64,000 nt of DNA from Pseudomonas oryzihabitans (GTDB lineage Bacteria > Pseudomonadota > Gammaproteobacteria > Pseudomonadales > Pseudomonadaceae), in NCBI RefSeq assembly GCF_001518815.1, contig NZ_CP013987.1, positions 4,114,501-4,178,500 of the forward strand, given 5' to 3'. Position 1 is the stretch's first letter, and every line of letters starts with the position of its first letter. The translations under genes and the position numbers were made by a program. Shown piece by piece: positions 1 to 64,000 of the stretch. The notes under the pieces are model-generated. The model had not been told where the DNA came from. It saw nothing but the letters and a program-made list of their open reading frames with translations, and ran no database searches.

Positions 1-1
1 C

Positions 2-316
2 AAGGCCACCCACAAGTTCGAGGCGGACTACCTGGACTGGCTGATCGGCGATCCCGAGGCCGACCGCGCGCGCTACGAGGCGCGTACCCCGCTGCTGCAC
101 GCGGATGGCATCCAGGCGCCGGTGATCTTCCTGCAGGGCCTCAAGGACGCCGTGGTGGTCCCGGCCCAGACCGACGCCATGGCCGCGGCCCTGGAGGCGC
201 GCGGCATACCGGTGGTGGTCAGGCGCTATCCCGATGAAGGCCATGGCTTTCGCCGAGCGGCCAACCAGGCCGATGCCTTGGAACAGGAGGCCGCCTTCTA
301 TCGCCGTTGGCTGTGA
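2..316 (+). CDS. C-terminal part of an S9-type prolyl oligopeptidase / alpha-beta hydrolase (5' truncated)
   Basis: The reading frame is open from the window edge and ends in TGA at 314-316, so only the last ~104 residues are present. The fragment shows the end of an alpha/beta-hydrolase fold: a strand followed by LQGLKDAVV, whose Asp fits the catalytic acid, and later PDEGHGF, whose His fits the catalytic histidine. This spacing and the GHGF motif are typical of family S9 peptidases (dipeptidyl aminopeptidase/acylaminoacyl-peptidase). The nucleophile Ser lies outside the window. Substrate cannot be told. The gene ends 86 bp before the DUF502 gene on the same strand. Confidence 0.8.
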   Translation, partial: KATHKFEADYLDWLIGDPEADRARYEARTPLLHADGIQAPVIFLQGLKDAVVVPAQTDAMAAALEARGIPVVVRRYPDEGHGFRRAANQADALEQEAAFYRRWL

Positions 317-402
317 TCGAGGCGCGCTCAGAAAGTCGGTCCGGGCCGACGCTGAGCGCACCCGGGCCGTATAGAATGGCGCTTTAGCCGTCGAGTTCTT
401 GC

Positions 403-1143
403 ATGCCCTTCGTTCGCCGCAGTATCGAAAGCGTCGTATCCACCTGGCTGGCCGGCCTGCTCTTGCTCCTGCCGCTGGTCCTGACCCTGGCGCTGATCGG
501 CTGGATCGTCAGCTTCCTCAACGGGCTGATCGGACCCAACACCACCCTGGGCAGGCTGTTCGTGGCGGTCGGTCACCCCTTCGTCGGCAACTCCCTGGCG
601 GCCTACGGCCTCGGTACCCTGCTGCTGCTGGTGCTGCTCTATCCATTGGGACTGGCGGTCAAGCTGGGGCTGCGCCGGCCGCTGGGCTGGTTCGCCGACG
701 TGACCTTCCGCCGCATTCCGGTGGTGGGCAAGCTCTATGGCCTGGCCGAGCGGTTCGTCGAGTTGCTCGACCGTAAGGAAGGCGGCGCGGATATCCGCGC
801 CATGAGTCCGGTGTGGTGCTTCTTCGGGGGCCAGGGCGTGGCGGTGCTTGCATTGCTGCCCAACCCGGCGGTGATCGACATCGATGGCCGCCACTATCAC
901 GCCGTGCTGGTGCCCTCGGCGCCGGTACCGGTGGGCGGCGGGCTGCTCTATGTGCCGGTGGACTGGGTGAAGCCGGCGGACATGGGCATCGACATGTTCA
1001 CCAGCATCTATGTCTCCATGGGCATCACCCTGCCACCGGTGGTCAAGGATCGCCAGGTGGAGTTCATTCCCCTGGAAGAGGCGGTACGCCGCCAGCAGGG
1101 GCAGGAAGACGGGACGACCGAGGAGCCGCCCCGCTCGTCCTAG
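403..1143 (+). CDS. DUF502 family inner-membrane protein
   Basis: A 246-residue protein with two hydrophobic segments (about residues 14-42 and 64-86), followed by a soluble domain. The conserved R-x-P-V-V-G-K-L-Y core and the later GGGLLYVPVDWV and MGIDMF stretches are those of the DUF502 family of uncharacterised membrane proteins. Length matches the family (about 200-250). The ATG at 403 is chosen because the hydrophobic N-terminus starts at once. Its last 4 bases overlap the convergent SDR gene. Function unknown; membrane location is inferred from sequence. Confidence 0.85.
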   Translation: MPFVRRSIESVVSTWLAGLLLLLPLVLTLALIGWIVSFLNGLIGPNTTLGRLFVAVGHPFVGNSLAAYGLGTLLLLVLLYPLGLAVKLGLRRPLGWFADVTFRRIPVVGKLYGLAERFVELLDRKEGGADIRAMSPVWCFFGGQGVAVLALLPNPAVIDIDGRHYHAVLVPSAPVPVGGGLLYVPVDWVKPADMGIDMFTSIYVSMGITLPPVVKDRQVEFIPLEEAVRRQQGQEDGTTEEPPRSS

Positions 1144-1952
1144 TTCTGCACGGCCTGGACCGAGCCACCGTCGACGCGCAGATTGCTGCCATTGATGAAG
1201 GAGGCACGCTCCGACACCAGCAGGGCGATGGCCGCGGCCACCTCTTCCACCTTGCCGCGACGCTTCTGCACGATGCCGGGCCGCTCTTCGTCGAGAAAGC
1301 TTTCGATGGCTTCCTCGACCGACACGCCCAGTTCCTTGGCCCGCTTTTCCATCATGCCGTCGGTCATGCCGGTCTCGATGAAGGCCGGCGAGACGGTATT
1401 GCACAGCACGCCATGGGCCGCCTCCTGGTAGGACAGATTCTTGATGAAGGCGGCCAGGGCGGCCTTGGCCACGTTGTAGACGGCTTCTTCCCAGTAGGGC
1501 TGGACGGCGTTTTCCGAGGTGATGCAGACGAAGCGACCCCAGCCCCGCGTGCGCATGCGCGGAATGGCGGCGCGGCCGACACGCACGGCGGAAAAGAAGT
1601 CGGTGGCCCAGGCTTCCTGGTAGTCGGCGTCGCTCAGCTCCAGGGGATCGCCCTTGGCACCGGTAACACCCGCGGTGTGGACCACGATGTCGATCTGGCC
1701 GAAACGGGCCTCACCCTGCTCCACCAGCTTGTCCACCGCGGCCTGGTCGGTCATGTCGGCGGCGATCAGCAGCGGCTCGCCCGGCAGGCGCTTGGCCGCT
1801 TCCTCCAGCTTGCCCTGCTCCAGGTCGGACAGCACCAGCTTGACGCCTTCTTCGGCCAACAGCGTCGCCGTGGCCAGACCTATGCCACCACTGGCACCCG
1901 TGATGAGGGCGACGCGCCCCTTGATTCCCAGATCCATACCGACCTCGCTCAT
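1140..1952 (-). CDS. SDR family NAD(P)-dependent oxidoreductase
   Basis: A 270-residue short-chain dehydrogenase. The cofactor motif TGASGGIG is at residues 18-25, HTAG stands in for the usual NNAG at 92-95, and the catalytic Ser, Tyr and Lys fit S146, Y159 and K163 (YNVAK). An insertion around residues 190-225 rich in Glu and Arg precedes the usual C-terminal SFINGSNLRVDGG signature. A 5-residue shorter start (MDLG) is also possible. It is the classical fold that interconverts alcohols and ketones; no substrate can be assigned. The gene converges on the DUF502 gene with a 4-bp overlap. Confidence 0.85.
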   Translation of the reverse strand: MSEVGMDLGIKGRVALITGASGGIGLATATLLAEEGVKLVLSDLEQGKLEEAAKRLPGEPLLIAADMTDQAAVDKLVEQGEARFGQIDIVVHTAGVTGAKGDPLELSDADYQEAWATDFFSAVRVGRAAIPRMRTRGWGRFVCITSENAVQPYWEEAVYNVAKAALAAFIKNLSYQEAAHGVLCNTVSPAFIETGMTDGMMEKRAKELGVSVEEAIESFLDEERPGIVQKRRGKVEEVAAAIALLVSERASFINGSNLRVDGGSVQAVQN

Positions 1953-2090
1953 TGATTGCGTACAGTGCCGTCATCCGGCGTCTCTGATTCCGACTCGCCA
2001 CAGGGCGCCGTTGCGCTTACCGTTCGGCGGAAAGCGCAACGGCTGCCCCGCCTGCCGGTCCAGATAGGCAAGACCACTGGGAAGACCACG

Positions 2091-2534
2091 ATGCAAGCAC
2101 CCCGCCTGCCCCTGACCCTTTTTCACGATGGTGCCTGCCCGCTCTGCGCTCGCGAGATCGCCTGGCTGCGCCGCCATGCCGATCCGAGTCGCCTGCACCT
2201 GGTCGACCTGGCCGCACCGGACTACCAGACCCAGGCACCCGCCGATGCCCCGCCACGCCAGGCCATGCTCGATCTGCTCCACGCCCGGGATGCCGACGGC
2301 CGCTGGTTCAAGGGCCTGGACGCCACCTACTGGAGCTGGCGCACCGCTGGACTGGGTCGCTGGGCCCGACCGCTGGGCTGGCGGCCGCTGCGACCCGTTC
2401 TGGAACTGGGCTATCGACTCTTCCTAAAGCTGCGCCCGGGCCTGACCTGGCTGCCGCATCCGGAGGGCAGCCGGCGTTGCCAGGATGACGTCTGTACCCT
2501 GGACGAGCCGCGCGAGCCGCCGCGCAAGGGCTAG
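2091..2534 (+). CDS. DUF393 / DCC-family thiol-disulfide oxidoreductase-like protein
   Basis: A 147-residue protein whose N-terminus has the family signature: a beta strand, then FHDGACPLCAREIAWLRR, where CPLC occupies the place of a thioredoxin-like CxxC. Later LDLLHARDADGRWFKGLDA is also typical. DUF393 proteins (YuxK/DCC family) are predicted thiol-disulfide oxidoreductases, but their substrates are mostly unknown. The ATG at 2091 is preferred over upstream codons because GGAAG lies about 8 bp before it and the family begins right there. It stands alone, 138 bp after the divergent SDR start. Confidence 0.85.
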   Translation: MQAPRLPLTLFHDGACPLCAREIAWLRRHADPSRLHLVDLAAPDYQTQAPADAPPRQAMLDLLHARDADGRWFKGLDATYWSWRTAGLGRWARPLGWRPLRPVLELGYRLFLKLRPGLTWLPHPEGSRRCQDDVCTLDEPREPPRKG

Positions 2535-2663
2535 CGCCGCTGCTCTCCCGCCATCGCCCGAGTCCTGAAGAGGCGCTCGTTGACCCTGCTGGCATCCGGC
2601 CAGGGTTCGCCTGCTCGCGCGTCTCGGCTAAACTGCGCGGCTGCTCGCGTTACGGATCCTGAC

Positions 2664-3929
2664 ATGTCTGCTGCTCTACCCGCCCGCGCCCTGGGCCTCG
2701 ACTTCGGTACCTCCAACTCCACCGCCGGCTGGCTCAGGCCTTCGGGCGAGGTCCTGCTGGCCCTCGAAGAAGGCAAGGCCACCCTGCCCTCGGTGATCTT
2801 CTTCAACGCCGAGGAACGTCGCCCGGCCTATGGCCGCCAGGCACTGCACGAATACCTGGAAGGCTACGAGGGCCGCCTGCTGCGTTCGCTCAAGAGCCTG
2901 CTCGGCTCCAACCTGCTCAAAGGCGAGACCAGCATCCTTGGCAGCGCCCTGCCCTTCACCGAGGTGCTCGGCCTCTTCCTCGGCACCCTCAAGCAACGCG
3001 CCGAACAGCAGGCCGATCGCCCCTTCGACGCCGTGGTACTGGGCCGTCCGGTACATTTCGTCGATGACGATCCGGTGGCTGACCAGGAGGCCGAGGACAC
3101 CCTGGCCACCGTGGCGCGCCAGGTAGGCTTCAGCGACATCTCCTTCCAGTTCGAACCCCTTGCCGCCGCCTTCGACTACGAGCGCAGCATCGAGCGTGAA
3201 GAACTGGTGCTGATCGTCGACATCGGCGGCGGTACCTCGGACTTCTCCCTGGTGCGCCTGGCACCGGAGCGCCGCAACCTGGCCGACCGCGCCGGCGACA
3301 TCCTCGCCACGGGCGGCGTGCATGTCGGCGGTACCGACTTCGACCGCCAGCTGAGCCTGGAAGGGGTGATGCCGCTGCTGGGCTACGGCAGCGCCATGAA
3401 GAGTGGCGCCACCATGCCCACCAGCCACTACATCAACCTGGCGACCTGGCACACCATCAATGCCGTCTACGCCAAGAAGAGCGTGCTGGCCCTGCGCGAC
3501 ATGAGATACGACGCCCAGGACACCCGCTGCATGGACCGCCTGTTCAAGCTCATCGAGCAGCGCGCCGGCCATTGGCTGGCGATTCAGGTGGAAGACGCCA
3601 AGATCGCCCTGACCGATGACTGGCGCCGCACCCTGCGCCTGGATCGCATCGAGACCGGCCTGGCGGCGGATTTGGAGCGCCCGCTGTTCGACGCCGCCAT
3701 CGCCCTGCACCTGGAGCGCCTGAGCCGCGGCGTGGACGACCTGCTGGCCCATGCCGAGCTCGATCCGGCACGGGTCGACAGCCTGTTCTTCACTGGCGGC
3801 TCCAGCGGCATCCCGGCCCTGCGCCAGGCCCTGGCCAGGCGCTTCCCGGGCGCCCGCCTGGTGGATGGCGACCGCTTCGGCAACATCGGCAACGGCCTGG
3901 CCATCGAGGCGTTCAAGCGCTACGGCTAG
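2664..3929 (+). CDS. yegD: YegD-like Hsp70-family protein (putative molecular chaperone)
   Basis: 421 residues of actin/Hsp70 ATPase fold without a substrate-binding domain. Phosphate-binding motif 1 is GLDFGTSNS (11-19), motif 2 is VDIGGGTSDF, and an adenosine-type motif FFTGGSSGIPAL sits near the C-terminus. This arrangement and length match the Hsp70-like YegD group (about 420-450 residues), whose members lack the peptide-binding half of DnaK and whose cellular role is poorly defined. The start at 2664 is chosen because upstream in-frame codons add no conserved sequence. It converges on bdcA. Confidence 0.88.
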   Translation: MSAALPARALGLDFGTSNSTAGWLRPSGEVLLALEEGKATLPSVIFFNAEERRPAYGRQALHEYLEGYEGRLLRSLKSLLGSNLLKGETSILGSALPFTEVLGLFLGTLKQRAEQQADRPFDAVVLGRPVHFVDDDPVADQEAEDTLATVARQVGFSDISFQFEPLAAAFDYERSIEREELVLIVDIGGGTSDFSLVRLAPERRNLADRAGDILATGGVHVGGTDFDRQLSLEGVMPLLGYGSAMKSGATMPTSHYINLATWHTINAVYAKKSVLALRDMRYDAQDTRCMDRLFKLIEQRAGHWLAIQVEDAKIALTDDWRRTLRLDRIETGLAADLERPLFDAAIALHLERLSRGVDDLLAHAELDPARVDSLFFTGGSSGIPALRQALARRFPGARLVDGDRFGNIGNGLAIEAFKRYG

Positions 3930-4008
3930 CGCTTTTGCGGCGACAGGTTCCTGGCGAGCGGATACCGTCTGGGTTCAACCTCTCAGACGGCGACTCGCCC
4001 GGGGACAA

Positions 4009-4722
4009 TCAGGCGCCGAAGGCGCCGTCGATGGTGTGCATGGCGCCGGTGACGAAGCCAGCCTCGGAGCCGGCCAGCCAGGCCACCATGCCAGCCACTT
4101 CCTCGGCGCTGCCGTGGCGCTTGATCGCCATGAAGCTGTGCATCAGCTCCTTCATGGGGCCATCGGCCGGGTTCATCTCGGTATCGATGGGACCCGGCTG
4201 CACCACGTTGACTGTGATGCCGCGCGGTCCGAAATCCCGCGCCAGGCCGCGGGCCAGGCCCTGCAGGGCGGATTTGCTCACGGCATAGGCGGCCAGGCCG
4301 GGGACCGGCATGCGATCGCCGTTCACCGAGCCGATGACGATGATCCGCCCGCCCGCCGGCATCTGCCGCGCGGCTTCCACCGCCGCGTGATAGGGCGCCT
4401 GCACGTTAATGCTGAACAGGCGGTCTACGGCGTCCGGATCCTGTTCCAGGGCATCGCCGAAGAGCGCCACGCCGGAATTCACCACCAGCACATCCAGGGG
4501 GCCGCTGTCGCGGACCCGGGCGATCACGGCATCACGATTGGCACTGTCGGTCGCCTCGGCGATGCTGCCCGTTTCCGCGGCCAGCGCCTGGGCGGCGTCC
4601 TTCGAGCTGGAATAGGTGAAAGTCACCCGGGCACCCTCGGCGGCGAAGCGCCGCACGATGGCCGCGCCTATGCCGCGACTGCCGCCCAGTACCAGCACCT
4701 TCTTGCCTGCGAAATTCGTCAT
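4009..4722 (-). CDS. bdcA: BdcA-like SDR, c-di-GMP-binding biofilm dispersal protein
   Basis: A 237-residue SDR closely resembling E. coli BdcA throughout: GGSRGIG at 13-19, the long stretch around INVQAPYHAAVEAARQMP, IGSVNGDRMPV, AAYAVSKSALQG with the catalytic Tyr and Lys, and the C-terminal FVTGAMHTIDGAFGA. BdcA is reported to lower free c-di-GMP and promote biofilm dispersal in E. coli, and may keep an oxidoreductase activity. It is divergent from a TetR gene exactly as bdcA is from bdcR in E. coli, 72 bp apart, with operator-like repeats between. The assignment rests on both sequence and context. Confidence 0.9.
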   Translation of the reverse strand: MTNFAGKKVLVLGGSRGIGAAIVRRFAAEGARVTFTYSSSKDAAQALAAETGSIAEATDSANRDAVIARVRDSGPLDVLVVNSGVALFGDALEQDPDAVDRLFSINVQAPYHAAVEAARQMPAGGRIIVIGSVNGDRMPVPGLAAYAVSKSALQGLARGLARDFGPRGITVNVVQPGPIDTEMNPADGPMKELMHSFMAIKRHGSAEEVAGMVAWLAGSEAGFVTGAMHTIDGAFGA

Positions 4723-4743
4723 GAGCCTGCCTCCTGATTAATA

Positions 4744-4759
4744 TAGTGAATGCTACAAT
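4744..4759. promoter_or_regulatory. Candidate BdcR operator, copy 1
   Basis: TAGTGAATGCTACAAT lies 22 bp upstream of the bdcA start and matches 13 of 16 bases of a second copy at 4793-4808. TetR regulators usually bind such sites between divergent genes. Binding is inferred, not shown. Confidence 0.5.
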
Positions 4760-4792
4760 AATCGTCCCCCGCCCTCTGTCAAAGAATTTTTG

Positions 4793-4808
4793 TAATGAGT
4801 ACTACAAT
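4793..4808. promoter_or_regulatory. Candidate BdcR operator, copy 2, overlapping the bdcR start codon
   Basis: TAATGAGTACTACAAT repeats the box at 4744-4759 in the same orientation, 49 bp away. The ATG of bdcR (4795) sits inside the box, so a bound regulator would cover its own start codon; this suggests autorepression. Confidence 0.5.
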
Positions 4809-5388
4809 TAAATCCACCGCTCGCGGCCGGCCGCGTCGCTTCGATCCGGACGAGGCGGTCGCCAAGGCGCAGCGGCTGTTCCATGAAAGAGGCTATGACG
4901 GTGTGAGCGTCGCTGATCTGACCCAGGCACTCGGGATCAATCCACCCAGCTTCTATGCAGCCTTCGGCAGCAAGAGCGAGTTGTATCTCAAGGTGCTGGC
5001 GCGCTATGTCTCGAACGGCGCCCTGCGGCTGCAACAGATCCTGGAAGCCGACCAGCCGTTGGTCGTCGCCCTGACCCAGGTCCTGGAAGAGGCGGCGCGC
5101 AGCTATGCGGCCGATCCGCAGGCCGTCGGCTGCCTGGTGCTGGAGGGAACCCACTGCGACGATCCCCAGGCACGCGCGGCGGCGAATGGCTACCACCAGG
5201 CCGCGCAGGAGCTGATCCGCGCCAGCATTGCCGCACGCCAGCCGCAGCAGGCGCAGGAACTGGCCGATTTCGTCGCCACCACCATGGCCGGACTCTCCGC
5301 CAGTGCACGGCACGGCCAGAGCCTGGAGCGCCTGCTGGCCAGCGCGCGCCTGGCTGGTGTTGCCCTGGCTCAAACGCTTCCCGCCTAG
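4795..5388 (+). CDS. bdcR: TetR-family regulator, BdcR-like
   Basis: A 197-residue TetR protein. After an RGRPRRFDPDEAV start typical of the YxaF/BdcR type, the helix-turn-helix spans about residues 25-60 (VSVADLTQALGINPPSFYAAFGSKSELY). The C-terminal ligand domain has the CLVLEGTHCDDP stretch seen in this subgroup. It is divergent from bdcA and probably represses bdcA and itself through the duplicated 16-bp box in the 72-bp gap. The inducer is unknown. Confidence 0.85.
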   Translation: MSTTIKSTARGRPRRFDPDEAVAKAQRLFHERGYDGVSVADLTQALGINPPSFYAAFGSKSELYLKVLARYVSNGALRLQQILEADQPLVVALTQVLEEAARSYAADPQAVGCLVLEGTHCDDPQARAAANGYHQAAQELIRASIAARQPQQAQELADFVATTMAGLSASARHGQSLERLLASARLAGVALAQTLPA

Positions 5389-5596
5389 AGCTGAACCGCT
5401 ACCCGGCTCCAGGTCATCGCAGCCGTTGCCCTGACTGAGTTCCAGGTCAAGGCGACTGGCATGCCCAGGATGGACGGGGACGGTAGCTCGGCTAGGCTGC
5501 GACCATTGGCCCAGCCAGGTTATGCCCTGCCCTGGCTGACCGCGAGGCGCCGCTGGAGTAAGGTGGCGGCCTTCATTGCATCTTCGAGAGAGTCTC

Positions 5597-6046
5597 ATGT
5601 CGCTGGAAATCGTCGACCATCCCGCCCTGGAAGTGACCGGCCTGCTGTTCGAGCCTGGCCAGGGCGAAGACATCGCCGCCCTCTGGCGGCGCTTCGCCGA
5701 CCGTGCCGGGGAAATCACCGGACGTGAAGGCGAGGCCGAATGGTATGGCCTGAGCTGGCGTCAGGCCGGCGCCATGCATTACCTGGCCGCCGTGGCCACG
5801 GCGCCGGGTACGCCGCTGCCCGCCGGCATGGTGCGTCAGGAACTGCCGGAAGGCCGCTATGCCCGCTATGTGCACCTGGGCACAGCGCCCAGCGTGGCCA
5901 AGAGCCTGGGCCGGCTGTTCGCCGAACTGCTCCCCGCCCGCGGGCTGCAACCGCGCCCGGGTGCCTGCTTCGAGCACTACACCGAGGCCTTCACGGGCGT
6001 GGATGCCCAGGACTCGCAGATCTACATCTACGTCCCGGTGTTCTAG
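5597..6046 (+). CDS. GyrI-like / AraC effector-binding domain protein
   Basis: 149 residues forming one GyrI-like small-molecule-binding domain: an N-terminal strand (VDHPALEVTGLLF), a central helix pair, the YARYVHLGTAPSVAKSLGRLF segment, and the C-terminal DAQDSQIYIYVPV strand that closes such domains. Stand-alone versions bind hydrophobic or cationic ligands or inhibit gyrase; which applies here is unknown. The ATG at 5597 is chosen over upstream TTG because of the GAGAG purine run about 6 bp before it. The gene is followed 116 bp later by the sirtuin gene. Confidence 0.75.
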   Translation: MSLEIVDHPALEVTGLLFEPGQGEDIAALWRRFADRAGEITGREGEAEWYGLSWRQAGAMHYLAAVATAPGTPLPAGMVRQELPEGRYARYVHLGTAPSVAKSLGRLFAELLPARGLQPRPGACFEHYTEAFTGVDAQDSQIYIYVPVF

Positions 6047-6162
6047 CAAGGCTGCCTTCGGGCGGAGCGCCGCACGCCGGACAGGACGTTCGTCAGCTGC
6101 GGCTTGCCTCCCGGCATAACCCTTTCCAAGCTGGGGATATCGCCCGCAACCCCAGGTGCCCG

Positions 6163-7068
6163 ATGTCCCTGCCCGAGCTTCAGTCCTTTATCGCCCGGCA
6201 CGAGCGGATCTTCCTGCTCACCGGTGCCGGTTGCAGCACCGATTCCGGCATTCCCGACTACCGCGACCGCGACGGCGCCTGGAAGCGCCCGCAACCGGTC
6301 ACCCTGCAGGCCTTCGTCGGTGACGAGCTGCTGCGCCGCCGCTACTGGGCGCGCAGCCTGATCGGCTGGCCGCGCTTCTGCCAGGCGCGGCCCAATGCCA
6401 CCCACCAGGCCCTGGCGGCCCTGGAGCGGCGCGGCCAGGTGGAGATGCTGCTGACCCAGAACGTCGATCGGCTGCACCAGGCCGCCGGCAGCGAGGCGGT
6501 GATCGACCTGCACGGCCGCCTCGACCAGATCCGTTGCCTGGGTTGCGAGATGCGCCTGCCGCGCCAGGAATTCCAGCAATGGCTGGGCGAACTCAATGGC
6601 GACTGGCTGCAGCTGGACGCGGCTACCGCGCCGGATGGCGATGCCGATCTGGAAGGCGTGGACTTCATGAGTTTCCGCGTGCCCGATTGCCCGCGCTGCG
6701 GGGCTCTGCTCAAACCGGACGTGGTGTTCTTTGGCGAACACGTGCCCGGCGCGCGGGTGGAGCGCGCCTTCGCCCACCTGGGCCGCGCCGATGCGCTGCT
6801 GGTGGTGGGCTCGTCACTGATGGTCTATTCAGGCTTTCGCTTCGCCCAGGCAGCGGCCCGCGCCGGGCTGCCCATCGCCGCCCTGGGCTATGGCCGGACC
6901 CGGGCGGACGAGTTGCTGACCCTCAAGGTGGAAGACTCCTGCGCCAAGGCCCTGGCCTTCTTGCTGGAGCATCCCGGCGCGCCATCGACCTCGCTCAAGC
7001 CGGCACTTCGCGACGCTGCGGGGCTCGTCCCAGGTGCATCAGCGGACGTTCGATCCAGCAGTAGCTGA
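6163..7068 (+). CDS. NAD-dependent protein deacylase, Sir2 family
   Basis: A 301-residue sirtuin. NAD-binding motif GAGCSTDSGIPDYRD starts at residue 21, TQNVDRLH is at 98-105, the catalytic His is H117 (DLHG), and the structural zinc is held by C125/C128 (CLGC) and C176/C179 (CPRC). KPDVVFFGE and VVGSSLMVYSGFR complete the Rossmann part. It removes acyl groups from lysines, releasing nicotinamide. The subclass resembles class II (SIRT4-like) from the PDYRD and YxR features. Its last 74 bp overlap, on the opposite strand, the end of the acyltransferase gene; the C-terminal ~25 Ser/Ala-rich residues may be poorly conserved. Confidence 0.92.
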   Translation: MSLPELQSFIARHERIFLLTGAGCSTDSGIPDYRDRDGAWKRPQPVTLQAFVGDELLRRRYWARSLIGWPRFCQARPNATHQALAALERRGQVEMLLTQNVDRLHQAAGSEAVIDLHGRLDQIRCLGCEMRLPRQEFQQWLGELNGDWLQLDAATAPDGDADLEGVDFMSFRVPDCPRCGALLKPDVVFFGEHVPGARVERAFAHLGRADALLVVGSSLMVYSGFRFAQAAARAGLPIAALGYGRTRADELLTLKVEDSCAKALAFLLEHPGAPSTSLKPALRDAAGLVPGASADVRSSSS

Positions 7069-8140
7069 GCATCGACAGCAGGCAGGCGAGTACCAGCACC
7101 GGCGGCAGCAGCGCCATGAAGCCGAGCGTGCCCAGGGTCTCGACCGAACCCAGGTCGAGCAGGGTGAAGAGCCCATAGAGCAGCAGGCCGTGGGTGAGAT
7201 AGAGGCTGTAGCTGATCTCGCCGAGGACCTTGAGGCCACGACTGCGCAAGAGGCCGAAGAGGTCGTTGCCGGCGGCCATGGCGGCGAAGGGCAGGGCCAG
7301 CGCCAGCATCTGCTTGAGGCTGTAGTCCGGCTGCAGCATGGCGTAGCCCACCAGCGCCAGCACCAGCACCGCCACCAGGGGCGTGCGCAGCCGCGCCAGC
7401 AGCGCCGGCCGATGGACCTTGACGAACACCGGCAGGAACCCCAGCAGGAACAGCAGGCCGAAGCGGGCGCCCAGCACGTGATAGTGATAGCCGGCGGCGA
7501 CCAGGCCGCCCACCATCAGCACCGAGACCAGCAGCGGCAGCCCGAAGCCGCGACGATTGAACAGTGCGGCGATGATCGGCAGGGCCAGATAGAACAGCGC
7601 CTCGTAGCGCAGCGTCCAGTGGGCGCCGGCGGTCATCCAGCCGCTCTCCTCCAGGCCGTTGAGGCTGAAGCCGGAAAACAGCTCCCAGCTGAGCAGTTCG
7701 AGCATGAAGTGCTGGCCGTCGGCGATGACGAAGTGGGTGCGGATCAGGGTGAAGAGCACCACCACGGCCACCACGCAGAGATACAGCGGCATGACCCGCA
7801 GCACCCGCGAACGGAACAACTCGCCCCAATTCGGCGTGCGCCGGTAGACCTTCCCGAAGAACAGGTAGCCGGTGATCATGAAGAACAGCGAGACCGGTAC
7901 CACGCCCATGTTGTAGAGCAGGTCGCTGTCGGGTTCGCGCCACTGGCCCTCGGCCTTGAGGTGATAGGTCAGCACGAAATGCAGGCAGACCACGGCAGTG
8001 GCGAGGATGCCGCGCAGGGCATCCAGCGGTGAGGAACGCGCCAGGGTCTCCTGGGTGAGCAGCGGGCTGCGGCGCAGGGCGAAGGCCAGCAGCACCAGGG
8101 TACCCAGGTAGAGGGCGATGGGTAGAGCGACGTCAGTCAT
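6995..8140 (-). CDS. Acyltransferase family 3 (Oac/NodX-type) membrane protein
   Basis: 381 residues with about ten membrane segments. The family hallmarks are visible: SSPLDALRGILA followed by VCLHF (the catalytic-type His), VPVSLFFMITGYLFFGK, the RSRVLRVMPLYL helix, and near the end GEISYSLYLTHGLLLYG and a WIERP motif. Such proteins move acetyl or other acyl groups onto surface sugars such as O-antigen or exopolysaccharide. The ATG at 8140 is preferred to an upstream start because AAGG lies 8 bp before it and upstream residues are Arg-rich with no fold. No glycan locus is adjacent, so the acceptor is unknown. Confidence 0.88.
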   Translation of the reverse strand: MTDVALPIALYLGTLVLLAFALRRSPLLTQETLARSSPLDALRGILATAVVCLHFVLTYHLKAEGQWREPDSDLLYNMGVVPVSLFFMITGYLFFGKVYRRTPNWGELFRSRVLRVMPLYLCVVAVVVLFTLIRTHFVIADGQHFMLELLSWELFSGFSLNGLEESGWMTAGAHWTLRYEALFYLALPIIAALFNRRGFGLPLLVSVLMVGGLVAAGYHYHVLGARFGLLFLLGFLPVFVKVHRPALLARLRTPLVAVLVLALVGYAMLQPDYSLKQMLALALPFAAMAAGNDLFGLLRSRGLKVLGEISYSLYLTHGLLLYGLFTLLDLGSVETLGTLGFMALLPPVLVLACLLSMLSYCWIERPLMHLGRAPQRREVPA

Positions 8141-8449
8141 ATCCGTGACCTTTGTTGGCGGAGCCAGAAGAGGCCTGCCCCCTGAGCGGACGGGCGCTCG
8201 CCGGGACAGGCACGCAGGAACAGCGACAGCCGGGCACGCTACCGCGCGGTACGCGACCGTGGGCAGGAAGACCGGAAGAAGGAAAGGAACCGTGCGAGCG
8301 GAAAGATCCGCCCGCTTCAGGAAAGCCTGAGAACGCCCATCAGACAAGTCTTGTTACAGGCGTTCCCTGGACAATGCCGTTTCGTTGCAGCGGATCAGCA
8401 GCCCTGGCACGCGGCCTGACGGTCGCGCGCCGTTCGTCGGATCCTTTGC
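8141..8449. other. 309-bp gap with no recognised gene
   Basis: This lies between the start of the acyltransferase gene and the end of the glucoamylase gene, both on the minus strand. It should hold the acyltransferase promoter. No convincing ORF, RNA gene or strong hairpin with a T-tract was seen. Confidence 0.5.
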
Positions 8450-10882
8450 TCAGGGCGCCAGTGCCCGCGCCACCACCGGGTAGTGATCCCATACCTGGCC
8501 ATCCGCCATGGAGCGCAGCAGCTTCACGTATTCGGCGTGGGACCAGGCCAGGGGGGTGGCGGAATCGGTGCCCTGCCCCATCTGGTAGCCATGGCGCCGG
8601 TTGTCACCCACGCCATCCCAGACCTGCTCGGGCAGCATCAGGCCGGCGTTGGCGAACAGCTCCAGGCCGCGAACGTAGGTGTCACGCAGCTTGCCCAGCG
8701 CCGCCGGGTCCGGCTTGCCCTGCAGGGCCAGGCGTGCCAGCTCGTAATGGCCGCGCTCGCCGGTGAAGATCGGCCAGACCCGGCCACGCAGCCCCGAGTT
8801 GGGCACCGGCTGCTCGGTGGCCGGGAAATTGATGCCGGAGCTTTCGCTCTCGCCATAGCCGTCGTTGCCGTAGCGCCGCCAGCCGGGGAAGGTGCCGGTG
8901 ACGCCGGGATACTGGAAGCTGTACTTGACCCGCAGATTCTCCGGCAGGCCTTCGTCGTCCAGCACCGCCAGGCTTTTCTGTACCAGGGGATCGCTGGCCG
9001 GTCGCACGCCGTAGCGCACCAGTTCGAGGAAGCCGGCGTCCAGCACCTGGTCCTCCGGCAGGCCCGGACGACTGTTGTTGTCCACCAGCTTGCCCTTGTC
9101 GTTGGGATCGTCGTTCTGGGTGATGCGCAGGTAGTAGTTGCCGGCGCCCAGGCTGCCCTGGGTGGTGACCATGGTCTTTTCGACCTGGCCGGAATAGCGC
9201 CGGGCGGTCTCGCGGTAACGGCTGGCATTGGCCTCGTCGCCGGCATGGCGCGCCAGCTCGCTGGCGGTGGCGAGACCGGCGATCACCGCCGCGGTGGTGG
9301 ATGGCGAATAGCCCCACTGCTCTTCCCAGCGTTCCTGCTGGGTCTGCGGCGGCTTGACCTGCCAGGTGTTCCAGCCCAGGTTGACCTGGCTGTCACGGGC
9401 GAGGAAATCCGCCGCGGGCCTGAGCATGTCGCGGTACCAGCGGTCGATTTCGGCGTCGCCGAGAAGGCCACCCTGCCAGAGGCGATAGCCGAGCATGATG
9501 GGCATGGCGGTCTGGTCGAGTTGCACGCCGACCCACTCGATGGTGCCGTCGACGTGGGTCTTCTGCAGGAACCAGCCGGTGGCGCCCGGTGCCCGTACCT
9601 CGTCGCCCTGTTTCTGCTGATGGATGAAGGCGGAGCTGTCGGCCGGCTTGTGCGCGGTATTGGCATCCACCTGCACCTGCTTGAGGTAACTGAAGGCGAC
9701 CTTGGGCGTCTGCCGGTCACCCAGCGCCAGCAGGGCCATGGCGCACTGGTAGAAGTCCCGTGGCCAGACCGCCTTGTAGCCGGTGGTGCCCTTGCCCGCC
9801 GGCACCGTTTCACCCCAGGGATTGGACAGCGAAGCGATCAGGGCGCCGGCGTGGGTCTTGTCCTCCTGGGCCTTGAGCACCAGGGCGCTGGCATTGAGCA
9901 GCTTGCCGCCGTCGCCGGCCTGGGCCTGCAGGCGCGGCAGCTGGTCGAGGCCGGCCAGGTAGTCCTGCCAGCCGATGGCGTCGCCCTCGCCGTTGTAGTG
10001 GGCCAGCACCTTTTGATAACCGCGGGCCAGGGTGGCATCGGCCGCCGCCTCGGCCTGGCGCGGATTGGCGCCGAAGCCCACCACCACGTCCAGGGTGGTC
10101 TCGGCGCCCTTGAGCGGCAGCTTGGCCAGCATGGCGACGTTGCCGGCCTGGTCGCCGGTGCTGCTGTAGATCTGGGTCAGCTTGCCGTTGCGGCGCAGGT
10201 CGTCGAGGCCGTCGGAGCTGCCGACGAAACCTACGGTAGGCGTCTGCAGCGGCTGGCTGGCCTTCACCACCAGGGCGTGCTCGCCTTCGCTGGCGTAGAG
10301 CACCCCACCCTTCACCGCGGCGCGGTCGTGGCTGCCGCTGTTGGCCAGCGCCGGATCGACATAGAGATAGGGCTGGATGCGTGGGTCCTGGCTGCGAAAA
10401 ATGACACGCATGACCAGGGTATCCTGGTCCGGGTCGGTGAAGACGTGCTTCTCGATCTCGTAGCGCCCCTGGCGGTCGCGGTTGACGATCTTGTAGGCCA
10501 GCGAGGTGGGCCGGCCGGCGGCATCGGTGGCCAGGTATTCGATGCGGCTATCGGTGTCGTCGCGCTCCAGGTGGGTGAAGTCGGGCCCGCGGATCACCAG
10601 CTGCATCTCGCGCAGCTGCGCCTCGTGGATGAGACCCTGCATGGTCTCGGTGACCACGCCCTGGGCCAGGGAGAACCACACCCGCGAGACGCGGCCGGTG
10701 CTGGCCTGGTCGCTGTAGGCGCCGTCGCGATAGGCCTCGTAGCTGGTACCGATGCCGGTCTTGCCGGAATAGGACCAGAAGGGCGTGGCACCGGGGGCGC
10801 CAGGGGCCTCCAGGGCAAACGCCAGGGGGGTCAGCAGAAAACTGGCGGAACAGAGCAGCGGACGGACGAAGCGGACGGGCAT
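8450..10882 (-). CDS. Secreted GH15 glucan 1,4-alpha-glucosidase (glucoamylase/glucodextranase type)
   Basis: An 810-residue protein with an N-terminal signal peptide ending near FALEAPG. An N-terminal beta-sandwich domain (about 25-290) starts with PFWSYSGKTGIGTSYEAY, typical of bacterial GH15 enzymes. The (alpha/alpha)6 catalytic domain follows: YKAVWPRDFYQCAMALLALG, QERWEEQWGYSPST carrying the expected general-acid Glu, and VWDG plus TPLAWSHAEYVKL near the C-terminus. It should release glucose from the non-reducing ends of alpha-glucans outside the cytoplasm. It is a single-gene unit. Substrate preference (starch, dextran, trehalose-like) cannot be read from the sequence. Confidence 0.92.
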   Translation of the reverse strand: MPVRFVRPLLCSASFLLTPLAFALEAPGAPGATPFWSYSGKTGIGTSYEAYRDGAYSDQASTGRVSRVWFSLAQGVVTETMQGLIHEAQLREMQLVIRGPDFTHLERDDTDSRIEYLATDAAGRPTSLAYKIVNRDRQGRYEIEKHVFTDPDQDTLVMRVIFRSQDPRIQPYLYVDPALANSGSHDRAAVKGGVLYASEGEHALVVKASQPLQTPTVGFVGSSDGLDDLRRNGKLTQIYSSTGDQAGNVAMLAKLPLKGAETTLDVVVGFGANPRQAEAAADATLARGYQKVLAHYNGEGDAIGWQDYLAGLDQLPRLQAQAGDGGKLLNASALVLKAQEDKTHAGALIASLSNPWGETVPAGKGTTGYKAVWPRDFYQCAMALLALGDRQTPKVAFSYLKQVQVDANTAHKPADSSAFIHQQKQGDEVRAPGATGWFLQKTHVDGTIEWVGVQLDQTAMPIMLGYRLWQGGLLGDAEIDRWYRDMLRPAADFLARDSQVNLGWNTWQVKPPQTQQERWEEQWGYSPSTTAAVIAGLATASELARHAGDEANASRYRETARRYSGQVEKTMVTTQGSLGAGNYYLRITQNDDPNDKGKLVDNNSRPGLPEDQVLDAGFLELVRYGVRPASDPLVQKSLAVLDDEGLPENLRVKYSFQYPGVTGTFPGWRRYGNDGYGESESSGINFPATEQPVPNSGLRGRVWPIFTGERGHYELARLALQGKPDPAALGKLRDTYVRGLELFANAGLMLPEQVWDGVGDNRRHGYQMGQGTDSATPLAWSHAEYVKLLRSMADGQVWDHYPVVARALAP

Positions 10883-10983
10883 GGGCAGGCGGGCCTTGTT
10901 CTGGTTGTGCCGAAAGTCGCATGGCAGAGGGCCTGACGGCCCTCCCCGTTCGTAAGCCTAGCCAATATTTCCAGAAGCGCTGC

Positions 10984-13215
10984 TCAGCCTTCGTCCCGCG
11001 CCGGTGGCCGGGCCGGCGGCAGGTACCCGGCCAGGGGCGAATCCGGCGCCAGCAGCGAGGTGCGGATGAAATGCAGGTAGCTGGCGATACGGCGCAGCGG
11101 TGAGCGATCGAAGTCGCCTGGATTGGGCTCCAGGTGGCGCTGGGCCTGGTGCGCCAGGGTGATGGCGTGGTCCACGGCCGTGAGGGCGCGAACCAGGTTG
11201 GCGGCGTCGGGCTTGCGGAACAGTCGCACCAGCGCCCGCCCCAGGGCGCGAATGGCCAGGCGCCAGGCGCGTTCTTCGCGATACCAGGGCAAGGGTGGCA
11301 GCGCGGCCTGCTCCAGGCGCAGCTCGATGATGGCGTGGCCCAGCTCCAGACTCAGGAAGGTCCAGCGCAGCAGCCGACGCTGCACCTCCGGCTGGCCGAC
11401 GGTGAGCACCTGCACCTGGTTGAGCAGATCGCGCAGGCCGGAATCGAAGCGGCCACTCAGACCGGCCAGGGGCGCCCCGATGGCGTGGACCAGTCGCTCG
11501 CGCAGGGCATCTTCCAGCCGGCGCCAGACCCAGGGCTGGCTGGGCGGCAGGAGCACGCTGACGGCCACCACCGCCACCGCGCAGGCCACCCCGTAGGCCA
11601 GGTAGGTGTTGCAGAAGACATCGGCGTCGTAGCGCGGCAGATTGCCCGGCAGCGCCGCCGAGCAGAACCAGACCATCAGCCCGGTGCCATAGCCCGCCAG
11701 CCGCGGTCGAGTGATCAGCCAGGCACCGGCGGCGAACACTGGCATCAGGACCAGCAGCAACAGGGCGAAGCCGTCGATCCAGGGCAACACCTGGAATTGC
11801 AGCAGCCCACCGGCCAGGGCGCCGACCAGGGTCCCGCCGGCCAGTTGCAGGCAATAGCGGCGCGGATCGGCCGAGGTGGAGGCCAGCGCCGAGATCAGCG
11901 CCACTGCCAGGGTGCAGGCCGCGCCACTCGGCCAAGCGGTCTCGATCCAGAACAGCCCCACGCCCAGTACCACCAGGGCGCTGCGCAGCCCGGCCATCCA
12001 GGCCACCGCGCGACTGGCCAGGGGCGTGAAGGTCTCCCGGGGTGTGGGTGTCGTACTTGCCGGCGCCTCAAGTGCCAGCTGGGCGCCAAGCAGCAGGTGC
12101 AGATCCTCGGCGAAGCGATAGAGCAGTTCGGCGGCGGTGTCGTAGTCGAGCCGGTCGGCCTGGGTGGCGGGCGCGGTCCGGATCAGCTGCTGGCGGCCAC
12201 TGCGGATCGCGGCCATCAGCGTCTCGCGCTCCGTGGCCAGGCGTTCACTGAGGCGGCGCAGGTCACGCTCTTCCGGCAGGCGACCCAGGGCCGGCGCCAG
12301 GGCGGCGGCGATCAGCCCCAGGGCGGGCGCAAGCGCCTGGCGTACGGCCGGGGGCCGATCACTCAGGCGATCGAGCAGTTGGTAGAGCGCGTGGAAACGG
12401 GTGTTGAGCAGCATGAGGCGATTGCCCAGGGCGGCCAGGCGTCCGCTGCGTCGGCGCAGATAGGGTTCCTCGAAGACACTGGCGCTGCGCAGGCTTTCGA
12501 AGCCCACGGAGTCGGCAGCGAAACGCGCACTGAGCCCGGCGAAGCGTTCGCCGTCGAGCTGGCCCAGCAGACCGTCATGGGCCATGGCCAGGAAATCGCG
12601 CAGGCGCTGGGCCAGGGTCCGGCGCAGGACGCCACGGGTGGTCTGCGGCAGGATCGCGACACTTACTACCCCGGCGCAGCAGATGCCCAGGGCAATTTCC
12701 AACAGACGCCACACCGCCTGCAGAAAGGCGCCCTGGGGCTGGGCCACCGCCGGCAGCCCCACCAGGCAGGCGGTGTAGCCGGCCAGCAGGAAGCCATAGC
12801 TGCGAAAGTCGCGATAGCGCGCCGCGCCCCGGGTGCAGTAGCCGATCCACAGCACCAGGGCGCCGAGCAAGAGCACCCGCTCCTGGGCGAACAGGGCGAT
12901 GGCGGCGACAGTGAAGGTGAGCCCGGCGAGACTGCCCAGGATCCGGTAGAAACTCTTGGCCAGCACCTGGCCGCTCTGCGGCTGCAGGACGATGAACACG
13001 GTGACCAGCACGGTGCTCGGTTGCGGCAGTTCCAGGCGATAGGCCAGCCACAGGGCCAGGGTGGCAGCCAAGAGCGCCTTGGCGATGAAGGCCCAAGTCT
13101 GGCCATCGGTACGGGCCCATTCGCGACCGGCGCGGCGCCAGGCGTTCAGGCTGGGCCAGCGTCTAGGAGGGGAAGCAGTGGGATGCCGCGCGAAGAGCGG
13201 CGAAGCGAAGGGCAT
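10984..13215 (-). CDS. FUSC-family inner-membrane transporter (AaeB/YccS-like)
   Basis: A protein of about 743 residues with two repeated halves: an N-terminal bundle of about six helices (WAFIAKALLAATLALWLAYR, then VLVTVFIVLQPQSGQV), a soluble region rich in Arg/Leu helices, a second membrane bundle (about 400-560) and a C-terminal soluble domain. This is the fusaric-acid-resistance/aromatic-acid efflux fold (AaeB, YccS). It is divergent from a LysR gene, the same pairing of regulator and FUSC transporter seen around aaeB. A GTG start at 13254 would add 13 residues; neither start has a clear ribosome site. Export of an aromatic acid is inferred. Confidence 0.85.
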   Translation of the reverse strand: MPFASPLFARHPTASPPRRWPSLNAWRRAGREWARTDGQTWAFIAKALLAATLALWLAYRLELPQPSTVLVTVFIVLQPQSGQVLAKSFYRILGSLAGLTFTVAAIALFAQERVLLLGALVLWIGYCTRGAARYRDFRSYGFLLAGYTACLVGLPAVAQPQGAFLQAVWRLLEIALGICCAGVVSVAILPQTTRGVLRRTLAQRLRDFLAMAHDGLLGQLDGERFAGLSARFAADSVGFESLRSASVFEEPYLRRRSGRLAALGNRLMLLNTRFHALYQLLDRLSDRPPAVRQALAPALGLIAAALAPALGRLPEERDLRRLSERLATERETLMAAIRSGRQQLIRTAPATQADRLDYDTAAELLYRFAEDLHLLLGAQLALEAPASTTPTPRETFTPLASRAVAWMAGLRSALVVLGVGLFWIETAWPSGAACTLAVALISALASTSADPRRYCLQLAGGTLVGALAGGLLQFQVLPWIDGFALLLLVLMPVFAAGAWLITRPRLAGYGTGLMVWFCSAALPGNLPRYDADVFCNTYLAYGVACAVAVVAVSVLLPPSQPWVWRRLEDALRERLVHAIGAPLAGLSGRFDSGLRDLLNQVQVLTVGQPEVQRRLLRWTFLSLELGHAIIELRLEQAALPPLPWYREERAWRLAIRALGRALVRLFRKPDAANLVRALTAVDHAITLAHQAQRHLEPNPGDFDRSPLRRIASYLHFIRTSLLAPDSPLAGYLPPARPPARDEG

Positions 13216-13379
13216 GGTGGGCAACGACGGGAGCGACCGGAGGGGAGGAGGCACAGCGCCTCGGCGGCCATTCTAGAAAGCCCGCCCCACGGCGATTAAG
13301 TCGGGTGTGACGGCAAAGAGCGTTAACCAACGGGCGGGTAATGGCCCACAATGCCTCTTTCCACCGCCCTGCCCCGCCC

Positions 13380-14309
13380 ATGGATCATCTCTTCAATCTG
13401 CGCGCCTTCGCCTGCGTGGCCCAGACCGGCAGCTTCACCGCCGCCGCGCGCCAGCTGGAACTCACCACCGCCTATGTCTCCCGGGCGGTCAGTCAGCTGG
13501 AGCAGCACCTGCAGACCCGGCTGCTGCATCGCACCACCCGCCAGTTGCGCCTGACCGACGCTGGCGAACGCTACCTCACGCGCTGCCAGCGCATCCTCGC
13601 CGACCTCGACGAAGCCGATGCCGAGGCCCGTCACGCCCTGGCGGTGCCGCGCGGGAGGCTGCGCATCCACACCATGACCGGCCTCGGCCAGCACTATCTG
13701 ATCCAGAGCCTGGCCGGCTATGCCGAGCGCTATCCCGAGGTGGACCTGGACCTGCAACTGACCAACACCTTTACCGACATCCTCAAGGAAGGCTACGACC
13801 TGTCGCTGATCCTGGCTGCTGGCCTGCCGGATTCGGCCTTCCATTCGGCGCATTTGGGCAGTACCCATAGCGTGCTCTGCGCGGCGCCTGCCTATCTGGA
13901 CCGCCAGGGGCGCCCGGCCATGCCCGCCGACCTTACCGGGCATCGCTGCCTGCGCCTGGTCAATCGGGCCATGGCGCCGGATCGCTGGCTGCTGGAGGGT
14001 CCTGAAGGGATAGCCGAGGTGGCGGTGGATCGGCCACCCTTCCAGGTCAACACCGCCGATGCCCTGGCCGAAGCCGTGGCCAGCGGCCTGGGCATCGGCG
14101 CCCTGCCGCTGTACGCCGCGGTCGCCGGCCTGGCCAGTGGCCGCCTGCAACGCGTACTGCCCGGGCACCGGCTCTATGCCCTGGACATCCATGCGCTCTA
14201 TCCGTCGCGGCGCTTTCTCGACGCCAAGATCCGCACCCTGGTCGACCACCTGCGCGAGACCCTGCCCGCCCTGCTGGAACACGATCGGCTGCTGGTGGAA
14301 GGGGCCTGA
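13380..14309 (+). CDS. LysR-family transcriptional regulator
   Basis: 309 residues: an N-terminal winged helix (FNLRAFACVAQTGSFTAAARQLELTTAYVSRAVSQLE region, 5-60) and a two-lobed periplasmic-binding-like effector domain (about 90-295). An ATG 13 codons upstream (13341) is in frame, but 13380 places the helix-turn-helix at the usual distance from the N-terminus. It is divergent from the FUSC transporter (164 bp between starts), so control of that gene is the natural guess. It converges on cytochrome b561 with only 3 bp between. Confidence 0.88.
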   Translation: MDHLFNLRAFACVAQTGSFTAAARQLELTTAYVSRAVSQLEQHLQTRLLHRTTRQLRLTDAGERYLTRCQRILADLDEADAEARHALAVPRGRLRIHTMTGLGQHYLIQSLAGYAERYPEVDLDLQLTNTFTDILKEGYDLSLILAAGLPDSAFHSAHLGSTHSVLCAAPAYLDRQGRPAMPADLTGHRCLRLVNRAMAPDRWLLEGPEGIAEVAVDRPPFQVNTADALAEAVASGLGIGALPLYAAVAGLASGRLQRVLPGHRLYALDIHALYPSRRFLDAKIRTLVDHLRETLPALLEHDRLLVEGA

Positions 14310-14312
14310 CGC

Positions 14313-14846
14313 TTAAGGCCGCTGCTCGGGCAGCATCCGCTCCAGGGTGCCATCACGGCGGATCGCCACATGCCAGACCACCGCCGCCACGTGCAGCATC
14401 ACCAACCCATAGACGGCGAACTGGCCAGCCACATGGATGCGATTGGCGAGGATGCCGAGGGCTTCATGGCGAGGAAAACCGGGCAGGGAAAAGAGCCCGA
14501 ACACCGGCACCGGCTGTCCCTGCCCGGCCATCAGGTAGCCGGTCACCGGCATCATCAGCAGCACGGCGTAGAGCAGGCCGTGATTGAGCCCGGCGAGCAG
14601 CCGCAGCAGGCGACCGTCACGGGGGTTGGCCGGCGGCGCCGGATGCCGCCAGCGCCAGGTCAGGCGGATCAGGATCAGCAGGAACACCGAGATCCCGGTG
14701 GATTCGTGCAGCAGATACCAGAGGGTCCGCACCGGCCCAGGTGGAAAGTTTTCCGCCACCCAGACGAAGGGCAGCAGCAGGCACAGCAGCGCGACGGTCA
14801 GCCAGTGCAGCGCCTGGGCGAATCCGGTATAGCGGGCGACGGCCAT
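14313..14846 (-). CDS. Cytochrome b561 family protein
   Basis: 177 residues with four membrane helices. Haem-ligand histidines fit FAQALHWLTVALL in helix 1, YLLHESTGISVFLL in helix 2, and the HVAGQF and LHVAAVVWHV pairs in the last two helices, as in CybB-like prokaryotic b561. It is a di-haem quinol-linked electron carrier of the inner membrane; some homologues act as superoxide:quinone oxidoreductase. GGAGAG lies about 6 bp before the ATG. It stands between LysR and the ArsB-type gene. Confidence 0.9.
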   Translation of the reverse strand: MAVARYTGFAQALHWLTVALLCLLLPFVWVAENFPPGPVRTLWYLLHESTGISVFLLILIRLTWRWRHPAPPANPRDGRLLRLLAGLNHGLLYAVLLMMPVTGYLMAGQGQPVPVFGLFSLPGFPRHEALGILANRIHVAGQFAVYGLVMLHVAAVVWHVAIRRDGTLERMLPEQRP

Positions 14847-14932
14847 GGGCAGCTCTCTCCAGCAGAGGTATCCCGATAGTGCCCTAAGCGCAGCGACAAT
14901 GCCGCTACGCCGGGGGACCGCCGGTCAGCGCC

Positions 14933-16201
14933 TTAGAGATGGATCAGCGCGGCCAGCGCCAACACCAGCGCCGGGATCATCACCACGGCGCCCAGCCTGA
15001 GGAATTGCCAGAAGCTCACCGACAGCCCCTCGCGGCGCAGCGCGGCCAGCCACAGCAGGGTCGCCAGCGAGCCGGTGATGGACAGGTTGGGGCCGAGGTC
15101 GATACCGATCAGCACGGCGCCGGCGATTTTCTCCGAAACCTGGGCGGTCTGCACCGCCGCCCCGGCCAGCAGGCCGGCCGGCAGGTTGTTGACCAGGTTG
15201 CTGCCAAAGGCCACCAGCAGGCCGGCGCCCCAGGCAGCCCGTTCCGGCGTCGCCTGGGCGGCCGCCTGTAGCTGATTGGCAAGCGCCTGCAATACCCCGG
15301 TGGTCTCCAGGGCCTCCACCAGCACGAACAGCCCGGCCACCAACGGCAGCACGCTCCATGAGATGTGCTTGAGTAGCTCCAGACCGCCGCCGCGCTTGCA
15401 GGCCACCACCACCAGGAAGGTGGCGAAGCCGGCAAGAAAGGTCGGCAGACCCAGCTCCAGATCCAGTGCCGAGGCGCCGAGCAAGACCAGGATGGTCAGG
15501 ATCAGACCACAGCCGGCGATGCGTCCGGTGGCGGGCAGGGCTTCCACAGCGCCCCCCTCGGACAGGCGCTCGGCGCACAGGACCTTGGCCTGGGTCGCCC
15601 AGAGGGTCAGGAAGGTCGCCACGATGGCCAGGATCGACGGCAGGGTGAACAGCGCCAGCCAGCGGCCCAGCTCCGGCATATGTTCGGCGAACACCACCAG
15701 GTTGGCCGGGTTGGAGATCGGCAGCACGAAGCTCGCCGCGTTGGCGATGAAGGCGCAGGAGAACAGATAGGGCAGCGGATTCTTCACCTTCGCCGCGCGG
15801 GTGGCGTAGTAGACCGCCGGCGTCAGCACCACGGCGCAGGCGTCGTTGGAAAGGAACACCGTGACCAGGATGCCGACGCCATAGACCAGCGCGAACAGCC
15901 GCAACGCCGAACCCTTGGCCGCGCGCACCGCATGGCCGGCGACCCAATCGAACAGCCCTTCCTTCCGGGCGATCTCGGCCAGCAGCATCATGCCGATCAG
16001 GAACAGATAGACGTCGGTGCCCTTGGCGATACCGCGCCAGACGCCATCCAGTGGCAACAGACCGAAGACGGCCAGTAACGCCGCGCCGGCGACGGCGAAC
16101 AGCGCCTCCGGCAAGCCGAAGGGCCGGGAGACCACCCCAAGGGTGGCTAACCCGGCAATGATCCAGGTCAGCAGGTGAGGAGAGAGCGCGAGTGACCCCA
16201 T
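14933..16201 (-). CDS. ArsB / SLC13-type anion transporter
   Basis: 422 residues with about eleven helices. FLSNDACAVVLTPAV and NAASFVLPISNPANLVVF in the first half and LVNNLPAGLLAG plus IDLGPNLSITGSLATLLWL in the second are the paired re-entrant signatures of ArsB arsenite/antimonite carriers (IT superfamily). No arsR, arsC or arsH gene is adjacent, so arsenite export is likely by family but not by context; a related anion is possible. The ATG at 16201 has AAGG upstream. Confidence 0.85.
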   Translation of the reverse strand: MGSLALSPHLLTWIIAGLATLGVVSRPFGLPEALFAVAGAALLAVFGLLPLDGVWRGIAKGTDVYLFLIGMMLLAEIARKEGLFDWVAGHAVRAAKGSALRLFALVYGVGILVTVFLSNDACAVVLTPAVYYATRAAKVKNPLPYLFSCAFIANAASFVLPISNPANLVVFAEHMPELGRWLALFTLPSILAIVATFLTLWATQAKVLCAERLSEGGAVEALPATGRIAGCGLILTILVLLGASALDLELGLPTFLAGFATFLVVVACKRGGGLELLKHISWSVLPLVAGLFVLVEALETTGVLQALANQLQAAAQATPERAAWGAGLLVAFGSNLVNNLPAGLLAGAAVQTAQVSEKIAGAVLIGIDLGPNLSITGSLATLLWLAALRREGLSVSFWQFLRLGAVVMIPALVLALAALIHL

Positions 16202-16242
16202 GAACGCCTAGTGCCTTCTGTCGAGCGGGAAAGCGGCAGACA

Positions 16243-17559
16243 TTAGCCTAGTCCGGCCGATTGCGGAGGCCCCATGGAGCCGGATTGGGCATCGGAAGCC
16301 CCGCGGTGATCCCGGGTTTCCGGCATCAGCAGCAGATAGAGCACAAAGCCCACGCCCGCGATGGCGGCCAGGGTGGTGAAGGCCGCCGCATAGCCGAAGC
16401 GGACGATGATGATCCCGGCGATGGTGGCGCTGATCGCGGCGCCCAGGCCCTGGGCGGTGGCGATGGCCCCCTGGCTGACGTTGAAGCGGCCGCTGCCCCG
16501 GGTCAGGTCGGCGACGATGACCGGCATCAGGGCGCCATAGATGCCGGCGCCGACACCGTCGAGCAACTGCACCGCCACCAGGTAGTAGGGGCTGTCGGAG
16601 AAGGTATAGAGCACCCCGCGGAGCGCCAGCACGGCAAAGGCGAACAGGAAGATCGGCTTGCGCCCGAAGACGTCGGCCTTGCGCCCTACCAGGATGGCCA
16701 CCGGCACCATCACGCACTGGGCGGCGACGATACAGACGGCGACCAGCGAGGTGGCGCTGTCCTTGCCGACGATGTGGGTCAGCTGCTGACCGACCGAGGT
16801 CAGCATGGCGGCATTGGCCAGATGGAAGATGGCGGCCAGCAGCGCCAGCAGTTGCAGCTTGCGATTGGCCAGCAGCGCCTGCCAGGCCGATACCGGCTTG
16901 GCGTCGCGGGCACCCTCTGCGTCGCTCAGGCCCTGGGCCAGGTCATCGTCGATCTCGTCCTGGGGAACGCGGACGATGGCGACGATGGAGGCCGCCGCCA
17001 GCAAGGCCATCAGCCAGAACACCACGGTGGGACCGAAGAAATAGGCCAGGCCACCCGCCAGGGCTGCCGAGACGGCATTGCCGGCGTGGTTGAAGCCTTC
17101 GTTACGGCCGATGTGCCTGGTGAAGGCCTTGGGCCCGACGATACCCAGGGTGATGGCCGCCAGCGCCGGGGCGAAAAGGGCTGCCGCGGCATGGGCCAGC
17201 GACTGGGTAGCAGCCACCACATAGAAGTTGGAGACGAAGGGCAGCATCACGCTGGAGACGGTCACCACCAGGGCAGCGATGCCGACCATCAGGCGCTTGT
17301 GCCGGGTACGGTCGATCAGGGCGCCGGCCGGAGTCTGGGCGATCAGCCCGGCGATACCGGCCAGGGTCATAATGAGACCGGCGGTGGCCTCGTTCCAGCC
17401 CTCGCCCGGCCCGCGCACGGCGATCAGGTAGATGGCCAGATAGGGGCCCAGGCCGTCGCGGACGTCGGCCAAGGTGAAGTTGAGGGCATCCAGGGCATGG
17501 CGCGCGCGGCGTGAGGGCTCGGCGCTGGCCGCGGTGGCCGGGGCACGGGTTTCGGACAT
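16243..17559 (-). CDS. MFS transporter
   Basis: 438 residues with twelve predicted helices in two bundles. The first cytoplasmic loop carries GALIDRTRHKRLMVG, and the corresponding loop in the second half VGRKADVFGRKP; both match the major facilitator signature. A charged linker about residues 210-235 separates the halves. MSETRAP at 17559 is chosen because the upstream extension lacks conserved sequence. The pattern resembles drug or siderophore exporters that lie alone in pseudomonads, but no substrate can be named. Confidence 0.85.
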   Translation of the reverse strand: MSETRAPATAASAEPSRRARHALDALNFTLADVRDGLGPYLAIYLIAVRGPGEGWNEATAGLIMTLAGIAGLIAQTPAGALIDRTRHKRLMVGIAALVVTVSSVMLPFVSNFYVVAATQSLAHAAAALFAPALAAITLGIVGPKAFTRHIGRNEGFNHAGNAVSAALAGGLAYFFGPTVVFWLMALLAAASIVAIVRVPQDEIDDDLAQGLSDAEGARDAKPVSAWQALLANRKLQLLALLAAIFHLANAAMLTSVGQQLTHIVGKDSATSLVAVCIVAAQCVMVPVAILVGRKADVFGRKPIFLFAFAVLALRGVLYTFSDSPYYLVAVQLLDGVGAGIYGALMPVIVADLTRGSGRFNVSQGAIATAQGLGAAISATIAGIIIVRFGYAAAFTTLAAIAGVGFVLYLLLMPETRDHRGASDAQSGSMGPPQSAGLG

Positions 17560-17807
17560 GAGCGGGCATCCGTAGCGAGATGAAGAGTCGCAGGACAACA
17601 CGCCCCACGGCACCTCTCGCCCTAGCCCGCCAGAGGCCGTCGGTATGATTCGACGGATCCCAGCCAACCACCGCTGCCAGGGGAGATTACAAAATGTGAC
17701 CGGAGCGAAGCGGCGCTAGTGCCGTACCGACAGCAAAGAAATCCCTCTGGCACGGTAGTTTCCGCACGTCTTCACACTTTTGGGTGGCGGCCGTCGCAGG
17801 TCGCGCC

Positions 17808-18761
17808 TCAGGCCACCTGACGTGCCAGGGGCAGCTCGGCATCGGTCTGGGCCAGCACCACCGCACTGCCCTCTTCGCTGCGCGGCCGCAGCATCGACAG
17901 CAGGTTGGCCTCGATGGTGGCGCACAGCTTGTCCATGGTGATCTGGTGCTGGCTGTCGGCGAAGGGCGCCTGCAGATCGCTGCCGATGCGCTCCAGCGCC
18001 AGCAGCATGAAGCCGACCACGGTGGACACCAGCGGCGTGAACCAGCCCAGGGTCGACACCAGCCCCAGCGGCATGGCGATGCAGAACAGAAAGCTGAACA
18101 GCTGCGGAAAGCAGACGTAGGGATAGGGCAAGGGCGTGTTGGCGATACGCTCCATGCCGCCCTGCCAGTTGGACATGTCCACCAGGGTCTCTTCCAGTCG
18201 CGCCAGGCGGATGCTGTCCAGGCGGCCCTGGCGGTATTCGCTGGCGATCAGCTCGGCGGTGCCGGCGAGGATGTCGTTGGCGAAGTTGAGGCTGCCTTCG
18301 GCCAGCGTCAGTTCGTGACGGGCCAGATAGGGGGCCGCGGCTTGGGCCGGGTCCTGGCGCTTGAGCTGGGCGCGCAGGGCATGCAGGTAGCCCATGTGCC
18401 GGCGCAGCAACACTGCCTTGACCCTGTTCTGCGCCTTGCCGTTATCGTCGATCAAGGTCAGCACCTGGCGGCCGAAACTGCGCGAGCTGTTGACCATGGC
18501 GCCCCAGAGGGTGCGCGCCTCCCACCAGCGGGCGTAGGCGCTGCTGTTGCGAAAGCTGATCAGCACCACCAGCGCCGAGCACAGCAGAGTCAGGGGCGTG
18601 AGCGGCAGGTCGAAGCGATCCTCGACGAACAGCATGGCGTCCACTGTGACCGCCACGTCCCACAGCAGCAGACCGAACAACGACCAGCCGACATAGCTGA
18701 AGCTGGTACGCAGGAACTGGATCTTCTTCTGGATCGAACAAAGCTGGATCGGACTGGACAT
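17808..18761 (-). CDS. Bestrophin-family (UPF0187/YneE-like) anion channel protein
   Basis: 317 residues. Family features are SFRNSSAYARWWEARTLWG after the second helix, YVCFPQLFSFLFCIAMPLGLVS in the C-terminal membrane part, and the closing QITMDKLCATIE segment after ERIGSDLQAPF. Prokaryotic bestrophin homologues form pentameric channels in the inner membrane. ATG at 18761 is preferred over an upstream start because the upstream 28 residues are Arg-rich and unconserved. Physiological role is not evident. Confidence 0.88.
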   Translation of the reverse strand: MSSPIQLCSIQKKIQFLRTSFSYVGWSLFGLLLWDVAVTVDAMLFVEDRFDLPLTPLTLLCSALVVLISFRNSSAYARWWEARTLWGAMVNSSRSFGRQVLTLIDDNGKAQNRVKAVLLRRHMGYLHALRAQLKRQDPAQAAAPYLARHELTLAEGSLNFANDILAGTAELIASEYRQGRLDSIRLARLEETLVDMSNWQGGMERIANTPLPYPYVCFPQLFSFLFCIAMPLGLVSTLGWFTPLVSTVVGFMLLALERIGSDLQAPFADSQHQITMDKLCATIEANLLSMLRPRSEEGSAVVLAQTDAELPLARQVA

Positions 18762-19190
18762 CTGGTACTCCCGGCGGCGGCGCGGATTCTCGATTCGCGG
18801 TTGCCGATACCCTCCTGTCGTCCTGCCACGGATCCTTCGACCCATCGCCGCGCCTCCTCCTGAGAATGCAACCTGTTCGCGAGACTAGTCGGCGGTCCTT
18901 AAGTCAAACTTAATCCGGACCGACCAGCGGATCATGGCAAAGTGCCGTGTTAGAGCCTTCGGCAAGGGCCTTAACGGCTCTACCGGAAGCCTTCCCGCCC
19001 ACCTGACCACCGATCGGTCGTGCGCCCGCGCCGCTCGTCCGGGTTGGCGAAAATGTGATCGATCCTGCAGCCGCTCCCGTCCCCCTGTGGCTGAGGACGC
19101 GCGTAGCCAGCGCTTTTGGGACAGGCACCGCCCTCGTCACCAGGAGTGGCGTGCCATAATCCCGCCACCTTCGCCGTCCTAGATGCCTGC
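18762..19190. other. 429-bp divergent intergenic region
   Basis: This lies between the bestrophin-like gene (minus) and the DUF748 gene (plus), and must hold both promoters. The only structured element noted is the perfect inverted repeat at 18899-18913. No credible ORF was seen. Confidence 0.5.
18899..18913. promoter_or_regulatory. Perfect inverted repeat TTAAGT-CAA-ACTTAA, possible operator
   Basis: A 6-bp perfect inverted repeat with a 3-bp centre, in an otherwise GC-rich divergent gap. It could be a regulator site for the bestrophin-like gene, 138 bp from its start. No regulator is identified. Confidence 0.3.
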
Positions 19191-22040
19191 ATGCCCAGAA
19201 TTGTGAAAGCGAGCCTCGTGCTGCTCGCGCTCTTGGCCCTCTACAGTCTGCTCGGTTTCCTGGTCGGGCCGCGCCTCGCCCTGCACTACCTCAACCAGAC
19301 GCTGGCCGAGCGCCTCACCCAGCCGGCCAGCCTGCAGGCCCTGAGCTTCAACCCCTTCACCCTGGAGCTGCACGCCGAAAAGCTGCTGATCGGTCCCGCC
19401 GAGCATCCCACGGTGGCAGCCGAGGGCCTCTATGCCGATCTGCAATGGGACAGTATCTGGCGCCGCACCCTGCACCTGACCGAAGTACGCCTCGACCAGC
19501 CCCAGGTCGATCTGCGCATCGCCAAGGGCGGCCAGGTCAATCTGGCCCAGCTCTGGCGCAGCGAGCCCACCACCGCCTCGCCGACGCCAGCGGATGCGGA
19601 GCCGGGCCAGCCCTTCCCGGTGCATATCGAGCGCATCGCCCTGGTCGGCGGCCGGCTGCACTTCCTCGACGCCCGGGGTGCCCAGCCGGTGGAAGCCACC
19701 TTCACGCCCCTGGATGCCCAGCTGCATGATTTCCGCACCCGCAGCGGCGACACCCCGGGTCAGTTGGCGCTGACCGCCACCACCGCCCAGGGCGGCCAGC
19801 TCACCTGGAAGGGCAGCCTGGACCTCCTGCCGCTACGCAGCGAAGGCGACCTGACCCTCAAGGGCGTCAGCCTCGCGCCCTGGTGGCCCTATGTGCGCAA
19901 CCAGCTGCCCCTGGCGCTGGGCAAGGGGCGCCTGGAAGCCAGCACCCACTACCGCCTGGACCTGGCCAAGACCCTGCAACTGCAGCTCAGCCAGGGCCGC
20001 CTGGCGCTGGACGACGTCGCCGTGCAGGCGGTGAATGCCGAACCCAAGGCCAGCTTCAAGCGCCTGGCCGCCGAGGGCATCGGTCTGGATCTGCAGAAGC
20101 GCGAAGTCAGCATCGCCCGCCTGCGCGGCAACGGCCTGGATGCCTGGGGTAACCGCGAGCAGGACGGCACGCTCGACTGGCAGAAGCTCTTCCCCACCAG
20201 CGATGCCCCCAGCAGTGGCCCGGCCTGGCGCGTGAAGCTCGACGACGTCCAGCTCAGCGACAACCAGCTGCACCTGGTGGACCGGGTTCCCCAGGACCCG
20301 GCCAGCCTCTATTTCAGCGGCCTGGACCTGGCGCTCAAAGGCTTCGATACCGCCGGCGACAAACCCTTCGACCTGGCACTCAAGACCACCCTGGGCGATC
20401 GCGGTCGCATCACCGCCAGCGGCCAGCTGGCGCTCAGCCCCCTGCAGGGCAACTTCGACGTCGGCATCGACGAACTCAACCTGCGTCAGGCCCAGCCCTA
20501 TCTCAGCCCCTATGTGCGCCTGGAGATCCGCAGCGGCCAGCTGGCCAGTCGGCTCAAGGTGGCCCTGAAACCCGGCGAGCCGCTGGGGCTCACCGTCAGC
20601 GGCGCGGCCCAGGTCACTCAGGTGCATGTGCTCGATACCCTGCACCAGCAGGACTTCATGCGCTGGCAGCTGCTGGACCTGCAAGGCATCGCCTTCACCC
20701 TTGGCAAACAGCTGGTCATCGACAAGATCGACCTGGAACAGCCCTATGGCACCCTGGTAATCAACGAGGACCTGAGCAACAACTTCAGTGCCCTGCTGGT
20801 GCCCCAGCCCAAGCGCGAGACCAAGGACACCTCCCCGCCGCTGCAGATTCGCATCGGCGGGGTAACCATCAAGGACGGCAGCGCCGACTTCGCCGACAAC
20901 AGCTTGAAGCCCGGTTTCGCCACTAACATCCAGTCGCTGGAAGGCGGCATCGGCACCCTGGACACCGCCGCCTCGAAACCGGCCGACATCCACCTCGCCG
21001 GCAAGGTCGATCGCTTCGCGCCGGTGGAGATCAAGGGACGCCTCGACCCTCTCGATCCCTTGCAGCAGCTGGACGTGACCGCCTATTTCCGCCAGGTCGA
21101 ACTCACCACCCTGTCGCCCTATACCGGCAAGTTCGCCGGCTATGCGGTGCGCAAGGGGCGCCTCGACCTGGATCTGCAATACCGCATCGACGACGGCAAG
21201 CTGCAGGCGCAGAACCACGTGGTGCTCGACCAGCTGGAACTGGGCGAGCGGGTGGACAGCAAGGACGCCGTGGACCTGCCGGTACGCCTGGCCGTGGCCC
21301 TGCTCAAGGACAGCCATGGTCGCATCGACCTGCGCCTGCCGGTGGCCGGCAATCTCGACGACCCCAACTTCAGCGTCATGCCGGTGGTCTGGCAGACCCT
21401 GCGCAACGTGCTCAGCCGTGCCGTCCAGGCCCCCTTCCGCATGCTGGCGGGGCTGGCTGGCAGCCACGAAGCCGACCTCAGCGCCATCGACTTCGCGCCG
21501 GGCAGCACCACCCTCTCCGCCCAGGCCCGTGGTGACCTGGACAAGCTGGCCACGGCCCTGCGCCAGCGGCCGCAACTCACGGTGGAGGTGAAGGGGCATG
21601 CCAGCGCCGCCAGTGACGGTCGCGCCCTGGCCGCCAGCCAGCTGGAAAAGGACTTCCAGACCCAGTACTTCAACTTGCTGCAACGCCGCGGCGACAAGGT
21701 CCCGGCCGATCCGAGCCAGCTGCAGGTCCCCGCCGACATGCGTGCTCCGCTGCTGGAAGGCCTGTACCGGCTGCGTCTGCAGGCGCAACCGCCGCAGGAA
21801 TGGGATAATCTTGACGATGCCACCCGCACGGCGCGCCTGCGCCAGGCGGTCCTCGAAGCCTGGAGCGGCAACGACGGTCTCCTGCGCAGCCTGGCGCAGC
21901 AACGCGCGGGCGCCATCAAGACCTACCTGGTGGACACGGCGAAACTCGATGCCCAGCGGGTCTATCTGCTGGACGTCAGCACTAAAACCCCATCCGGCGA
22001 GTCGCCCACGGCCGCGCAGTTGCAGCTCGGGGTGCTCTGA
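19191..22040 (+). CDS. DUF748 (AsmA-like) envelope protein
   Basis: A 949-residue protein. An N-terminal membrane anchor (about 5-25) is followed by long runs of alternating beta strands typical of the AsmA/DUF748 fold. The stretches ALSFNPFTLELHAEKL and YGTLVINEDLSNNF are family hallmarks. Near residues 760-810, IDFAPGSTTLSAQARGDLD resembles an OmpA-like C-terminal domain. AsmA-like proteins of this size bridge the periplasm and are linked to phospholipid transport to the outer membrane; that role here is inferred. It is followed 20 bp later by two DUF2845 genes. Confidence 0.88.
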   Translation: MPRIVKASLVLLALLALYSLLGFLVGPRLALHYLNQTLAERLTQPASLQALSFNPFTLELHAEKLLIGPAEHPTVAAEGLYADLQWDSIWRRTLHLTEVRLDQPQVDLRIAKGGQVNLAQLWRSEPTTASPTPADAEPGQPFPVHIERIALVGGRLHFLDARGAQPVEATFTPLDAQLHDFRTRSGDTPGQLALTATTAQGGQLTWKGSLDLLPLRSEGDLTLKGVSLAPWWPYVRNQLPLALGKGRLEASTHYRLDLAKTLQLQLSQGRLALDDVAVQAVNAEPKASFKRLAAEGIGLDLQKREVSIARLRGNGLDAWGNREQDGTLDWQKLFPTSDAPSSGPAWRVKLDDVQLSDNQLHLVDRVPQDPASLYFSGLDLALKGFDTAGDKPFDLALKTTLGDRGRITASGQLALSPLQGNFDVGIDELNLRQAQPYLSPYVRLEIRSGQLASRLKVALKPGEPLGLTVSGAAQVTQVHVLDTLHQQDFMRWQLLDLQGIAFTLGKQLVIDKIDLEQPYGTLVINEDLSNNFSALLVPQPKRETKDTSPPLQIRIGGVTIKDGSADFADNSLKPGFATNIQSLEGGIGTLDTAASKPADIHLAGKVDRFAPVEIKGRLDPLDPLQQLDVTAYFRQVELTTLSPYTGKFAGYAVRKGRLDLDLQYRIDDGKLQAQNHVVLDQLELGERVDSKDAVDLPVRLAVALLKDSHGRIDLRLPVAGNLDDPNFSVMPVVWQTLRNVLSRAVQAPFRMLAGLAGSHEADLSAIDFAPGSTTLSAQARGDLDKLATALRQRPQLTVEVKGHASAASDGRALAASQLEKDFQTQYFNLLQRRGDKVPADPSQLQVPADMRAPLLEGLYRLRLQAQPPQEWDNLDDATRTARLRQAVLEAWSGNDGLLRSLAQQRAGAIKTYLVDTAKLDAQRVYLLDVSTKTPSGESPTAAQLQLGVL

Positions 22041-22059
22041 CCGGTCAGGAGACCTGGAC

Positions 22060-22344
22060 ATGCGTTGCCTGCTCGCCGCCTTCACCCTGCTGGTCGCCAC
22101 CGGCGCCGCCGCTGATTCCATGAGATGCGGCAACGCCCTGGTCAGTCGGGGTGATCGTACCTTCGAAGTGCTGCAGAAATGCGGCGAACCGGTCCACCGC
22201 GACCTGGTGGGCTACGAGCTGGGCCGCAACGAACGCCGCGAGGCGGTGATCGAGGAATGGGTCTACGGCCCGAAGAACGGCGCCAACTACATCCTCACCT
22301 TCGAAGCCAACCGCCTCACTCGCATCGAGTTCCAGCGCCAATGA
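22060..22344 (+). CDS. DUF2845 secreted protein, copy 1
   Basis: 94 residues: a signal peptide ending near GAAAD, then MRCGNALVSRGD, VLQKCGEPV, a central charged stretch, EEWVYGPKNG and a final ILTFEANRLTRIE. Two cysteines are placed as in the DUF2845 family of periplasmic proteins of unknown role. It overlaps the next gene by 4 bp and is paralogous to it. Confidence 0.85.
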   Translation: MRCLLAAFTLLVATGAAADSMRCGNALVSRGDRTFEVLQKCGEPVHRDLVGYELGRNERREAVIEEWVYGPKNGANYILTFEANRLTRIEFQRQ

Positions 22345-22640
22345 CCCCTCGCGTTCTGCTTCTGCTGCTTCTGCTTGCCACAGGTACCAGCCAGGCCGCC
22401 TCCCTGCGCTGCGGCAGCGCCCTGGTTTCCACCGGTTCCACCACCCACGAAGTACGCGGCAAATGTGGCGAGCCGCTGAGCGTCACGCCCCTGGGCGAGC
22501 GCCAGGTCACCGACGGCTATGGCTATCGCCAGGTGGAGTTCGTCGAGGAATGGGCCTACGGCCCCTGGAACGGCATGCTCTATTTCCTCACCTTCCGCGG
22601 CGGCCGCCTGGACCAGGTGGACAGCAAGAGAGCCAACTGA
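22341..22640 (+). CDS. DUF2845 secreted protein, copy 2
   Basis: 99 residues with a Leu-rich signal peptide, then LRCGSALVSTGS, VRGKCGEPL, EEWAYGPWNGM and LTFRGGRLDQV. It shares order, cysteines and length with the preceding gene and starts on its stop codon (ATGA), so the two are a tandem duplication translated together. Function unknown; both probably act in the periplasm downstream of the DUF748 protein. Confidence 0.85.
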   Translation: MTPRVLLLLLLLATGTSQAASLRCGSALVSTGSTTHEVRGKCGEPLSVTPLGERQVTDGYGYRQVEFVEEWAYGPWNGMLYFLTFRGGRLDQVDSKRAN

Positions 22641-22765
22641 GGCGACGCGCGTTGCGGCGCTCGCGTGGACGAGGCTACGCCGTCGTCCACCCTACGGCGC
22701 TGTAGCGTGAAAAACGGCGCAGCCTTTTCCACTGGATCGATAAGCTCGCGCTCGCTGCGGCATTC

Positions 22766-23282
22766 GTAGGTTGGGTTGAGCGCCAGCGAAACCCAACACC
22801 ATCCAAGGCCTACCCACACCGTTGGGCTTCGCTACGCTCAGCGCCAACCTACGGCGCTTGGCACGGTTCCCGTAGGTTGGGTTGAGCGCCAGCGAAGCCC
22901 AACACCCCCCCAGGTCCACCCACGCTACTGGGCTTCGCGACGCTCAGCGTCGACCTACGGCACCTGGCACGGTTTCCGTAGGTTGGGTTGAGCGCCAGCG
23001 AAGCCCAACACCCCCCGAGGTCCACCCACACTGTTGGGCTTCGCTACGCTCAGCGCCAACCTACGGCGCCTGGCACGGTTCCCGTAGGTTGGGTTGAGCG
23101 CCAGCGAAGCCCAACACCCCCCCAGGTCCACCCACGCTGTTGGGCTTCGCGACGCTCAGCGTCGACCTACGGCACCTGGCACGGTTTCCGTAGGTTGGGT
23201 TGAGCGCCAGCGAAGCCCAACACCACCCAAGGTTCAAGCACACTGTTGGGCTTCGCGACGCTCAGCGCCAACCTACGGCGCT
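22766..23282. repeat. Five tandem 106-bp palindromic repeat units (family A)
   Basis: Units start at 22766, 22872, 22978, 23084 and 23190, exactly 106 bp apart. Each has a left arm GTAGGTTGGGTTGAGCG ending in GAAGCCCAAC, a spacer of about 20 bp, and the inverted right arm GTTGGGCTTCGC ending in CAACCTACGGC. Each unit could thus fold into a hairpin with a stem above 30 bp. Between units runs a short GC(T/A)TGGCACGGTT(C/T)CC linker. The array lies between two plus-strand genes. Confidence 0.95.
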
Positions 23283-23546
23283 TGGCTGGCCATCCCGGGC
23301 TTCGACAGGCTGCTGCTCTGCCCGAACGCCTGCACTGCGACCCAGCCCATGCCTGGCTGCGCGAACGGATCGTTGCCAGCCTCGTGAGCCAAACACCAGC
23401 CTGACCAATCGACTCTCTGCATGGAGGGCATACAGCGGCTTGGCTGTTCGCCCCTGCCCTCGCCAAGCATCCTTGGTCGCCTTGTACGAACGCGGCCAGA
23501 CTGCCCGCAGTCGTATGCTTCGTCTCTTCCCTTTCCGGAGTCCGCC
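23283..23546. other. Leader region before the GST gene
   Basis: 264 bp between the repeat array and the GST start. It presumably holds the GST promoter. No convincing ORF or hairpin with a T-tract was seen. Confidence 0.4.
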
Positions 23547-24248
23547 ATGGCCACGCTACGCCTCTTCACCTCGCCGTCCGCCTTTCCCAATCCGCAACGC
23601 CTGCGGCTGTTCATCCATGAAAAGGGCATTGCCGATCAGTTCGAGGAGGTCATCCTGAAGATGGCGCCCGAGGGCGAGCAGCGCCAGTGGCAGCACCTCA
23701 AGCGCAACCCTTGGGGCGAGACGCCCACCCTGGAGCTCGCCGAAGGCGGTTATCTGGCCGAGAGCGCGGCCATCGCCCGCTATCTGGACAACAGCTATCC
23801 CGGCCGCAAGGTAATGGGCGAAACGCCGCTGGAGCAGGGCCAGGACGCCATGTGGAACGACCGCATCTTCGTCCATGTGCTCTATCGCATCGTGACCATG
23901 TTCCATGTGCAGCACGAAGGCCTCGGCCACAAGCTGGAGCTGACCCACAACCCGCAGTGGGGCGAGCATTGCCGCAAGGAAGCCCTGATGCACGCGGCCC
24001 TGGTGGATCGGCACCTGGCCGATGGTCGCGAGTGGCTGCTGGGTGGCGCAGCGCCGACCTTCGCCGACATCACCCTGTGCACCGCCATCGCCTTCTCCAA
24101 GTTCCCCACCAACCAGACCCCGCTGGACGAGCGCTTCGAGCACCTGGCGGCCTTCTGGGCGCGCTGGCAGCAGCGCGACAGCTTCCGCGCGGCCTATGCC
24201 GACGGCCACAGCGGGCTGGACGAGCTGGCGTCCCTGGCACGCGGCTGA
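23547..24248 (+). CDS. Glutathione S-transferase family protein
   Basis: 233 residues. The N-terminal thioredoxin-like half has LFTSPSAFPNPQRLRLF in the active-site position, the cis-Pro segment GETPTLEL, and LAESAAIARYLD for glutathione contact. The C-terminal helical half has the N-capping segment PTFADITLCTAIAFS. The ATG at 23547 follows CCGGAGTCCGCC. The Ser in the active-site loop suggests a Ser/Cys-type bacterial GST. Substrate unknown. Confidence 0.88.
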   Translation: MATLRLFTSPSAFPNPQRLRLFIHEKGIADQFEEVILKMAPEGEQRQWQHLKRNPWGETPTLELAEGGYLAESAAIARYLDNSYPGRKVMGETPLEQGQDAMWNDRIFVHVLYRIVTMFHVQHEGLGHKLELTHNPQWGEHCRKEALMHAALVDRHLADGREWLLGGAAPTFADITLCTAIAFSKFPTNQTPLDERFEHLAAFWARWQQRDSFRAAYADGHSGLDELASLARG

Positions 24249-24261
24249 CCTCGCTCCAACA

Positions 24262-24296
24262 CCCCCTCTCCCCCCGGGAGAGGGCCGGGGTGAGGG
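24262..24296. repeat. Family-B hairpin repeat, copy 1
   Basis: CCCTCTCCCCCCGGGAGAGGG is followed by CCGGGGTGAGGG. The GGGAGAGGG/CCCTCTCCC arms form a short stem. The same element recurs at 24374, 49748 and 49863. Confidence 0.9.
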
Positions 24297-24308
24297 TCGC
24301 ACGCCCGC

Positions 24309-24360
24309 CTCGCTACCCAGCCGCTCGCGCCACACCGCCAGAGACTTCTCCGGACCACCG
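24309..24360 (-). pseudogene. Duplicated 3'-end remnant of the nucleoside deoxyribosyltransferase gene
   Basis: Read on the minus strand it encodes GGPEKSLAVWRERLG, against GGPEVALAVLRERLG at the end of the neighbouring gene. One base has been lost at the stop-codon position (GGGCTAG in the gene, GGGTAG here), so the remnant does not stop in frame. It is a fragment left by the tandem duplication, not a gene. Confidence 0.75.
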
Positions 24361-24373
24361 CTCCGCTCCAACA

Positions 24374-24408
24374 CCCCCTCTCCCCCTGGGAGAGGGCCGG
24401 GGTGAGGG
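24374..24408. repeat. Family-B hairpin repeat, copy 2
   Basis: CCCTCTCCCCCTGGGAGAGGG followed by CCGGGGTGAGGG, 112 bp from copy 1 and just downstream of the deoxyribosyltransferase stop codon. Confidence 0.9.
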
Positions 24409-24426
24409 TCGTACCCACCTGACTCG

Positions 24427-24936
24427 CTAGCCCAGCCGCTCGCGCAACACTGCCAGGGCCACCTCCGGCCCACCGACGACGATGCTGGCCGATACCGCCA
24501 GCATCAGGTTCAGCGGCAGGCCGAATTCCTCCAGCGTCCAGCCGTCACGGTCCAGCAGCCCCGCGCCTACCCACTCGGGATGTCGCGCGCGAATCCGCTC
24601 GGCCAGGCTGCCCGCCTCCGGGACATAGCCCACCACCGGCTTGCCCAGCGCCACGGCGTAGCCCACCTCGAAACAGGTGCCGCTGTCGGGCTCGGCGCCG
24701 CGAAAGAAATCCAGGCTGGCCAGGACGCCATCCGCCTGCTCGATCAGCGCCAGATTCGCCCGATAGATCCAGGCCGCCTGCTCGCGCGGCTCGGTCAGCT
24801 CCGGGGGAATGGCGTTGTCCAGTGGAAACAGGCCCGTGCAGCCGTGACGGGCGCACAGCGCCTTGAGGGCCTCGCCATGGGCGACGGCATCAGGGCGAAA
24901 GACCTCGGGGCCGGCCAGATAGAAACGGGGTGGCAT
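24427..24936 (-). CDS. Nucleoside 2-deoxyribosyltransferase
   Basis: 169 residues. RFYLAGPEVFRPDA at the N-terminus, IYRANLALIEQADGVLASLDFFRGAEPDSGTC in the middle (with the nucleophile-type Glu and active-site Asp positions) and FEVGYAVALGKPVVGY are the family signatures. The enzyme exchanges or hydrolyses the base of 2'-deoxynucleosides (salvage or detoxification). Its last 49 bp belong to a 112-bp tandem duplication extending downstream. Confidence 0.9.
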   Translation of the reverse strand: MPPRFYLAGPEVFRPDAVAHGEALKALCARHGCTGLFPLDNAIPPELTEPREQAAWIYRANLALIEQADGVLASLDFFRGAEPDSGTCFEVGYAVALGKPVVGYVPEAGSLAERIRARHPEWVGAGLLDRDGWTLEEFGLPLNLMLAVSASIVVGGPEVALAVLRERLG

Positions 24937-25023
24937 AGGGAGTCCTCGCTCAAAACGGCCAGTGTAGAGGGCGGGCGAAACCTCGTCTCGTGGCGAGGAC
25001 TTCGCGCTGTACGCCAGGGTCGG

Positions 25024-26469
25024 CTAGACCAGCGCCGCCACCGACCGCGGCAGCGCCTCATCGAGCAGCCGACACGCCGCTTCACCGACGCGCCGCACCC
25101 CCTCCTCCACGCCCGGACGCTGGGCCTGGGCATAGTTCAGGCGCAGGCAGTTGCGGTACTTGCCCGAGGCGGAAAAGATGCTGCCACAGGCGATCTGCAC
25201 GCTCTGGGCGAGCAACTCGCGATTCAGTCTGTGGCTGTCGCAGGCCTCGGGCAATTCCACCCAGAGCAGGAAACTGCCCTGGGGCTGGCTGACCCGGGTG
25301 CCGGCCGGAAAGTAGCGCTGCACCCAGGCGCTCATCAGGTCGCGATTGCGCTGGTACTGGGCACGCATGCGCCGGACGTGGACGGTGTAGTGCCCGGCGG
25401 CGATGAATTCGGCGATAGCCAGCTGCGGTTGGGGGGCGGTGCAGCCAGTGCCTATGTACTTGAGGTGCAGGATGCGCTCGGCATAGCGCCCAGGTGCCAC
25501 CCAACCGACCCTGAGCCCGGGGGCCAGGGTCTTGGAAAAGGAACTGCAGAGGATCACCCGGTCGTCTTCGTCAAAGGCCTTGAGCGCCCGCGCCCGCGGA
25601 TAGCCATAGAGCAGATCGCCGTAGACGTCGTCTTCGATCACCGCTAGGTCGTGCTTGCGCGCCAGGGCCACCAGCTGGCGCTTGTTGGCCTCGGGCATGC
25701 AGTAGCCCAGGGGGTTGTTGCAGCTGGGGGTGAGCTGGATGGCGCGCACCGGCCACTGCTCCAGGGCCAGTTCCAGCGCCGGCAGGCTGATGCCGATACG
25801 CGGATCGGTGGGGATCTCCAGCGCCTTGAGGCCCTGGCCCTTGAGGGTCTGCATCACCCCGTGGAAGGTCGGCGAATCCACCGCGACGATGTCGCCCTCC
25901 TGGCAGGTGGCGCGCAAGGCCGTGGCCAGGGCCTCGTGGGCACCGCTGGTGATGACGATGTCATCGGCGGTGAGCACGCAGCCGGCATCCAGCTGCAGCC
26001 GGGCCACCTGTTCGCGCAAGGCCGCCACGCCCTGGATGCTGTCGTAGGACAGCCCGGCATTGCCTGGCCGCCGCGCCAGGCGTGCCATGCCGGCGAGCAA
26101 GGGGGCCAGGGTCGGTGCCTCGGTATCCGGCAGGCCGCGGCCAAGTTGCACTCGCACCGAGTCGGGGGTGCTGGTCATCAGCTCGCGCACCGGCTCCCAG
26201 CCGGACACCTCCACCGGCCAGCGCGCCGGGCGGGTCACCCGGGGCAACTCGATGGCGCGTCTTTCCAGGCGGACGAAATAGCCGGACTTGGGCCGTGGCT
26301 CGACCAGGCCGCGATCCTCCAGCAGCCGATAGGCCTGTTGCACCGTAGCCAGGCTCACCCCGTGCTCCTGCGCCAGGGCCCGTACCGACGGCAGGCGTTC
26401 GCCCGGTCGATAGAGGCCCTGTTCGATACGGCGGCCGAGCGCGTCGGCCAACAGCTGATAGCGATTCAT
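25024..26469 (-). CDS. MocR-type GntR/aminotransferase fusion regulator
   Basis: 481 residues. A GntR winged helix (1-75: RPGERLPSVRALAQEHGVSLATVQQAY region) is followed by a fold-type I aminotransferase-like domain (about 110-480) with SGAHEALA, LTPSCNNPLG, EDDVYGDL and the PLP lysine in SSFSKTLAPGLRVGW. MocR proteins sense PLP-linked ligands; members control vitamin B6, GABA or amino-acid genes. It is divergent from a DUF1127 gene, with three ATACAG boxes between (26505-26562), so it probably controls that gene. Confidence 0.9.
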   Translation of the reverse strand: MNRYQLLADALGRRIEQGLYRPGERLPSVRALAQEHGVSLATVQQAYRLLEDRGLVEPRPKSGYFVRLERRAIELPRVTRPARWPVEVSGWEPVRELMTSTPDSVRVQLGRGLPDTEAPTLAPLLAGMARLARRPGNAGLSYDSIQGVAALREQVARLQLDAGCVLTADDIVITSGAHEALATALRATCQEGDIVAVDSPTFHGVMQTLKGQGLKALEIPTDPRIGISLPALELALEQWPVRAIQLTPSCNNPLGYCMPEANKRQLVALARKHDLAVIEDDVYGDLLYGYPRARALKAFDEDDRVILCSSFSKTLAPGLRVGWVAPGRYAERILHLKYIGTGCTAPQPQLAIAEFIAAGHYTVHVRRMRAQYQRNRDLMSAWVQRYFPAGTRVSQPQGSFLLWVELPEACDSHRLNRELLAQSVQIACGSIFSASGKYRNCLRLNYAQAQRPGVEEGVRRVGEAACRLLDEALPRSVAALV

Positions 26470-26504
26470 GTCCGGACTATAGCGGTGCCGGACCGGATCG
26501 CGCC

Positions 26505-26562
26505 CCATACAGATGGCCACGCCACCTACCATACAGCTGCCTGCTGTAAGGCGGCTGTATGG
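26505..26562. promoter_or_regulatory. Candidate MocR operator: two direct and one inverted ATACAG boxes
   Basis: CCATACAG occurs at 26505-26512 and again at 26529-26536, 24 bp apart; CTGTATGG at 26555-26562 is its reverse complement. With the second box this makes a perfect 9-bp inverted repeat, CCATACAGC and GCTGTATGG, with a 16-bp centre. It sits in the 168-bp gap between mocR and the DUF1127 gene. MocR regulators commonly bind paired direct repeats near their own gene. Confidence 0.55.
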
Positions 26563-26637
26563 CGGACAACCGACCGGCCTGGACCTGCCCCTGGACGGGC
26601 CAACGGCGGAGCATGGGGACAGCACAGGAGAGACGCC

Positions 26638-26997
26638 ATGCCCAGAGACGCCCGCCTTCATGATCGGACCCACACCAGCGGCTGCTGGCTGCTGTTCCAG
26701 CGCCAGCTGAGCACCCGCCGCACCCTGCTGGAGCTGTCGGACGAAGAACTGGCCGACATCGGCCTGGATCGCCTGACGGCATTGCACGAAGCCCGCCGTC
26801 CTTGGTGGCGGGTGCTACTGGACGCCTGGCGTCAGTCCGGCAGCCGCGACAACCGTGCGGCCCACTCCGCCACCGGCGCCGGTAGCTCCGGATGCCAGAG
26901 TCTGCGCCAGACTACCGTCAGCTGCTCGCGACCACCTCGCTCGCGCGGCCACAACGAAGGCTCGGCCACCAGCCGCCAGCCGCTCGTGTCGCGCTGA
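26638..26997 (+). CDS. DUF1127 (YjiS-like) small protein with C-terminal extension
   Basis: A 119-residue frame. Residues 15-55 (FQRQLSTRRTLLELSDEELADIGL) are the DUF1127 core: Arg-rich helix then the LSDxxLxDIGL motif. DUF1127 proteins are normally 45-70 residues, and small members have been linked to RNA turnover and phosphate or carbon metabolism. Here the frame runs on for ~55 low-complexity, Ser/Arg-rich residues that overlap the 3' end of the convergent YdjM-like gene by 166 bp. The extension may be read-through after loss of a stop codon. Confidence 0.7.
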   Translation: MPRDARLHDRTHTSGCWLLFQRQLSTRRTLLELSDEELADIGLDRLTALHEARRPWWRVLLDAWRQSGSRDNRAAHSATGAGSSGCQSLRQTTVSCSRPPRSRGHNEGSATSRQPLVSR

Positions 26998-27878
26998 GCC
27001 AGCACGAAGCGAAAGCTGTGGTAACCGGTGGCACCCAGACGCAAATCGGTCACCACCAGGTCGTTGCCGAGGCGGTCGTACCTCAGCCAGTCGTCGGTGA
27101 ACCAGCGCAGGCGCTGTTCGGCCGGGGAATCGGCGAGGATGGGTGCCAGTTCGCCGCCACGCGGCAGCGGGACCAACTGCGGCGGGCGGTCGTCGAACAG
27201 GCCGACCCAGGTTTCCCGGTAGCGCTCCGGACCATCGTCCACCATGACTCGCCAGAGCAGACTGGTGAACGGCAGGGGCGCGCTGAACAGGCGGGCGTCC
27301 GCTTGCCCCTGGGTCGCCAGCACCTCGCGCACCTGACGTTCGGCGGAATACTTGGCCACCAGCGTCCAGCCCAGATAGCCCGTGGACAGCGCCAGTGCCG
27401 CTACGGCCAGTCGTGGCGAGCGTCCACGCGGGCCAGCCACCAGCCCGGCGAGCACCGCCAGCAGCAGTGGCAAGGTATAGAGCGGATCGATGATGAAGAC
27501 GCTGGACCAGGCCACCGGGGTGCTCGGCAATGGCCAGAACAGCTGGGTGCCGTAGGTGGTGAAGGCATCCAGCAGGGGATGGGTGATGAGCACCAGCCAG
27601 AGGGTCAGGAACAACCGGCGCTGGCTGTAACCCGGATCGCGCCAACGCCCGCACAGCCAGGTCAGCAGCAGGGCCACCCCGGTCAGCACGAACAGCGAAT
27701 GGCTGAAGCTGCGGTGGTAGGTCATCTCGTTCACGGCGTTACCGTAGTCGATGACCACATCGAGATCCGGCAGGGTGCCCAGAGCCGCGCCATAGAGAAT
27801 GGCGCGGCGGCCCTGCCAGCGCCCCAGCAGCGCGGTCTGGACGGTGGCGCCGAGCACGGCCTGGGTCAGCGAATCCAC
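26832..27878 (-). CDS. YdjM-like membrane-bound metal-dependent hydrolase (DUF457)
   Basis: 348 residues. The N-terminus has DSLTQAVLGATVQ, LPDLDVVIDYG and TYHRSFSHSLF, the metal-ligand-like Asp/His motifs of the YdjM family, then THPLLDAFTTYGTQLFWP. Four to five membrane helices make up the first 180 residues; a soluble beta-rich domain follows. YdjM is LexA-regulated in E. coli, but no SOS box was noticed here. Ends 4 bp before the alpha/beta hydrolase gene, which reads into it, so the two are probably co-transcribed. Confidence 0.88.
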   Translation of the reverse strand: MDSLTQAVLGATVQTALLGRWQGRRAILYGAALGTLPDLDVVIDYGNAVNEMTYHRSFSHSLFVLTGVALLLTWLCGRWRDPGYSQRRLFLTLWLVLITHPLLDAFTTYGTQLFWPLPSTPVAWSSVFIIDPLYTLPLLLAVLAGLVAGPRGRSPRLAVAALALSTGYLGWTLVAKYSAERQVREVLATQGQADARLFSAPLPFTSLLWRVMVDDGPERYRETWVGLFDDRPPQLVPLPRGGELAPILADSPAEQRLRWFTDDWLRYDRLGNDLVVTDLRLGATGYHSFRFVLAQRDTSGWRLVAEPSLWPRERGGREQLTVVWRRLWHPELPAPVAEWAARLSRLPD

Positions 27879-27881
27879 CGG

Positions 27882-28631
27882 TCAGAGGTCCCGGGCGAAA
27901 TCGAGCATCAGCCGCGCCAGGGCCTGGGGCGTCTGCAGCGGCATCAGGTGACCGGCACCGGGGATCACCTCCAGCCGGCTATTGGGAAAGGCCGCCAGGG
28001 TGGTCCGGCGTTGTTCGTCCGGTCCCGGCACCTGCTGGTCATCGGCGCCACAAACCAGCAGCACCGGATAATCCAGGGTCTCGATCCGGTCGCTCCAGTC
28101 TTCACGGCTGCCGTGATCGACCCAGGCGCGCCAGGCCTCAAGATTCAGTCGCTGGGCGTCGGCGATCACCACTTCACGGATGGCATCGGGCAGGCGATGG
28201 ACGCTGGATTCGTCGACGAAAGCCTCGGCTTCCGTCCGGCTCTTGCCATAGGCGCGCTGAGCATCGCGATCCGCGTCGCTCATCGGCTGCGGCCCGGGCG
28301 GCGAAGGCGCCACCAGGATCAAGCCGACCAGATACTCCGGCCGCCGCGCCGCCAGTACCACGGCGACCTTGCCAGTCATCGAGTGGCCGACCAGGATGCA
28401 GCGTTCCAGGCCCAGGGCGCGGATGCTGGCATCCACCTGATCGGCCATCTCGGCCACGCTGTAACCGTCGACCTCGGCGGCATCGCCAAAGCCCGGGGTA
28501 TCGAGCGCCACGCAGCGGTGTTCGCCATCCAGATAGGGGGCGGTGGGAAACCAGGTGCGGTGGGAACCGCCGAGAAAGTGCATGAGCACGAAGGTGGGCG
28601 AACCACTGCCCTGCTGACTATGGGGAAGCAT
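27882..28631 (-). CDS. Alpha/beta hydrolase
   Basis: 249 residues. LMHFLGGSHRTW forms the oxyanion-hole region, the nucleophile elbow is VGHSMTGK with Ser, and the Asp and His fit CGADDQQVP and GAGHLMP. The lid region (about 120-175) is helical. This is the typical order for esterase, lactonase or C-C hydrolase members. ATG at 28631 has AGGA 8 bp upstream; a longer frame lacks support. Immediately upstream of the YdjM-like gene in one transcription unit. Confidence 0.88.
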   Translation of the reverse strand: MLPHSQQGSGSPTFVLMHFLGGSHRTWFPTAPYLDGEHRCVALDTPGFGDAAEVDGYSVAEMADQVDASIRALGLERCILVGHSMTGKVAVVLAARRPEYLVGLILVAPSPPGPQPMSDADRDAQRAYGKSRTEAEAFVDESSVHRLPDAIREVVIADAQRLNLEAWRAWVDHGSREDWSDRIETLDYPVLLVCGADDQQVPGPDEQRRTTLAAFPNSRLEVIPGAGHLMPLQTPQALARLMLDFARDL

Positions 28632-28775
28632 CGGAAGTCCTCGGTGCGGGGCTGAAGGCAGGCACTTCTCAGATGGAGAGACGGGCAGCACGCTAAGTTC
28701 CGCCTCGCCAAGACCTGGCAACCCGGACCGCGCGGGTCGGTCTCATCCAGGGCCCCCTTCTTCCAGGAGTCCACC

Positions 28776-29480
28776 ATGACCGATCTGTCGCGCTTTCCCA
28801 TCACCCAGCGCTGGCCCGCCCGGCATCCCGAGCGCCTGCAGCTCTATTCGCTGCCCACACCCAATGGCGTCAAGGTCGCTATCCTGCTGGAAGAGCTCGG
28901 CCTGCCCTACGAGGTGCATCGCATCGACTTCGGCCAGGACGACCAGCACACCGCGGAATTTCTCTCGCTGAGCCCCAACAACAAGATCCCCGCCCTCCTC
29001 GACCCCGACGGTCCCGGCGGCGAACCCCTGGGGCTGTTCGAATCCGGCGCCATCCTACTCTATCTCGCGGAAAAGACCGGACGCCTGCTGCCCCAGGAGC
29101 CGGCCCGGCGCTACCAGGCCATCCAGTGGCTGATGTTCCAGATGGGGGGCATCGGTCCCATGTTCGGTCAGCTCGGCTTCTTCACCACCTTCGCCGGCAA
29201 GGACATCGAAGACCCGCGGCCTCGCGAGCGCTACGTGGCAGAAGCCCGGCGCCTGCTCGGCGTACTGGATGGCCAGCTCAAAGGCCGAGCCTGGATCCTG
29301 GGCGACGATTACAGCCTCGTCGACATCGCCACCTTCCCCTGGATCCGCGCCCTGCTGGAGGTCTACCAGGTGGCTGACCTGGTCGGCTTCCAGGACTTCC
29401 CCAACGTCCGCCGCGCGCTCGACGCCTTCCTTGCCCGCCCGGCAGTGCAACGCGGCCTGCAGATCCCGGCTGCCCCCTGA
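28776..29480 (+). CDS. Glutathione S-transferase, YfcG/YghU (Nu-class) type
   Basis: 234 residues. YSLPTPNGVKVAILLEELGL carries the TPNG motif characteristic of YfcG/YghU disulfide-bond reductases, followed by NNKIPALLD, LFESGAILLYLA and the C-terminal YSLVDIATFPWI helix cap. Nu-class GSTs bind two glutathiones and reduce disulfides or peroxides rather than conjugating. Its ribosome site, CCAGGAGTCCACC, is identical to that of the 47-residue gene at 39574. Followed with 1-bp overlap by a GNAT gene. Confidence 0.9.
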   Translation: MTDLSRFPITQRWPARHPERLQLYSLPTPNGVKVAILLEELGLPYEVHRIDFGQDDQHTAEFLSLSPNNKIPALLDPDGPGGEPLGLFESGAILLYLAEKTGRLLPQEPARRYQAIQWLMFQMGGIGPMFGQLGFFTTFAGKDIEDPRPRERYVAEARRLLGVLDGQLKGRAWILGDDYSLVDIATFPWIRALLEVYQVADLVGFQDFPNVRRALDAFLARPAVQRGLQIPAAP

Positions 29481-30034
29481 TGCTCGCCGACGCTGAACTG
29501 CAGTTGCGCCAGTGGCGAGCGGAGGACGGCCCGGCGTTCGCCAAGCTAAATGCCGATCCCGAAGTGATGCGCCACTTTCCCGCCTGCCTGGATCGGGCCG
29601 CCAGCGATGCGCTGCTCGAACGCTGCCGCCAGGGCATCGCCGAGCGTGGCTGGGGCTTCTGGGCGCTGGAGCGCTACACCGATGGCGCACTGCTCGGTTT
29701 GCTGGGCATCAGCCCGGCACCGGCCGATCTGCCCTTCACTCCCGCCGTCGAAATCGGCTGGCGCCTGGCGCGTCCCTATTGGGGCCAGGGCTATGCCACC
29801 GCCGGTGCCCAACTGGCCCTGGCCTGTGCCTTCGACACTCTCGCACTCGAAGAGGTGGTCGCCTTCACTGCCGCCTCCAATCAGCCCTCGTTGGCCGTGA
29901 TGCGTCGCCTGGCGATGACTGACGCCGGTCACTTCGAACATCCGCGCCTGCCCCCAGGCCATCCGCTGCGGCCGCATCGGTTGTTTCGGCTGAGCCGAGC
30001 ACGCTGGACTACCGCGCGCATGGCAGCCGAGTAG
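29480..30034 (+). CDS. GNAT family N-acetyltransferase (RimJ/RimL-like)
   Basis: 184 residues. LQLRQWRAEDGPAFAKLNADPEVM begins the fold; VEIGWRLARPYWGQGYATAGAQ contains the acetyl-CoA loop (R-x-x-x-G-Q-G-Y-A), and FTAASNQPSLAVMRRLAM is the usual C-terminal part of the RimJ/RimL branch. It transfers acetyl from acetyl-CoA to an amine; target unknown. Starts on the last base of the upstream GST stop codon (TGATG), so it is translationally coupled. Confidence 0.9.
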   Translation: MLADAELQLRQWRAEDGPAFAKLNADPEVMRHFPACLDRAASDALLERCRQGIAERGWGFWALERYTDGALLGLLGISPAPADLPFTPAVEIGWRLARPYWGQGYATAGAQLALACAFDTLALEEVVAFTAASNQPSLAVMRRLAMTDAGHFEHPRLPPGHPLRPHRLFRLSRARWTTARMAAE

Positions 30035-30066
30035 ACTGACTGCTACTTCCAGGCAGAGCAGCATCG

Positions 30067-30564
30067 ATGACCGCAGGGCTGGATAGGAAGGACACGACCG
30101 CGATAGTCGAGAACGCCCATTGGCGCCTCGGTTATCGGCAGGATGCTCGGTATCCCGGTTGCTTGATCCTGAGTAGTCAAAGATGCGCTAGCGACCTTAA
30201 CGAACTCGACGCAGCCAGCCTGGCTGACCTTGGCGCGCAACTGAGCTTCGCCGAGAGACTTCTAAAGCACTGCTATGCGCCGCACAGAGTGGTGTTCTAC
30301 AAGCTGGGTTTTTCCGCGGGATTCTCCTTTCATTTTCACATTGCGCCGATCACGCGCGCACTGTTGGGCGAAATTGCGGCCCATCCCCGCTACAGCGACG
30401 CCCCAGACGGCAACGATGCCATCCTCTTTCTGAGCCGCGAATATGGCGAGCGAGCCCTCACGCCCGAGGAACGACAGGCACAAGAAATCGAGATCGCGCG
30501 CCTCAGGGAGACGGCCAACGAGCTCTTGAGCCCATCACCTCACGCCCCTAGCCAGCCAACGTAG
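30067..30564 (+). CDS. HIT-like (histidine triad superfamily) protein
   Basis: 165 residues. The central FSFHFHIAPI aligns with the HIT motif His-x-His-x-His but the third His is replaced by Ala, while GCLILSS and FYKLGFSAGF supply the flanking strands. HIT proteins hydrolyse or transfer nucleotide phosphates; the motif change leaves activity uncertain. The first two histidines remain. Base composition is a little less GC-rich than its neighbours. 32 bp after the GNAT gene; co-transcription possible. Confidence 0.65.
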   Translation: MTAGLDRKDTTAIVENAHWRLGYRQDARYPGCLILSSQRCASDLNELDAASLADLGAQLSFAERLLKHCYAPHRVVFYKLGFSAGFSFHFHIAPITRALLGEIAAHPRYSDAPDGNDAILFLSREYGERALTPEERQAQEIEIARLRETANELLSPSPHAPSQPT

Positions 30565-30629
30565 TCACAACGCCATAACCCACCCGACTGCTGCTAGAGC
30601 ATCGCCATCCGCAGGATTAAACTGCGTAG

Positions 30630-31328
30630 ATGTCCCGCTCAGAACGCTTGTTCGATCTGCTCCAGGCCTTGCGCCGGCACCGCCGCGCCGTGAGTGGCCG
30701 TGCCTTGGCCGCGGAAACGGGGGTTAGTCTGCGCACCCTGTACCGCGACATCGCCAGCCTGCAATCGCTGGGTGCGGCCATCGAGGGCGAACCGGGTGTC
30801 GGCTATATCCTCAAGCCGGGTTTTCTGCTGCCACCGCTGATGTTCACGCCCGAAGAACTGGAGGCCCTGGTCCTCGGCTCGCGCTGGGTAGCAGAACGCA
30901 CCGATGGCAGCCTGGCAGCGGCGGCCGGCAATGCCCTGGCGCGGATCTCCGCGGTCCTGCCAAGTGAGCTGCAAAATGAGTTGGCCATGACCACCCTGCT
31001 CATCGGACCGAGTCGGGAAACACCTCGCAACCAGGTCGATCCGGCGATCCTGCGTCACGCCATACGCCAGGAAACCAAGCTCATCCTGGTCTATCGCGAT
31101 GCCGCTGACAGCGAATCCCAGCGCACCATCTGGCCCTTCGCACTGGCCTACTTCGACGCCGCACGGGTGCTGCTCGGCTGGTGTGAGTTGCGTAAGGACT
31201 TCCGCAGCTTTCGTGCCGATCGCATCGTCTCGGTACAGCCCTGCGAAGAACGCTATCCACAGCGCCGTCAGAGCCTGCTCAGGGACTGGCGAAGGCAGAT
31301 GGAACGCCAGGGTTCCGTCCCTGCCTGA
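30630..31328 (+). CDS. YafY-type transcriptional regulator with WYL domain
   Basis: 232 residues. A DeoR-like winged helix (SERLFDLLQALRRHRRAVSGRALA and VSLRTLYRDIASLQSLGA, about 1-65), then a WYL-type ligand domain (about 130-200: LILVYRDAADSESQRTIWPFALAYFDAARVLLGWCELR). WYL regulators often respond to nucleic-acid or small-molecule signals. It lies 65 bp before a VOC gene on the same strand; such pairs are common, with the regulator controlling the neighbour. Confidence 0.9.
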   Translation: MSRSERLFDLLQALRRHRRAVSGRALAAETGVSLRTLYRDIASLQSLGAAIEGEPGVGYILKPGFLLPPLMFTPEELEALVLGSRWVAERTDGSLAAAAGNALARISAVLPSELQNELAMTTLLIGPSRETPRNQVDPAILRHAIRQETKLILVYRDAADSESQRTIWPFALAYFDAARVLLGWCELRKDFRSFRADRIVSVQPCEERYPQRRQSLLRDWRRQMERQGSVPA

Positions 31329-31393
31329 CTGCTGCCAGAAACTGGCAGTAGGGGGTCCTAGACTGGGCGGCATCACCACAGAGGAGATGCGCC

Positions 31394-31765
31394 ATGCACT
31401 ACAGCACCAGTCTGATGTTCTACGTTACCGACGTCCGTACCAGCCGGAATTTCTACGTCGAATTGCTCGATCTCACCCCAGTCGAGGACGGCCCTGGCTT
31501 CGCCCTCTTCGTGCTCCCGTCCGGTCTCGCCCTGGGCTTGTGGGCAAGGGACGCCGTGGTTCCCGCGGTTGGCGCGGGCAGTGCGACGGGTGAACTGGGC
31601 TTCAAGGTGGCCAGCATGCCGGCGGTGGATGAGCTGTACGACCGCTGGCGCACGCGGGGCGCCGAGGAGCTATTACCGCCAACCAACCTGCCGTTCGGCC
31701 GCAGCTTCGTCGTACTCGATCCTGACGGTAACCGGCTGCGGGGCTATGCGGTGCATCCCGACTAA
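31394..31765 (+). CDS. VOC family protein (glyoxalase/bleomycin-resistance-like)
   Basis: 123 residues with the two beta-alpha-beta-beta-beta modules of the VOC fold: SLMFYVTDVRTSRNFYVELLDL in the first, and FKVASMPAVDELYDRWRTRG then SFVVLDPDGNRLRGYAV in the second. The closing DPDGN is a strong family mark. Members bind a metal or small molecule, or sequester antibiotics. Ribosome site GGAG(A) about 8 bp before the ATG. Next to the WYL regulator. Confidence 0.88.
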   Translation: MHYSTSLMFYVTDVRTSRNFYVELLDLTPVEDGPGFALFVLPSGLALGLWARDAVVPAVGAGSATGELGFKVASMPAVDELYDRWRTRGAEELLPPTNLPFGRSFVVLDPDGNRLRGYAVHPD

Positions 31766-31914
31766 CTCCTGCTAGCGGCCTCGCTCAGCAGCCGGCACAC
31801 CTCATGCCAGCTGCTGACGCAAGACCCGTATGGTACAAACCCTTAGCAGCCTCGATCCTGCGAGACGTCCAGCCCTGTCCAGGTCGCCGCACCATGACAC
31901 TAGCCAATCCAGCA

Positions 31915-32181
31915 CTAGCGCAACTGACTGTCCTTGCTCGCACGGCGGTTGTAGCCGCCAGTGCGCTGGTCTTCCGCGTCCTGCTCGGATTGGCAGCGGA
32001 TGCACAGGTGTACACCCGGGACCGCCTGGCGGCGCGCCTCGGGGATGGCGTCGCCGCACTCCTCGCAATGGGTGAGGCTCGCGCCTCGGTGCAGACGGCT
32101 GCGAGCGCGTTGCACCGCATCGTCCACCGTGCTGTCGATCTGTTCCTGAACCGCGCCGTCTCCGGCCCACCCGTTGGCCAT
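31915..32181 (-). CDS. ybiI: YbiI-like DksA/TraR C4 zinc-finger protein
   Basis: 88 residues, the same length as E. coli YbiI and very close to it. MANGWAGDGAVQEQID begins the helix, the four zinc Cys are C39, C42, C60 and C63 (ECEEC-type and LCIRC), and the end GYNRRASKDSQLR is diagnostic. DksA/TraR-fold proteins can bind RNA polymerase through the secondary channel; YbiI itself is not well studied. GGGAG lies upstream. Its start codon shares the CATG with the divergent cdh start. Confidence 0.93.
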   Translation of the reverse strand: MANGWAGDGAVQEQIDSTVDDAVQRARSRLHRGASLTHCEECGDAIPEARRQAVPGVHLCIRCQSEQDAEDQRTGGYNRRASKDSQLR

Positions 32182-33016
32182 GGCTGATCTCCCACTGCGT
32201 TGCCTTGATACCCATTGGAAGCGAAGCTCGCGCAGATGTTCGCTGCCGTCCAGCGTCCGCCCGTCGTGCTGGCGGTGGCTGTCGCTTCTGGTGTTGGCCA
32301 TGACGCTGTCAGGTTGCTCCAGCCGCCTGCTGCTGCGCCAGGTCACGGTTGGGCTGTGCGAGCCCAATGCCCGGCTGACCGGCCTGCCCGCCCCCTGCCG
32401 CCAGGTGGTCAGGGATCCCGGCTTCGCCGTGCTGCGTGCACCCGGCGAGCGCCAGCATTTCATCCTGGTACCCCTGCGCCCCCTGCGCGGGCTGGAGAGC
32501 CCGGCCCTGTGGCAGCCCGGCCAACCCAACTGGTTCGGCTGGGCCTGGCGCCAGCGCTGGTATCTGAGCGCCTGGGGCGAGGCGCCGGTGACGGACGCCC
32601 AGATCGCCCTCGCCCTCAATGCCCCCAGCGGTCGCAGCCAGGATCAGTTGCACGTGCACCTCGCCTGCCTGCGTCCCGCGCTGCGCCAGCAGCTGTGGCA
32701 ACTGGCGCCAGACATCGATGAACACTGGCGCGCCCTGCCCGTGGACCTGGCCGGGAGTCGCTATCAGGCGCGCCGTCTGAGCGAGACGCAGCTGCTGGCG
32801 GCGGACTTCTTCCCTGCTTTGGCCAGGCAGCCGCCCTATCCGCTGCCGGATCCACGCCTGTCGCTGGCCGTGGTGGCGCTGCCAAGCCAGGATGCCAGCC
32901 GTCAGTTCCTGCTGCTGGCCGGACGTGCGGGCAGTCAGCCTGGCGACCAGGGTTCGGCGGAACGACTGCTGGCCGCGGACTGCCGGGGAACGTCCCTGCC
33001 GCTGGCGACTCAATAG
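32180..33016 (+). CDS. cdh: CDP-diacylglycerol diphosphatase (Cdh-like), putative lipoprotein
   Basis: About 278 residues. A basic N-terminal stretch, then a hydrophobic segment ending in the lipobox LSGC, suggests a lipoprotein. The catalytic part has FILVPLRPLRGLESP, WFGWAWRQR and SQDQLHVHLACLRP, the HIT-like core of CDP-diacylglycerol pyrophosphatases, which split CDP-diacylglycerol into phosphatidate and CMP. The start at 32180 lies inside the ybiI start codon and lacks a clear ribosome site, so it is provisional, but later starts would cut into the signal peptide. Confidence 0.82.
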   Translation: MADLPLRCLDTHWKRSSRRCSLPSSVRPSCWRWLSLLVLAMTLSGCSSRLLLRQVTVGLCEPNARLTGLPAPCRQVVRDPGFAVLRAPGERQHFILVPLRPLRGLESPALWQPGQPNWFGWAWRQRWYLSAWGEAPVTDAQIALALNAPSGRSQDQLHVHLACLRPALRQQLWQLAPDIDEHWRALPVDLAGSRYQARRLSETQLLAADFFPALARQPPYPLPDPRLSLAVVALPSQDASRQFLLLAGRAGSQPGDQGSAERLLAADCRGTSLPLATQ

Positions 33017-33038
33017 CGCCAACGCGCCAGGAGGCCCC

Positions 33039-33251
33039 ATGCCGCACGAATTTCAAGAACTCTTCGACTTCATCGACCAGTTGCTCGCCTGGTCCGACTT
33101 CTATCTCAAATCCGCGCTGCTGCTCTGCGGCCTGGGCATGGTCGCAGGCGCGATCACCTGGAAGCGCTGGTGGGGCAAGGCATTGGCCTTTGGTTGCGCG
33201 GGCCTGGGCGCATTGGCAGCCGTCAGCCTGGATCTGCTCCGCCGGCTTTGA
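33039..33251 (+). CDS. Small membrane protein of unknown function
   Basis: 70 residues, starting 11 bp or less after the strong ribosome site CAGGAGG. An amphipathic N-terminus (FQELFDFIDQLLAW) is followed by two hydrophobic segments, about 22-40 and 48-66, separated by KRWWGK. No family recognised. It follows cdh by 22 bp and may be co-transcribed with it. The membrane location is inferred. Confidence 0.65.
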   Translation: MPHEFQELFDFIDQLLAWSDFYLKSALLLCGLGMVAGAITWKRWWGKALAFGCAGLGALAAVSLDLLRRL

Positions 33252-33486
33252 ACACTCTTGAAAGGTATTGGGTTGGCCGCGCGCCTTCCGTCACCGAAGG
33301 TATGGCGGCAAGATGACACTAATCGTCGCTTTCCACCGCCAAAGCTTGAACTGTTTCACCGTCTCGAACAGAGGGCGCTACGGGTTGGCGGATAGATCGC
33401 GGCAGCTTGCTAGGGTACTGCCCCACAATAATCCGGCCTGGTCATCACGGCCTTCATCTTTTCAGCTCACGCATACAGACCCGATC

Positions 33487-34134
33487 ATGCCCATGTCCCC
33501 ATCTCGCCTGCTATCCCGCCTTCCCCATCTCGGCTTCTACCTGGCCGCCTCCCTCGCCTCCTTTGCCGGTACCGCTGTCGCCCAGGAAGGTAATGCCCGT
33601 TGGGTCAGTGACAGCCTGACTACCTACGTCCGCAGCGGCCCCACCGATGGCTATCGCATCGTCGGCACCCTCAAGTCCGGGCAGAAGGTCGAGCTGATCA
33701 GCACCCAGGGCGACTACAGCCAGGTGCGCGGCGAAGGTGGCAGCACCGTCTGGATTCCCAACAGCGACCTGCAGGACAAGCCCGGCCAGGCCGAGCGCCT
33801 GCCGCAGCTGGAGCAGCAGGTAGCCGAACTGAGCGGCCAGCTCAAGACCATCGACGACAGCTGGAAGAATCGCGTCCAGGGCATGCAGGAGACCCTGGAT
33901 TCGCGCAAGCAGCAGATCGACGAACTGGAGAGCCGCCGTAAGGACCTCGACGCCCAGCTCACCCAGGCCCAGTCGGAACTGCGCAGCACCCAGGCCAAAC
34001 TTGGCAACGAGAACAAGCAGGCGCTGATGCAATACATGGTCTATGGCGGCAGCATTGCCGGCGCGGGCCTCCTGGCCGGCCTGATCCTGCCCTCCATGAC
34101 CCGCGGCAGGAAGAAGAACGACCGCTGGTTCTAA
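33487..34134 (+). CDS. SH3-domain envelope protein, TIGR04211/YgiM type
   Basis: 215 residues. A signal peptide ends near VAQEG; a bacterial SH3 domain (about 35-95) has WVSDSLTTYVRSGPTDGYRIVGTL; a coiled coil (about 100-180) follows, then a single C-terminal membrane helix (about 185-205) and a basic tail. This order is the TIGR04211 family, including E. coli YgiM. The role, perhaps in envelope stability, is not established. An imperfect hairpin sits just downstream (34153-34180). Confidence 0.88.
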   Translation: MPMSPSRLLSRLPHLGFYLAASLASFAGTAVAQEGNARWVSDSLTTYVRSGPTDGYRIVGTLKSGQKVELISTQGDYSQVRGEGGSTVWIPNSDLQDKPGQAERLPQLEQQVAELSGQLKTIDDSWKNRVQGMQETLDSRKQQIDELESRRKDLDAQLTQAQSELRSTQAKLGNENKQALMQYMVYGGSIAGAGLLAGLILPSMTRGRKKNDRWF

Positions 34135-34152
34135 TGGATAGCGGTCGATAGC

Positions 34153-34180
34153 GGTTCCGTCCTGGCGGCTGGGCGGAACC
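34153..34180. terminator. Hairpin after the SH3-protein gene, terminator-like without T-tract
   Basis: GGTTCCGTCC and GGGCGGAACC pair with one mismatch around an 8-base loop. No run of T follows on either strand, so intrinsic termination is doubtful. Confidence 0.3.
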
Positions 34181-34257
34181 CGAGGTCACGGCCCGAGCGT
34201 CAAAGAGGCAGCACTTCTGCTAACGTGGCCCGACGCCTTCCGCCCAGACGAGCCCCC

Positions 34258-34845
34258 ATGCCCGACACCCCCCGCTTTCGCATCCAGCAGGTCGAGACCC
34301 TTTCCGATGACTGGGGCCTGCTCAAGAAGACCACCTTCGACTACCTGCGCCGCGACGGCAGCTGGCAACGCCAGACCCGGGAGACCTACGACCGTGGCAA
34401 TGGCGCCACCATCCTGCTCTACGACCGCGCAAGACGCACCATCCTGCTGATCCGTCAGTTCCGCCTGCCCACCCTGGGCAACGGCCTGGACGACGGCCTG
34501 CTGGTGGAGACCCCCGCCGGCCTGCTCGACGCGGCCGCGCCCGAAGCGCGCATCAAGGCCGAAGTCGAGGAAGAGACCGGTTACCGCCTCGACAACGTCC
34601 AGCACCTGTTCGACGCCTTCATGAGCCCCGGCTCGGTGACCGAGCTGCTGCATTTCTTCGCCGGTGAATACCAGGCCGACCAGCGCATCGCCGAGGGCGG
34701 TGGCCTGCACGAGGAAGGCGAGGACATCGAGCTGCTGGAGTTACCCTTCGACGAAGCCCTGGCCATGGCGCGCGACGGTCGGCTGCTGGATGGCAAGACC
34801 ATCATGCTGCTGCAGTACGCCGCCCTCTACCTGCTGCCGCGCTAG
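34258..34845 (+). CDS. nudK: NudK-like GDP-mannose pyrophosphatase (Nudix hydrolase)
   Basis: 195 residues resembling E. coli NudK from end to end: ETYDRGNGATILLYD, LLIRQFRLPT, the Nudix box starting AGLLDAAAPE and ending EVEEETGY, LFDAFMSPGSVTELLHFFAGEY, and LPFDEALAMA. NudK hydrolyses GDP-mannose and related sugar nucleotides. Nudix catalytic Glu residues are present. Ends 3 bp before the MpaB-like gene on the same strand. Confidence 0.9.
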   Translation: MPDTPRFRIQQVETLSDDWGLLKKTTFDYLRRDGSWQRQTRETYDRGNGATILLYDRARRTILLIRQFRLPTLGNGLDDGLLVETPAGLLDAAAPEARIKAEVEEETGYRLDNVQHLFDAFMSPGSVTELLHFFAGEYQADQRIAEGGGLHEEGEDIELLELPFDEALAMARDGRLLDGKTIMLLQYAALYLLPR

Positions 34846-34848
34846 CCC

Positions 34849-35721
34849 ATGGAGCTGATCCGCAGCCGCATCGAGCGGCAGGTGATGAGCCTCACCGGCC
34901 TATCCCTGGGTGAGGTCGACTACGAACAGCCGGTGGGCGATCCCGGGTTGTTCGGGCCTGCCAGCGTCCCCTGGCGGGTGCACAGCGATTTCACCTGCAT
35001 GCTGATCGGCGGCATCGCCGCCCTGCTCATGCAGACCCTGCATCCGCTGGCCCTGGCGGGCGTCTGGGATCACTCGAAATTTCGCGAAGACATGCTCGGC
35101 CGCCTGCGGCGTACCGGCCAGTTCATTGCCGCCACCACCTTTGGCAGCCGCGGCGACGCCGAGCGGCTGATCGCCCGGGTCCAGGCCATCCACCGCCACA
35201 TTCGAGGCCAAGCCGCCGATGGCCGTCCCTACAGCGCCGAAGACCCGGCGCTGCTGACCTGGGTGCACGTGGCCGAGGTCAGTCATTTCCTGGCGGCCTA
35301 CCTGCGCTACTACGATCCGCACCTTTCAGGGACGGAACAGGATCGCTACTACGCCGAGATCGCCCTGGTGGCCGAGCGCCTGGGTGCGACCGAGGTCCCT
35401 CGTTCGCGGGCGGAGATCGCCGCCTACTACCAGGCGATTCGTCCGCAGCTGGTCTGCGATGACCGCAGCCGAGAGGTCTGCCGGGTGCTGCTGCAGGCAC
35501 CCGCGCCCAGCGCCCTGGCCAAGCCCTTCGGTGCCCTGATGATGCAGGCCGGCATCGACCTCTTGCCCGACTGGGCCAGCGAGGAGCTGGGTTTCCAGCA
35601 GGGCCCGCTGCAACGGCGGCTGATTCGCACGGGCATCGGCGCGACCGCCCCGGTGCTGCGCTGGGCGGTGCGCAACGGCTCCTCGCATCGGGCCAGACGG
35701 CGGATGGGGATTGAGACGTGA
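34849..35721 (+). CDS. MpaB-like oxygenase (DUF2236 family)
   Basis: 290 residues. SVPWRVHSDFTCMLIGGIAALLMQTLHPLALAGVWDH is the typical N-terminal region, with a conserved His. Next come FREDMLGRLRRTGQFIAATTFG and TWVHVAEVSHFLAAYLRY, whose His residues probably bind haem-like or metal cofactor. Family members include MpaB and latex-clearing-like oxygenases; the substrate is unknown. It starts 3 bp after nudK, so one transcript is likely. Confidence 0.85.
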   Translation: MELIRSRIERQVMSLTGLSLGEVDYEQPVGDPGLFGPASVPWRVHSDFTCMLIGGIAALLMQTLHPLALAGVWDHSKFREDMLGRLRRTGQFIAATTFGSRGDAERLIARVQAIHRHIRGQAADGRPYSAEDPALLTWVHVAEVSHFLAAYLRYYDPHLSGTEQDRYYAEIALVAERLGATEVPRSRAEIAAYYQAIRPQLVCDDRSREVCRVLLQAPAPSALAKPFGALMMQAGIDLLPDWASEELGFQQGPLQRRLIRTGIGATAPVLRWAVRNGSSHRARRRMGIET

Positions 35722-35724
35722 GCT

Positions 35725-35802
35725 GATCGCGGCCATGGGCCGCTCCTACAGGTTTCAGGGTTTGTAGGAGCGGCCGCATCGGCGGACCACCATGGCCGCG
35801 AT
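35725..35802. repeat. Family-C interspersed palindrome, copy 1
   Basis: GATCGCGGCCATGGGCCGCTCCTACA (35725-35750) faces an inverted partner TGTAGGAGCGGCCGCATC (from 35763) that runs on into CACCATGGCCGCGATT. The two arms can pair across a short loop. A related copy is at 46548. Confidence 0.85.
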
Positions 35803-35829
35803 TAAGCCCATCGAAGGATGTGACCAGCC

Positions 35830-36142
35830 GTAGGTTGGGCTGAGACGGCACTATCGTCGAAGCCCAACAGCCCGAGGTACGCCGAGGCACCGTTGGGCTT
35901 CACTTCGCTCAACCCAACCTACGCCACCGGTTAGCACCGTAGGTTGGGCTGAGACGGCTCCATCGTCGAAGCCCAACAGCCTGAGGTACGCCGAGGCACC
36001 GTTGGGCTTCACTTCGCTCAACCCAACCTACGCCACCGGTTAGCACCGTAGGTTGGGCTGAGACGGCTCCATCGTCGAAGCCCAACAGCCTGAGGTACGC
36101 CAAGTCACCTTTGGGCTTCGCTGCGCTCAACCCAACCTACGG
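35830..36142. repeat. Three tandem 109-bp palindromic repeat units (family A variant)
   Basis: Units start at 35830, 35939 and 36048, 109 bp apart. The left arm GTAGGTTGGGCTGAGACGGC ends in GAAGCCCAACA; the right arm is GTTGGGCTTCACTTCGCTCAACCCAACCTACG. Arms share the core of the 106-bp units at 22766 but differ in their centre. The array separates the convergent MpaB-like and dbpA genes. Confidence 0.95.
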
Positions 36143-36152
36143 CCTTTCCTGC

Positions 36153-37526
36153 CTACAACATCCGCACCTTGATCGACCGCCCCTTGATCTTGCCCTCGCT
36201 CAGGCGCTGCAGCGCCTGGCGAGCGATGTCGCGCTCGACGGCGACGAAGGCCTGGTTGTCGAACAGGGTGATCTTGCCGATCTTGGCACCGGGCAGGCCG
36301 GCGTCGCCGGTCAGGGCGCCGAGGATGTCGCCCGGGCGCAGCTTGTCCTTCTTGCCCGCCGCCAGGGCCAGGGTGTGCATCGTCGGGACCAGCGGCTCCG
36401 GGGTGTCGCGCAGGGCGCCGAGCGGCTGCCAGTCCAGCGGCGAGCCCTGCTGAGCCTCGATGGCCTGGGCGCGGCTGGCCTCGGCCGGGGCCACCAGCGA
36501 CAGCGCCAGGCCCTGTTCACCGGCACGACCACTGCGGCCGATGCGGTGCACATGCACCGCCGGATCACGGGACAGCTCCACGTTGATCACGGCTTCCAGG
36601 CCGGCCACGTCGATGCCGCGCGCGGCCACGTCGGTGGCCACCAGCACACAGAGGCTGCGATTGGCGAACATCGCCAGCACCTGGTCCCGTTCGCGCTGTT
36701 CCAGATCACCATGCAGGGCAGCGGCGGAGATGCGCTGGGCATGCAGCGCCTCGACCACCTCCTGGCACTGCTGGCGGGTCTGGCAGAAGGCCACGGCGCT
36801 GGCCGGGCGATGGTGACGCAGGAGGCGCACCACGGCGGCCAGACGATCCTGGGCAGCAATCTCGTAGAAGCGTTGGCGGATCTGGGTCTCGCTGTGCTGA
36901 CTCTCGACGCTGATGCGCAGCGGCGCGCGCAGATAATCCTCGGCGAGGCGTTCGATACCTTCCGGGTAGGTGGCGGAAAACAGCAGCGTCTGCCGCCGCG
37001 CCGGGGTCTGCCGGAGGATATCGGCGATGGCCTCGATGAAGCCCATGTCGAGCATGCGGTCAGCCTCGTCGAGCACCGCGACATTGAGCCCGTCCAGCAC
37101 CAGGGTGCCCTTGCGCAGGTGCTCCTGCACACGGCCCGGGGTGCCGACGATCACCTGAGCGCCGTGCTCCAGGGAAGCGATCTGCGGCCCCAGCGGCATG
37201 CCACCGCAGAGGGTCAGGATCTTGAGGTTGGGCGTGGTCCGCGCCAGGCGGCGCAACTCGCGGGCGACCTGGTCCGCCAGCTCGCGCGTCGGGCACAGCA
37301 CCAGGGCCTGGCAACCGAAATAGCGCGGATTGAGCCCTGTCAGCAGGCCGATGCCGAAGGCGGCCGTCTTGCCCGAACCGGTCTTGGCCTGGGCGATGAG
37401 GTCCTGGCCCTTGAGGATGATCGGCAGGCTGGCCGCCTGGATGGGCGTCATGCTCAGGTAGCCGAGTTCGGCCAGGTTGGCCTGCATGGCCTCGGCCAGC
37501 GGCAGGGATTCGAAGGATGCGGGCAC
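36153..37526 (-). CDS. dbpA: ATP-dependent RNA helicase DbpA
   Basis: 457 residues. Q motif MTPIQ, motif I AKTGSGKT (47-54), Ib TPGR, II DEAD in VLDEADRMLD, III SAT, and VI HRIGRSGR. The C-terminal 75 residues (DKLRPGDILGALTGDAGLPGAKIGKI, then FVAVERDIARQAL) form the DbpA-specific RNA-binding domain that recognises hairpin 92 of 23S rRNA. It acts in late assembly of the large ribosomal subunit. Length matches E. coli DbpA (457). Confidence 0.95.
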   Translation of the reverse strand: MPASFESLPLAEAMQANLAELGYLSMTPIQAASLPIILKGQDLIAQAKTGSGKTAAFGIGLLTGLNPRYFGCQALVLCPTRELADQVARELRRLARTTPNLKILTLCGGMPLGPQIASLEHGAQVIVGTPGRVQEHLRKGTLVLDGLNVAVLDEADRMLDMGFIEAIADILRQTPARRQTLLFSATYPEGIERLAEDYLRAPLRISVESQHSETQIRQRFYEIAAQDRLAAVVRLLRHHRPASAVAFCQTRQQCQEVVEALHAQRISAAALHGDLEQRERDQVLAMFANRSLCVLVATDVAARGIDVAGLEAVINVELSRDPAVHVHRIGRSGRAGEQGLALSLVAPAEASRAQAIEAQQGSPLDWQPLGALRDTPEPLVPTMHTLALAAGKKDKLRPGDILGALTGDAGLPGAKIGKITLFDNQAFVAVERDIARQALQRLSEGKIKGRSIKVRML

Positions 37527-37652
37527 GGGAGTCCTGGAAACGGCTGGTAAAGGTTTACCAGTCTAGCAGAAGGGTGCCCACTCTCCTCTGCATGGACGCT
37601 GGACCAGCGCCTACCTATGCTTAGCGGTACGACAACTCAAGGAAGCTCCACC

Positions 37653-38285
37653 ATGTTCGACCGGCCTGTGCTCTATACCCATCCCATGTCCCGCGGACGC
37701 GTCGTGCGCTGGCTGCTGGAGGAGCTCGGGCAGCCCTATGAGGTGCAGCGGATCGACTACGGCCCGGCGATGAAATCGCCGGCCTATCGCGCCATCAATC
37801 CCATGGGCAAGGTTCCCGCGCTGCGGCACGGCGCGGCCCTGGTGACCGAGACGGCGGCCATCTGCGCCTATCTCGCCGACGCCTTTCCCGCCGCGGGGCT
37901 CGCGCCACCGTTGAGCGATCCGGCACGTGGCAGCTACTACCGCTGGCTGTTCTTCGCGGCCGGTCCGCTGGAAGCGGCGACCACCAACCAGGCGCTGGGC
38001 GTCACCTTGCCCGAAGATCCGCAAAAACGCGGCGCGGTCGGCTATGGCAGTCTTGCCGAGGTGCTGGATACCCTCGAAGCGGCCCTGGCACCCGGTGAAT
38101 ACCTGGTGGACGACCGCTTCACCGCGGCCGATGTCTACGTCGGCGCTCATCTCGCCTGGGGCATGGCCTTTGGCACCATCGAGAAACGTCCGCACTTCGA
38201 ACGCTATGTCGCCGGACTGGTAAGCCGTCCGGCCGCAGTGCGCGCGCGCGAACTCGATGACGCCGAACTCGCCACGCTCAACTAG
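37653..38285 (+). CDS. Glutathione S-transferase family protein
   Basis: 210 residues. YTHPMSRGRVVRWLLEELGQPY has Ser in the active-site position; NPMGKVPALRHG and VTETAAICAYLAD follow, with a C-terminal FTAADVYVGAHLAWGM helix cap. Ribosome site AAGGAAG is about 9 bp before the ATG. Faces the catalase-like gene tail to tail with 10 bp between. Substrate unknown. Confidence 0.88.
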   Translation: MFDRPVLYTHPMSRGRVVRWLLEELGQPYEVQRIDYGPAMKSPAYRAINPMGKVPALRHGAALVTETAAICAYLADAFPAAGLAPPLSDPARGSYYRWLFFAAGPLEAATTNQALGVTLPEDPQKRGAVGYGSLAEVLDTLEAALAPGEYLVDDRFTAADVYVGAHLAWGMAFGTIEKRPHFERYVAGLVSRPAAVRARELDDAELATLN

Positions 38286-38295
38286 GTGCCCGCGT

Positions 38296-39396
38296 CTACA
38301 GTTCCACCGGTCCACGCGGATGATGCAACGGGCAACCGTTGCGCTCGCTGCGGAACTGCGAAGACATCTCGTAGGCCGGCTGCCGCGATCTCATGATCCC
38401 ACCCAGCGGGCGGTGTGCAGCCAGGCCATGCCAGGGGCTGAACACCATGGCGTCGTCCACCTCGCGGGAGCGTGCCTCGTTCCAGGCCGGTTGCGGCCGG
38501 ACCTCCAGGCGCGCGACGGTCACATAGGGGGTCAGGTCTTCCGGCCAGACCACCGAGGCGTCCTCGATGGGCGTCTGCTCGATGTCGACACCCAGCTGCA
38601 CGCGGATCTCCCAGACGCCACCCTGATGGGCGAAATGCGCGTTGACCGCTTCGCGCAGGCCGTCGGGCTTGCCGTTGACCGCCACCGGGGCATCGGTCAG
38701 GGCAGTCAGCTCGGGCGCCGCCGGGACCACGCTGAGCTTGGCGAAATAGGGGCCGTAGAGGAAGGGCACCATGGTGTAGAAGGTCTCGCCAAGGATGTGG
38801 GTTTCCGGGTGCCCGCCGAGACTCTTGAGCGTGGGGCTTTCGCCACCAAAGGCCTCCACCACCTTCTCGGCGCCGCGCAGCACTGCCGAGGCTGCCTTCT
38901 TCAGGCCTTCGCCACGGTCAGTGGTCTTGGCCAGCAGCTTGAGCGTCTTGAGAAAGGTCTTGGGATCCGGCGCGGTGAAGGCCGGCGCGTTCTGCATGAC
39001 GAAATCCTGGGTCACCTGCCCTTCGCTGCCAGGCAGGCGCTCGCCCGGCACCTCGATCAGCTTGAGCGCCAGGCCCCGCGGGGTGGAGACGCTGTCGGCC
39101 AGGATGTCGCCGGGATTGGTCGAGAATCTCAGCACCGCGGCATAGCTGCCCGGCACGGCGAAGGCGCCCTGGGCATAGGCCGGTGGCAGACCATCCAGCA
39201 CCGTCACCTGGCCCGTGAGCAGACCATGACTCTTGGCGTGTACGCTACGGATGGCATGGCCGCCGTTGGCATAGGTGGTCTCGGTGATGTTTCTCATCGC
39301 CGCGACCATCTCGCGAACGGTCTCGGCTTCGTCATCCGGCGCCTGTTCGAAGGCGGGCTGGAACGGCAGCGGGTGGACAGCGGCAGGCGTGGTCAT
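38296..39396 (-). CDS. Catalase-family haem protein (small catalase-like type)
   Basis: 366 residues, shorter than typical catalases (about 480). NGGHAIRSVHAKSHGLLTGQVTVLD keeps the catalytic-type His, AVLRFSTNPGDILADSVSTPRGLALKLI and QDFVMQNAPAFTAPD keep the barrel and the Asn region. The usual R-x-F-x-Y haem-ligand helix is replaced by FSPWHGLAAHRPLGGIMRSRQPAYE, the mark of the minimal catalase-like subfamily. Peroxidase or lipid-peroxide activity is possible. Ends 10 bp from a convergent GST. Confidence 0.82.
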   Translation of the reverse strand: MTTPAAVHPLPFQPAFEQAPDDEAETVREMVAAMRNITETTYANGGHAIRSVHAKSHGLLTGQVTVLDGLPPAYAQGAFAVPGSYAAVLRFSTNPGDILADSVSTPRGLALKLIEVPGERLPGSEGQVTQDFVMQNAPAFTAPDPKTFLKTLKLLAKTTDRGEGLKKAASAVLRGAEKVVEAFGGESPTLKSLGGHPETHILGETFYTMVPFLYGPYFAKLSVVPAAPELTALTDAPVAVNGKPDGLREAVNAHFAHQGGVWEIRVQLGVDIEQTPIEDASVVWPEDLTPYVTVARLEVRPQPAWNEARSREVDDAMVFSPWHGLAAHRPLGGIMRSRQPAYEMSSQFRSERNGCPLHHPRGPVEL

Positions 39397-39573
39397 CTTG
39401 GGACTCCTCGGGTGCCGTCAATCGGACGCAACGGTCAGCCAATCGACCGCTATCGCGCTAACGACGTTCAACCGGCCACCGTCGCCTCCGATACAAGGTC
39501 GCTGCCGACAGGCGCATGGGAACGGCGCTGACCAAAGGGGGTTCGATATGGTCACCCACCCCAGGAGTCCACC

Positions 39574-39717
39574 ATGAGCGACGCTGACCAGAAGACCTAC
39601 GACAACCCCAGCAACACCCCGCCCCCCGAAGAGCTGCCCTATGCCGACATGGAGCCGGAGGAATTTCCGGACGATCCGGACGTGGCTGGCGAAACCGAAT
39701 CGGGCACCCCAGGCTAA
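39574..39717 (+). CDS. Small acidic protein of 47 residues
   Basis: MSDADQKTYDNPSN begins a very acidic, Pro-rich sequence ending in ETESGTPG, with no hydrophobic segment, likely disordered. The site CCAGGAGTCCACC before its ATG is the same as that of the GST at 28776, which supports translation. No family recognised. It stands between the divergent catalase-like gene and the DUF6502 gene. Function not inferable. Confidence 0.6.
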   Translation: MSDADQKTYDNPSNTPPPEELPYADMEPEEFPDDPDVAGETESGTPG

Positions 39718-39842
39718 GGGATGGCCCTACCTTGCGGACGACAGCTCAGGCTGCGTCCGCGACACTTTGTGACAGGCTGGTTTGACTGACACCCGTGCCC
39801 CCGCGAAGATGACGGGGCGTCTGTCGCGTCGAGCCCTCCCCC

Positions 39843-40682
39843 ATGCTTTCCACCAAGGTCCCTTTGCTCCTGCGTAGCCTGATCGGTCGGCTGGTGCGTA
39901 TCGCCATCGCCTCCGGAGTCACCTACCAGGCCTTCGATCGCTTGCTGCGCCAGACCTACTTCGAGGTCGCCCAGGATTTCGAACCCCTGCGCGACAAGCC
40001 CAATTCCGATAGCCGTATCTCGGTGCTGACCGGCCTGCCCCGTCGCGAGGTTCGCGCCCTGCGCGAAGCCGGCCCGGAACGCACGCCCTGCACGCCCAGC
40101 CTGGAATGGCAGGTGCTCAGCGCCTGGACCTCACGCCTGGATTTGCTCGACGCCGAGGGCAATCTGCGCCCCCTGCCCCGCACCCAGCGCCGCGGTGGCG
40201 AGCAGAGTTTCGACGCCCTGGTCGCCAGCGTCGGCAGCGACGTCCGCGCCCGGACCGTGCTGGATGAATGGCTGCGCAAGGGCTATGCCCGCCTCGACGA
40301 AGAAGACCGGGTGGTGCTCACGCCACGCTCGTTGCTGCGCGGCACCGAGAGCCAGGAAGGCGCGGGCCGGCTGCTGGCGCATTTCACCGGCGACCTGCTG
40401 GCGGGCTTCGAGCGCCTCTACCTGCAGGACCGCGCCGCGCCGGACTTCACCTTCCATGTGGTCTACGGCCACAACCTGACCCAGGACTCGACCCTGAGCC
40501 TCTACCGCACCGCCTACGACGAATCCATGCACCTGCTCAACCGCCTCAACCGCCTGGTGGTCGAACACGAAGCCCAGGACGCCGGCAAAGCCGACGCCAC
40601 CCAGCGGGTCACCCTGGGTTTCGGCGGCTATCGCGTGGAACAGAACCGGGATGCCGGCCTGGTGCAGGGGCGGGAGGATTAG
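39843..40682 (+). CDS. DUF6502 family protein
   Basis: 279 residues. [38 protein letters not shown] at the N-terminus, then [19 protein letters not shown] and a helical C-terminal half with an [16 protein letters not shown] segment are the features of DUF6502. The first half looks like a helix-turn-helix with an extra segment, so DNA binding is possible. Its last 4 bp overlap the convergent pilE gene. Confidence 0.8.
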
Positions 40683-41125
40683 CGCCAGCAGTCGGTGGGA
40701 TCGCCTTTGGATACCTTTTTGACGCCCTGAGCGTTAAGTATCAGGTTGCCACAGGGATCTTTTTCCTGACTGCCTTTGGGCAGCGCGGTCAGCACATAGG
40801 GACCATCACTGCCATAGCCTGCACTACCTGCAGCGCTAGTCGAAATCGTCAACTCGTAGTACCCACTGCTAGAGAACACTCTATCGCTGCCAGCGCTTGT
40901 CTTGGTATTGACAATGCTCAGGTCTTTCACACTTGTTGGATAGGCATTGTTCTGCGCATAGAACCGTTCCATTCGTGCCGCCGCCTCGTTGAGCAGCGCC
41001 TGGCCCTCGCTGCGGTTGGAGCGCAGCACATAGTTCTGATAGCTCGGATAGGCGATGGCCGCCAGGATGCCGACGATCGCCACGACGATCATCAACTCGA
41101 TCAGGGTAAAGCCTCGTGCTCGCAT
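40679..41125 (-). CDS. pilE: Type IV pilin-like protein, PilE-type minor pilin
   Basis: 148 residues. The class III leader MRARG is followed by [22 protein letters not shown], so prepilin peptidase cuts after G5 and methylates F6; E10 is the mature Glu5. [27 protein letters not shown] is the typical PilE helix, and two Cys (CGN, CWR) close the C-terminal loop. Ribosome site GAGG. In most pseudomonads pilE is the last gene of a fimU-pilVWXY1Y2E cluster; here it stands alone with no other pilus gene in view. Confidence 0.88.
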
Positions 41126-42126
41126 CGTTACCTCAGGGATCGGGATTCTGGTGGAAAAAGATCGCCAACTCTGCCGTTTACACGGTCTACAACAGCACCG
41201 CTGAACTGCTGCCAATATCGCTAAAATCGGTCTTGGACCTACGAGCGTTGCCGACGGAACGTTGCTCCCCATACCGATGGGACCACGAGCCTCCCTAAAG
41301 GCGTTCAGCCCGCACGGAAATCCAACATCTACGACGGGTGTATGGATACCAGCGCAGACCTGCGGGTAATCGGTCTCGCCTTTCGTAGCCGTCGCCTAAC
41401 GATAGGTAAAGGTGCCCAAATCGCAAGGATTGCCTTTGAAGATCAGCCACGGCCGGGCAGGGTGTCGGCCATGGAGTTGATTGGCCCCTATCAATAGTCG
41501 CGCAAGGCGGCCTTTGCGCCTTTGGATGAGCTAGGAGGTCATGGAGATCCATGGTCTCGCCGATGAAAGCCTGGCAGTTGCGGATTTCCTAGCATTTGGC
41601 GCTGCCAAGAGCACCAGATGGCCTTTCCGGAAAATGCTGCTGCAAGGGCTGTCTCTTCCGCAGCTCCGAACAGCTATCAACCCCGCCCGTACCTACCTCT
41701 CCCGCTGAAGCAGCGGCTAACTCGGCGTACGGCCAACAGGCTGAGCAGGCCTCTTCACTTTCCATCAAACGCCATTAATTGAACGAACAAATAATTAAAT
41801 GGACATTAAATTAAAAGAACGAACAATTAAAAATAATTTAGAGCACCAACTTCTCAATCATGCAAAACCAAACAAGACTCAACTAGCCAAACACCGGGCG
41901 ATTGATTTAAAAGAAGGAATGCCTTGGTTCATGCCTACCACATCACGGACATGAAGACCCCGGGAGATCCAGGCTTCGGCTAATTCCCAGACCACGCCAG
42001 CAAACTCCATTAAACGGCAAGACATTTACCGGCACGCTTATCGAACGCATCTTTCCTTACCAGACACCGCCCAGAGTTAGCTCCGTAACGCCTCTGCTTT
42101 CATCGACCGACAATGACAAGGCCGCT
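41126..42126. other. 1-kb gene-free region with an AT-rich core
   Basis: 41126-41290 should hold the pilE promoter and 42050-42126 that of pmtA. No credible ORF was found. From 41760 to about 41945 the sequence turns very AT-rich and carries the direct repeat GAACGAACAA at 41781-41790 and 41817-41826, each followed by A/T-rich sequence containing ATTAAA. This composition stands out against the surrounding GC-rich DNA. Confidence 0.6.
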
Positions 42127-42810
42127 ATGCACGACTCGAAGAAAATCGATTATTCGCTAAATACCGCCGACACCTCTGCGCCGCACTCCGCGCTGGACAA
42201 TGCCGCCATCATTTCCGCCTATCGGCGCTGGGCCAATGTCTATGATCGGGTGTTCGGTGGCGTCTCGGCGCCCGGCCGCAAGCGTGCGGTGGCGGCGGTC
42301 AATGCCCTGGCGGGTACCCGGGTGCTGGAGGTCGGGGTAGGAACCGGTCTCGCCCTGCCCCACTATGGCGCCGACAAGCGCGTCACCGGGATCGACCTCT
42401 CGCCGGACATGCTGGCCAAGGCCCGGGAGCGGGTCGCGCGCGATGAGATCACCACGGTGGAGGCGCTGCTCGAAGCCAACGCCGAGGAAACCGGCCTGCC
42501 CACCGGCTCCTTCGATATCGCCGTGGCCATGTTCGTGGCCTCCGTGGTACCCAATCCGCGCAAACTGATGCAGGAAATGCGGCGGGTAGTGAAGCCTGGC
42601 GGTCACCTCCTGCTGGTCAACCACTTCCAGGCCGAGCGTGGCATGCGCCTGCTGGCGGAGAAGGCCCTGGCACCGGCCTCGCGCAAGCTCGGCTGGCACC
42701 CTGACTTCGCCATGGACTCCATCCTCTCCCGCGAAGACCTGCGCCGCGCCAGTCGCAGCAGCGTACCGCCCTTCGGACTCTTCACCCTGGTGCAACTGAG
42801 CAACGACTGA
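42127..42810 (+). CDS. pmtA: PmtA-like phospholipid N-methyltransferase
   Basis: 227 residues. YRRWANVYDRVFGGVSAPGRKRAV precedes the SAM motif LEVGVGTG (67-74), VTGIDLSPDMLAKARERV and VVKPGGHLLLVNHF. The early YRRWANVYD-FGG stretch is characteristic of Rhodobacter-type PmtA, which methylates phosphatidylethanolamine three times to phosphatidylcholine. The N-terminal ~25 residues are not conserved and the start could lie a little downstream. Another class I methyltransferase role cannot be ruled out. Confidence 0.8.
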   Translation: MHDSKKIDYSLNTADTSAPHSALDNAAIISAYRRWANVYDRVFGGVSAPGRKRAVAAVNALAGTRVLEVGVGTGLALPHYGADKRVTGIDLSPDMLAKARERVARDEITTVEALLEANAEETGLPTGSFDIAVAMFVASVVPNPRKLMQEMRRVVKPGGHLLLVNHFQAERGMRLLAEKALAPASRKLGWHPDFAMDSILSREDLRRASRSSVPPFGLFTLVQLSND

Positions 42811-42814
42811 TCGC

Positions 42815-43804
42815 TTACTCCACCCGATAGCCCCGCCCCGCCAGGCAGGCGGCCAGGGCCTGGCGGAAACGCTGGGTCAGGTAGGGGTCGCCTACCGCGC
42901 CCGGCCGCTCGGGATCGAAACCGGAATCCCCGGCGGCGTAGCGGCGGCAGTCGTATCGGTCCGTGGCGTAGCGCCCGGGTGGCTGGCCCTGCAAGGGATA
43001 GGCGGTGACGTCGTAGGCATCGTAGCCGACGCCCGTGGACGCAGGCGCGGCAGAGGTAACGGGCACTGCCGCGACATTGGGATCGGCGACGGTGACGAAA
43101 CCGCCACCCGGATCGGTGCGGTAGTAGCTGCCGGCGGCGAAGTAGTAGGTAGTGCCGCCCATCCATAACGTTTCGGCAAAGGCCGGCAGCGCGCTGACCC
43201 TTACGCCGGTCGGCGGCAGGGTGACCACATAGCGCGGGCCCTGGGGTCGATACCAGTAGCCGTCGGCATAGTAGTACTGGCTATCGTGGTACCAGATGCG
43301 GGTGAAGCCGGCCGGTACCCCGGGCACCTCGAAGCCGGGTCGCCATTGGGGATTGGCGCCCCAACCGGGACGCGGGCCGGACCAATGAGGGTCCCGATCC
43401 GGTCGAGGCGGTGGCGGCGGATAATTCCGACCGGGCTGGTCAGGGGCCGGCATCATGTAGCCCGGACGCGGCAGCGGCACGGGGCGATCCTGCCAGGCCG
43501 GCTGATAATTTGGTCGCGGCGGTGGGGGATCATTGCGCTCCCAGCGCTCCAGGGCTGGACCATTGCCGCGTCCAGGCGCATCGCCGCGACCGGGCGGACT
43601 ACCATTCCAGCCACCCTGCCTATTCCCCTGCCAGCGTCCCCCGTTGCCGGGTGGTGGCGCGGGCATGGGCGGCGGTGCGGCACCCGGCGGTGGCGTCACA
43701 TAGCCACCGCCCAGGCGATAGTTGTTATCGGCCCAGGCAGGCGCAGCGTGCCAGCAGGAAACGCCAGAGAGGACAAGCGCGAACAGGACGGCAGGCGACT
43801 TCAT
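42815..43804 (-). CDS. DUF6515 family exported protein, Pro/Gly-rich
   Basis: 329 residues. A signal peptide ends near AWADN. Residues 25-150 are a low-complexity Pro/Gly/Arg-rich spacer (PPPGAAPPPMPAPPPG and similar). The C-terminal 180 residues have IWYHDSQYYYADGYWYRPQGPRYVVTLPP and YYFAAGSYYRTD, the Tyr-rich repeats of DUF6515. Probably periplasmic or outer-membrane associated; function unknown. ATG at 43804 chosen over TTG. It converges on pmtA with 4 bp between. Confidence 0.8.
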   Translation of the reverse strand: MKSPAVLFALVLSGVSCWHAAPAWADNNYRLGGGYVTPPPGAAPPPMPAPPPGNGGRWQGNRQGGWNGSPPGRGDAPGRGNGPALERWERNDPPPPRPNYQPAWQDRPVPLPRPGYMMPAPDQPGRNYPPPPPRPDRDPHWSGPRPGWGANPQWRPGFEVPGVPAGFTRIWYHDSQYYYADGYWYRPQGPRYVVTLPPTGVRVSALPAFAETLWMGGTTYYFAAGSYYRTDPGGGFVTVADPNVAAVPVTSAAPASTGVGYDAYDVTAYPLQGQPPGRYATDRYDCRRYAAGDSGFDPERPGAVGDPYLTQRFRQALAACLAGRGYRVE

Positions 43805-43880
43805 CGCACGGCTCCGCAAGGGGATGGCCCAGAGTACCCCAAGGCCTGGCCCTCCCCCAGCCTGACCATCACCCGCTCAG

Positions 43881-44957
43881 CTATTTGTCGCGGCGCTGTT
43901 CCAGGGTCTTGCGCTGCTCGGCCAGGAAGGGTTGCTCGGCCGGATCCAGCCGATCCATCCCGGCGACGATGCGGTGCCAATAGGGATACAGCGGCTCACG
44001 CCGGGTCGCCGCCTCGATCCGTGCGGACTCTTCCGCTGTCAGCGCCAGCGTCATGGCCGCCAGGTTGTCGTGCAGCTGGGCTTCGCTACGGGCACCGACG
44101 ATCAGGCTGGTGATGCCTGGCCGATCCTTGAGCCAGGCCAGGCAGACCTGGGCCACCGACACGCCATGGGCATCGCCCACCGCGGCCAGGGTCTCGATGA
44201 TGTCCAGGGCGCGCTCGGGATCGTGGACATAGGGCTCGGGCCAGTCGCTGCCCTGGCGCGTACCCTTCGGCGCTGGCTTGCCGCGCCGGGTCGAGCCGGT
44301 CAGCAGGCCTTCGCCCATGGGTCCCCAGACCAGGGTGCCGACCTCTTGGTCGAGCGCCAGTGGCAGCAGTTCGTACTCCGCCTCGCGGGATTCCGGCGTG
44401 TAGTAGATCTGCTGGCTGACCGGCTTGATGAGGCCGTGCAACTCGGCCTTGCCAAGGGTCTTCATCATTTGCCAGCCGGTGTAGTTGCTGGTGCCGAAGT
44501 AACGCACCTTGCCGCTTTGCACCAGATGGGTCATGGCCTCCAGCGTCTCTTCGATGGGCGTGACGCCGTCCCAGTTGTGCAGCTGGTAGAGATCCAGGTG
44601 ATCGGTGCCCAGGCGGCGCAGGCTGTTTTCGCAGGCGCGGATCAGGTGATAGCGCGAGGCGCCGCTGTCGTTGGGATCGTCGCTCATGGCGCTGCGCCCC
44701 TTGGACGCCAACAGGATGCTGTCGCGCTTGTCACCCAGCGCCTGGCCGACGATTTCCTCGGCCAGGCCGTAGGAATACAGGTCGGCGGTATCCACCAGGT
44801 TCACCCCGGCGTCGAAGGCGATGTCGAACAGCCGTCGCAGGGTGCGCAGGTCGATGCCACCGCACTTCTCGAAGCCATCACGACCACCCACCTGCAGGGT
44901 GCCGAGGGCGAGTTGGGAAACCAGCAGGCCGGAATGGCCAAGCGGACGATACTGCAT
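43881..44957 (-). CDS. Aldo/keto reductase
   Basis: 358 residues. The tetrad residues fit VDTADLYSYG (Asp and Tyr), LASKGR (Lys) and LYQLHNWD (His), and the C-terminal SLIVGARSEAQLHDNLAA is the NADPH site. The N-terminal YRPLGHSGLLVSQLALGT is typical of the YajO/Gsp69-type branch. GGAGG lies 4 bp before the ATG. It reduces aldehydes or ketones with NADPH; no specific substrate. Divergent from proP by 126 bp. Confidence 0.9.
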   Translation of the reverse strand: MQYRPLGHSGLLVSQLALGTLQVGGRDGFEKCGGIDLRTLRRLFDIAFDAGVNLVDTADLYSYGLAEEIVGQALGDKRDSILLASKGRSAMSDDPNDSGASRYHLIRACENSLRRLGTDHLDLYQLHNWDGVTPIEETLEAMTHLVQSGKVRYFGTSNYTGWQMMKTLGKAELHGLIKPVSQQIYYTPESREAEYELLPLALDQEVGTLVWGPMGEGLLTGSTRRGKPAPKGTRQGSDWPEPYVHDPERALDIIETLAAVGDAHGVSVAQVCLAWLKDRPGITSLIVGARSEAQLHDNLAAMTLALTAEESARIEAATRREPLYPYWHRIVAGMDRLDPAEQPFLAEQRKTLEQRRDK

Positions 44958-45083
44958 GGTGCCTCCACGAGTTTTTACCGATAAAGGGTCGACTCCAGGC
45001 GTGTTCGGCAAGTTTCAACCGCACAGGAATCGCACTTACAGCGGTCCGCTTGGGTCTATGGCCCCACGCAAGGAGGAAAACAC

Positions 45084-46535
45084 ATGTCGAAACACCATCA
45101 TCACGTTGGCTGGTTCAAGCGTCGCCATGAGGTAAAGCCGGACGACCTCACTATCGTCGACAATTCCCTGGTCAAGCGCGCCGTCGGCGCCGCCGCCCTT
45201 GGCAATGCCATGGAGTGGTTCGATTTCGGCGTCTATGGCTACCTGGCCGTGACCCTGGGCAAGGTCTTCTTTCCCGACGGCAATGCCGCGGCCCAGCTGA
45301 TCGCCACCTTCGCCACCTTTACCGTGGCCTTTCTCGTCCGCCCGCTCGGCGGCGTGGTGTTCGGCCCCCTGGGCGACAAGTACGGTCGCCAGAAGGTACT
45401 CGCCCTGACCATGATCATGATGGCCCTGGGCACCTTCAGCATCGGCCTGATCCCCAGCTACGAGAGCATCGGCATCTGGGCGCCGGCCCTGCTGCTGCTG
45501 GCGCGGGTGGTGCAGGGCTTCTCCACCGGCGGTGAATACGGGGGTGCGGCGACCTTCATCGCCGAATATGCCACCGACAAGACCCGCGGGCGCATGGGCA
45601 GCTGGCTGGAGTTCGGCACCCTCGCCGGCTACATCGCCGGTGCCGGGACAGTCACCGCGCTCACCGCGGCCCTGACTCAGGAACAATTGCTCGACTGGGG
45701 CTGGCGAGTGCCCTTCTTCATCGCCGGTCCGCTCGGCCTGCTCGGCCTCTACATGCGCCTGAAGCTGGAAGAAACGCCAGCGTTCAAGGCCCACGCCGAG
45801 GCCAACGAAGGCAAGGCGGCGGATAGCCCGGCGCACAGCCTGCGCGAGCTGTTCACCCTGCATCGCGTCGCCCTGCTCAAGTGCGTCGGCCTGGTACTGG
45901 TGTTCAACGTCACCGACTACATGCTGCTGACCTACATGCCCAGCTACCTGGCCGTGACCATGGGCTACGCCGAGACCAAGGGTCTGCTGCTGATCCTCAT
46001 CGTCATGGTGGTGATGATGCCGCTCAACATCCTGGGGGGGTTCTTCAGTGACCATCTGGGGCGCAAGCCGATGATCATCGGCGCCTGCCTGGCGATCCTG
46101 GTCCTGGCGATCCCCTGCCTCAAGCTGATCGGCAGCGGCAACGACTGGCTGATCTTCCTGGGTCTGATGCTGCTGGGCGCCTCGCTGGCCTGCTTTACCA
46201 GCACCATGCCGTCCACCCTGCCAGCGCTGTTCTACACCCCGATCCGCTACAGCGCCCTGTCCATCGCCTTCAACATCTCGGTATCGCTGTTTGGTGGCAC
46301 CACTCCGTTGGTCACCGCCTGGCTGGTGGAAAAGACCGGCGACCCCCTGGTGCCGGCCTACTACATGATGGCCGCTGCCGTGATCGGCATCCTGACCATG
46401 GTCACGGTACGCGAAACCGCCGGCCAACCCCTGCGCGGCTCGCCACCCTCGGTGGCCAGCGAAGAGGAAGCCAAGGAATTCCTCGCCAGCGACGCGCCCC
46501 TCACCGTGGACAAGCAGCCGCCCGGGCAGGCTTGA
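45084..46535 (+). CDS. proP: ProP-like MFS osmolyte/H+ symporter
   Basis: 483 residues with twelve helices. GNAMEWFDFGVYGYLAVTLGK, LGDKYGRQK, GGEYGGAATFIAEY, ALFYTPIRYSALSIAFN and AYYMMAAAVIGI parallel E. coli ProP closely. ProP imports proline, glycine betaine and ectoine, activated by high osmolality. The C-terminal antiparallel coiled coil of E. coli ProP is missing; the protein ends about 25 residues after EEEAKEFL. AAGGAGG is a strong ribosome site. A His-rich start (KHHHH) is unusual. Confidence 0.88.
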   Translation: MSKHHHHVGWFKRRHEVKPDDLTIVDNSLVKRAVGAAALGNAMEWFDFGVYGYLAVTLGKVFFPDGNAAAQLIATFATFTVAFLVRPLGGVVFGPLGDKYGRQKVLALTMIMMALGTFSIGLIPSYESIGIWAPALLLLARVVQGFSTGGEYGGAATFIAEYATDKTRGRMGSWLEFGTLAGYIAGAGTVTALTAALTQEQLLDWGWRVPFFIAGPLGLLGLYMRLKLEETPAFKAHAEANEGKAADSPAHSLRELFTLHRVALLKCVGLVLVFNVTDYMLLTYMPSYLAVTMGYAETKGLLLILIVMVVMMPLNILGGFFSDHLGRKPMIIGACLAILVLAIPCLKLIGSGNDWLIFLGLMLLGASLACFTSTMPSTLPALFYTPIRYSALSIAFNISVSLFGGTTPLVTAWLVEKTGDPLVPAYYMMAAAVIGILTMVTVRETAGQPLRGSPPSVASEEEAKEFLASDAPLTVDKQPPGQA

Positions 46536-46547
46536 GTTTCCCGAAAG

Positions 46548-46603
46548 GATCGCGGCCATGGCTGCCCCTACATAAATCGTAGGAGCGGCCCATGGCCGCC
46601 ATC
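46548..46603. repeat. Family-C interspersed palindrome, copy 2
   Basis: GATCGCGGCCATGGCTGCCCCTACA (46548-46572) pairs with CGTAGGAGCGGCCCATGGCC (from 46578). It matches the element at 35725 and lies just after proP. Confidence 0.85.
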
Positions 46604-46690
46604 AAAAGAGCACGCCCGAGAGGCGGCCCCATCGGCGGACCGCCATAGCCGTACTTAGCAGCATCCCCCACCCACCACCAAATCCCACCC

Positions 46691-46723
46691 AAAAGAAAAG
46701 GGGAGACCTTGCGGCCTCCCCTT
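46691..46723 (-). terminator. Rho-independent terminator, minus strand
   Basis: Read on the minus strand, AAGGGGAG-GCCGCAAGGT-CTCCCCTT forms an 8-bp perfect stem extended by two pairs past a mismatch, then TTTTCTTTT. On the plus strand no T-run follows. No annotated minus-strand gene ends here. Confidence 0.75.
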
Positions 46724-47008
46724 GAATTCGTTGTCCTCTCGCACCGCTCGTGACGGTGGCTGCGATCGACCAGGAATGGTGACCTGGGCGGGCCCGGGCG
46801 CGGCGGACGGGATACCGTCGTTGGCGATGCGAAAGGCCCTCCTGGGGCACTTCCGTTGGACAGCTCTACCGGGCTATCGAAGTTGAGTTCAGCTTACGCC
46901 CCTGCCGCCGGCAGAGGTTTGCGTTGTGCGCACTCTTTCCTGCCTCTTGCGCAATTCATGGCTAGAAACCTAGGATTGGACGCAACCCGATAGCGCAAGG
47001 CATGGAAA

Positions 47009-47488
47009 ATGGACAAACTCGATCGCTTCGATCTGAAAATATTGGCAGAACTGCAGCGCGATGCGCGTCTCTCCAATCAGGAGCTGGCCGAACGCATTGG
47101 CCTGTCGCCCTCGCCCTGTTCAAGACGAGTCAAGCAACTGGAAGACAGCGGCTACATTACCCGCCAGGTGGCCCTGCTGGATCGCAAGAAACTTGGCCTG
47201 TCGCTGACCGCCTTCGTCCTCATCGGCATGGATAGACACACCCCGGAGCGCTTCGAGAACTTCCAGGCGATCATCGCCCAGTGCCCCGAGGTGCTGGAGT
47301 GCTGCCTGGTCACCGGCATGGATGCGGACTATCAGCTCAAGGTCGTCGTGCCCGACATGGAGCACTATCAGCAGCTGCTCTTGGGCACCCTGACGCGCAT
47401 CGAAGGCGTCTCCAGCGTGCGGTCGAGCTTTGTGCTCAACCAGATCCTGGCCAGTACCGAACTACCGCTCAACCACCTGCGGTCCTGA
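47009..47488 (+). CDS. Lrp/AsnC family transcriptional regulator
   Basis: 159 residues. LDRFDLKILAELQRDARLSNQELAERIGLSPSPCSRRVKQLEDSG is the Lrp helix-turn-helix; the RAM ligand domain (about 65-150) has CPEVLECCLVTGMDADYQLKVVVPDMEHY. Such regulators sense amino acids as multimers. Its 3' end overlaps the convergent blh gene by 27 bp. Target genes are not evident. Confidence 0.92.
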   Translation: MDKLDRFDLKILAELQRDARLSNQELAERIGLSPSPCSRRVKQLEDSGYITRQVALLDRKKLGLSLTAFVLIGMDRHTPERFENFQAIIAQCPEVLECCLVTGMDADYQLKVVVPDMEHYQQLLLGTLTRIEGVSSVRSSFVLNQILASTELPLNHLRS

Positions 47489-48313
47489 GCGCGGCGCGGC
47501 TTCGACGCCGGAGTCGAGAAAACGCGGCAGCACCAGCATATGCGGTACGGCGAAGGCGGCCAGCACGGCGAACAGGGCGCGGATACCGGTACGCTCCTGC
47601 AGCAGGAACACCAGGCCACCGGCCAGGGTAAACAGCGCAGCGCCCAGCAGGATCGGCCACGTCAGGCGCAAATAGGCCTTGAAGGTGGCCGCCCCCAGCA
47701 AACGTTGGCGCACCCCGGTCTGGGGCGCGGCGTGCAGCAGATAGAAGCCCAGGGCGAACCCCACTAGGGGCGGCGCCAGCACCACGGCCAGCAGCGTCAC
47801 CGCCAACCTGGGGCAACGCTGCTGCCAGGCGGCCAGCAACAGCACCGGCAGTGCCAGCAGCCCACCCAGTAGGAGCACGCGGGCTAGCCAGTCTGCGAGG
47901 GCAAGAGAAGCAGCCGGCCCCATGGCCAGGGCCAGCAACCGGGCGACGGCGGCTTCGTGCACCACCGCCGGACCGCCAATGATGAACAGCCCCAAGGCCA
48001 GCGAGGTCAGCCGCTTGGGAAACAGCTCGTCTTCATGGGCGAAATGCCAGGCCGAGAGCAGCAGGAACAGCAGCAGCGCCGCCGTGCCTGCCAGTTGCCA
48101 GCAGAGCAGGCAGGCCAGGGCTGTCGCCAGATAGCAGCCGAGAAAGGCGAGGCGCCGCCCGGGTGCGACCAGGCGCAGATCGCTGGCGCCATGCAGCAGG
48201 CCCAGACCCAAGCCTACCGCCAGGGCGTAGGCCAGTTGCCCGGCCCCGCCCGCCAGGCTGGCGAGCCCGGCGGTCAGCACCAGCGCCAGCCAGCCTCGCC
48301 CGGTCTCCTGCAT
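47462..48313 (-). CDS. blh: Brp/Blh family beta-carotene 15,15'-dioxygenase
   Basis: 283 residues, about eight membrane helices. Conserved polar residues sit in the helices: H41 and D45 (HGASD), H90, H93, E94, D95 (WHFAHED), H119 (VVHEAA), H194 (FYLLHAAPQTG) and H258 (VPHML), the iron-binding pattern of Brp/Blh. The enzyme cleaves beta-carotene into two retinals. ATG 48313 begins 2 bp after the rhodopsin stop codon, so the pair is one operon. A longer frame continues upstream but would overlap the rhodopsin gene and is rejected. Confidence 0.92.
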   Translation of the reverse strand: MQETGRGWLALVLTAGLASLAGGAGQLAYALAVGLGLGLLHGASDLRLVAPGRRLAFLGCYLATALACLLCWQLAGTAALLLFLLLSAWHFAHEDELFPKRLTSLALGLFIIGGPAVVHEAAVARLLALAMGPAASLALADWLARVLLLGGLLALPVLLLAAWQQRCPRLAVTLLAVVLAPPLVGFALGFYLLHAAPQTGVRQRLLGAATFKAYLRLTWPILLGAALFTLAGGLVFLLQERTGIRALFAVLAAFAVPHMLVLPRFLDSGVEAAPRSGPQVVER

Positions 48314-48315
48314 CC

Positions 48316-49008
48316 TTAGACGCCGGTCCGCGCCAGGGCCGCACGCAGATTGCGCTCGGAGGTGAAGGCATAGACCACCTTGGCCAGCACGTCGAGCACC
48401 AGGATGATCCAGATGGTCGCCGCATCGCTCACCATCCACACACCCTCCGGGCCAATGGCGAAGACCACCGGATAGATCAGCCAGAGCACGGTCAGAAAGC
48501 CGGTGTTCTTGCGATAGGCCGCGCCGATCGCGGCATGTTGCCCGGCTAGGGTCGCCAGCGGTTTCCACAGCAGATAGAGCACCCCGACAAAGGCCGCGCA
48601 GGACCAGGCGAAGAACACCCACTTGATGGTGCCGTAGGGCGCCAGGGAGGCCACCAGGCCCGTCACGATCATCACCACGTCCAGGGTGACGATGGAGGCC
48701 ACGAAGCCGCCTTGTCCCTCTTGCTCACGCGCGCCGAGAAAGGCCGAGCTCACCACCCCGGCCAGCAGCAGTGGCGTGGTGAAGGTCCAGTCCAGGTAGC
48801 GGGCGACATAGGTCACGCTGCCATCCGGCTTGATCAGATTGCCAACCCCCAGGTACATGGCCAGATAGGCCGTAGCGGCGATGAAGGGCACGGCGGCGTG
48901 GATCAGGGTGTGGCCGCGTAGCGGACCACGGTGCGCGCCCTTGGCATAGATCGCCAGGGAGGCGAGCGACATGATGACGAAGCCGATTAGCAGGGGTGTC
49001 TGACTCAT
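48316..49008 (-). CDS. Microbial rhodopsin, Asp-Thr-Gly type, putative light-driven proton pump
   Basis: 230 residues, seven helices. Helix C reads RYLDWTFTTPLLLAG: R70, proton acceptor D73, T77, and G84 where bacteriorhodopsin has the donor D96. Helix G has LVLDVLAK with D206 and the retinal lysine K210. H37 lies on helix B at the position of bacteriorhodopsin T46. A Gly donor site plus a helix-B His defines a described group of proteobacterial proton pumps in which the His helps reprotonation. Retinal would come from the downstream blh gene. GGAG precedes the ATG. Confidence 0.95.
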   Translation of the reverse strand: MSQTPLLIGFVIMSLASLAIYAKGAHRGPLRGHTLIHAAVPFIAATAYLAMYLGVGNLIKPDGSVTYVARYLDWTFTTPLLLAGVVSSAFLGAREQEGQGGFVASIVTLDVVMIVTGLVASLAPYGTIKWVFFAWSCAAFVGVLYLLWKPLATLAGQHAAIGAAYRKNTGFLTVLWLIYPVVFAIGPEGVWMVSDAATIWIILVLDVLAKVVYAFTSERNLRAALARTGV

Positions 49009-49160
49009 TGGAGGTCTCCAGAGGGATAAGGGACGCGCATCGGCGGGGCCAGCCGCTCTGGAGTAGGGGTTCCTGGTCTACCGCTGCGCTTAAGGTAGAG
49101 AAGTCGCCGCGTGACTTGGTTCAAAATGTTTCAGTGTTCGCGACCAATCGCTGCAGGCCC

Positions 49161-49174
49161 TTGATCCGGGTCAA
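49161..49174. promoter_or_regulatory. ANR/FNR-like box TTGAT-CCGG-GTCAA
   Basis: The sequence matches the FNR/ANR consensus TTGAT-N4-ATCAA at 9 of 10 defined bases. It lies 58 bp before the globin ATG and 152 bp from the rhodopsin start. If transcription of the globin gene starts near 49209, the box would sit at the class II activator position. It suggests oxygen-dependent control. Confidence 0.6.
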
Positions 49175-49232
49175 GTGGTCCTGGCAGTGGCCGAGGCAAG
49201 CTGCGTCGTTTCGTGTCCGCCCAGGAATTCGC

Positions 49233-49625
49233 ATGCTGCCGGCCCAGAACGTGATGCTGAGCTACGGACGCTGCTGCGCCAGCCCCGCCTTCTTCGATGA
49301 TTTCTATCGGCGCTTCCTGGCCAGCTCGCCTCGGGTAAGGGAGAAGTTCGTCCATACCGACATGGCCGCGCAGAAGCTGCTGTTGCGCCACGGCATCATG
49401 AACCTGGTTCTGGTGGCCCGCGGCATGCCCACCACCAAACTGCGCCAGCTCGGCGAAAGCCATTGCCGGGCACGGCTGGACATAGGCCCCGAACTCTACG
49501 AACTCTGGGTCGACTGCCTGCTCGCCACCCTGGCCCAGCACGATGCCGAATTCTCTCCAGCGCTGCGCCAGGAATGGCAGGACGTGCTGGAGGCAGGGAT
49601 CGCGGTGATGCGCAGCTACTACTGA
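49233..49625 (+). CDS. Bacterial globin
   Basis: 130 residues, a single globin domain with all helices A-H. F39 fits the CD1 phenylalanine (SPRVREKFV), and H77 in LGESHCRARLDI fits the proximal F8 histidine; LYELWVDCLLATLAQHD and WQDVLEAGIAVMRSYY form helices G and H. No reductase domain is attached. Such globins bind O2 or NO. AGGA precedes the ATG. The gene is divergent from the rhodopsin operon and has an ANR-like box 58 bp upstream. Confidence 0.88.
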   Translation: MLPAQNVMLSYGRCCASPAFFDDFYRRFLASSPRVREKFVHTDMAAQKLLLRHGIMNLVLVARGMPTTKLRQLGESHCRARLDIGPELYELWVDCLLATLAQHDAEFSPALRQEWQDVLEAGIAVMRSYY

Positions 49626-49640
49626 GCGGGCCTGGGTCCT

Positions 49641-49834
49641 GTTGGGCTTCGCTGCGCTCAGCCCAACCTACGACACCCGCAGGTTGGGCTGAGAAAGCTC
49701 TACCGTCGAAGCCCAACACCCCAACGCAACGCACCTCACCCAAACGTCCCCTCTCCCTCGGGGAGAGGGCCGGGGTGAGGGCAGTCCATCGCCGTAGGTT
49801 GGGCTGAGACAGCTCCACCGTCGAAGCCCAACAC
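49641..49834. repeat. Family-A palindromes in a composite repeat block
   Basis: An inverted right arm (GTTGGGCTTCGC to CAACCTACG) starts at 49641. Left-arm-type copies start at 49679 and 49794 (AGGTTGGGCTGAGA to GAAGCCCAACA), 115 bp apart, each followed by a family-B hairpin. The block lies between the globin and helicase genes. Confidence 0.9.
49748..49781. repeat. Family-B hairpin repeat, copy 3
   Basis: CCCCTCTCCCTCGGGGAGAGGG followed by CCGGGGTGAGGG, within the composite repeat block after the globin gene. Confidence 0.9.
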
Positions 49835-49862
49835 CCCCAAAGCAACGAACCTGCCCCAAACG

Positions 49863-49897
49863 CCCCCTCTCCCTCAGGGAGAGGGCCGGGGTGAGGG
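49863..49897. repeat. Family-B hairpin repeat, copy 4
   Basis: CCCCCTCTCCCTCAGGGAGAGGG followed by CCGGGGTGAGGG, 115 bp after copy 3, closing the block. The remaining ~210 bp up to the helicase start hold no recognised feature and presumably include its promoter. Confidence 0.9.
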
Positions 49898-50109
49898 CAA
49901 ACCAAACCTCGACATACCGCTATACCCCCAAGACAGCCCAATACCGGCCACCTGCCAGCCACCATCGGTCGGCCAACTCGGCCAATCGCCCGGCAACACC
50001 CGTCTCGCGCTTTACCCGCCGCACCTGCCTGACTAACGTATGACGAAAGGACTTTTGTGCGACAGATCACGGTTTATCCGCCCTGCCTCACACCACGGAT
50101 GGATGACCG

Positions 50110-51951
50110 ATGGCCCGCTTCTTCCCCGCTCGCAGCCAGTGCCAGTTCGATACCCCCGGTGAACGTCGCTTCGCCGAACGCCTGGAAAAACTGCTCGAAG
50201 ACGACTACCTCTGCTGGAGCAACGTCCCGGTCGGCCCCAAGGCGCGCTACCCGGATTTCGTCGTACTTCATCCGCGTCGCGGCATCCTGGTGCTGGAGGT
50301 TAAGGACTGGAAGCTCGCCACCCTGGAATCCGTCACCCCGGGCAAGGTGCGCTTGCACACCCAGGACGGCCTCAAGACCGTCGCCAATCCCCTGCTGCAA
50401 GCCCGCTCCTACATCCTCGAAGTCGACCTGCTGCTGAAAAAGGACCCGCTGCTACGCCAGAGCGCCGGCTCGCCCCATCCGGGCCAGCTGATCATGCCCT
50501 GGGGCTGGGGCGTGGTGCTCACCGGCATCACCCGCCGCCAGTTCGAGCAGACCGACCTGGCCGACGTCCTCGATCCCCAGCGCGTGCTCTTCCAGGACGA
50601 AATGACCGAGTCCGCCGACCCCGAAGCCTTTCAGCAACGCCTCTGGGACATGTTCCCCCACGTCTTTCCCTGCGCCCTCAGCCTGCCGCAGATCGACCGG
50701 GTGCGTTATCACCTCTACCCCGAGGTGCGGGTCAACAGCCAGCCCGGCCAATTCGGCCTGTTCGACGCCGCCGAGGCGCCGCTGCCCAGCCTGATCAAGG
50801 TCATGGACCTGCAGCAGGAACAGCTGGCGCGCTCCCTGGGCGACGGCCACCGCGTCATCCACGGCGCCGCTGGCAGTGGCAAGACCATGATCCTCGGCTA
50901 TCGCTGCGCCCACCTGGCCAAGGTCTCGGTCAAACCCATCCTGGTGCTCTGCTACAACAAGTCCCTGGCCGGGCGACTGCGCCAGGTGATCGAGCAGAAG
51001 GGCCTGGGCGAACGGGTAGTGGTGCAGAACTTCCACGCCTGGTGCGCCGAGATGCTCACCGCCTACCAGGTGGACAAGCCGGACCACCGCTTGGCGGTAG
51101 CGGCCAAGATGGAGCAGTACGTGCTGCGCACCATCGAGGGCGTCGACCGCGGCCAGATCCCCCGCGGCCAGTACAGCGCCGTGCTGATCGACGAAGGCCA
51201 TGACTTCGCCCCCGAGTGGTTCCAGCTGGTGGTGCAGATGGTCGACCCCAGCACCCAGTCCCTGCTGGTGCTCTATGACGACGCCCAGGCCATCTACCGC
51301 GGCAAGGGCGGCAAGAAGGCGCTGGACTTCAGCTTCGCCAGCGTCGGCATCCAGGCCCAGGGCCGCACCACCATCCTCAAGCTCAACTACCGCAACACGG
51401 TGGAGATCCTCTCCGTCGCCCGCGCCTTCGCCACCGAACTGCTGACCAGCCGCGATGCCAGCGAAGACGGCGTGCCCCTGATCGCCCCGGAAAGCGCCGG
51501 CCGCCGTGGCCCCTTCCCCGAACTCATCCAGTGCGGCAGCGACCGCGAGGAATGGGACCTGCTCATCGCCCGCATCCGCGACGAACAGGCCGCCGGCCGC
51601 CAGCTCAGCGACATGGCCATCCTCTATCGCAGCACCAGCCAGGCCTACCAGGCCGAATACGAACTCAAGAAGGTCGCCATCCCCTATCGCTCCGGCGCCA
51701 GCAACAAGGGCCGCGCCCAACTCTACGACGCCGAAGACAGCGTGAAGATCATCAGCATGCACTCCAGCAAGGGGCTGGAGTTCGGCCTGGTGCTGATTCC
51801 AGGACTAGGCGAAATGCCCAAGCAGGGCGAGCCGGAAGCGGATGAGGCGCGGTTGCTGTATGTGGCGATGACGCGGGCGATTGATCGGTTGGTGATGACC
51901 TTCAAGACGAACTCGACCTTCACAGACAAACTGAAGAAAACCATCACTTAG
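50110..51951 (+). CDS. NERD-domain superfamily 1 DNA/RNA helicase (UvrD-like)
   Basis: 613 residues. An N-terminal NERD nuclease-related domain (about 12-130) has PDFVVLHPRRGILVLEVKDW with D49, E63 and K65 as the active-site pattern. The helicase part carries Walker A GAAGSGKT (252-259), DEGHD (361-365) as motif II, LNYRNT, and the C-terminal HSSKGLEF and YVAMTRA. NERD-helicase fusions are predicted nuclease-helicases, several of which act in phage or plasmid defence. Codon style changes over the last ~40 codons. Followed 27 bp later by the AT-rich nucleotidase gene. Confidence 0.9.
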   Translation: MARFFPARSQCQFDTPGERRFAERLEKLLEDDYLCWSNVPVGPKARYPDFVVLHPRRGILVLEVKDWKLATLESVTPGKVRLHTQDGLKTVANPLLQARSYILEVDLLLKKDPLLRQSAGSPHPGQLIMPWGWGVVLTGITRRQFEQTDLADVLDPQRVLFQDEMTESADPEAFQQRLWDMFPHVFPCALSLPQIDRVRYHLYPEVRVNSQPGQFGLFDAAEAPLPSLIKVMDLQQEQLARSLGDGHRVIHGAAGSGKTMILGYRCAHLAKVSVKPILVLCYNKSLAGRLRQVIEQKGLGERVVVQNFHAWCAEMLTAYQVDKPDHRLAVAAKMEQYVLRTIEGVDRGQIPRGQYSAVLIDEGHDFAPEWFQLVVQMVDPSTQSLLVLYDDAQAIYRGKGGKKALDFSFASVGIQAQGRTTILKLNYRNTVEILSVARAFATELLTSRDASEDGVPLIAPESAGRRGPFPELIQCGSDREEWDLLIARIRDEQAAGRQLSDMAILYRSTSQAYQAEYELKKVAIPYRSGASNKGRAQLYDAEDSVKIISMHSSKGLEFGLVLIPGLGEMPKQGEPEADEARLLYVAMTRAIDRLVMTFKTNSTFTDKLKKTIT

Positions 51952-51978
51952 AGCTTGAAAAATCCAGGGAACAAAAAT

Positions 51979-52971
51979 ATGGCCATTGACTTCAGCAAAA
52001 CGCTAGTTATAGGAGTATCTTCGAGAGCACTATTCAATCTGGAAAAAGAAAATGAAATTTTCACGACGAACTCTATAGAACACTACCGCAAGTTTCAGTT
52101 AGAAAATGAGAGCCTGATCCTAGAGAAGGGAGCCGCCTACTACTTGGTAGAAGCCCTATTAAAGCTAAATAAACACTCTCAAGAGCAGCGTTTAGTTGAA
52201 GTGATCATAATGTCTAAAAACAGCCCAGATACTGGACTAAGGATTCACAACAGCATAAAACACTACAACCTAGATATAACTCGCTCTGCTTTTTCAGGCG
52301 GAGAATCTCTAGCTCCATTCCTCAAAGCATTTGACGTCGACTTACTATTAACCAAACATAAAGAAGACGTTCAGGCAGCTATTGACATGGAGCATTGCGC
52401 TGCTGCAGTAATTTATGATCCTCCTAGTGGATACCTACCAGACGAGGAAAAAATCCGATTCGCATTCGATGCCGACGCGGTGATTTTTTCTGAGGATTCA
52501 GAGTACATATACAAAACCAGCGGAATCGACGAATTCCAGAGAAACGAAACAACAAATGAAGATATTGAATTAAAAGACGGACCTTTCGCCAAGCTCATAA
52601 GGGTTCTCTCGACAATCCACACAAATATTGGATCTGATAAATCCCCCATAAAACTGTCGATAGTCACAGCTCGGAACAGCCCTGCACACGTACGAGTCAT
52701 CAAGACATTGAGAAAATGGAACGTCTATGTAGACCAAGCATTTTTCTTAGGCGGTCTTCCCAAAGACAAAGTACTTAAGGCCCTAAGACCTCATATATTC
52801 TTTGATGACCAACGTGCCCATGTGGAGCCAGCGTCTAAGGTAGTACCTGCAAGCCAAGTACCTTATAAAACAGGATCCCCCCTCAAAGACTTCCTTGAAA
52901 AGGAAGTGGTACTTGAGTTAACACCACTAGAAATTCAACAGCAAAATCAAACACCTTCCAAAACTAGCTAG
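51979..52971 (+). CDS. Cytosolic 5'-nucleotidase (NT5C1-like), AT-rich
   Basis: 330 residues. VIGVSSRALFNLEKENEIF at the N-terminus, NSPDTGLRIHNSIKHYNLDITRSAFSGGES, VDLLLTKHKEDVQAAID, IVTARNSPAHVRVIKTLRKW and the HIFFDDQRAH metal-site region are those of the cytosolic 5'-nucleotidase I family, which removes phosphate from nucleoside monophosphates. AGGGA precedes the ATG at 51979. The gene is clearly AT-rich (about 40 % GC by eye, unlike everything around it), a sign of recent transfer. It follows the NERD helicase closely and overlaps the convergent LysR gene by 8 bp. Confidence 0.88.
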   Translation: MAIDFSKTLVIGVSSRALFNLEKENEIFTTNSIEHYRKFQLENESLILEKGAAYYLVEALLKLNKHSQEQRLVEVIIMSKNSPDTGLRIHNSIKHYNLDITRSAFSGGESLAPFLKAFDVDLLLTKHKEDVQAAIDMEHCAAAVIYDPPSGYLPDEEKIRFAFDADAVIFSEDSEYIYKTSGIDEFQRNETTNEDIELKDGPFAKLIRVLSTIHTNIGSDKSPIKLSIVTARNSPAHVRVIKTLRKWNVYVDQAFFLGGLPKDKVLKALRPHIFFDDQRAHVEPASKVVPASQVPYKTGSPLKDFLEKEVVLELTPLEIQQQNQTPSKTS

Positions 52972-53848
52972 TCAGTAGCAACCCCACAAACGCCTCCGCC
53001 TGCGGCGATACCTCATCCCGGCGTCTGAGCAACCACACCGCCGAGGTCGCCTCGGGATCGTCCAGCTCGCGATACACCAGCCCTTCCATCTGGGTGCGCT
53101 GGTAGGTGGCGGGGAGCACGGTGACGCCAAGGCCGGCGGCGACCAGGCCGAGGATGATGAGGACTTCGCTGGCCTCCTGGACGATGCGCGGGGTGAAGCC
53201 GGCGCGGGCGGCGAGGGTCAGTAGCTGATCGTAGAGACCGGTGCCGAAGCTGCGCGGGAAGTAGACGAAGGGCTCTTCGGCGAGCGCGGCCAGGGGCAGC
53301 GGGCCGCTGCCCTGCTGGGCCAGGGGATGATCGTGTCTCAGGGCGACCACCAGGGGTTCGCGAAAGAGTTCGACCGCCACGAGGGAATCCGGCAATTCGA
53401 TAGGGCGGATCAGGCCGATCTGCAGGTTGCCGGCGAGCATGGCGTCGATCTGTTCGCGGCTGCTCATCTCCTGCAGTTGCAGGCGCACCTCCGGATAGGC
53501 GCGGCGATAGGCGAACAGCGTTTTGGGGATGGTGGCGACGAAGGGCGAAGAGGCGCTGAAGCCCACCTGCAGTTGCCCCGTCTCACCGCGCCCGGCGCGG
53601 CGGACCCGTTCGGCGGCCCGTTCGCTGGCCAGGAGTATCTGCCGGGCTTCGTCGAGAAACAGCCGGCCGGCCTCGGTCAGGGCAACGCGGCGGTTATTGC
53701 GCTCCAGCAGGCGGGTGTCCAGCTCGGCTTCCAGGGCCTGGATCTGCTGGCTAAGCGGAGGCTGGGAGAGGTTGAGGCGCTGGGCCGCACGACCAAAGTG
53801 CAGTTCTTCGGCCACCGCTACGAAGTACCTCAGGTGTCGCAATTCCAT
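52964..53848 (-). CDS. LysR-family transcriptional regulator
   Basis: 294 residues. MELRHLRYFVAVAEELHFGRAAQRLNLSQPPLSQQIQALE is the CatR/BenM-like helix-turn-helix, and the effector domain (about 90-290) has VGFSASSPFVATIP. Start at 53848 is preceded by GGAGACAGC. It is divergent from an MFS transporter with a 107-bp AT-richer gap between, so regulation of that exporter or importer is likely. Confidence 0.92.
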   Translation of the reverse strand: MELRHLRYFVAVAEELHFGRAAQRLNLSQPPLSQQIQALEAELDTRLLERNNRRVALTEAGRLFLDEARQILLASERAAERVRRAGRGETGQLQVGFSASSPFVATIPKTLFAYRRAYPEVRLQLQEMSSREQIDAMLAGNLQIGLIRPIELPDSLVAVELFREPLVVALRHDHPLAQQGSGPLPLAALAEEPFVYFPRSFGTGLYDQLLTLAARAGFTPRIVQEASEVLIILGLVAAGLGVTVLPATYQRTQMEGLVYRELDDPEATSAVWLLRRRDEVSPQAEAFVGLLLTS

Positions 53849-53955
53849 GCTGTCTCCATTGAGTCGCAAAACCTATCAATCGAGACAGACAATATATTGG
53901 ATATATGACCGCGACCAGCTTAGGGTGATGAGGTCAGACTTGCCTTGAGGTACCT

Positions 53956-55233
53956 GTGAACACGTCCCGGTCGTCCGCCACGCCCCCTGCCCCTGCGCTG
54001 GAAACCCGCCCTGCCGCCAATGAGCCGCAGCACGCGTCGGACGCCTTCATCGAAAAGGGTACGCCGCAATTCCTGCGCACCGCCCTGGCCCTGTTCTGCG
54101 GCGGCTTCGCCACCTTCGCCCTGCTCTATTGCGTGCAGCCGCTGATGCCCATCTTTTCCCTCGCCTTTGGCCTCACTGCTGCCGCCAGCAGTCTGTCGCT
54201 GTCCCTGGCCACCGGCCTCATGGCCTGCGGCCTGCTGGTGACCGGGCCGATTTCCGATGCCATCGGCCGTAAGTCGGTGATGGTCTATGCGCTGTTCGCC
54301 GCCGGGGCCTTCACCCTGCTCAGCGCCCTGATGCCGACCTGGGACGGCATCCTGGTGACCCGTGCCCTGGTTGGCTTATCGCTGGCTGGAGTGGCGGCGG
54401 TGGCCATGACCTACCTGGCCGAGGAGGTGCATCCCGAACACCTGGGCTATGCCATGGGCCTCTATATCAGCGGCAACGCCCTGGGCGGGATGTCGGGTCG
54501 GGTGATCAGCGGGGTCCTGGTGGACTTCGTCTCCTGGCGCATCGCCCTCGGCGCCCTGGGGGTGCTGGCGCTGGTGGCGGCGGTGCTGTTCAAGCGCAGT
54601 CTACCGGCCTCGAAGCGCTTCCAGCCGCGGCCCCTGCGGCCACGCAGCCTGCTCGCCGGCTATGCCCTGCACTTTCGCGATGCCGGCCTGCCCTGGCTGT
54701 TCCTGGAAGCCTTCCTGCTGATGGGCGCCTTCGTCACCCTGTTCAACTACATCGCCTATCGCCTGCTGGCCGAACCCTATCACCTGAGCCAGGCCTGGAT
54801 CGGGGTGCTGTCGCTGGTCTATCTGGCGGGGATCTACAGCTCGGCCAAGTTTGGCAGCCTGGCCGATCGCTTCGGTCGGCGGCGGGTGTTCGCCGCCGCC
54901 ATCGTGCTCAAGCTCTGTGGTCTGCTGCTGACCCTGTTCACCCCGCTGTGGCTGGTGCTGCCGGGTATGCTGCTGTTCACCTTCGGCTTCTTTGGCGCCC
55001 ATTCGGTGGCCAGCAGCTGGGTGGGCCGCCGCGCGCGCCAGGCGCGTGGCCAGGCGTCGTCGCTCTATCTGTTCAGCTACTACGCCGGCTCCAGCGTGGC
55101 CGGCACCCTGGGTGGCTTCTGCTGGCACCTGGCTGGCTGGACCGGCGTCGGCCTGTTCATCGGCGCCCTGTTGCTCGCAGCCCTGGCCGTGGCCGTCCGT
55201 CTTTCGAAGTTGCAGCCGCTGCCAGCGGCGTGA
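53956..55233 (+). CDS. MFS transporter, YnfM-like
   Basis: 425 residues with an N-terminal polar tail of ~35 residues and twelve helices. LLYCVQPLMPIFSLAFGL, GPISDAIGRKSVMVYAL, RALVGLSLAGVAAVAMTYLAEE and SLADRFGRRRVF match the arabinose-efflux-like (YnfM) group. The start is GTG at 53956, with GAGG upstream. Divergent from the LysR gene that probably controls it. Substrate unknown. Confidence 0.88.
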   Translation: MNTSRSSATPPAPALETRPAANEPQHASDAFIEKGTPQFLRTALALFCGGFATFALLYCVQPLMPIFSLAFGLTAAASSLSLSLATGLMACGLLVTGPISDAIGRKSVMVYALFAAGAFTLLSALMPTWDGILVTRALVGLSLAGVAAVAMTYLAEEVHPEHLGYAMGLYISGNALGGMSGRVISGVLVDFVSWRIALGALGVLALVAAVLFKRSLPASKRFQPRPLRPRSLLAGYALHFRDAGLPWLFLEAFLLMGAFVTLFNYIAYRLLAEPYHLSQAWIGVLSLVYLAGIYSSAKFGSLADRFGRRRVFAAAIVLKLCGLLLTLFTPLWLVLPGMLLFTFGFFGAHSVASSWVGRRARQARGQASSLYLFSYYAGSSVAGTLGGFCWHLAGWTGVGLFIGALLLAALAVAVRLSKLQPLPAA

Positions 55234-55584
55234 CGACCGCTCCGTCGTGAAGGGGACGATCTTAGCGCGACCCCTGGAGCCCTGATCGCGATAACCGTCA
55301 GCGACGAATTCGCCTTTACGTTCACCCACCCCCGCCAAATCCCGGCTTTCACTGCCGCTCGTCGCACGGAGCGGCGTTTCACGCCCTTGCAAGGGGCTCC
55401 AACTTCCCTACCGCGCTAGCCTGTTCCCGGCTCAATGCGGGCGACTGCTACCCCTTCGCAAAGTTCATGCAAATGTTTGCCTAGGGTAATAGCCGCTTGG
55501 ATAATGCGCGCCGAACGCTGCAATACCCTGCTCATCAGGGATAGATGAAACGGCAAGCACGTAGGCTCCGGGGTAGATTCAGCC
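55234..55584. other. 351-bp leader region of the aryl-polyene-type operon
   Basis: It should hold the promoter of the following operon. A well-spaced sigma-70-like promoter is seen at 55477-55505, leaving a leader of about 70 nt before the first GTG. No ORF was recognised in the rest. Confidence 0.5.
55477..55505 (+). promoter_or_regulatory. Candidate sigma-70 promoter of the aryl-polyene-type operon
   Basis: TTGCCT and GATAAT are separated by exactly 17 bp (55477-55482 and 55500-55505), each with one or two mismatches to TTGACA/TATAAT. It lies 80 bp before the first start codon of the operon. Not experimentally supported. Confidence 0.45.
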
Positions 55585-56310
55585 GTGAACATACATTTCC
55601 AGATTAGCGATTGGCGCGCCTGGGCGCCTGGTCTTGGCGACCAGGATGCCTGGCGGCAGTGGTGCGCCGCGCCCTGGTGTCCGGCGGACGACGGCAGCCA
55701 ACCCGATGCCAGCTTCCTGCCGGCCATGCAGCGCCGCCGTCTTAGTCGCCTGGCACGCATGACCTTCCAGGTGGCCTGGCCATTGGCCGACGCCCATGGC
55801 GAGCCACTGCCGCTGATCTTCGCCTCGCGCCACGGCGAGACCCCGCGCACCCTGGCCATCCTCCAGGAGCTGGCCCGCGGCGAGCCGCTCTCCCCGACCC
55901 AGTTCAGCCTTTCGGTACACAACGCCATCATCGGCCAGTGGTCGATCCTGCGTGGCGATCACAGCGAGATGAATGCCCTGGCCACAGGCCGCGATGGTCT
56001 CGAACACGCCGTGCTGGAAGCCTCCACCCTGCTCGCCGAAGGCGCCAGCGGGGTGCTGGTGGTGATCGCCGAAGAGGCGCCGCCTACCCTCTATGCGCCC
56101 CAGATCGACGACGTACCCTTTCCCTATGCCGTGGGCCTGCTGCTCACTCCTGGCAGCAGCCATGGCCTGAGCGGCGAGCCGGCCCCGGCGGACGCCGCGA
56201 CCAGCGTCTGGCCGCATGCCCTGGAATTGCTGCGCCTGCTGGAAGCCCGCGGTGATCGGCACCTGGCCTATGCCGGGCGCGCCTGGCATTGGCAGGCGGA
56301 GACCTGCTGA
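55585..56310 (+). CDS. Beta-ketoacyl synthase-like chain-length factor (aryl polyene)
   Basis: 241 residues. FQISDWRAWAPGLGDQDAWRQW begins the fold; later RLSRLARMTFQVAWPL, IFASRHGETPRTLAILQELARGEPLSPTQFSLSVHNAIIGQWSI and TLLAEGASGVLVVIAEE match the small ketosynthase-like chain-length factor of aryl-polyene and flexirubin clusters. It lacks a catalytic ketosynthase Cys, as expected of a chain-length factor that pairs with a true ketosynthase. GTG start. First gene of the operon; the next starts on its stop codon. Confidence 0.88.
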   Translation: MNIHFQISDWRAWAPGLGDQDAWRQWCAAPWCPADDGSQPDASFLPAMQRRRLSRLARMTFQVAWPLADAHGEPLPLIFASRHGETPRTLAILQELARGEPLSPTQFSLSVHNAIIGQWSILRGDHSEMNALATGRDGLEHAVLEASTLLAEGASGVLVVIAEEAPPTLYAPQIDDVPFPYAVGLLLTPGSSHGLSGEPAPADAATSVWPHALELLRLLEARGDRHLAYAGRAWHWQAETC

Positions 56311-57077
56311 TGACTGGCCGGCTGGACTACGGCTACCGGCTGCTGGCCACGGGGCTCAACTTCGTGGTGTTCGGCTGCGGCGCCCTGGTCTTCCGCTTGC
56401 TTATTCTGCCGATCCTGCTGGTGCTGCCAGGCGATCCGCTGCAGCGGCGTCAGCGTGCGCGGCGGGCCAATGCCCGGCTGTTCCGCTTCTTCGTCGCCTT
56501 CATGGTGCTGACCCGGGTGATGAACCTGCGCATCCAGGGCCGCGAGCGCCTGGGCCGCCCGGGCCAGCTGATCATCGCCAACCACCCCTCGCTGATCGAC
56601 GTGGTGGTGCTCATCGGCCTGGTGCCCGACGCCAATTGCGTGGTCAAGCAGGGGCTCTGGCAGAACCCCTACCTCAAGCGGCAGATCCAGGCGGCCGGCT
56701 ACATCAGCAACAACGGCAGCGCCGAGATGCTCGACGAAGCCGCCGACGCCCTGCGCGAGGGCCAGACGCTGATCATCTTTCCCGAGGGCACTCGCACCAC
56801 CCCCGGCGAGCCGCCGCGCTTCCATCGTGGCGCCGCGGCCATCGCCCTGCGCGGCGCCCGCTGCATCACCCCGGTCACTATCCGCGTGGTGCCCAGCACC
56901 CTGACCAAGGCCACGCCCTGGTATCGCATCCCCTCCCGGCGCTTCGACTTCCAGCTGGACGTCGGCGCCGACATCGATCCCTCCACCTTCGCCGGGCGGC
57001 CGCTGCCGCTGGCGTCGCGTGAACTCAACGACCAGCTGCACCAGCTCTACCTGAAGGAAACCGGCAACCATGACTGA
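56310..57077 (+). CDS. PlsC-like acyltransferase (aryl polyene cluster)
   Basis: 255 residues. An N-terminal hydrophobic stretch (about 10-40) is followed by ANHPSLIDVV with the H-x4-D motif (H92, D97), FPEGTRTTP (157-162) and a later PVTIRVVPST. This is the lysophosphatidate acyltransferase fold. In these clusters it is thought to attach the polyene or a fatty chain to a lipid anchor in the inner membrane. It overlaps the previous stop codon (TGATG). Confidence 0.9.
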   Translation: MTGRLDYGYRLLATGLNFVVFGCGALVFRLLILPILLVLPGDPLQRRQRARRANARLFRFFVAFMVLTRVMNLRIQGRERLGRPGQLIIANHPSLIDVVVLIGLVPDANCVVKQGLWQNPYLKRQIQAAGYISNNGSAEMLDEAADALREGQTLIIFPEGTRTTPGEPPRFHRGAAAIALRGARCITPVTIRVVPSTLTKATPWYRIPSRRFDFQLDVGADIDPSTFAGRPLPLASRELNDQLHQLYLKETGNHD

Positions 57078-57330
57078 TCTCAACCTTGAGCTCAAAAGCC
57101 TGATCATCGAGGCGCTCGGCCTCGAGGACGTCACCGTCGACGATATCGGCGACGACCAGATCCTGTTCGGCGACGGCCTGGGCCTGGATTCGGTGGACGC
57201 CCTGGAGCTGGGCCTGGCGATCCAGAAGCGCTACGGCATCCGCATCGACGCCGAAGCCAAGGACACCCGCACCCATTTCGCCAACGTCAACGCCCTCGCG
57301 GCCTTCGTGGCCGCCCAGCGCGCCGCCTGA
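57070..57330 (+). CDS. Acyl carrier protein 1 (aryl polyene cluster)
   Basis: 86 residues. The phosphopantetheine Ser is S41 in GLDSVDALELG, with four helices and the LFGDGL lead-in typical of ACPs in these clusters. It carries the growing aryl-polyene chain as a thioester. It overlaps the acyltransferase gene by 8 bp. Confidence 0.93.
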   Translation: MTDLNLELKSLIIEALGLEDVTVDDIGDDQILFGDGLGLDSVDALELGLAIQKRYGIRIDAEAKDTRTHFANVNALAAFVAAQRAA

Positions 57331-57340
57331 GGAGATCGCC

Positions 57341-57595
57341 ATGCAAAGCCGTGAAGCCATCTTCGAGACCCTGCGCAGCGCCCTGGTCGAGCTCTTCGAG
57401 CTGGAGCCCGAGCGGGTGACCCTGGAGGCCAACCTCTACGAGGACCTGGAGATCGACAGCATCGACGCCGTCGACCTGATCGACCACCTGCGCCGCCAGA
57501 CCGGCCACAAGATCGCCGCCGAGCAATTCCGCCAGGTGCGTACCGTGGGCGACGTGGTCGAGGCTGTCTATCGCATCAGCCAGGCGGACGCCTGA
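57341..57595 (+). CDS. Acyl carrier protein 2 (aryl polyene cluster)
   Basis: 84 residues. The phosphopantetheine Ser is S40 in EIDSIDAVDLIDHLR, preceded by LYEDLE. Its sequence differs clearly from ACP 1, so the two probably have separate jobs, e.g. starter loading and extension. GGAG lies 8 bp before its ATG; 10 bp after ACP 1. Confidence 0.93.
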   Translation: MQSREAIFETLRSALVELFELEPERVTLEANLYEDLEIDSIDAVDLIDHLRRQTGHKIAAEQFRQVRTVGDVVEAVYRISQADA

Positions 57596-57605
57596 TCCGC
57601 CGCCT

Positions 57606-58178
57606 ATGAGTGCCCTGCCTTCCCGCTCCCCGCTGGGCCTGCTCGCCGCTGCCCTGCTGCTCCTGCTCGGCCTGGCCTATCCCTTCGCCGTGTACTTCGG
57701 CCTGCAGCACCTGTCGCCGCGGCTGTTCGCGGTCGGTCTCGGTGTGCTCTGGGGCCTGCGCCTGCTGCAACCCGAACTCAACGGCCTGCAGCGCGGCACC
57801 GCCCTGGTCGCTCTGGGCTTCTGCCTGCTGCTGGCCCTGAGCGACGCCGCCGTGCTCTTGCGCTGGTATCCGGTGCTGCTCAGCCTCTTCCTGCTGGCGG
57901 TGTTCGGCCTGAGCCTGCTGCGCGGCCAGCCGCTGATCGAGCGCCTGGCACGCTTGCGCGAACCCGAGCTGCCACCCCGTGCGGTGCGCTACACCCGCCG
58001 GGTGACCCAGGTCTGGTGCCTGTTCTTTCTGTTCAATGCGCTCACCGCCGCTGCCCTGGCGCTCTGGGCGCCGCTGGCCTGGTGGACGCTCTATACCGGC
58101 GTCATCGCCTATGGCCTGATGGGCCTGCTGTTCGCCGGTGAATGGCTGGTCCGCCAGCGCGTGCGGAGGTTGCCATGA
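57606..58178 (+). CDS. COG4648-type inner-membrane protein (aryl polyene cluster)
   Basis: 190 residues with five to six hydrophobic helices: LLAAALLLLLGLAYPFAVYF at the N-terminus, WGLRLLQ, then ARYTRRVTQVWCLFFLFNALTAA-like sequence and a basic C-terminus. COG4648 membrane proteins occur almost only within aryl-polyene-type clusters. Exact role unknown, perhaps membrane assembly of the enzyme complex. It overlaps the next gene (ATGA). Confidence 0.88.
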   Translation: MSALPSRSPLGLLAAALLLLLGLAYPFAVYFGLQHLSPRLFAVGLGVLWGLRLLQPELNGLQRGTALVALGFCLLLALSDAAVLLRWYPVLLSLFLLAVFGLSLLRGQPLIERLARLREPELPPRAVRYTRRVTQVWCLFFLFNALTAAALALWAPLAWWTLYTGVIAYGLMGLLFAGEWLVRQRVRRLP

Positions 58179-59821
58179 CGTTCACCCCTCTCGCCGAGCT
58201 GCTGGGCGCCGCGAGCCCGCTGGATGCGGCCCTAAAGCAGCGCGCCCTGAGCCTGGCGGCGGCCTTCCAGTCCGCTGGCCTCAGGCGGCTGGCGCTGTAC
58301 CTGGACGATGCCGAGGACCTGGCCTGCGCCCTGCTCGGCGCCTGGCGCGCCGGCATCGAGGTCGTCCTGCCGGCCGATGCCCAACCCGCCACCCGCGCGC
58401 GCCTGGTACCGACGCTCGACGCCTGGCTCGACGATCTTGCCGGCTGGACCGCCGCCGAGCCCCTGGCGCCCGCCCCGCTCGACCTCCAGGCACCGCTGCT
58501 GACCCTGAGCACCTCGGGCTCCAGCGGCGAGCCCAAGCTGATCGCCAAGCAATTGTTCCAGCTGGCCAACGAGGTCGCCGCCCTGGAGCGCCTCTGGGGC
58601 GAGTCCCTGGGCGAGGCGACCATCCTCGGCAGTGTCTCCACCCAACACATCTATGGCCTGCTGTTCCGCGTGCTCTGGCCGCTCTGCAGCGGTCGCCCCT
58701 TCGCCCGCCAGGCGCTGCCCTTCACCGAGGAGCTGCAGCGGGAGACCGCCGCCCTGCTGCGCGAGGGTCGCCGTGCGGTGTGGATCAGCAGCCCGGCGCT
58801 ACTCAAGCGCCTGGGCGAGAACCTCGATGACGCCATCCTCGGTCAGGTGGTGCGAGTGTTTTCCTCTGGCGGCGTGCTGCCGGAGGCGGCGGCCACGGCC
58901 TGCCAGGCGCGCTTCGGCCAGTACCCTACCGAGGTCTATGGCAGCTCCGAGACCGGCGGCATCGCCTGGCGCCAGGGCCCGCAGCCCTGGCAGGCCTTCG
59001 CCGACCTCACCCTGGGCCAGGACGCTGACGGCGCCCTCTGGCTGAGCTCACCCTACCTGCCCCAGGGCGTGCGCGAGCAGACCATGGACGGTGTGAGCCT
59101 GCTGGGAGACGGTCGCTTCGAGCTGCTCGGGCGTCTGGATCGCATCGTCAAACTGGAAGAGAAGCGCATCGCTCTGCCAGCGCTGGAAGCGCGCCTGCTC
59201 GACCATCCCGCCGTCGCCGACGTCCGCCTGGGCGTGGTGCAACAGGGTCGCGCCCTGCTCGGCGCCCTGGTCGCCCTGAGCGAAAGCGGTCTGCACCAGT
59301 TGCGCAATGGCGGTCGCCGCGCCCTGGTGGCCGAGTTGCGCGAATACCTGGCCGGCCACTGCGAGGCCATCGCCCTGCCGCGCCGCTGGCGCCTGCTGCT
59401 GGCGCTGCCCTACAGCGCCCAGGGCAAGCTGGCCCAGGCCGAGGTGGAGCGGCTGCTGGCCCAGCCACGGCCGGTGGACATCGAACCGCTCGGCGTCGAG
59501 CGGACCGAAGACGGCTGGCGCCTGGAGCTGGAAGTCGCCCCGGACCTGGCGTTCTTTTCCGGTCACTTCCCCACGGCACCGGTGGTGCCCGGGGTGGTGC
59601 AGGTCGGCTGGGCGCAGCGCCTGGCCCGTCAGCACCTGAATCTACCCGCGGACTTCGCCGGGATGGAGGTGCTGAAATTCCAGCAGCTGCTGCGCCCCGG
59701 CGACCGGGTAACCCTGACCTTCCACTTCGACGCCACCCGCAGCAAGCTGCACTTCGCCTTTCGCCAGGGCACCGCGGCCTGCTCCTCCGGGCGCATCCTG
59801 CTCAAGGAGGCGCAGCCATGA
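58175..59821 (+). CDS. AMP-dependent ligase fused to hot-dog dehydratase (aryl polyene)
   Basis: 548 residues in two parts. Residues 1-440 form an acyl-AMP ligase: P-loop STSGSSGEPK (112-121), EVYGSSETGGIAW and LLGRLDRIVKLEEKRIALP. Residues about 440-548 are a FabZ/ApeI-like hot-dog dehydratase: FFSGHFPTAPVVPGV (from 460) with the catalytic-type His, then RPGDRVTLTFHFD. The ligase would activate the aryl starter acid onto an ACP; the second part would dehydrate 3-hydroxyacyl-ACP. In E. coli-type clusters these are two separate genes. It overlaps both neighbours by 4 bp. Confidence 0.88.
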   Translation: MTFTPLAELLGAASPLDAALKQRALSLAAAFQSAGLRRLALYLDDAEDLACALLGAWRAGIEVVLPADAQPATRARLVPTLDAWLDDLAGWTAAEPLAPAPLDLQAPLLTLSTSGSSGEPKLIAKQLFQLANEVAALERLWGESLGEATILGSVSTQHIYGLLFRVLWPLCSGRPFARQALPFTEELQRETAALLREGRRAVWISSPALLKRLGENLDDAILGQVVRVFSSGGVLPEAAATACQARFGQYPTEVYGSSETGGIAWRQGPQPWQAFADLTLGQDADGALWLSSPYLPQGVREQTMDGVSLLGDGRFELLGRLDRIVKLEEKRIALPALEARLLDHPAVADVRLGVVQQGRALLGALVALSESGLHQLRNGGRRALVAELREYLAGHCEAIALPRRWRLLLALPYSAQGKLAQAEVERLLAQPRPVDIEPLGVERTEDGWRLELEVAPDLAFFSGHFPTAPVVPGVVQVGWAQRLARQHLNLPADFAGMEVLKFQQLLRPGDRVTLTFHFDATRSKLHFAFRQGTAACSSGRILLKEAQP

Positions 59822-60555
59822 GTTTTCGTGCCTGCGCGGTGATCCCGGTATTCGACCATGAGCACGCCCTGCCGCTGGTGGTCCAGGCGCTGCGCCAGCG
59901 CGCCCTGCCCTGCGTGCTGGTGGACGACGCCTCCAGCCCCGCCTGCGCCCAGGTGATGGACGAACTGGCGACCCAAGCCGACGTCCATCTGCTGCGGCTG
60001 CCGGTCAACCAGGGCAAGGGCGGCGCGGTGATGGCCGGACTCGCCGAGGCGCAGCGCCTGGGCTTCACTCATGCCCTGCAGGTGGATGCCGACGGCCAGC
60101 ACGACCTGGCCGACGTGGCCGCCTTTCTCGCCGAGGCCCAGGCCTATCCCGAGGCGCTGATCTGCGGCTATCCGCAGTTCGACGACTCGGTGCCCAAGGG
60201 CCGGCTCTATGCCCGCTACCTCACCCATGTCTGGGTGTGGATCAACAGCCTGTCCCTGGCGATCCGCGACAGCATGTGCGGCTTTCGCGTCTACCCGCTG
60301 GCGCCGACCCTGGCGGTGATCCGCGCCGGCGGCCTGGGCAAGCGCATGGATTTCGACCCGGAAATCCTGGTGCGCCTGGCCTGGCGCGACCAGCCCATGC
60401 GCTGGCGTCCGACCCGGGTGCACTACCCGCTGGATGGCCGCTCGCACTTTCGCCTCTGGCAGGACAACGTGCTGATCTCGCGCATGCACACCCGGCTGTT
60501 CTTCGGCATGCTGCTGCGCGCGCCGCGTCTGCTCTGGCGCCGGGTGCGCGCGTGA
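59818..60555 (+). CDS. Glycosyltransferase family 2 (aryl polyene cluster)
   Basis: 245 residues. CAVIPVFDHEHALPLVVQAL, VLVDDASSPAC, LPVNQGKGGAVMAGLA, and the metal-binding DADGQHD match GT2; SMCGFRVYPL and FDPEILVRLAW are typical of dolichol-phosphate-mannose-synthase-like enzymes. In E. coli-type clusters this domain is fused to the following acyltransferase; here they are two genes with a 4-bp overlap (GTGA). It probably adds a sugar to the lipid anchor. Confidence 0.88.
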   Translation: MSFRACAVIPVFDHEHALPLVVQALRQRALPCVLVDDASSPACAQVMDELATQADVHLLRLPVNQGKGGAVMAGLAEAQRLGFTHALQVDADGQHDLADVAAFLAEAQAYPEALICGYPQFDDSVPKGRLYARYLTHVWVWINSLSLAIRDSMCGFRVYPLAPTLAVIRAGGLGKRMDFDPEILVRLAWRDQPMRWRPTRVHYPLDGRSHFRLWQDNVLISRMHTRLFFGMLLRAPRLLWRRVRA

Positions 60556-61472
60556 GCGGCCACTGGGCGCAGCAGCGCGAGCGTGGCAGCCCCGTGCTGA
60601 TGCGCCTCACCGCCTGGCTGGCGCGGCACCTGGGCCGCCGCGCCATCGCTCCGCTGTTGCGGCTGATCGTGCTGTACTTCTTCCTGTTCGGCGCCCGCGC
60701 CCGCCGCGGCATCCGCGAGTACCAGCAGCGCCTGGCCGCCTGGAGCGGCCGTCCCGAGCTCAAGCCCGACTGGCGCAGCGGCTATGCCCAGTTCATGGCC
60801 TTCGCCGAAGCCCTGCTGGACAAGCTCGACGCCTGGAACGGCCGCCTCGGCCTGGATCAGGTGCGATTGCACGACCCGGATCAGGTGCACAGCCGCATGC
60901 ACGCGCCGCGTGGCGAGATCCTGGTCACCGCCCACCTGGGCAACCTCGAAGTCTGTCGCGCCCTGGCCCAGCTGGGGCGGCGGGTGCGCCTCAATGTACT
61001 GGTGCACACCCGCCATGCCGAGGCCTTCAATCGTCTGCTGGAAGAGGCCGGCGCCAGCGATCTGCGGCTGATCCAGGTCAGCGAGCTGGACCCGGCGGTG
61101 ATGCTGCAGCTCAGCGAGCGCCTGGAGCGCGGCGAATGGCTGGCCATCGCCGGCGACCGGGTGCCGCTGCATGGCGGCCGGACCGTCGAGGTGGACTTCC
61201 TCGGCGCCCCGGCGCCCTTCCCTCAGGGCCCCTGGCTGCTGGCGCACCTGCTGCGTTGCCCGACCAACCTGCTGTTCTGCCTGCGCGAAGCCGACGGCTA
61301 CCACCTCTACCTGGAAGATTTCGCCCCGGCCCCGGCCTGGCGTCGCCAGGAGCGTGCCGCCGGCATCCAGGGCCTGGCCCAGGCCTATGCCGAGCGCCTC
61401 GCCGCCCATTGCCTCAAGGCACCGCGGCAGTGGTTCAACTTCTACCCCTTCTGGAGTCGCGATGAACGCTAG
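60552..61472 (+). CDS. LpxL/HtrB-like acyltransferase (aryl polyene cluster)
   Basis: 306 residues starting from a GTG inside the previous stop codon. A hydrophobic segment (about 25-45) precedes ILVTAHLGNLEVCRAL, with the H-x4-E/D motif of the lysophospholipid acyltransferase family, and GEWLAIAGDRVPLHGGRTVEVDFLG. Such LABLAP proteins are the second half of the glycosyl-/acyltransferase fusion in other clusters. It would acylate the lipid anchor. It overlaps the ammonia-lyase gene by 11 bp. Confidence 0.85.
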   Translation: MSGHWAQQRERGSPVLMRLTAWLARHLGRRAIAPLLRLIVLYFFLFGARARRGIREYQQRLAAWSGRPELKPDWRSGYAQFMAFAEALLDKLDAWNGRLGLDQVRLHDPDQVHSRMHAPRGEILVTAHLGNLEVCRALAQLGRRVRLNVLVHTRHAEAFNRLLEEAGASDLRLIQVSELDPAVMLQLSERLERGEWLAIAGDRVPLHGGRTVEVDFLGAPAPFPQGPWLLAHLLRCPTNLLFCLREADGYHLYLEDFAPAPAWRRQERAAGIQGLAQAYAERLAAHCLKAPRQWFNFYPFWSRDER

Positions 61473-62988
61473 TGTTCGCTTTGGTAGCCAGGCTTTCGCC
61501 ATCGAAGACCTGGTCGCCCTGGCCGAGGGCCGGGCTCAGGCCGAATTGCAGGACGACGCCGCCTTCCGCGACGGCATCGCCCGCGGCGCGCGCTTCGTCG
61601 ATTCGCTGCTGGCCCGCGAGGGTTCGGTCTACGGCATCACCACCGGCTACGGCGATTCCTGCGTGGTCGCCGTACCCCTGGCCCAGGTCGAGGCGCTGCC
61701 GCGTCAGCTCTACACCTTCCACGGCTGCGGCCTGGGCCGCCATCTGGATGCGGCGGCGACCCGCGCCGTGCTGGCGGCGCGGCTGCAGTCGCTGTGCCAG
61801 GGCGTCTCCGGGGTGCGCGTCGAGCTGCTCGAACGCCTCACCGCCTTCCTGCGCGAAGACATTCTGCCGCTGATCCCCGAGGAGGGCTCGGTGGGCGCCA
61901 GTGGTGATCTCACCCCGCTGTCCTATGTGGCCGCCGCCCTCTGCGGCGAGCGCCAGGTGCTCTGGCGCAATGAGATACGGGAAGCAGCGGACGTCCATGC
62001 CGAGCTGGGCTGGACGCCGCTGGTGCTCAGGCCCAAGGAAGCTCTGGCGCTGATGAACGGCACCGCGGTGATGACCGGCCTGGCCTGCCTGGCCTTTTCC
62101 CGCGCCGAGTACCTGCTGCGCCTGGCGACGCGCATCACCGCGCTCAACGTGGTGGCCCTGGCCGGCAACCCGGAGCACTTCGACCAGCGCCTATTCGCCG
62201 CCAAGCCCCATCCGGGCCAGGGCCAGGTGGCCGCCTGGTTGCGCGCGGATCTCGCCGCCGAAGGGCCGGCCGCGCCCCTGCACCGCCTGCAGGACAGATA
62301 TTCGCTGCGCTGCGCCCCACATGTCCTGGGCGTGCTGGCCGACAGCCTGCCCTGGCTGCGCCAGTTCATCGAGACCGAACTCAACAGCGCCAACGACAAT
62401 CCGCTGATCGACGCCGAAGACGAGCGGGTGCTGCATGGCGGCCACTTCTATGGCGGCCATATCGCCTGCGCCATGGACAGTCTCAAGACCCTGGTGGCCA
62501 ACGTCGCCGACCTGCTCGACCGCCAGCTCGCCCTCTTGGTGGATGCGCGCTACAACCATGGCCTGCCGGGCAATCTCTCCGGCGCCCCGGCCGAGCGGGC
62601 CATGCTCAACCACGGCTTCAAGGCGGTGCAGATCGGCGCCAGCGCCTGGACCGCCGAGGCGCTCAAGGGCACCCTGCCGGCCAGCGTCTTCTCCCGTTCC
62701 ACCGAATGCCACAACCAGGACAAGGTCAGCATGGGCACCATCGCCGCCCGCGACGCCCTGCGCGTGCTGGAGCTCACCGAGCAGGTGGCCGCCGCTACCC
62801 TGCTGGCCGCCCAGCAGGGCGTCTGGCTCAGGTGCGAGCAGGGCGTGCAACCGCCCGCGCCCCTGGCCGCCATGCACCGCGCGCTGGGCGAGACCTTCCC
62901 GCCGCTGATCGAAGACCGTGCCCTGGAAGCCGAACTGCGCCAGACCCTGACCCTGATTCGCGCCCGCCACTGGAGGCTCTATGCGTAA
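61462..62988 (+). CDS. HAL/PAL-family aromatic amino acid ammonia-lyase
   Basis: 508 residues. The catalytic Tyr is in YGITTGYG (57-64), and the MIO cofactor triad is A146-S147-G148 in SVGASGDLTPLS. NSANDNPLID and YNHGLPGNLSG follow as in histidine and tyrosine lyases. The specificity loop reads YTFHGCG, unlike the SH of histidine lyase. In this context it probably makes a 4-hydroxycinnamate-type starter from tyrosine, but the amino acid used cannot be fixed by sequence alone. It overlaps the thioesterase gene by 8 bp. Confidence 0.88.
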   Translation: MNASVRFGSQAFAIEDLVALAEGRAQAELQDDAAFRDGIARGARFVDSLLAREGSVYGITTGYGDSCVVAVPLAQVEALPRQLYTFHGCGLGRHLDAAATRAVLAARLQSLCQGVSGVRVELLERLTAFLREDILPLIPEEGSVGASGDLTPLSYVAAALCGERQVLWRNEIREAADVHAELGWTPLVLRPKEALALMNGTAVMTGLACLAFSRAEYLLRLATRITALNVVALAGNPEHFDQRLFAAKPHPGQGQVAAWLRADLAAEGPAAPLHRLQDRYSLRCAPHVLGVLADSLPWLRQFIETELNSANDNPLIDAEDERVLHGGHFYGGHIACAMDSLKTLVANVADLLDRQLALLVDARYNHGLPGNLSGAPAERAMLNHGFKAVQIGASAWTAEALKGTLPASVFSRSTECHNQDKVSMGTIAARDALRVLELTEQVAAATLLAAQQGVWLRCEQGVQPPAPLAAMHRALGETFPPLIEDRALEAELRQTLTLIRARHWRLYA

Positions 62989-63415
62989 GACCGGTGCCCT
63001 GCAGGTCGAGGTGGAGATGCAGATCCCCTTCTTCGACGTCGACATGATGGAAATCGCCTGGCACGGCCATTATGTGAAGTACCTGGAGGTGGCGCGTTGC
63101 GCGCTGCTCGACCGCCTCGACCATAACTACCTGCAGATGCGCGACTCCGGCTATGGCTGGCCGGTGATCGACCTGCAGATCCGCTACATCCGTCCGCTGC
63201 TGTTCCAGCAACGCGTCCGCGTCCGCGCCGATCTGGTGGAGTGGGAGCATCGCCTCAAGCTCAACTACCTGATCAGCGACGCTGCCACCGGTGAGCGCCT
63301 GACCCGCGCCAGTACCGTGCAGGTCGCCGTGGACATGGCCAGCCGCGAGATGCAGCTGGCCTCGCCCAAGGTCTTCATCGACGCCGTGGAGAGGGCCCTG
63401 GCATGCGCACGCTGA
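62981..63415 (+). CDS. 4-Hydroxybenzoyl-CoA-thioesterase-like hot-dog thioesterase
   Basis: 144 residues. VEMQIPFFDVDMMEIAWHGHYVKYLEVAR has the D-x4-G/H core of the family, with the catalytic Asp in FFDVDMM, and RYIRPLLFQQRVRVRADLVEW is the usual central helix/strand. It would release or edit acyl-ACP thioesters of the polyene. It overlaps the LolA-like gene by 13 bp. Confidence 0.88.
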   Translation: MRKTGALQVEVEMQIPFFDVDMMEIAWHGHYVKYLEVARCALLDRLDHNYLQMRDSGYGWPVIDLQIRYIRPLLFQQRVRVRADLVEWEHRLKLNYLISDAATGERLTRASTVQVAVDMASREMQLASPKVFIDAVERALACAR

Positions 63416-63987
63416 TCGCTCTGCTATTCATCCTGGCCGCGCCCCTGGCCCAGGCCTTCGATCTCGACGACCTGGCCGCCCAGCTGGCGCGCCCCGCGGC
63501 GGTCGAGGGCAGCTTCGTCCAGCAGCGCTATCTGCGCGCCCTGCCGCAACCGCTCACCAGCAGCGGCCACTTCACCCTGGCCCGCGGCCTGGGCCTGCTC
63601 TGGCGGCTGGAAAAGCCCCTGGCACAGACCTATCGCATCACCCCCGGCACCATCGCCAAGCAGACGCCGACGGGCTGGACGCCCTTGCCCGGCAGCGACC
63701 TGGCCGCACGCCAGAGCGCCCTGTTCCTGGCCGTGCTCGGCGGCGATCGCAGCGGCCTGGAACGCGACTTCGAGCTGGCCCTGACAGGCGACGCCAATCA
63801 CTGGCAGCTGCGCCTGACCCCACGCGGCGCACTGCTCAAGCAGGTGTTCGACGGCATCCTCATCCAGGGCGGCGCCCTGGTCGAACAGGTGGAAATCCGT
63901 GAGACCCAGGGCGACCGCAGCTTGCTCACCCTGGACGGCCAGCCCAGCGACACCCTGGGCGCCGAGCAGCGCGCGGTCTTCCAGTGA
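63403..63987 (+). CDS. LolA-like outer-membrane lipoprotein carrier (aryl polyene cluster)
   Basis: 194 residues. A signal peptide ends at AQAF; GSFVQQRYLRALPQPLTSSGHFTLAR and LLWRLEKPLAQTYRIT match the LolA-like periplasmic carrier present in these clusters. It probably ferries the lipid-linked polyene through the periplasm towards the outer membrane. Its last codons overlap the next start (GTGA). Confidence 0.88.
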   Translation: MRTLIALLFILAAPLAQAFDLDDLAAQLARPAAVEGSFVQQRYLRALPQPLTSSGHFTLARGLGLLWRLEKPLAQTYRITPGTIAKQTPTGWTPLPGSDLAARQSALFLAVLGGDRSGLERDFELALTGDANHWQLRLTPRGALLKQVFDGILIQGGALVEQVEIRETQGDRSLLTLDGQPSDTLGAEQRAVFQ

Positions 63988-64000
63988 CCCGGCTGCAGCG
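63984..64000 (+). CDS. Start of the next aryl-polyene operon gene (truncated)
   Basis: A GTG at 63984 overlaps the LolA-like stop codon exactly as the other overlaps in this operon, and the reading frame MTRLQ continues to the window edge. In related clusters the gene here encodes an MMPL/RND-type exporter; only five codons are visible, so that identity is inferred. Confidence 0.5.

Follow-up and report, generated by a model that had tools for sequence, protein, structure and literature searches.

Does the rhodopsin gene in this part of the Pseudomonas oryzihabitans chromosome encode a light-driven proton pump, and where would the retinal for such a pump come from? In the 64,000-nucleotide stretch of contig NZ_CP013987.1 that was analyzed (the window), the gene, here called rho, is followed directly by a second gene, blh. 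The reading that we hold with high confidence is that the two form a light-energy cassette, in which protons would be pumped in the light via His37 (H37) of the rhodopsin, with retinal derived from carotenoids of the host, and from which the host may benefit.

The rho gene lies on the minus strand at 48316..49008, with its ATG at 49008 and its TAA stop at 48316–48318, and encodes a type-1 rhodopsin of the DTG type with 230 residues; read on the plus strand from 48316 in frame, the stretch contains stop codons. In a Pfam profile search, the protein matches PF01036 with an E-value of 2.2e-39 and 135.7 bits (cut-off 24.6), and it is the single match to this family at E ≤ 0.001 in the 4.83-Mb single-contig genome. 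Direct numbering of the protein gives H37, D73, T77, G84, D206, and K210. The corresponding minus-strand codons are 48898..48900 for H37, which is on helix B at the position of bacteriorhodopsin T46, 48790..48792 for D73 at the proton acceptor position, 48778..48780 for T77, 48757..48759 for G84 at the position of the carboxylic donor (D96) of bacteriorhodopsin, and 48379..48381 for K210, the retinal Schiff-base lysine. In an alignment of 20 rhodopsins, consisting of the window protein and those of 19 of the 24 related loci (the near L025 and L029 and the distant L038–L040 were omitted), H37, D73, T77, D206, and K210 do not vary, and at position 84 there are 18 rows with Gly and 2 with Ser. 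Among all 24 loci, position 37 is His in 22, the exceptions being L039 (Ala) and L040 (Gly), both ≤36% identical. Judged from the alignment, this pattern of key residues is far beyond chance. The first-pass annotation had named D73, T77, G84, H37, and K210, had placed H37 at the T46 position, and had described the usual carboxylic donor as absent; translation of the reading frame, numbering, and the alignment with known rhodopsins that it had proposed as a check agree on each of these points, there being no Asp or Glu at the donor position of rho, and add the strand, which it had not given.

The partner gene, blh (47462..48313, minus strand), has its ATG 2 nt past the rho stop and encodes a protein of 283 residues that is assigned as a Brp/Blh-type β-carotene 15,15'-dioxygenase from its match to PF15461 (E-value 3.5e-20, 73.2 bits; cut-off 28); against TIGR03753 it scores 94.9 bits, slightly below the cut-off of 95.25. 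The 2-nt spacing recurs in 10 of 13 named Pseudomonas loci, including all eight that have the flanks of the window, and in L023, L024, and L026 the first blh ATG is 11, 123, and 59 nt from the rho stop, respectively. No solved structure related to this Blh is present in the PDB at E ≤ 1. The reference used here is the marine 66A03 enzyme, in which, according to the review PMC9227343, replacement of His21, His78, His188, or His192 by Ala leaves <5% of the activity. Equated by motif and not by alignment with the 66A03 sequence, these four are taken to correspond to H41, H90, H194, and position 198 of the window protein, so that the window Blh shares the PF15461 domain and three of the four catalytic histidines with the 66A03 type but differs from it in the fourth, which is Gln (Q198; codon 47720..47722, minus strand). 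In most of the other Blh rows compared, this residue is the second His of an HxxxH motif.

In a 35-row alignment of Blh proteins, H41, H90, and H194 are His throughout. Position 198 is Gln in all 25 rows whose rhodopsin belongs to the SpaR/PspR clade described below, which are closely overlapping strains of one clade and not independent events; clade membership was taken from both rhodopsin trees, identical rhodopsins being placed via their twins. The 10 other rows, 3 of which have no rhodopsin on the fetched stretch, carry His in 9 cases and Ala in 1. Rows left out of this alignment were L120 and L121 (weak PF15461 matches, no Blh open reading frame found), L117 and L118 (genomes already represented), and L034 (a short contig without Blh). 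The Ala row, L038, comes from a lichen Sphingomonas metagenome-assembled genome that has a DTG rhodopsin with H37 lying outside the clade.

Because the window Blh is without the fourth His reported as necessary in the 66A03 enzyme, its supply of retinal is, as judged from sequence, not certain. It could be argued that Blh without this residue makes no retinal, so that rho has no retinal source of its own and the cassette is decaying or Blh has another role, and the <5% activity of the 66A03 H192A mutant (PMC9227343, as far as its available text goes) is in keeping with such an argument. The pattern of substitution bears on this question. Two neighboring genes are judged to lie outside the cassette: an Lrp/AsnC-type regulator (lrp; 47009..47488, plus strand; identified as an open reading frame with a Pfam match), which is convergent with blh and overlaps it by 27 bp, and a globin gene (PF00042 by Pfam; 49233..49625, plus strand), which is divergent from rho. 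In nine comparisons, dN/dS is 0.045–0.170 for rho and 0.143–0.262 for blh, compared with 0.000–0.025 for lrp, 0.041–0.074 for an MFS gene, and 0.048–0.270 for the globin gene. Thus, rho and blh are both under purifying selection. Both show weaker constraint than lrp and the MFS gene, and the values for blh fall within the span seen for the globin gene, itself broken in some relatives; the weaker constraint on blh relative to lrp and the MFS gene also speaks for decay. Against it, dN/dS for blh is well under 1 in all nine comparisons, and Q198 is kept in every one of the 25 clade-linked rows, which come from five named genera and one further genome. These observations suit a working variant of the enzyme better than decay, and we regard a decaying cassette or a different role of Blh as highly unlikely.

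The rest of the proposed route to retinal appears to be available in the host. The genome contains one gene of the phytoene-synthase family (PF00494), at 1790646–1791419, and five matches to PF05834, one of which is strong (1793020–1794123) and lies close to the PF00494 gene. This carotenoid region (L041) reads, in order, as crtE, a type-2 idi, crtX, crtY, crtI, crtB, crtZ. Of these, idi (TIGR02151), crtI (TIGR02734), and crtY (TIGR01789) score above the NCBIfam cut-offs; crtB (461.6 versus 480 bits), crtE, and crtX do not reach the cut-offs of their models, and no model matches crtZ, so that crtB is named from PF00494 and crtE, crtX, and crtZ from gene order and by eye. On this gene content, β-carotene, and probably also hydroxylated or glycosylated forms, should be within reach of the host. 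In the proposed scheme, this crt cluster elsewhere on the chromosome would provide β-carotene, Blh would cleave it to retinal, and the retinal would then bind to K210 of the rhodopsin.

A tree of 35 proteins places the window protein among 16 rows (15 from Pseudomonas and the PDB chain 7w74) that group together with support of 100/99. This set is nested in a clade of 27 rows, also with 100/99, that contains SpaR (PDB 8anq) and proteins from Sphingomonas, Pantoea, Rosenbergiella, and Aureimonas. This clade is separate from the MpR-type rows from Methylobacterium and from a xenorhodopsin chain; the 8xx8 chain in the same tree has T-T-G at the helix-C motif positions. A second, quick tree, from which SpaR was omitted and to which L119 and L123 were added, recovers the same 16-row set (SH-aLRT 99) within 28 rows (99). 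It should be noted that the rhodopsin trees have long branches; we rely on the strongly supported nodes near the window protein and not on the finer order. The nearest solved chain is 7w74 (residues 1–225 aligned, E-value 4.7e-116, 78% identity), an entry named "Bacteriorhodopsin-like protein" that we take to be the structure of Pseudomonas putida PspR. It has H33, H37, D73, T77, G84, D206, K210, G32, and G92 in common with the window protein and differs from it in about 1 residue in 5, including L31 and D95 in place of R31 and E95. SpaR, from Sphingomonas paucimobilis, is more distant (phmmer E-value 3.7e-80); it shares H33, H37, D73, T77, and S121 with the window protein but has S84, H32, E92, and S199 where the window protein has G84, G32, G92, and T198, the last at the S199 position.

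SpaR and PspR belong to a group described in PMC10154332 as "mirror proteorhodopsins," whose clade was drawn in that study by blastp clustering; the recognition of a DTG group with a conserved His, including PspR and PaR from Pantoea, is credited there to Harris et al. 2015. Their DTG/DTS/DTT helix-C motif is present in the window protein as D73, T77, and G84. H32 and H33 are called "highly conservative" in the available text of PMC10154332, which also gives S121 and S199 as present in the vast majority of members; the window protein has H33 and S121 but Gly at position 32 and Thr at the S199 position, where 7w74 and the 15 Pseudomonas rows likewise have Thr. Position 32 is Gly or Ser in all 15 Pseudomonas rows and Gly in 7w74, and the combination of G32 and G92 with Glu or Asp at 95 is found in 14 of these 15 rows and in 7w74, the fifteenth, L022, having S32 and A92. 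The tree, the 78% identity to 7w74, and the published description in PMC10154332, within its available text, thus support the placement, made in the first-pass annotation, among known proteobacterial proton pumps of the DTG type that carry a His on helix B, and the window rhodopsin is a further member of the SpaR/PspR group and not new in kind.

Proton pumping by PspR, PaR, and SpaR has been published, together with a crystal structure and mutants of SpaR, (PMC10154332, available text); outward transport of protons at acidic pH, with inhibition by millimolar zinc, serves as a criterion of the mirror proteorhodopsins. By its place in this clade, the window rhodopsin probably pumps protons. A role as a light sensor instead of a pump is regarded as highly unlikely. 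The lack of a carboxylic donor and the slow photocycle of SpaR in the alkaline range (2.3 s at pH 8.0; PMC10154332, available text) would suit a sensor, and chemoreceptor genes are found near rho-blh in Pantoea soli (L123), where the gene is convergent with blh, and upstream of an MpR-type rhodopsin in Methylobacterium (L050). However, there is no transducer among the ten window proteins around rho that were searched against Pfam or among the annotated genes of the relatives L048 and L049; rho is linked to blh instead, and its close relatives pump. Another highly unlikely reading, a light-driven Na+/Li+ pump like MpR, which is cited in PMC10154332 as a reported Li+/Na+ pump, is set aside on residues 30, 31, and 33 and on the tree: the Methylobacterium rows of MpR type (L050 and L051) do share H37, D73, T77, G84, and the Schiff-base lysine with the window protein, but they have Glu, Glu, and Asp at 30, 31, and 33, in line with the carboxylic residues at these SpaR positions by which the MpR type is recognized, lie on a separate branch, and in both rows have a partner Blh that keeps HxxxH, whereas the window protein has L30, R31, and H33 and groups with SpaR and 7w74 at 100/99. 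Since DTG with H37 also occurs in the MpR-type rows, it is the clade and not the motif that carries the proton-pump inference. Light-driven pumping, which had been taken in the first-pass annotation as implied by the residue combination, is thus supported by the clade, but the combination alone is insufficient for it.

For a proton pump of this type, a photocycle can be proposed by carrying over that of SpaR. Light would drive transfer of the Schiff-base proton to D73 and from there out of the cell, and the Schiff base would be reprotonated from the cytoplasm via H37 and a water-filled cavity, a route proposed because position 84 is without a carboxylate. H37 is the proposed donor of SpaR at acidic pH; the pK of the donor is about 5.8, and pumping by SpaR vesicles is seen in the acidic range and is absent at pH 7.5 (PMC10154332, available text). 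By analogy, pumping by the window protein would occur mainly at acidic pH. The mutational results reported for SpaR in the same source are mixed: H37F and H37L block pumping, H37A and H37Y reduce it without a complete block, and H37R, H37K, and H37N change it little. Because most of these mutants still pump to some degree, reprotonation by the His, which the first-pass annotation had given as proposed for the group, stands as a proposal and is not settled. The cavity of SpaR is lined by H32, H33, and E92, which constitute the first proposed zinc site (PMC10154332, available text). Because H32 and E92 are both Gly in the window protein, the pH and zinc behavior of SpaR may not carry over to it.

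A conserved promoter-like element, TGAAACATTTTGAACCAA-N12-CTTCTCTACC, lies upstream of rho at 49094..49133 (minus strand), as found from alignment and pattern searches. It is about 120 nt from the gene, is also present in Pseudomonas loci with unrelated flanks, and is without internal insertion or deletion in 10 rows (the window and nine loci with its flanks). When its 17-base core was sought within 200 nt upstream of rho in the window and 13 named Pseudomonas loci (14 rows), the best match began 118–128 nt before the rho start, with no mismatch in 11 rows, one mismatch in one row, two in L023, and four in L022 (P. quercus). Searches with 21 fixed bases and ≤6 mismatches find nothing of the kind before rho in the loci from Sphingomonas, Rosenbergiella, Aureimonas, and Pantoea; a single match among these loci, in L037, is about 1 kb off and on the other strand. 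An 18-base part of the element occurs once per genome at 0–1 mismatch in the 10 rho-bearing genomes of the genus sample, always at rho; the three genomes of the genus that lack rho contain no sequence within 2 mismatches of it. A 33-base pattern (17 fixed bases) has no second copy in the genome at ≤3 mismatches, the backward control giving 2. A wider regulon was considered and rejected: across the 13 genomes, the 18-base part has 18 matches away from rho at exactly 3 mismatches versus 13 for the backward control, and these 18 therefore look like chance. No sigma-70 promoter pattern was found at 46900–50100. The GAAC and TCT cores of the element are reminiscent of an ECF-type promoter, although the sigma type is not assigned. 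Control by LitR was set aside, since the LitR box of P. mendocina and P. putida, given as TGTACA-N12-TGTACA in the available text of PMC9758184, is unlike the element when the two are compared by eye.

Of the 13 genomes of the genus, 10 have PF01036 and the identical 10 have PF15461; all 13 have PF00494. In a sample of 398 genomes of the family, PF01036 is present in 13, namely those 10 and 3 of another genus. More distant copies are carried on plasmids in Sphingomonas (one record) and Pantoea (two records); pattern scans of viral contigs gave no confirmed relative of rho or blh. The flanks of the pair vary. No flanking gene of the window was found beside rho-blh in L022, L023, L024, L026, and L027; for L023 (P. 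graminis) and L027 (P. fulva), this includes a reading of the surrounding genes. In the three same-genus genomes without rho (L079, L080, and L081), the Lrp-type and globin genes are about 4.4 kb apart, and in L079 the space between them holds, by eye, a [2Fe-2S] subunit, a xanthine-dehydrogenase-like large subunit, and a cytochrome c, a trio that reads as molybdenum-hydroxylase-like. The large subunit is present at this locus in all three (100% for the query itself, 95%, and 87% identity), compared with ≤37% in other genomes. The globin gene was rejected as a part of the cassette: it also occupies this position in the three genomes that lack rho, is split in L011 and L019, and gives a partial match in L009 and L044. 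In the same-genus genome G007, the query gives 82 matches, the majority of them from the intergenic stretch of the window at about 49630–49910, in the manner of a dispersed repeat family.

The comparison with P. oryzihabitans YY7 (L028) bears on the mobility of the region. Between the two strains, dS is 0.044 for rho versus 0.335 for lrp, 0.281 for the globin gene, and 0.239 for the MFS gene. The rho-blh segment of the window (47462–49008) is 95–99% identical to YY7, compared with about 80–90% in the adjoining sequence before rho; identity rises abruptly from about 80% to 99% where rho starts and drops gradually on the blh side. A NERD/helicase gene further on is 97–98% identical to that of YY7. 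Judged from these sequence comparisons, recent exchange is likely but not proved. A broader proposition, which we hold to be evenly balanced, is that the SpaR/PspR clade is tied to an active Gln-type Blh of its own and that rho and blh pass from one Pseudomonas genome to another as a unit that includes a private upstream element and would make a carotenoid-producing strain a user of light in a single step.

The window rhodopsin is thus ordinary in kind, well preserved, and probably a proton pump, and the less expected part, as far as the alignments indicate, is a partner Blh without a His reported to be essential in a relative. What the present analysis adds is the Gln form of Blh, the element before rho, and the finding that rho and blh are present or absent together; the Gln variant is not claimed as unreported, and the words Blh and carotene are absent from the text of PMC10154332. 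As one more sequence in a described group, the rhodopsin offers natural variants (G32, G92, and E95) in the proposed proton-entry and zinc region and can therefore be used to test whether inhibition by zinc needs H32 and E92. The Blh matters more than the rhodopsin, and its Gln-type form is the main lead: if it makes retinal with Gln, the four-histidine requirement of the 66A03 Blh would not be general, and if it makes none, the source of retinal in these bacteria would have to be sought elsewhere. With rho and blh both present or both absent in a genus in which every sampled genome has PF00494, these pseudomonads constitute a natural comparison of light use.
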